Below, piece after piece: positions 1-11,559 of a stretch of 11,559 nt of DNA. The stretch is from contig JAICQE010000146.1 of the NCBI GenBank assembly GCA_025938035.1, positions 1-11,559 of the forward strand, given 5' to 3'. Both the position numbers and the translations under genes were made by a program. The DNA comes from Vicinamibacteria bacterium (GTDB lineage Bacteria; Acidobacteriota; Vicinamibacteria; Vicinamibacterales; UBA2999). Under the pieces are notes generated by a model that ran no database searches, had not been told where the DNA came from, and saw nothing but the letters and a program-made list of their open reading frames with translations. How positions within the stretch are numbered: position 1 is the stretch's first letter; each line of letters starts with the position of its first letter.

Positions 1-91
1 CAACGGCGCCGACGTGGCCGCCGAGATCCTGCTCAAGGCGCTCGACAAGCCGCCGAAGAAGCCGCGCGGGCGGCCGAAACTCAAAATCTAA
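1..91 (+). CDS. C-terminal end of an unidentified protein with AT-hook-like tail (5' truncated)
   Basis: Only the last 29 codons lie in the window, read from base 2 and ending at TAA 89-91. The visible peptide has a short amphipathic stretch (VAAEILLKALDK) followed by a Lys/Pro/Arg tail containing RGRP flanked by K and P. That is the core of an AT-hook, a minor-groove DNA-binding motif. A DNA-associated protein is possible, but basic proline-rich tails also occur on ribosomal and other proteins, so no function is assigned. The stop codon ends one base before a 9-bp tandem array, and the DinB-family gene on the same strand starts 79 bases further on. Confidence 0.6.
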   Translation, partial: NGADVAAEILLKALDKPPKKPRGRPKLKI

Positions 92-171
92 ATCGTTCGA
101 ATCGTTCGAATCGTTCGAATCGTTCGAATCGTTCGAATCGTTCGGATCGTTCGAGGCGTTCGATCGTTCGA
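92..171. repeat. 9-bp tandem array (unit ATCGTTCGA), about 9 copies
   Basis: Units run head to tail from 92. Copies 1-5 (92-136) and copy 7 (146-154) are exact, copy 6 ends in GG, and copy 8 (155-163) starts GG. A ninth copy lacks its first base (164-171), and its last A is the A of the downstream ATG. The array fills the entire space between the upstream stop (89-91) and the DinB start. All three plus-strand frames are open through it. No inverted partner arm is visible, unlike the other three arrays in the window. Confidence 0.95.
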
Positions 172-668
172 TGCAGTCGATTGAACTGATACGCCACAAC
201 CTGACACAGAGCCGCGATCGTGTGCTCGCTCGCGTTGCGGACATGCGCAACCACTGCATGGTGTTCCCGACTCCGAACGGAGGCTGTCACACGCTGTGGG
301 TGCTCGGACACCTCGCCTACATCGAGACGCTGGTCATCCGCAGGTTCATGCTCGGCGAAGAAAACCCGCTGGCACAGTGGGAGCAGGTTTTCGACAGCGG
401 CCACGTGAGCGGGGACGCCAGCCTGTTCCCTCCGTTCGATGAGGTGTTGAAACAGTGCCGCGACGTGCGTGGAACAACCCTCGCGCTGCTCGATTCACTG
501 TCCGAAGACGATCTCGACCGATCGAGCGTGAACGCGCCCAAGGGCTTCGACGAGATGTTTGGCACCTATCGCCTGTGCCTGCAGTACGTCGCCGACCACT
601 GGTACATGCACCGCGGCCACCTGGCGGACGCACGGCGCGCCGCTGGATTAGAGCGGAGCTGGTTCTAG
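171..668 (+). CDS. DinB-family (DinB/YfiT-like) putative metal-dependent protein
   Basis: The 165-residue product matches the DinB/YfiT four-helix-bundle superfamily in length and motif layout. A His sits in the helix-2 region (H47 in GHLAYIE), and a second cluster near the C terminus reads HxxxHxxH (H143, H147, H150) followed by LADARRAAG. In the family the three histidines usually bind a divalent metal, and many members act as thiol-dependent transferases, for example in bacillithiol or mycothiol chemistry. The substrate here cannot be told. Start: ATG 171 is the first in-frame start, since the frame stays open upstream through the repeat but has no ATG, GTG or TTG there. No Shine-Dalgarno is present because the 9-bp array abuts the ATG. 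If 171 is not used, ATG 243 (residue 25) is the next ATG, but it would lose the first helix. The gene converges on the ankyrin gene. Confidence 0.85.
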   Translation: MQSIELIRHNLTQSRDRVLARVADMRNHCMVFPTPNGGCHTLWVLGHLAYIETLVIRRFMLGEENPLAQWEQVFDSGHVSGDASLFPPFDEVLKQCRDVRGTTLALLDSLSEDDLDRSSVNAPKGFDEMFGTYRLCLQYVADHWYMHRGHLADARRAAGLERSWF

Positions 669-706
669 TACGTAGTGTCCGCCTTCAGGCGGACCTGCTG
701 CACTAG
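665..706. repeat. REP-like palindrome, GTAG-type foot, between convergent genes
   Basis: A 7-bp stem (677-683 with 688-694) closes a TTCA loop. Outside it TAGTG (673-677) can pair with CACTA (701-705), or CTAGT (665-669) with ACTAG (702-706). GTAG precedes the stem at 672-675. The element covers the stop codons of both convergent genes (TAG 666-668 plus; TAG on the minus strand at 703-705). It could act as a bidirectional terminator, though no T-run follows. It shares the TTCA loop and GTAG foot with the palindrome at 3180-3208. Confidence 0.75.
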
Positions 707-1908
707 TTACCGCCGAGCAGAGCGCGAGTCATCTCACAATTCTTCCGGTTGTAGCTGAACTCACCGCCGACGACCGGGGTGGTCTTTGGCGTCGCCAGTT
801 CGAGCGCTGTCCGTCCGTCGCCGGCAACCGCGCGGGCATCGGCGCCAGCTTCGAGGAGAGCGCGAATGTTCCAGTAGCTGCAGCTTCGGGCCGCATACAT
901 GAGCGGGGTCAGCTCTTCCCCATCGCGGGCATCGATCTGCGCGCCATGGCGGCTCAGAAGGTCAATGAAGTCTGTATCCCTGCCTACGGCCGCGTGATGC
1001 AGCGCCGTCTCACCATTTTTGCCCGTTTTCAAATTCGGATCGGCGCCATGTGAAAGCAGCAGCAACGCGTTGGGACGTGAGGCCACATCGATAGCCGCCA
1101 TCAATGCTGACTTGTCGGATCGGCCCACGGTATCGCTGTCGACGTCCTGCTCGAGCAGAAATCGAAGCGCGCTGCTGTCTTTCGCTGCCGACGACATCAC
1201 CAACATGTCTGCGGTAAGCGGCGATCCGGGATCCACGAGAGCCGCGGAAAAAAGCGCCTGCTGGATGTCAGCGTCTCTAACTCCACCATCCCTTCCAAAC
1301 GCGTAGAGGAGGTCGTCATCGGCAACATGGGCGCCGTGCGTGAGCAACGTCCGCACAGCGTCAACGCGATTGCGTAATACGGCACAGCGCAACGCCGTCC
1401 AACCGTCTTCGTTCTTCGCGTTCACATCCCATCGGCTGCGGAGCAGCTCCTCGTACAACTCGGATGAGGGCGTCAAGTAACGGTCGGGGCGCGCAGTGGC
1501 ATACACACGCCGTTCGAGCGCACGAAGTCCCGGATCGTCCCTGGTCCAGTCCTCCACTTCGTGGATGCGCTCACGGTCACGGTAAGACACGACCGCGACG
1601 CCCGCATCAATGACCATCGGTCCAGTTCGCGGAATGCGAAAGAAGCCGGCTCGGTGAAACGCCCGCACGAGCCCGTCAAAGTCAGAAGCGGGAACTCGAT
1701 AATGATGGGTTCCGGGCACGGCGCATCCGGCCACGCCAGTGAACCAGACGTGCCCGCCGCTTGCCAACTTGAGCTCGAAGCCTGAGCAGCCTTCGCACCA
1801 ATCCTGACGCAGCCGATACGAGAGTTCTACGTCGCGCGTGTCAACAGCGCATGCTGACACCGCGACCAGGGCCGCAACAACGATGCACTCTCGCCCAGGT
1901 CTGCACAT
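703..1908 (-). CDS. Ankyrin-repeat lipoprotein with DUF6438-like N-terminal domain
   Basis: The 401-residue protein starts with a short signal peptide ending in a lipobox (V17-S-A-C20), so it is probably a lipid-anchored exported protein. Residues 30-125 resemble the DUF6438 pattern: a YRLRQ strand, paired cysteines around C38/C41, GGHVWFTG, then AGFFRIP and a late strand VAVVSYRDRERIHEV. This assignment is from memory of the pattern. Residues 168-375 form ankyrin-type repeats, for example GWTALRCAVLRNRVDAV, NGETALHHAAVGRDTDFIDLL and LTPLMYAARS. The consensus is degraded around 200-265. Ankyrin repeats mediate protein binding, and no catalytic residues are visible. The ATG lies 3 bases after the PHP gene stop, so it is probably the last gene of the operon. 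No clear Shine-Dalgarno is seen. The last codons lie in the REP-like palindrome at 665-706. Confidence 0.85.
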   Translation of the reverse strand: MCRPGRECIVVAALVAVSACAVDTRDVELSYRLRQDWCEGCSGFELKLASGGHVWFTGVAGCAVPGTHHYRVPASDFDGLVRAFHRAGFFRIPRTGPMVIDAGVAVVSYRDRERIHEVEDWTRDDPGLRALERRVYATARPDRYLTPSSELYEELLRSRWDVNAKNEDGWTALRCAVLRNRVDAVRTLLTHGAHVADDDLLYAFGRDGGVRDADIQQALFSAALVDPGSPLTADMLVMSSAAKDSSALRFLLEQDVDSDTVGRSDKSALMAAIDVASRPNALLLLSHGADPNLKTGKNGETALHHAAVGRDTDFIDLLSRHGAQIDARDGEELTPLMYAARSCSYWNIRALLEAGADARAVAGDGRTALELATPKTTPVVGGEFSYNRKNCEMTRALLGGN

Positions 1909-1911
1909 GCA

Positions 1912-2838
1912 CTAATGGACACATGGATTCACCCGTTTGTTCCGGAGCCAGAAGTGCGGACCGTGCCCCCCAAGAATCACCAGACCGAGCGCGCCGAACC
2001 AGGTCAGCGCGACCGAGAAGCGTCTCCACTCCGGATGCGGGTCCGATCGCCCGGCCGGGCGGACATCGCCGAGCAACCGGATCAGCGATGGATCGCCGGT
2101 CAGACCGCCGTCACCGTCCACCGCAAGCGTCCGGCCGCTGCGGATGGCCTCGATGACGCCCGCTTTCGTCCGCTCCGTCACGAAGAGATACGTCCGGCAC
2201 CGGCCGAGCGTCGGCGGCATTGCGTGGAAATCCGAAGATCCAATCGCGGCGACATTCGCATTAACTCGCCGCGCCCTCCCGAAGAACGCCGCAAGGTCGC
2301 TTTTGAAGGCGTCATCCCAGTGAACACCGGAGTGTGCCGCCTCGGCGCCGTCGAGAGCCGCAACGGTTGCGTCGGCGTCATAGCCATGGAATCGCCGCGA
2401 TGGGTGCGCGGCGATCGCGACGCCGCCCTGTGCCTGCACATCCGCGATCGCGCCCGCGGCGGGCTGGTCCGCGTTCACAGCCTGATCGATGCCCGCCGCA
2501 ATCATGTGGTATCGCGGGTTGGTGATCTCCTGGCCCGCCAGCATCAGCGGACCGTCACCACGTCGGCTCACCCACTCGGCGAGCCGGCCGGTGAGCGACT
2601 GGTTGTGGTTGGTCACCGCGATGACGTCCAGTCCCGCCCTGGCCGCTTCGTCGCGCAGCACCCATGGCGCGAGCGCCCCGTCGCCGGGAAAAGCGTGCAC
2701 GTGAAAGTCGCCCGACAGCACCAGGTACTCGCCGGCGCGGAGCGGCCCACGCGCCGGGATCCGATCGGTCAGGCTGCCGAGCGCCGCCCCTGCGAACAGA
2801 AGCGCCGCCGATCCTACACGCAGCGACAGCCGGCTCAC
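1912..2838 (-). CDS. PHP-domain phosphoesterase-like protein, membrane anchored
   Basis: This 308-residue protein carries the metal-binding motifs of the PHP superfamily: DFHVH (H46, H48) followed by D53, TNHN (H78), E104, H111, AAHP (H145) and SSDFH (D203, H205). The full set suggests an active trinuclear metallo-phosphoesterase, but the substrate is unknown. An N-terminal hydrophobic segment (about 8-22) and a second near the C terminus (about 274-291) put the catalytic domain outside the cytoplasm or tether it to the membrane. The start is GTG 2836-2838, overlapping the TGA of the upstream gene in a GTGA tetranucleotide. AGGA lies 7 bases upstream of it, so translational coupling is likely. 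The start of the ankyrin gene follows 3 bases after the stop. Confidence 0.87.
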   Translation of the reverse strand: MSRLSLRVGSAALLFAGAALGSLTDRIPARGPLRAGEYLVLSGDFHVHAFPGDGALAPWVLRDEAARAGLDVIAVTNHNQSLTGRLAEWVSRRGDGPLMLAGQEITNPRYHMIAAGIDQAVNADQPAAGAIADVQAQGGVAIAAHPSRRFHGYDADATVAALDGAEAAHSGVHWDDAFKSDLAAFFGRARRVNANVAAIGSSDFHAMPPTLGRCRTYLFVTERTKAGVIEAIRSGRTLAVDGDGGLTGDPSLIRLLGDVRPAGRSDPHPEWRRFSVALTWFGALGLVILGGHGPHFWLRNKRVNPCVH

Positions 2839-3380
2839 TGAAACATCCTCACGATCGGGCCGTAGACCTGAAACCAGCCGCCAGCGGTCAGGGCGACGAG
2901 CTCGAACCCGATCGCCCAGATCGCCAGGAAATGCGCCGCCGCACGCCAGCGCGCACCCGCCGGGCTCGTGCCGAGGACGCGGCGGCAGAACGCGGCAACG
3001 ATGACTGCGGTCCAGATGGCGGGAAGGACGGCCAGCGCAATCAGCAGGTCCAGCGATGCCGCCCGCATCGAGGCAAACGCGGCGGCAACGGTCAGCAACC
3101 AGAGGCTGTAGGGAACGTGCCCGGCAAACCAGAGATCGAGCGCCTGTGGCAGGCTCGGGCGCAGCGACCGGGCGTCGAAAGGCCGACCTGAAGGTCGGCC
3201 TCTACCAGTCGCGATGATCGCCGCGCCGACCGCCATCTGAATCGCAACGACAAAGCTGAACGAGAGTACCGACGACACCAGCAGGCCGAGCGTGACTCGC
3301 TGCACGGCCATGATGGGCACGGCCGTTCCGATCACGAGAGCGACGATGAGCGGACGACGAAGCATCCGCCACGCGCTCAC
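2835..3380 (-). CDS. Polytopic membrane protein, Yip1-like in style; start uncertain
   Basis: The 181-residue form from GTG 3378-3380 has about five hydrophobic segments (near 10-25, 31-55, 91-106, 111-131 and 148-166) separated by Arg-rich loops. No catalytic motif is visible. The layout recalls Yip1-like or permease-like integral membrane proteins of Acidobacteria, but the family is not certain. An ATG at 3363-3365 is an alternative start. The same frame stays open upstream through 3381-3463 and reads like genuine protein (TELGVALAPDRAYRALVAVD) without any ATG, GTG or TTG, so the N terminus may be longer than annotated. A REP-like palindrome lies inside the coding region and adds the segment GRGRPSGRPF to the loop near residues 59-68. 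The stop overlaps the PHP start. Confidence 0.7.
   Translation of the reverse strand: MSAWRMLRRPLIVALVIGTAVPIMAVQRVTLGLLVSSVLSFSFVVAIQMAVGAAIIATGRGRPSGRPFDARSLRPSLPQALDLWFAGHVPYSLWLLTVAAAFASMRAASLDLLIALAVLPAIWTAVIVAAFCRRVLGTSPAGARWRAAAHFLAIWAIGFELVALTAGGWFQVYGPIVRMFQ
3180..3208 (-). repeat. REP-like palindrome inside the membrane-protein gene
   Basis: GGCCGACC (3181-3188) and GGTCGGCC (3193-3200) form a perfect 8-bp stem, 9 bp with the flanking A3180/T3201, around a TGAA loop (TTCA on the minus strand). GTAGA precedes the stem on the minus strand. It has the same foot (GTAG), loop (TTCA) and size as the element at 665-706, so it looks like another copy of one dispersed family. Its length keeps the host reading frame open. 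Confidence 0.8.
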
Positions 3381-3463
3381 GCGCTGGTCGACTGCTACGA
3401 GCGCGCGGTATGCGCGGTCGGGAGCGAGCGCGACGCCGAGTTCGGTTGAGAAGATGTCCGAGC

Positions 3464-4147
3464 TTACTTCACGCAGGTGACCAGCGACCAGATCTTCGGC
3501 ACGTTCACCTTTTCAATCGACTCCGGGCGAAGCCCGGCCTGCGCCAGGAACGCCGGCAGATCGAGATCCGACTTGAAGCCGATGTGGACGGTGAGCGGCG
3601 AAATGGAACGCTCGACGCGCGAGAGCACCGGATTGGCGCTGCGGAAGTGATTCAGGATGACGATCTTGCCGCCCGGCTTGCAGACGCGCCGCATCTCGCA
3701 GGCGACCGTCACGGGATCGGGCACGACGCTGATCAGGTACGGAGCGTACACGATGTCGAACGTATCGTCGGCAAAGGTCGTCTTCGCGGCATCCATCTCC
3801 ATCAGGCGGACGTTGCGCAGGCCCTCGCGCGCAACCCGCTCCCGCGCCTTGTCGAGCATCGAGGTCGAGAGGTCGATGCCCGTCACGTGACAGTTGCGCG
3901 GATAGAGCGACGCGTTGATGCCGGTGCCGACGCCGACTTCGAGGATGTGGCTCCCTGGCCGGATTTCCATCCGGTCGCGGGCGACGAGTCGCCCGGGGTG
4001 GAGCGTCGGGCCGAAGATCAGGTCGTAGACGCTCGCCAGCTTTTCGTAGACGCGTTCGACGAAGTGGTTTTCAACGGCGATCACGGAGAGCGCGCGGGTT
4101 CCAACGTCGCTACCGAAATCAGTCTCTTCTCGCTCGAACAGCGCCAT
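3464..4147 (-). CDS. Class I SAM-dependent methyltransferase, PmtA/UbiE-like
   Basis: The 227-residue protein has the class I Rossmann methyltransferase layout. Motif I is ILEVGVGTG (68-76), the acidic ribose-binding position is in TGIDLS (89-94), motif II/III is around FDIVYAPYLISVVPDP (130-145), and RVCKPGGKIVILNHF (154-168) is the post-motif strand. The segment YDLIFGPTLHPGR before motif I is typical of bacterial phosphatidylethanolamine N-methyltransferases (PmtA) and related UbiE-like enzymes. Methylation of a membrane lipid is therefore the best guess, though a quinone or other lipid substrate cannot be excluded. The ATG at 4145-4147 has GGAG 5 bases upstream. The gene lies 47 bases after the phosphoesterase stop, with a -10-like TATAGT between them. 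Confidence 0.88.
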   Translation of the reverse strand: MALFEREETDFGSDVGTRALSVIAVENHFVERVYEKLASVYDLIFGPTLHPGRLVARDRMEIRPGSHILEVGVGTGINASLYPRNCHVTGIDLSTSMLDKARERVAREGLRNVRLMEMDAAKTTFADDTFDIVYAPYLISVVPDPVTVACEMRRVCKPGGKIVILNHFRSANPVLSRVERSISPLTVHIGFKSDLDLPAFLAQAGLRPESIEKVNVPKIWSLVTCVK

Positions 4148-4152
4148 TCACG

Positions 4153-4190
4153 CTCCAGGGACGCGAGCCGACAGTGGCTTCGGGACTATA
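4153..4190 (-). promoter_or_regulatory. Candidate internal -10 (TATAGT) and Shine-Dalgarno of the methyltransferase
   Basis: On the minus strand TATAGT (4185-4190) differs from TATAAT at one base and lies about 37 bases before the methyltransferase ATG. GGAG (4153-4156) sits 5 bases before that ATG. No convincing -35 box is seen 16-18 bases upstream of the hexamer, so an internal promoter is only a candidate. The ribosome-binding site is firmer. Confidence 0.4.
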
Positions 4191-4194
4191 CCAT

Positions 4195-4893
4195 TCATTG
4201 GTCGAGGCGGCGGTAGTCAAGTGTGCCGGCGTCGATCAGCAGGTACGACCGGTTCACGCGGTCAATACACACGGACGGCACACCCTCGCGCACGGTTGCG
4301 CTGAACCGGTGGTGGTGGCCGCAGAGATGAAGACGCGGCTTGAGCGCCGCGAGGACCTCGTTGATTGCCGGTTTGCCCGCATCGAGGCGCCGGCTCTTCC
4401 TGCCCGGCGACGGCTCGTCCACGACGATGAACGGCCGTGCCGCCTCATGTGTCATCAGGATATCGATTGGTGCAAGGTGTTTGCACGCCTCGGCTTCTTC
4501 GCGCACGAAATGCCGTCTTTTGTCGTCGCGCTTCTCGACGGCCGCGTCGCGGCGTCCGTGGGGCAATTCCGCGACGGTCGAGTTGAACCACGTCGGCGCA
4601 AACGTCCCGCCGAGACCGGCAACCCGCAGCGGGCCGACGTCTGCCGCCGTGCCGTTGCGGATGTAGTGAAGATTGTGCGGCTGCGCCTCACCGGCCTCCC
4701 ATGCCGCGATGCGCTCGAAGTCCTCGTTGTTCCCCTTGATCCAGAACAACGGCCGCGGCGGCGCCGGGTAGCTCCCAGTACGGCTGGCCACATCGCCGAC
4801 GCAGATCCAGAGCGGCACGTCGGGATGGCGATCCATCGCGCGTGTCAGCGCGTCGAAGTTGCCGTGGATGTCAGCGACGGCGCCGACGGTCAT
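4195..4893 (-). CDS. Calcineurin-like metallophosphoesterase
   Basis: The 232-residue protein shows all signature motifs of the calcineurin-like metallophosphoesterase fold in order: DIH (D8, H10), GD (G33-D34), GNNED (54-58), a THE histidine (H149) and GHHH (192-195). These ligands build a two-metal site for phosphate-ester hydrolysis. No signal peptide is present, so it is probably cytoplasmic. The spacing and the PLFWIKGNNE / HYIRNGTAADVGPLRVAGLGG stretch recall the branch that includes RNA lariat debranching enzyme-like proteins, but no substrate can be named. Its ATG (4891-4893) overlaps the TGA of nuoI in an ATGA tetranucleotide, a standard sign of translational coupling. A fixed pairing with a complex I subunit would be unusual. 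Confidence 0.9.
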   Translation of the reverse strand: MTVGAVADIHGNFDALTRAMDRHPDVPLWICVGDVASRTGSYPAPPRPLFWIKGNNEDFERIAAWEAGEAQPHNLHYIRNGTAADVGPLRVAGLGGTFAPTWFNSTVAELPHGRRDAAVEKRDDKRRHFVREEAEACKHLAPIDILMTHEAARPFIVVDEPSPGRKSRRLDAGKPAINEVLAALKPRLHLCGHHHRFSATVREGVPSVCIDRVNRSYLLIDAGTLDYRRLDQ

Positions 4894-5336
4894 CCCGCGA
4901 CGGCGGGCAGCTTGGCGTCAACGGAAGGCTTGACGAGCAGGTCGGTCTTGTCCCAGATGAAATCGTCCTTGCTGTAGACGGCCAGCTCGTAGTCCTTGCC
5001 CATGAAGATCGCCGACACCGGGCAGGCTTCCTCGCACATGCCGCAGAAGATGCAGCGCGTCTTGTGTATCTGATACACCGATGCGTAGCGCGGCCCGGCC
5101 ATCACCGTGCCGTCGTTCTCGGCCGCCTCGAGGTAGATGGCGTCGGCAGGACACGCAACCGAGCAGAGGCCGCAGGCGACGCACTTCTCGAGCCCGTTCT
5201 CGTCCCGCATCAGCACCTGTTTGCCGCGGTACTTCGGGAAGACGGGTACTTTCTGGTATGGATAATTCACCGTGACCGGCTTCTTGAACATGTGCCGCAG
5301 GGTGGTCAGGAAGCCGACAATGAGCGGACGAATCAT
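4890..5336 (-). CDS. nuoI: NADH-quinone oxidoreductase subunit I (two [4Fe-4S] ferredoxin-like)
   Basis: The 148-residue protein has two classical 4Fe-4S motifs, CxxCxxCxxxCP at C52/C55/C58/C62 and C95/C98/C101/C105. Its N terminus (HMFKKPVTVNYP) and the YRGKQVL segment are those of NuoI, the complex I subunit carrying clusters N6a and N6b in the peripheral arm. The length is somewhat shorter than many NuoI proteins (about 160-180) but complete. No other nuo gene is in the window: upstream is a divergent histidine kinase, and downstream a phosphoesterase. It is therefore either a detached complex I gene or an extra copy. The start ATG (5334-5336) lies 6 bases after a TATGAT hexamer, leaving no room for a leader or Shine-Dalgarno, so a leaderless mRNA is likely. 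Confidence 0.9.
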   Translation of the reverse strand: MIRPLIVGFLTTLRHMFKKPVTVNYPYQKVPVFPKYRGKQVLMRDENGLEKCVACGLCSVACPADAIYLEAAENDGTVMAGPRYASVYQIHKTRCIFCGMCEEACPVSAIFMGKDYELAVYSKDDFIWDKTDLLVKPSVDAKLPAVAG

Positions 5337-5342
5337 GGATCA

Positions 5343-5348
5343 ATCATA
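5343..5348 (-). promoter_or_regulatory. -10 hexamer TATGAT of nuoI, leaderless type
   Basis: On the minus strand TATGAT is followed by 6 bases (TGATCC) and the nuoI ATG. Transcription starting about 7 bases after the hexamer would begin at the ATG itself. The hexamer's first T pairs with A5348, the first base of the inverted heptamer array. No recognisable -35 is seen because that region is the repeat arm. Confidence 0.6.
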
Positions 5349-5441
5349 AGGCCTAAGGCCGAAGGCCGAAGGCCTAAGGGCTGGTCAAGGCAGCAGGGCT
5401 TCGTTCTCCCCTTAGGCCTTAGGCCTTCGGCCTTGGGCCTT
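5348..5441. repeat. Facing arrays of 7-bp units (AAGGCCN) with 27-31 base spacer
   Basis: The left arm is AAGGCCN four times (5348-5375; N = T, G, G, T) plus a degenerate AAGGGCT. The right arm is the reverse complement, NGGCCTT four times (5414-5441; N = A, A, C, G), preceded by a degenerate TCCCCTT. The 28-bp arms can pair except at two variable positions. The structure occupies nearly all of the 118-base divergent intergenic region and would form a long hairpin or cruciform. Confidence 0.95.
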
Positions 5442-5442
5442 C

Positions 5443-5448
5443 TACAAT
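5443..5448 (+). promoter_or_regulatory. -10 hexamer TACAAT of the histidine kinase gene, leaderless type
   Basis: TACAAT is followed by 6 bases (GTCCCT) and the GTG start at 5455, the same geometry as the nuoI promoter on the opposite strand. The hexamer begins one base after the right repeat arm. No Shine-Dalgarno precedes the GTG, which fits a leaderless transcript. Confidence 0.6.
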
Positions 5449-5454
5449 GTCCCT

Positions 5455-6780
5455 GTGCCGCAGGATCTGTCGCCCGAGCAATTCCTGCTCACCATCCTCT
5501 TCAAGCTCGCCGTCATGGCCGTCCTGGCGACGATGCTGGCGAGGTACCACCGTTTCCGGCACATCCTGATTTTCGAGCGCCGCGGATGGGTGGATCGCCT
5601 GGTGTTCATGGCGGCGCTCGGCGTCCCGCTCGCCGCCGGCGTCGCCTTCCGCGTGCAGTTGCGCTACTACGCCGCCGATCTGACGCTCGAAGGCGCCTTC
5701 CTGGCCGGCCTGATCGCGGGTCCGTATACCGGCGCACTGCTGGGCCTTCTCGTCAGCGTCCCGGCCGTGTTGAACCACGAATACATCGCGCTGCCGTTCG
5801 CCATCGGCTGCGGATTTGCCGGCGGGGGCCTCCGCGAAGCGTGCCCGAAGGAAACCATCTGGCAGTTCACGCCGTTCGTGTTCCTCGATCTGCCGAAGCA
5901 TCTGCGCAAGATGATTTGGAACCTCGAGCCAATGTGGCAGATCATCCTGCTCCTCGCTCCGTTTTCGCTCGAGATGCTTCGCCAGGTGCTCGGCATGCGC
6001 TTCGCCGGCAAGCTCTTCTACCTGTCGTCGATCACGCAGCTCGAGCCCGAGCGGCCGTGGATGATGATTCTCGTGGTACTGGCCACGGTGCTTTGCGTCG
6101 CTACACCGATCAAGATCTGGAACAGCGCCAGGGTCGAGCATCGGCTGCAGGAGCAGGAAAAGCTGCTGCTCGCGGCGAAGATCGAGTCGCTGAAGAGCCA
6201 GATCAACCCGCACTTTCTCTTCAATACGCTGACGTCGATCTCATCGCTCATTCGCGCCGAGCCGGACACCGCCCGCACGCTCATCATCCGTCTCTCCGCG
6301 CTGCTGCGGCGGCTGCTGCGCAGCCATCAGCACTTCGTCTCGCTGCGCGAAGAGCTCGAGGCGATCGACGAATACCTGGACATCGAAGTGATCCGCTTCG
6401 GGCCGAAGCTGAAAGTGATCAAGGACATCGACCCGGACACGCTCGACCTGATTGTGCCGAGCATGATTCTGCAGCCGCTGGTGGAGAATTCAATCAAGCA
6501 CGGCTTCTCGCGCAAGGTCGGCCCCGGCTCGATCACCATCCGCAGCCATCGCGAGAACGGCCGCGCGGTGATCGAGGTCGAAGACGACGGGATGGGATTC
6601 TTCACCGACGCGCTCGACCAGCCGATGTCGAGCGGCATCGGGCTGTCGAACGTACGGGAGCGCCTCCGCGTGATCTACGGCACCACATATCAACTGAAGC
6701 TCTCCAGCGAACCGGGCAAGGGGACGCTCGCGCGCATCGAGGTGCCGGAGCTGGCATTCGCGCATGAACAGCTCGCTTAA
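5455..6780 (+). CDS. LytS/YehU-type sensor histidine kinase
   Basis: The 441-residue protein has an N-terminal membrane part with about six hydrophobic segments between 9 and 218, including LAGLIAGPYTGALLGLL, which resembles the 5TMR-LYT sensor. A coiled linker (222-250) follows, then the His_kinase region with NPHFLFNTL (phosphoacceptor H253). The HATPase domain shows its N-box QPLVENSIKHG (N345), DDGMG (378-381) and GIGLSNVRERL (394-404). This is the LytS/YehU family, which signals to LytTR regulators. The start GTG 5455 is chosen because the TACAAT box lies 6 bases upstream; ATG 5447 is in another frame. Its last 17 bases overlap the regulator gene, so the two are co-translated. The sensed signal is unknown. 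Confidence 0.93.
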   Translation: MPQDLSPEQFLLTILFKLAVMAVLATMLARYHRFRHILIFERRGWVDRLVFMAALGVPLAAGVAFRVQLRYYAADLTLEGAFLAGLIAGPYTGALLGLLVSVPAVLNHEYIALPFAIGCGFAGGGLREACPKETIWQFTPFVFLDLPKHLRKMIWNLEPMWQIILLLAPFSLEMLRQVLGMRFAGKLFYLSSITQLEPERPWMMILVVLATVLCVATPIKIWNSARVEHRLQEQEKLLLAAKIESLKSQINPHFLFNTLTSISSLIRAEPDTARTLIIRLSALLRRLLRSHQHFVSLREELEAIDEYLDIEVIRFGPKLKVIKDIDPDTLDLIVPSMILQPLVENSIKHGFSRKVGPGSITIRSHRENGRAVIEVEDDGMGFFTDALDQPMSSGIGLSNVRERLRVIYGTTYQLKLSSEPGKGTLARIEVPELAFAHEQLA

Positions 6781-7561
6781 GGTTCTCGTCGTCGACGACG
6801 AGCAGCTCGCGCGCGACGAGCTCTGCTACCAGCTTCAGCGTATCGATGAGGTCGAAGTGGTCGCTCAGGCCGGCAACGGCCTGGACGCGCTCTCCGCCGT
6901 CGACCAGTGCGAGCCCGACCTCGTCTTCCTGGACGTCCAGATGCCGGGACTGACGGGCTTCGAGGTGGCCAGGCGTCTGTTGACCCGCGGCGACGAGGCG
7001 CCGGCCATGGTGTTCGTCACGGCGTTCGATCAGCACGCCATCGAGGCCTTCGAGGTCAACGCGGTGGACTACCTGCTCAAGCCGGTCGAACCGGGACGTC
7101 TCGAACAGGCCGTGGACCGGGCCCGGCGGCGCATCGACGGCGGGCGGCCGGGGGCCGGGGCGGGAGCGGGGTTAAACGATCAACTCGAACAGATCGTCAA
7201 AATGATGGCTGGGCGGCAGGTGCGCCGGGACCAGGTCGCCATCAAGGTCGGGGAACGGTTCATGCTGGTTCAGGCGGAAGAAATCATCTTCGCCTCCCTG
7301 GCCGACGAGTCGATTAACATAGTGACAGGGCAGGTGGCGGGAACGTCCAACTACAGGACCCTGGACGACTTACAGGCACGGCTCGATCCCGAGGTGTTCT
7401 GGCGCGTGCACCGGTCGCATCTGGTCAACATCAACAAGATTAAGGAGATCGTCCCTTGGTTCAGCCGGAATTACATCCTTCGGATGAAGGACGCGAAGGG
7501 GACGGAGATCCCGGTCAGCCGCGCACAGACGAAACGGCTGCGGGAATACCTGAAGCTCTGA
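6764..7561 (+). CDS. LytTR-family response regulator
   Basis: The 265-residue protein has a receiver domain (about 5-120) with acidic pocket D11/D12, phosphoacceptor D57 in FLDVQMPG, T86 in VFVTAFD and K106 in DYLLKPVE. A Gly/Ala/Pro-rich linker (about 125-140) follows. The C-terminal LytTR domain (about 155-265) includes FMLVQAEEIIFASL, FWRVHRSHLVNINKIKEI and the IPVSRAQTKRLREYL end. LytTR proteins bind direct repeats upstream of target promoters. The ATG overlaps the end of the kinase gene by 17 bases, so this is its cognate partner. Targets cannot be read from sequence, but signal peptidase I is the next gene and may be co-transcribed. Confidence 0.95.
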   Translation: MNSSLKVLVVDDEQLARDELCYQLQRIDEVEVVAQAGNGLDALSAVDQCEPDLVFLDVQMPGLTGFEVARRLLTRGDEAPAMVFVTAFDQHAIEAFEVNAVDYLLKPVEPGRLEQAVDRARRRIDGGRPGAGAGAGLNDQLEQIVKMMAGRQVRRDQVAIKVGERFMLVQAEEIIFASLADESINIVTGQVAGTSNYRTLDDLQARLDPEVFWRVHRSHLVNINKIKEIVPWFSRNYILRMKDAKGTEIPVSRAQTKRLREYLKL

Positions 7562-7764
7562 CAGCGCCCTTCGCCTCCGCCGATGGACTGCGGCGGGACG
7601 AGCCGGAGGCCGACAGCGGCGAACGCGAGCTGCGTGCGGAGGCGACTGAGGGCGAACCCGCAGTACCTGCGTCGGAGCCTCTGACCCGAACCGACCTCCG
7701 CTCCGAGCTGGATCACCAGCGCGACGTCGTCATTCACCGGCTGAACGTCTGGAAGGACGAGCTC

Positions 7765-8259
7765 GTGGCGTGGTTCAAGACGCTCGCGTCGGCGGCTGTG
7801 TACGCGACGCTGATCGTCACCTTCGGCTTCCAGGTGGCCCGCGTCGAAGGTCAGAGCATGGCGCCGACGCTCGAGGATCAGGATCGGTTGATCGTCAACA
7901 AACTGGTCTACCGGATGGGCGAGCCGCGGCGCGGCGACATCGTGATGCTCTACTACCCCATCAACCCGGATAAGTCGTTCGTGAAGCGGGTGATCGGCGA
8001 AGAAGGCGACGAGGTGCAGATCGTCGACGGCCAGGTGTACGTCAACGGCGCGCCCATCCCCGATGACTTCGTCCCGGAGGAATACCGCAGCCACGACGAC
8101 TGGGGGCCGGAACGGATTCCAGACGGGTACTACTTCGTGATGGGCGACCATCGGAACAACAGCTCCGACAGCCGGCACTGGAAGTTCGTCCCGAAGAAAT
8201 ACATCATCGGCAAGGTCCAGCTCCGCTGGTGGCCGATTCCGCACGCCCGGGTTTTCTAA
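7765..8259 (+). CDS. lepB: Signal peptidase I
   Basis: This is a type I (S26A) leader peptidase that removes signal peptides on the outer face of the cytoplasmic membrane. From GTG 7765 it has 164 residues: one transmembrane helix (about 6-23), the Ser motif GQSMAPTL (nucleophile S31), the Lys motif SFVKRVIG (general base K74), and the C-terminal box GDHRNNSSDSR (127-137). GTG 7765 is preferred because AAGGA lies 7 bases upstream and the N terminus then has normal SPase form. The same frame is open back to TTG 7456, which would overlap the LytTR gene by 106 bases and add about 103 acidic residues. No ATG, GTG or TTG lies between 7562 and 7765, so a longer form would need an unusual start. Confidence 0.92.
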   Translation: MAWFKTLASAAVYATLIVTFGFQVARVEGQSMAPTLEDQDRLIVNKLVYRMGEPRRGDIVMLYYPINPDKSFVKRVIGEEGDEVQIVDGQVYVNGAPIPDDFVPEEYRSHDDWGPERIPDGYYFVMGDHRNNSSDSRHWKFVPKKYIIGKVQLRWWPIPHARVF

Positions 8260-8277
8260 CGCATCCCCGGGCGTGTA

Positions 8278-8401
8278 ATTCAAAATGCAAAATGCAAGAT
8301 GCAAACTGAAAGGCGTTCGCAGCATCGGTGTGAACCCGGCATGGCTTACCCCGTTTCTGCGTACAACGTCATGTTTGCATTTTGAATTTTGCATTTTGCA
8401 T
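8278..8401. repeat. Facing arrays of 7-bp units (TTTGCAT), 4 copies per arm, 68-base spacer
   Basis: The left arm has four copies of the reverse-complement unit ATGCAAA (8278-8305; first copy ATTCAAA, third ATGCAAG). The right arm has four copies of TTTGCAT (8374-8401; second copy TTTGAAT). Pairing leaves about three mismatches over 28 bp. The AT-rich arms contrast sharply with the GC-rich surroundings. The structure fills the lepB to CDF interval, starts 18 bases after the lepB stop, and its last T is the first base of the likely TTG start of the CDF gene. Confidence 0.95.
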
Positions 8402-9288
8402 TGACCACCGATAGATATCGAGAAGTCACCCGCGTCCTCTGGCGCGTTCTCTTCCTCAATCTCGGCGTCGCCGTCGCGAAAATCGCGCTGGGGTATGCGA
8501 CCGGCGCGGTCTCGATCCTCTCCGACGGCTTTCACTCGCTGACGGATTCTGCGTCGAACGTCGTCGCGCTCGTCGGCGTGTCGGCGGCGCGCCGGCCGCC
8601 CGACGCGGATCATCCGTACGGACACCGTAAATACGAAACGATGGCGTCGCTCGCCATCCTGATCTTCCTTGTCGTGGTGCTCGTACAGGTCGTCTCGGCA
8701 TCGATCGATCGCCTCATGAACGGCGGCACGCCGCGTGTGTTTCCCGAAGGCATCGCGCTGATGACGGTGACGTTGATCATCAACATCGGCGTCGTCCGGT
8801 ACGAGCTCGGGCAGGGCCGCCGCCTGCACAGCGAGGTCCTGCGCGCGGACGCCAAACACACGCGGGCGGACGTGCTGACGTCGGTTGCCGTCCTCGGCGC
8901 GCTGGTGGGCGTCTGGTGGGGCTACCCGATCCTGGATCCGCTGGCGGCGGTGCTCGTCGCCGGTTTCATCGGCCACGCCTGCTGGAGCATCGCGCAGGAA
9001 GCGTCTGGCATCCTCGCGGATCACATTGTGATTCCCGAAGCGGACGTACGGGAGGTGGTTCAGTCCGTTCCGGAGGTGCTCGGCTGCGAGAAGATCCGGA
9101 CGCGCGGCTCCGCGGACTACGCGTTCCTGGACCTGCATCTGTGGCTCGACGGCTCGACGCCGCTGCAGTCCGCGCATTCGATCTCACACATCGTCAAGGA
9201 CAGGCTGATGGCGAAATTCCCTCAGCTGGCGGACGTCATCATCCACATCGAGCCGCCGCCTCTCAGGTTGCCTGGGTTGCCCGAGTAG
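8401..9288 (+). CDS. Cation diffusion facilitator (CDF) family metal exporter
   Basis: The 295-residue protein has six transmembrane segments (near 13-31, 33-60, 83-102, 116-135, 158-176 and 181-198) and a cytoplasmic C-terminal domain (about 210-286). That domain ends with IIHIEP, the normal fold of CDF antiporters that export divalent metals in exchange for protons. The transport site pairs H45xxxD49 in SDGFHSLTD (TM2) with H153xxxD157 in KHTRAD (TM5). A HxxxD motif in TM2 favours zinc-type members over DxxxD Fe/Mn types. DHPYGHRKYE (70-79) is a family signature. TTG 8401 is taken as the start, and TTG 8389 four codons upstream lies inside the repeat arm. The last codons (RLPGLPE) and the TAG fall in the left arm of the 9-bp array. 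Confidence 0.9.
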   Translation: MTTDRYREVTRVLWRVLFLNLGVAVAKIALGYATGAVSILSDGFHSLTDSASNVVALVGVSAARRPPDADHPYGHRKYETMASLAILIFLVVVLVQVVSASIDRLMNGGTPRVFPEGIALMTVTLIINIGVVRYELGQGRRLHSEVLRADAKHTRADVLTSVAVLGALVGVWWGYPILDPLAAVLVAGFIGHACWSIAQEASGILADHIVIPEADVREVVQSVPEVLGCEKIRTRGSADYAFLDLHLWLDGSTPLQSAHSISHIVKDRLMAKFPQLADVIIHIEPPPLRLPGLPE

Positions 9289-9356
9289 CCTGGGTAAAAA
9301 CGCAGGCAACCGCGGCAACTCAGTTAACCCAGGCCACCCAGGCCACCCAGGCCACC
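9266..9356. repeat. Facing arrays of 9-bp units (GGTTGCCTG / CAGGCCACC)
   Basis: The left arm has three units (9266-9292: GGTTGCCTG, GGTTGCCCG, AGTAGCCTG) plus GGTAA. After AAACG, the right arm has six contiguous reverse-complement units (9303-9356), of which the last three are exact CAGGCCACC. The first right unit, CAGGCAACC, is the exact complement of the first left unit. Several pairing registers are possible. The CDF stop codon (9286-9288) lies in the third left unit, so the array has extended into coding sequence. Confidence 0.93.
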
Positions 9357-9374
9357 CAATCGGCATTCCGATTG
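9357..9374. repeat. Small hairpin between the 9-bp array and the holin-like gene
   Basis: CAATCGG (9357-9363) and CCGATTG (9368-9374) form a perfect 7-bp stem with a CATT loop, directly after the array and 14 bases before the ATG of the next gene. There is no T-run. It could be an attenuating hairpin or an operator. The short interval to the ATG has no Shine-Dalgarno. Confidence 0.5.
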
Positions 9375-9388
9375 CTGCGTACACCGGT

Positions 9389-9802
9389 ATGGATCCAGAA
9401 GTGGTACGTCCTGAGACGATCGGCGGGCTGATCCGTGGAATTCTGACTGACCTGCGGACGCTGATTCGGGAGGAGATTGCGCTCGCGCGCGTCGAAATCC
9501 GCGAACAGGCGGGACGCGCCCGCGCCGCAGCGCTGAGCTTCGGATTGGCGGCGGGAGCGCTGCTCTTCGGCGTGGCGTTTCTGCTGGTGGCAGCGGCCAC
9601 AGCCATCGCCGAGCTGCTCGGCTGGCCGGTGTGGGCGGGCTTCCTGGCGATCGCCGTCCTGCTGGCGCTGGTCGGGTTCGTGTCGCTTTCGTCGGGCCGC
9701 CGGCAGCTGCGGAGGTTTCACGCCGTTCCGCCGCAAACCGTTACGACATTGAAGGAGAATTCCGAATGGATCGCGAAGCGGCTGTCCTCCGCGCAGAAAT
9801 GA
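9389..9802 (+). CDS. Membrane protein of the putative actinobacterial holin-X / phage holin 3_6 (DUF1469) family
   Basis: The 137-residue protein has the DUF1469 layout: an N-terminal amphipathic helix LRTLIREEIALARVEIREQ (about 22-40), two transmembrane helices (about 48-76 and 80-101), then a short basic cytoplasmic tail. Despite the family name such proteins are common chromosomal genes with no lysis role. They are often next to DUF3618 genes, as here, and are thought to be envelope or stress-associated. No lysin or other phage gene is nearby. The ATG 9389 is the first in-frame start after the array, and GTG 9401 is an alternative. The 3' end overlaps the DUF3618 gene by 37 bases, indicating co-expression. 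Confidence 0.85.
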   Translation: MDPEVVRPETIGGLIRGILTDLRTLIREEIALARVEIREQAGRARAAALSFGLAAGALLFGVAFLLVAAATAIAELLGWPVWAGFLAIAVLLALVGFVSLSSGRRQLRRFHAVPPQTVTTLKENSEWIAKRLSSAQK

Positions 9803-10038
9803 GCCGGACGCGCGCCGAGCTCGACGACAAGCTGACGGCGCTGCACGCGAAGGTCAGCGACCTGACGCCGCGACGGCTCACCGAGCGCTACCTGCCGGAG
9901 TACTTCTTCGATCGCGTGGTCGGCGGAATCCTCACGGTCGTCGGCCTGAAGATGGCCTGGTCGCAATACCGTCAGATCAAACACCGCCGCGAACGGCCGC
10001 AGCAGCGCGAGCTCAACGGCTACGGCCGCTGGCATTAG
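9766..10038 (+). CDS. Small DUF3618-type membrane protein
   Basis: The 90-residue protein matches the DUF3618 pattern: an N-terminal helix with AEMSRTRAELDDKLTALHAKV (about 10-30), a short linker, and one hydrophobic segment (about 50-65, VVGGILTVVGLKMAW), ending in a very basic tail. Its function is unknown. The ATG 9766 is chosen over the longer open frame because AAGGAG (9752-9757) sits 8 bases upstream and the family motif starts right after it. It overlaps the preceding holin-like gene by 37 bases in another frame, a common pairing. No other partner is seen, and the gene is followed by the double-hairpin element. Confidence 0.82.
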   Translation: MDREAAVLRAEMSRTRAELDDKLTALHAKVSDLTPRRLTERYLPEYFFDRVVGGILTVVGLKMAWSQYRQIKHRRERPQQRELNGYGRWH

Positions 10039-10040
10039 CG

Positions 10041-10115
10041 GCGGATTTCACTTCCGTGGCGCGAACCTTGCGGGTTCGCGAGGCGAGCCTGCAAGGCTCG
10101 CCCCACGAAATCCGC
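10041..10115. repeat. BIME-like structure: two inverted REP-like hairpins within an outer stem
   Basis: GCGGATTT (10041-10048) pairs with AAATCCGC (10108-10115), and CGTGG (10055-10059) pairs with CCACG (10103-10107). Inside are hairpin 1 (10060-10067 with 10073-10080, loop TTGCG) and hairpin 2 (10082-10089 with 10095-10102, loop TGCAA, which is TTGCA on the minus strand). Each strand then reads CGTGG + 8-bp stem + TTGC[GA] loop + stem, so the two hairpins are inverted copies of one unit. It sits between convergent genes and may also stop transcription from both sides. Confidence 0.85.
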
Positions 10116-10157
10116 GCTCGGCGCATTTGAAAATGCGATAGCGACGAGCCGCTTCGT

Positions 10158-10787
10158 TTACGACACGATGCGATGTTCGTACGCGAAGCGGACGAGTTCC
10201 GCGGTCGAGCGGACCTGCAGCTGCTGCATGACCCGGTATTTGATCGCCTCCACCGACCGCGTCGTCAGACTGAGCGCTGCGGCAATCTCCTTCGCGCGCT
10301 GCCCGCGCACGACCAGCCGCAGAACGTCTAGTTGCCGCTCCGTGAGCGCGGTGGTGCCGGGAACCACGCCCTGCACCATCAACAGCACGGTCGGTTTGAT
10401 GATCTGCGGCGACAGGTAGGTCCTGCCCGCGATCACGAGCTGAAGCGCTTCCTCCAACTCACGCCCGCTCGACTCCTTGAGCACGAACGCCGACGCTCCC
10501 ATCTTGAGCGCTTCGACCGCCAGGCACGGGTCGGCGTGCATCGTCAGCACCACAGCCTTGAAGGGGATCTTGCGCGCCTTCAGTCGCTGCAAGACCTCGA
10601 GGCCGCTGACGTGCGGGATCGACAGGTCCAGCAGCAGCACATCCGGGCAAAGCCGCCCGACCTCCTCGACGACGCCGCGGCCATCGGTCAACGTGCCGAC
10701 GATCTCGTAGCGGCGGCCGAGCAGCTTGACGAGCGCCTCGATGACGATCTCGTGATCCTCGACGATCAGCATCCGTGGTCGGTCCAT
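10158..10787 (-). CDS. NarL/FixJ-family response regulator
   Basis: The 209-residue protein has a receiver domain (about 5-120) with E10/D11 in the acidic pocket, phosphoacceptor D54 in LLLDLSIP, T82 in VVLTMHA and K104 in FVLKES. A LuxR-type helix-turn-helix follows (about 144-200: LTERQLDVLRLVVRGQRAKEIAAALSLTTRSVEAIKYRVMQQL). By family it dimerises and activates transcription when phosphorylated. No histidine kinase gene lies next to it here, and the divergent neighbour is a stand-alone receiver. The ATG at 10785-10787 has only a GGGG run upstream on the minus strand. The 3' end faces the BIME-like element. Confidence 0.95.
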   Translation of the reverse strand: MDRPRMLIVEDHEIVIEALVKLLGRRYEIVGTLTDGRGVVEEVGRLCPDVLLLDLSIPHVSGLEVLQRLKARKIPFKAVVLTMHADPCLAVEALKMGASAFVLKESSGRELEEALQLVIAGRTYLSPQIIKPTVLLMVQGVVPGTTALTERQLDVLRLVVRGQRAKEIAAALSLTTRSVEAIKYRVMQQLQVRSTAELVRFAYEHRIVS

Positions 10788-11087
10788 GGCGGCCCCATCA
10801 GATTTGGGTCCCCGGCGGTCTCGTCCGTCGGACGAGCGGGCGAAGGCCTCGTCTGTTCACGCATTAAATGACGGCATCCTCGCGAACTCTGCACCCGCCC
10901 CGGCAGCTGATCAAGCTGGCAGTTGTTCCGGCAGTACGCCTGTCAGATCTACGAGGGTTTGGCGTGGCGGTCGACACATGTCGTTGCCACCCACTGCCGA
11001 TGGTGCGCGCACCGCATTCGCTCGGTCGCCAAGGCGACAAAACCCGCGAAAAACGCCCCGGCATTCTTCCTGCTACCGGTATGACCA
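10788..11087. promoter_or_regulatory. 300-base divergent intergenic region
   Basis: This lies between the starts of the NarL-type regulator (minus) and the receiver protein (plus), so it should hold both promoters. I see an inverted repeat TCGTCCG-T-CGGACGA (10821-10835) and a shorter CGACA-N2-TGTCG around 10970, either of which could be an operator. No confident -35/-10 pair is found in either direction. The small open frames here have no recognisable protein features and look random. Confidence 0.4.
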
Positions 11088-11486
11088 ATGGTTCCCGCGC
11101 GAGTGCTCGTGGCCGATGACGACGCGGACATGCTTGCCGCGGTGGGAGACGCGTTGGCCAGCCTGGGGTTCGACGTGCGGAGCGTGGACAGCGGAGCCGG
11201 CCTGATCGATTGCCTCGCGACCGATGGTCCGTTCGATCTCCTCGTCACCGATATTTCGATGCCGTGGATGGACAGTCTGAAGACGCTCCGCTCGATTCGC
11301 ACCGCCGGCGTGACGACTCCGGTCATCGTGATCACGGCGCTGACCGACGCGCAGATTCCGAACCGCGTGCAGGCGCTTGGCGCGAACACGATCCTCCTCC
11401 GCAAGCCGTTCGACCTCGACGAGCTCGCCGCAGCCGCGCAGCGGATGACGGCCGGCAGCCCGGCGGGTCCCGAGCAGCAGCGGTAA
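11088..11486 (+). CDS. Stand-alone receiver-domain protein (CheY-like)
   Basis: The 132-residue protein is one receiver domain. The acidic pocket is D10/D11/D12 in VADDDADM, the phosphoacceptor is D55 in LLVTDISMP, the Thr is T83 in VIVITAL, and the Lys is K106 in ILLRKPFD. A short tail ends at TAA 11484-11486. There is no output domain, so it may act by protein contact or phosphotransfer. The usual PGMDG loop after the phosphoacceptor reads PWMDS here. The chosen ATG lacks a clear Shine-Dalgarno. ATG 11081 upstream is in another frame. Its cognate kinase is not in the window and may lie further downstream. Confidence 0.9.
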   Translation: MVPARVLVADDDADMLAAVGDALASLGFDVRSVDSGAGLIDCLATDGPFDLLVTDISMPWMDSLKTLRSIRTAGVTTPVIVITALTDAQIPNRVQALGANTILLRKPFDLDELAAAAQRMTAGSPAGPEQQR

Positions 11487-11559
11487 GAGGGACTCTCGCG
11501 CCGCGAGCCATTCGCCGTGGCGGGAACAGCGGGTTGCGATGGCCGTTTTGCCCTTTCCA
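11487..11559. other. Right end of window, no feature seen
   Basis: Seventy-three bases follow the receiver gene stop. No start codon with a convincing ribosome-binding site, hairpin with T-run or repeat is evident. Confidence 0.5.

Follow-up and report, generated by a model that had tools for sequence, protein, structure and literature searches.

The stretch of DNA analysed here (the window, 11,559 nucleotides from a Vicinamibacteria bacterium of the Acidobacteriota) carries four tandem arrays of short units, A1 to A4, and raises the question of how arrays with differing units came to share one architecture. A sequence-only reading had answered that copying of a mobile sequence does not explain such arrays and that a process making them in place would. 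Tandem Repeats Finder placed all four where that reading had seen them (Table 1), and A2, A3 and A4 were confirmed as facing arms, seen as inverted repeats, with A1 running in one direction only. The proposed placement at gene junctions, touching or near start or stop codons, was also correct for all four. A1 begins right behind the TAA at 89-91 and extends to the ATG at 171 of a DinB-like gene, A2 lies between divergent genes whose called starts are 10 and 13 nt away, A3 begins 17 nt beyond the stop codon of LepB and overlaps the following gene's called start, and the left arm of A4 includes the stop codon of a cation-efflux gene (9286-9288). Read inward, each A2 arm starts with AAGGCC and each A3 arm with AAT(T/G)CAA. 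An Rfam search of the window gave no match.

Table 1. Positions of the four arrays and their parts within the window
Feature	Position	Strand	Unit or length	Method
A1 array	91..171	+	9 nt, AATCGTTCG, 9.1 copies, single direction	Tandem Repeats Finder
A2 left arm	5347..5379	+	7 nt, TAAGGCC / GAAGGCC	Tandem Repeats Finder, inverted-repeat search
A2 spacer	5380..5409	none	30 nt	
A2 right arm	5410..5441	-	TAAGGCC / GAAGGCC reverse-complemented	Tandem Repeats Finder
A3 left arm	8277..8305	+	7 nt, AATGCAA	Tandem Repeats Finder, inverted-repeat search
A3 spacer	8306..8373	none	68 nt	
A3 right arm	8374..8402	-	7 nt	Tandem Repeats Finder
A4 left arm	9266..9295	+	9 nt, GGTTGCCTG	Tandem Repeats Finder
A4 spacer	9296..9326	none	31 nt	
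A4 right arm	9327..9358	-	ACCCAGGCC (inward reading GGGTGGCCT)	Tandem Repeats Finder

All genome-wide statements below refer to relatives (Vicinamibacterales, Acidobacteriota) rather than to the window's own genome. Facing arrays with 7-9 nt units occurred there at 25 per Mb (80 loci), and at 20-61 per Mb in four part-sampled genomes, compared with none in 100 kb of E. coli. A facing partner was found for 119 of 236 intergenic arrays, against 23 with a shuffled unit, and was absent for 107 of 147 further arrays. Across 81 loci (1.29 Mb, window included), 36 facing pairs stood against 5 same-direction neighbour pairs, and permuting the units among arrays gave a mean of 2.3 and a maximum of 6 facing pairs (50 permutations); facing pairs thus exceed chance. 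A set of 91 arrays, from which we left out L093 (the same as L009), L028 (a GC-rich hexamer), two of the three tandem copies of L154 and repeats of other loci (L008, L157, L271), comprised units of 7 nt (n = 62), 8 nt (n = 22) and 9 nt (n = 7). Under the calls of a custom script, which over-extended some genes (e.g. at L014 and L045), 81 of these arrays were less than half coding and 10 were half or more.

Among 54 arrays (without L028, two L154 copies, L157 and L166), exact unit matches joined 10 of 101 same-genome pairs, against 0.2 when shuffled, and 9 of 1330 between-genome pairs, against 1.5. Within 578 kb of one array-rich genome (G004), 32 of 35 pairs could be grouped by hand into approximately eight unit groups. 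In the relatives, therefore, units form dispersed families, several per genome and patchy between genomes, and the earlier description of the units as unrelated holds within the window but not genome-wide in the relatives examined. The A1 unit was found in 2 of 162 genomes, with nine matches on eight contigs of one (G101, up to two mismatches), the A2 unit in seven (3-26 matches each) and the A3 unit in nine (1-10 matches each). Backwards control patterns matched no genome for A1 and one for A3; the A2 control matched 13 genomes, compared with seven for the A2 pattern itself, which we read as matches to other heptamer families. The A4 unit was rejected as a family, since its matches at two mismatches (8 of 162 genomes, 1-4 each) were mostly to another 9-mer and its backwards control matched 12 genomes. 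Accordingly, some relatives have several copies of the A1, A2 and A3 units, which is not convincingly the case for A4. The sequence-only reading had named dispersed families with conserved flanks as the pattern that would speak against it: dispersal was observed for A1 to A3 in some relatives, whilst within the relatives' families neither flanks nor most spacers were conserved, and no word in the spacers exceeded the shuffle maximum. Plain whole-element transposition does not predict spacers that differ within a family.

Family members also agreed in orientation and in where their arms end. Sense was the same in 54 of 57 same-genome exact-unit pairs, many contributed by large families, and 15 of 16 clusters lacked any opposite pair; the rule weakened among same-genome pairs with one mismatch (25 same, 17 opposite), and base composition by itself tilts matches towards the same sense (0.98 vs 0.10 per shuffle). 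Terminal phase gave a mean R of 0.80 (17 families, 96 ends), against 0.41 under a null of random cuts and foreign flanks whose maximum in 300 rounds was 0.545, a uniform null being open to bias from the boundary rule. The two ends of one array lay within one base in phase in 68 of 91 cases, compared with 41% under the null. By the phase test, family members have common defined terminal inverted ends, and in one G009 pair at unlinked sites a 44-nt arm end, 10 positions of it non-periodic, was held in common. These within-genome families, with one sense, one terminal phase and the 44-nt sharing, leave the claim that copying does not explain the arrays unsupported. We consider it probable (roughly 0.6) that the arrays are dispersed, partly inherited short-unit intergenic repeat families in foldback arrangement.

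In line with partial inheritance, some sister species carried the same unit at the same orthologous junction (L018/L106, L022/L033, L049/L021 and L156/L030); at another junction the array was present at L026 and absent at L027. Length also differed at one junction, with 12.6 GTCGTTG units opposite a right arm at L021 and approximately 2.5 units at L030, where no right arm was seen. Within arms, adjacent units were more alike than other units (identity 0.80 vs 0.71), a sign of local, slippage-like homogenisation. Such growth is what remains of the proposed generation in place, together with the finding that one architecture with differing units is common in the lineage; its exclusion of copying does not. 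In a fuller form, considered here as a rival explanation, template switching at short inverted repeats plus slippage would build facing arrays at each site separately, starting from a hairpin already present there, for instance the stem of a terminator. Hairpins are reported in PMC8794818 to be both formed and repaired through template switching, and the slippage pattern, the L021 and L030 difference and the 20 of 58 spacers that fold better than shuffles (z < -2) are in keeping with it. The existence of families within genomes, each with a set sense and terminal phase, argues against separate origins, as does arm-to-arm mirroring that scored 0.81 in the outer register, barely above other registers (0.77), and 0.75 in the inner; we regard this origin as unlikely. 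Hot spots were likewise rejected: at nine junctions, followed in up to 83 loci, the 496 instances contained 20 facing arrays between them (0-13% at any one junction), so that repeated hits need no hot spot. Of 43 A2-unit sites examined in relatives, 9 were facing and most were single-direction.

The strong RNA folding of three window arrays (z of -8.0 for A2, -6.6 for A3 and -4.1 for A4; A1, at -1.3, lay inside the range of its own shuffles) would also fit arrays retained as terminators or 3' stabilisers of mRNA, with selection on pairing keeping the arms alike. Convergent junctions were indeed over-used (15 of 50 vs 118 of 726 gaps, p 0.019), and of ten sites in the window that resemble a terminator, with a stem ahead of a T tract, three touch A2, A3 or A4. 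Against this, shuffles gave 6.9 such matches, A2 and six others among 50 sit between divergent genes, the 107 further arrays noted above have no partner with which to pair, and differences between arms (2729 columns: AG 90, GT 84, CT 83, AT 44, CG 43, AC 33) were not dominated by G-U-preserving changes. We judge selection for RNA hairpins an improbable explanation.

A strand bias accompanied the facing arrangement. Of 59 clusters of facing arrays, 50 were skewed, and in 41 of these the inward strand was the G-rich one, a bias present in every gene context; the G-rich strand of skewed single arrays pointed away from the nearest gene in 51 of 70; A2 and A3 are nearly neutral. Avoidance of start codons was rejected as an explanation of the polarity, which is present at convergent junctions as well (17 to 3). 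A templated, telomerase-like or RNA-copying enzyme that added arms to both 3' ends of a junction break before rejoining would yield facing arms that share sense and starting phase within a family, a 3' strand rich in G, variants arising independently in each arm, unrelated spacers and gene-near arms, and one-armed arrays would be one-ended events. The suggested co-occurrence with a reverse transcriptase was not borne out: PF00078 matched in 19 of 50 genomes without tracking the arrays, was most numerous (n = 7) in array-poor G012 and had no match in array-rich G083 and G009, whose assemblies may be incomplete. The approximately eight unit groups of G004 and the non-periodic arm end common to two sites also weigh against such an enzyme, which we consider very improbable.

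The lowest probability of all falls to REP elements mobilised by RAYT, with the tandem nature of the repeats incidental. Matches to Y1_Tnp were found in 37 of 50 genomes, with six in array-rich G004 and none in array-poor G012, as this would lead one to expect; array-bearing G008, G035 and G102 had no match, and none of three Y1_Tnp genes was flanked by short-unit arrays, those at L209 and L204 having other palindromic repeats and the nearest array to the L261 gene lying approximately 2 kb off. Target-site duplications were not seen among the 91 arrays at 5 nt (1 vs 1.9 expected) or 6-8 nt (none), with boundaries uncertain by a few bases, and 4-nt flanking repeats numbered 12 (7.6 expected, p 0.07). 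With reverse transcriptase and Y1_Tnp covered, no copying enzyme was found for the arrays.

Under the favoured reading of dispersed foldback families, an element would have two facing arms built of one 7-9 nt unit, with a mostly unshared spacer between them; about half of such arrays are one-armed. Arm ends of existing elements may be copied to new gene junctions, by template switching or by insertion of a foldback copy, and the arrays would then lengthen and shorten through slippage and persist where two genes meet, presumably because nothing essential is broken there. Loss of the hairpin nuclease SbcCD, judged here from SbcD, is a possible though doubtful permissive factor. SbcD scored above its family cut-off in 5 of 50 and 19 of 162 genomes; loci from such genomes had facing arrays in 0 of 8 cases, compared with 23 of 45 (p 0.007; L020, L073 and L078 were placed in their genomes manually, by contig coordinates), and five SbcD-bearing genomes, sampled over 677 kb, gave a single pair, GC-rich with a 9-nt unit. 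Counting matches below the cut-off changed this to 4 of 14 vs 19 of 39 (p 0.23), and because the cut-off recovers SbcD in only 8 of 14 control genomes, 13 of which have a match, absence of SbcD is weakly called. For one unit, facing sites numbered 3 of 24 in genomes with SbcD (G156, G157, G159) and 6 of 19 in those without (G083 and G053, the latter covered at 3 of approximately ten sites; p 0.15). On the tree, SbcD requires four changes, at least three of them forced. The link between facing arrays and missing SbcD is suggestive only; if the loss proved to let facing arms persist, the lineage would offer a natural experiment in the surveillance of hairpins. Heptamer repeats are on record from scattered bacteria, with no known origin or role, and an order with several unit families per sampled genome, shared polarity, defined ends and many comparable orthologous junctions makes repeat origin and spread directly testable. 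The arrays also caution against taking such sequences for terminators, regulatory RNAs or one-off oddities.

Searches of the openly licensed literature found no paper on such arrays in Acidobacteria, one query being too broad to tell. Cyanobacterial STRR are degenerate heptamers in several families dispersed between genes, as here; for the present arrays, facing arms are systematic and polarity and phase are demonstrated, with STRR compared by description. Eukaryotic foldback transposons likewise carry terminal inverted repeats made of short tandem units, with a variable centre between them, but the present arrays show neither transposase nor target duplication. The TAACTGA heptamers of Beggiatoaceae also form many lineage-patchy intergenic sets, but these are of a single motif, upstream of starts and almost all direct (169 direct, one indirect), as the available text of PMC4679880 describes them. 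Among the constant-size, variable-sequence tandem repeats of Bacillus, a species likewise has several families that agree in repeat length and differ in sequence, but the units are 52 or 20-21 nt long, and the abstract does not describe facing arms (PMC8161180). The telomerase-like reverse transcriptase DRT10 makes short tandem repeats of variable sequence (9 nt in one system) as free cDNA from an RNA template, and the available text does not mention chromosomal arrays (PMC12632851); unlike the expectation for products of that type, reverse transcriptase does not track the arrays here. The nearest precedent is the GGGAATC heptamers of Xanthomonas, for which convergent pairs of the same polarity are already described (70 and 75 in two genomes, with few in Nostoc; available text of PMC4692102). 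As here, the Xanthomonas and Nostoc repeats have 7-nt units, are mostly intergenic and near ORF ends with the G-rich strand away from the ORF, are few at divergent junctions, show no tie to mobile elements and vary in length among relatives, according to the same text. Their GGGAATC / GGGGA(C/T)T motif, which can form G-quadruplexes (PMC4692102), is none of the four window units, although related units such as TCGGGAT are present in the relatives. Both organisms belong to other phyla, and each is described with one motif type and without the fixed terminal phase seen here (available text of PMC4692102). What the present arrays add to the Xanthomonas precedent is the lineage, many patchily distributed 7-9 nt families per genome and a fixed terminal phase.

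A repeat search of the window recovered the four arrays at the positions given by the sequence-only reading, confirming that they lie at gene junctions and that three of them are facing, with an arm, a spacer and a reverse-complemented arm of the same unit. At the fourth array, the arm itself encodes the C-terminal residues RLPGLPE and the stop codon of the cation-efflux protein, which ends in IEPPPPS at one relative's locus (L011). At another (L005), the same junction after the cation-efflux gene carries a facing AAATCCC array that the detector missed and visual inspection revealed.

Short-unit arrays and other repeats of the window and of two relatives' loci
Feature	Position	Unit (nt)	Arrangement	Gene context
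A1	91-171	9		stop codon / DinB-like gene
A2	5347-5441	7	facing	divergent Fer4 gene / LytS-like kinase gene
A3	8277-8402	7	facing	LepB gene / cation-efflux gene
A4	9266-9358	9	facing	stop codon of cation-efflux gene inside left arm
A4 coding arm	9264-9288			cation-efflux C-terminus
REP-like palindromes	671-697, 3179-3205, 10058-10104
L154 element	9522-9877	8	facing, three tandem copies, 144-nt spacing
L204 array	11188-11257	8		within called gene 10040-11845, mutL-like by eye

Facing pairs were far above chance in a wider set of 81 loci (1.29 Mb), with 36 detected against five same-direction pairs and 2.3 (maximum 6) from permuted units. Of the 120 listed proteins closest to the window's kinase, one was named Vicinamibacterales. 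The 80 loci retained from 116 gathered around relatives of this kinase were mostly labelled Acidobacteria bacterium, with some Vicinamibacterales or Vicinamibacteria and a few apparently wrong labels, and carried 25.0 facing pairs with 7-9 nt units per Mb. Corresponding densities in relatives' genomes were 60.6 (G004, 578 kb), 39.9 (G009, 276 kb), 35.4 (G083, 310 kb, regions partly picked around A2-unit sites) and 20.0 per Mb (G007, 200 kb), with one pair in 421 kb of G012, a distant member whose contig measures 6.1 Mb, and none in the 100 kb searched of E. coli K-12. A reverse-complement partner lay within 250 nt of 119 of 236 intergenic arrays, compared with 23 for shuffled units, 24 for complement only, six for same direction and two for reversed only; another tally placed 80 in detected pairs, 40 further with a hidden partner and 107 as single.

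The sequence-only reading had held that copying does not explain the arrays, a view unsupported in relatives, where units form families shared inside genomes. Across 162 genomes of one order, taken from the locus labels to be Vicinamibacterales, matches to the A2 unit occurred in seven (3-26 per genome), to the A3 unit in nine (1-10) and to the A1 unit in two (9 and 1), sites being fewer than matches since these overlap inside arrays; the same search gave no convincing result for the A4 unit as a multi-copy family. Most A2-unit sites were one-armed (9 of 43 examined were facing). In two loci of one genome (L325 and L326, G156), GGCCTTC grades into GGCGTTC inside arrays, which suggests that families arise via mutation within arrays.

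Dispersed copies kept their sense in 54 of 57 exact same-genome pairs, and 15 of 16 clusters held no opposite-sense pair; at one mismatch, same-genome pairs were 25 same to 17 opposite; across genomes, exact pairs split 23 to 3 and one-mismatch pairs 89 to 32. Outer array ends shared a common phase within families (mean R 0.80, against 0.41 for a null with random cuts and foreign flanks). The arrays are also polar, the inward strand being G-rich in 41 clusters, C-rich in nine and near neutral in nine. This holds where the flanking genes converge (17 to 3), run in the same direction (41 to 9) or diverge (6 to 1), and 51 of 70 single arrays obeyed the same G-rich rule. Neighbouring units within an arm were more alike than non-adjacent ones, a slippage pattern, and the mirrored registers of the two arms differed little. 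The longest shared arm end was 44 nt, 10 positions of it non-periodic, in one pair (next longest 31 nt).

At nine orthologous junctions, 496 instances in all, 20 facing arrays were present, and their units differed between species; arrays were inherited among relatives at some junctions and missing at others. Array-free junctions had medians of 1 to 106 nt, whereas 19 of 20 array-bearing ones spanned 96-302 nt, the exception (L045, 33 nt) having a gene call that extends into its array. For 50 arrays with a called gene on either side, 61 of the 100 ends lay within 15 nt of a gene, as did both ends of 23 arrays. Convergent junctions were enriched (15/50 vs 118/726, p 0.019), with no significant depletion at divergent ones (7/50 vs 170/726, p 0.16).

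The arrays have probably been copied, perhaps by template switching or through an inserted foldback copy. Neither target duplications at arrays nor linkage to the three Y1 transposase genes examined was found, and a reverse transcriptase, put forward earlier as a possible companion, was not detected in G083 and G009. The window also holds short palindromes, such as GTCCGCCTTCAGGCGGAC, resembling REP-type repeats; similar ones flank Y1 transposase genes in G004 (L209, L204), and G087 has 13 Y1_Tnp matches against 0-6 in 49 other genomes. In E. coli, SbcCD cuts hairpins at a palindromic site (PMC4245961); a link between arrays and missing SbcD, suggestive at a strict cut-off and vanishing at a loose one, seems rather unlikely.

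In the cited portions of earlier reports, heptamers are foremost among long simple repeats and polymerase slippage is proposed for them (PMC4679880, PMC4692102). Xanthomonas GGGAATC repeats are there described as forming 70 and 75 convergent pairs, with the same polarity as the acidobacterial arrays and, within those portions, no mobile-element tie or function found (PMC4692102), so facing architecture and polarity are not new in themselves. To these, our analysis adds an acidobacterial order, several co-existing families per genome, a fixed terminal phase and a junction-by-junction comparison.
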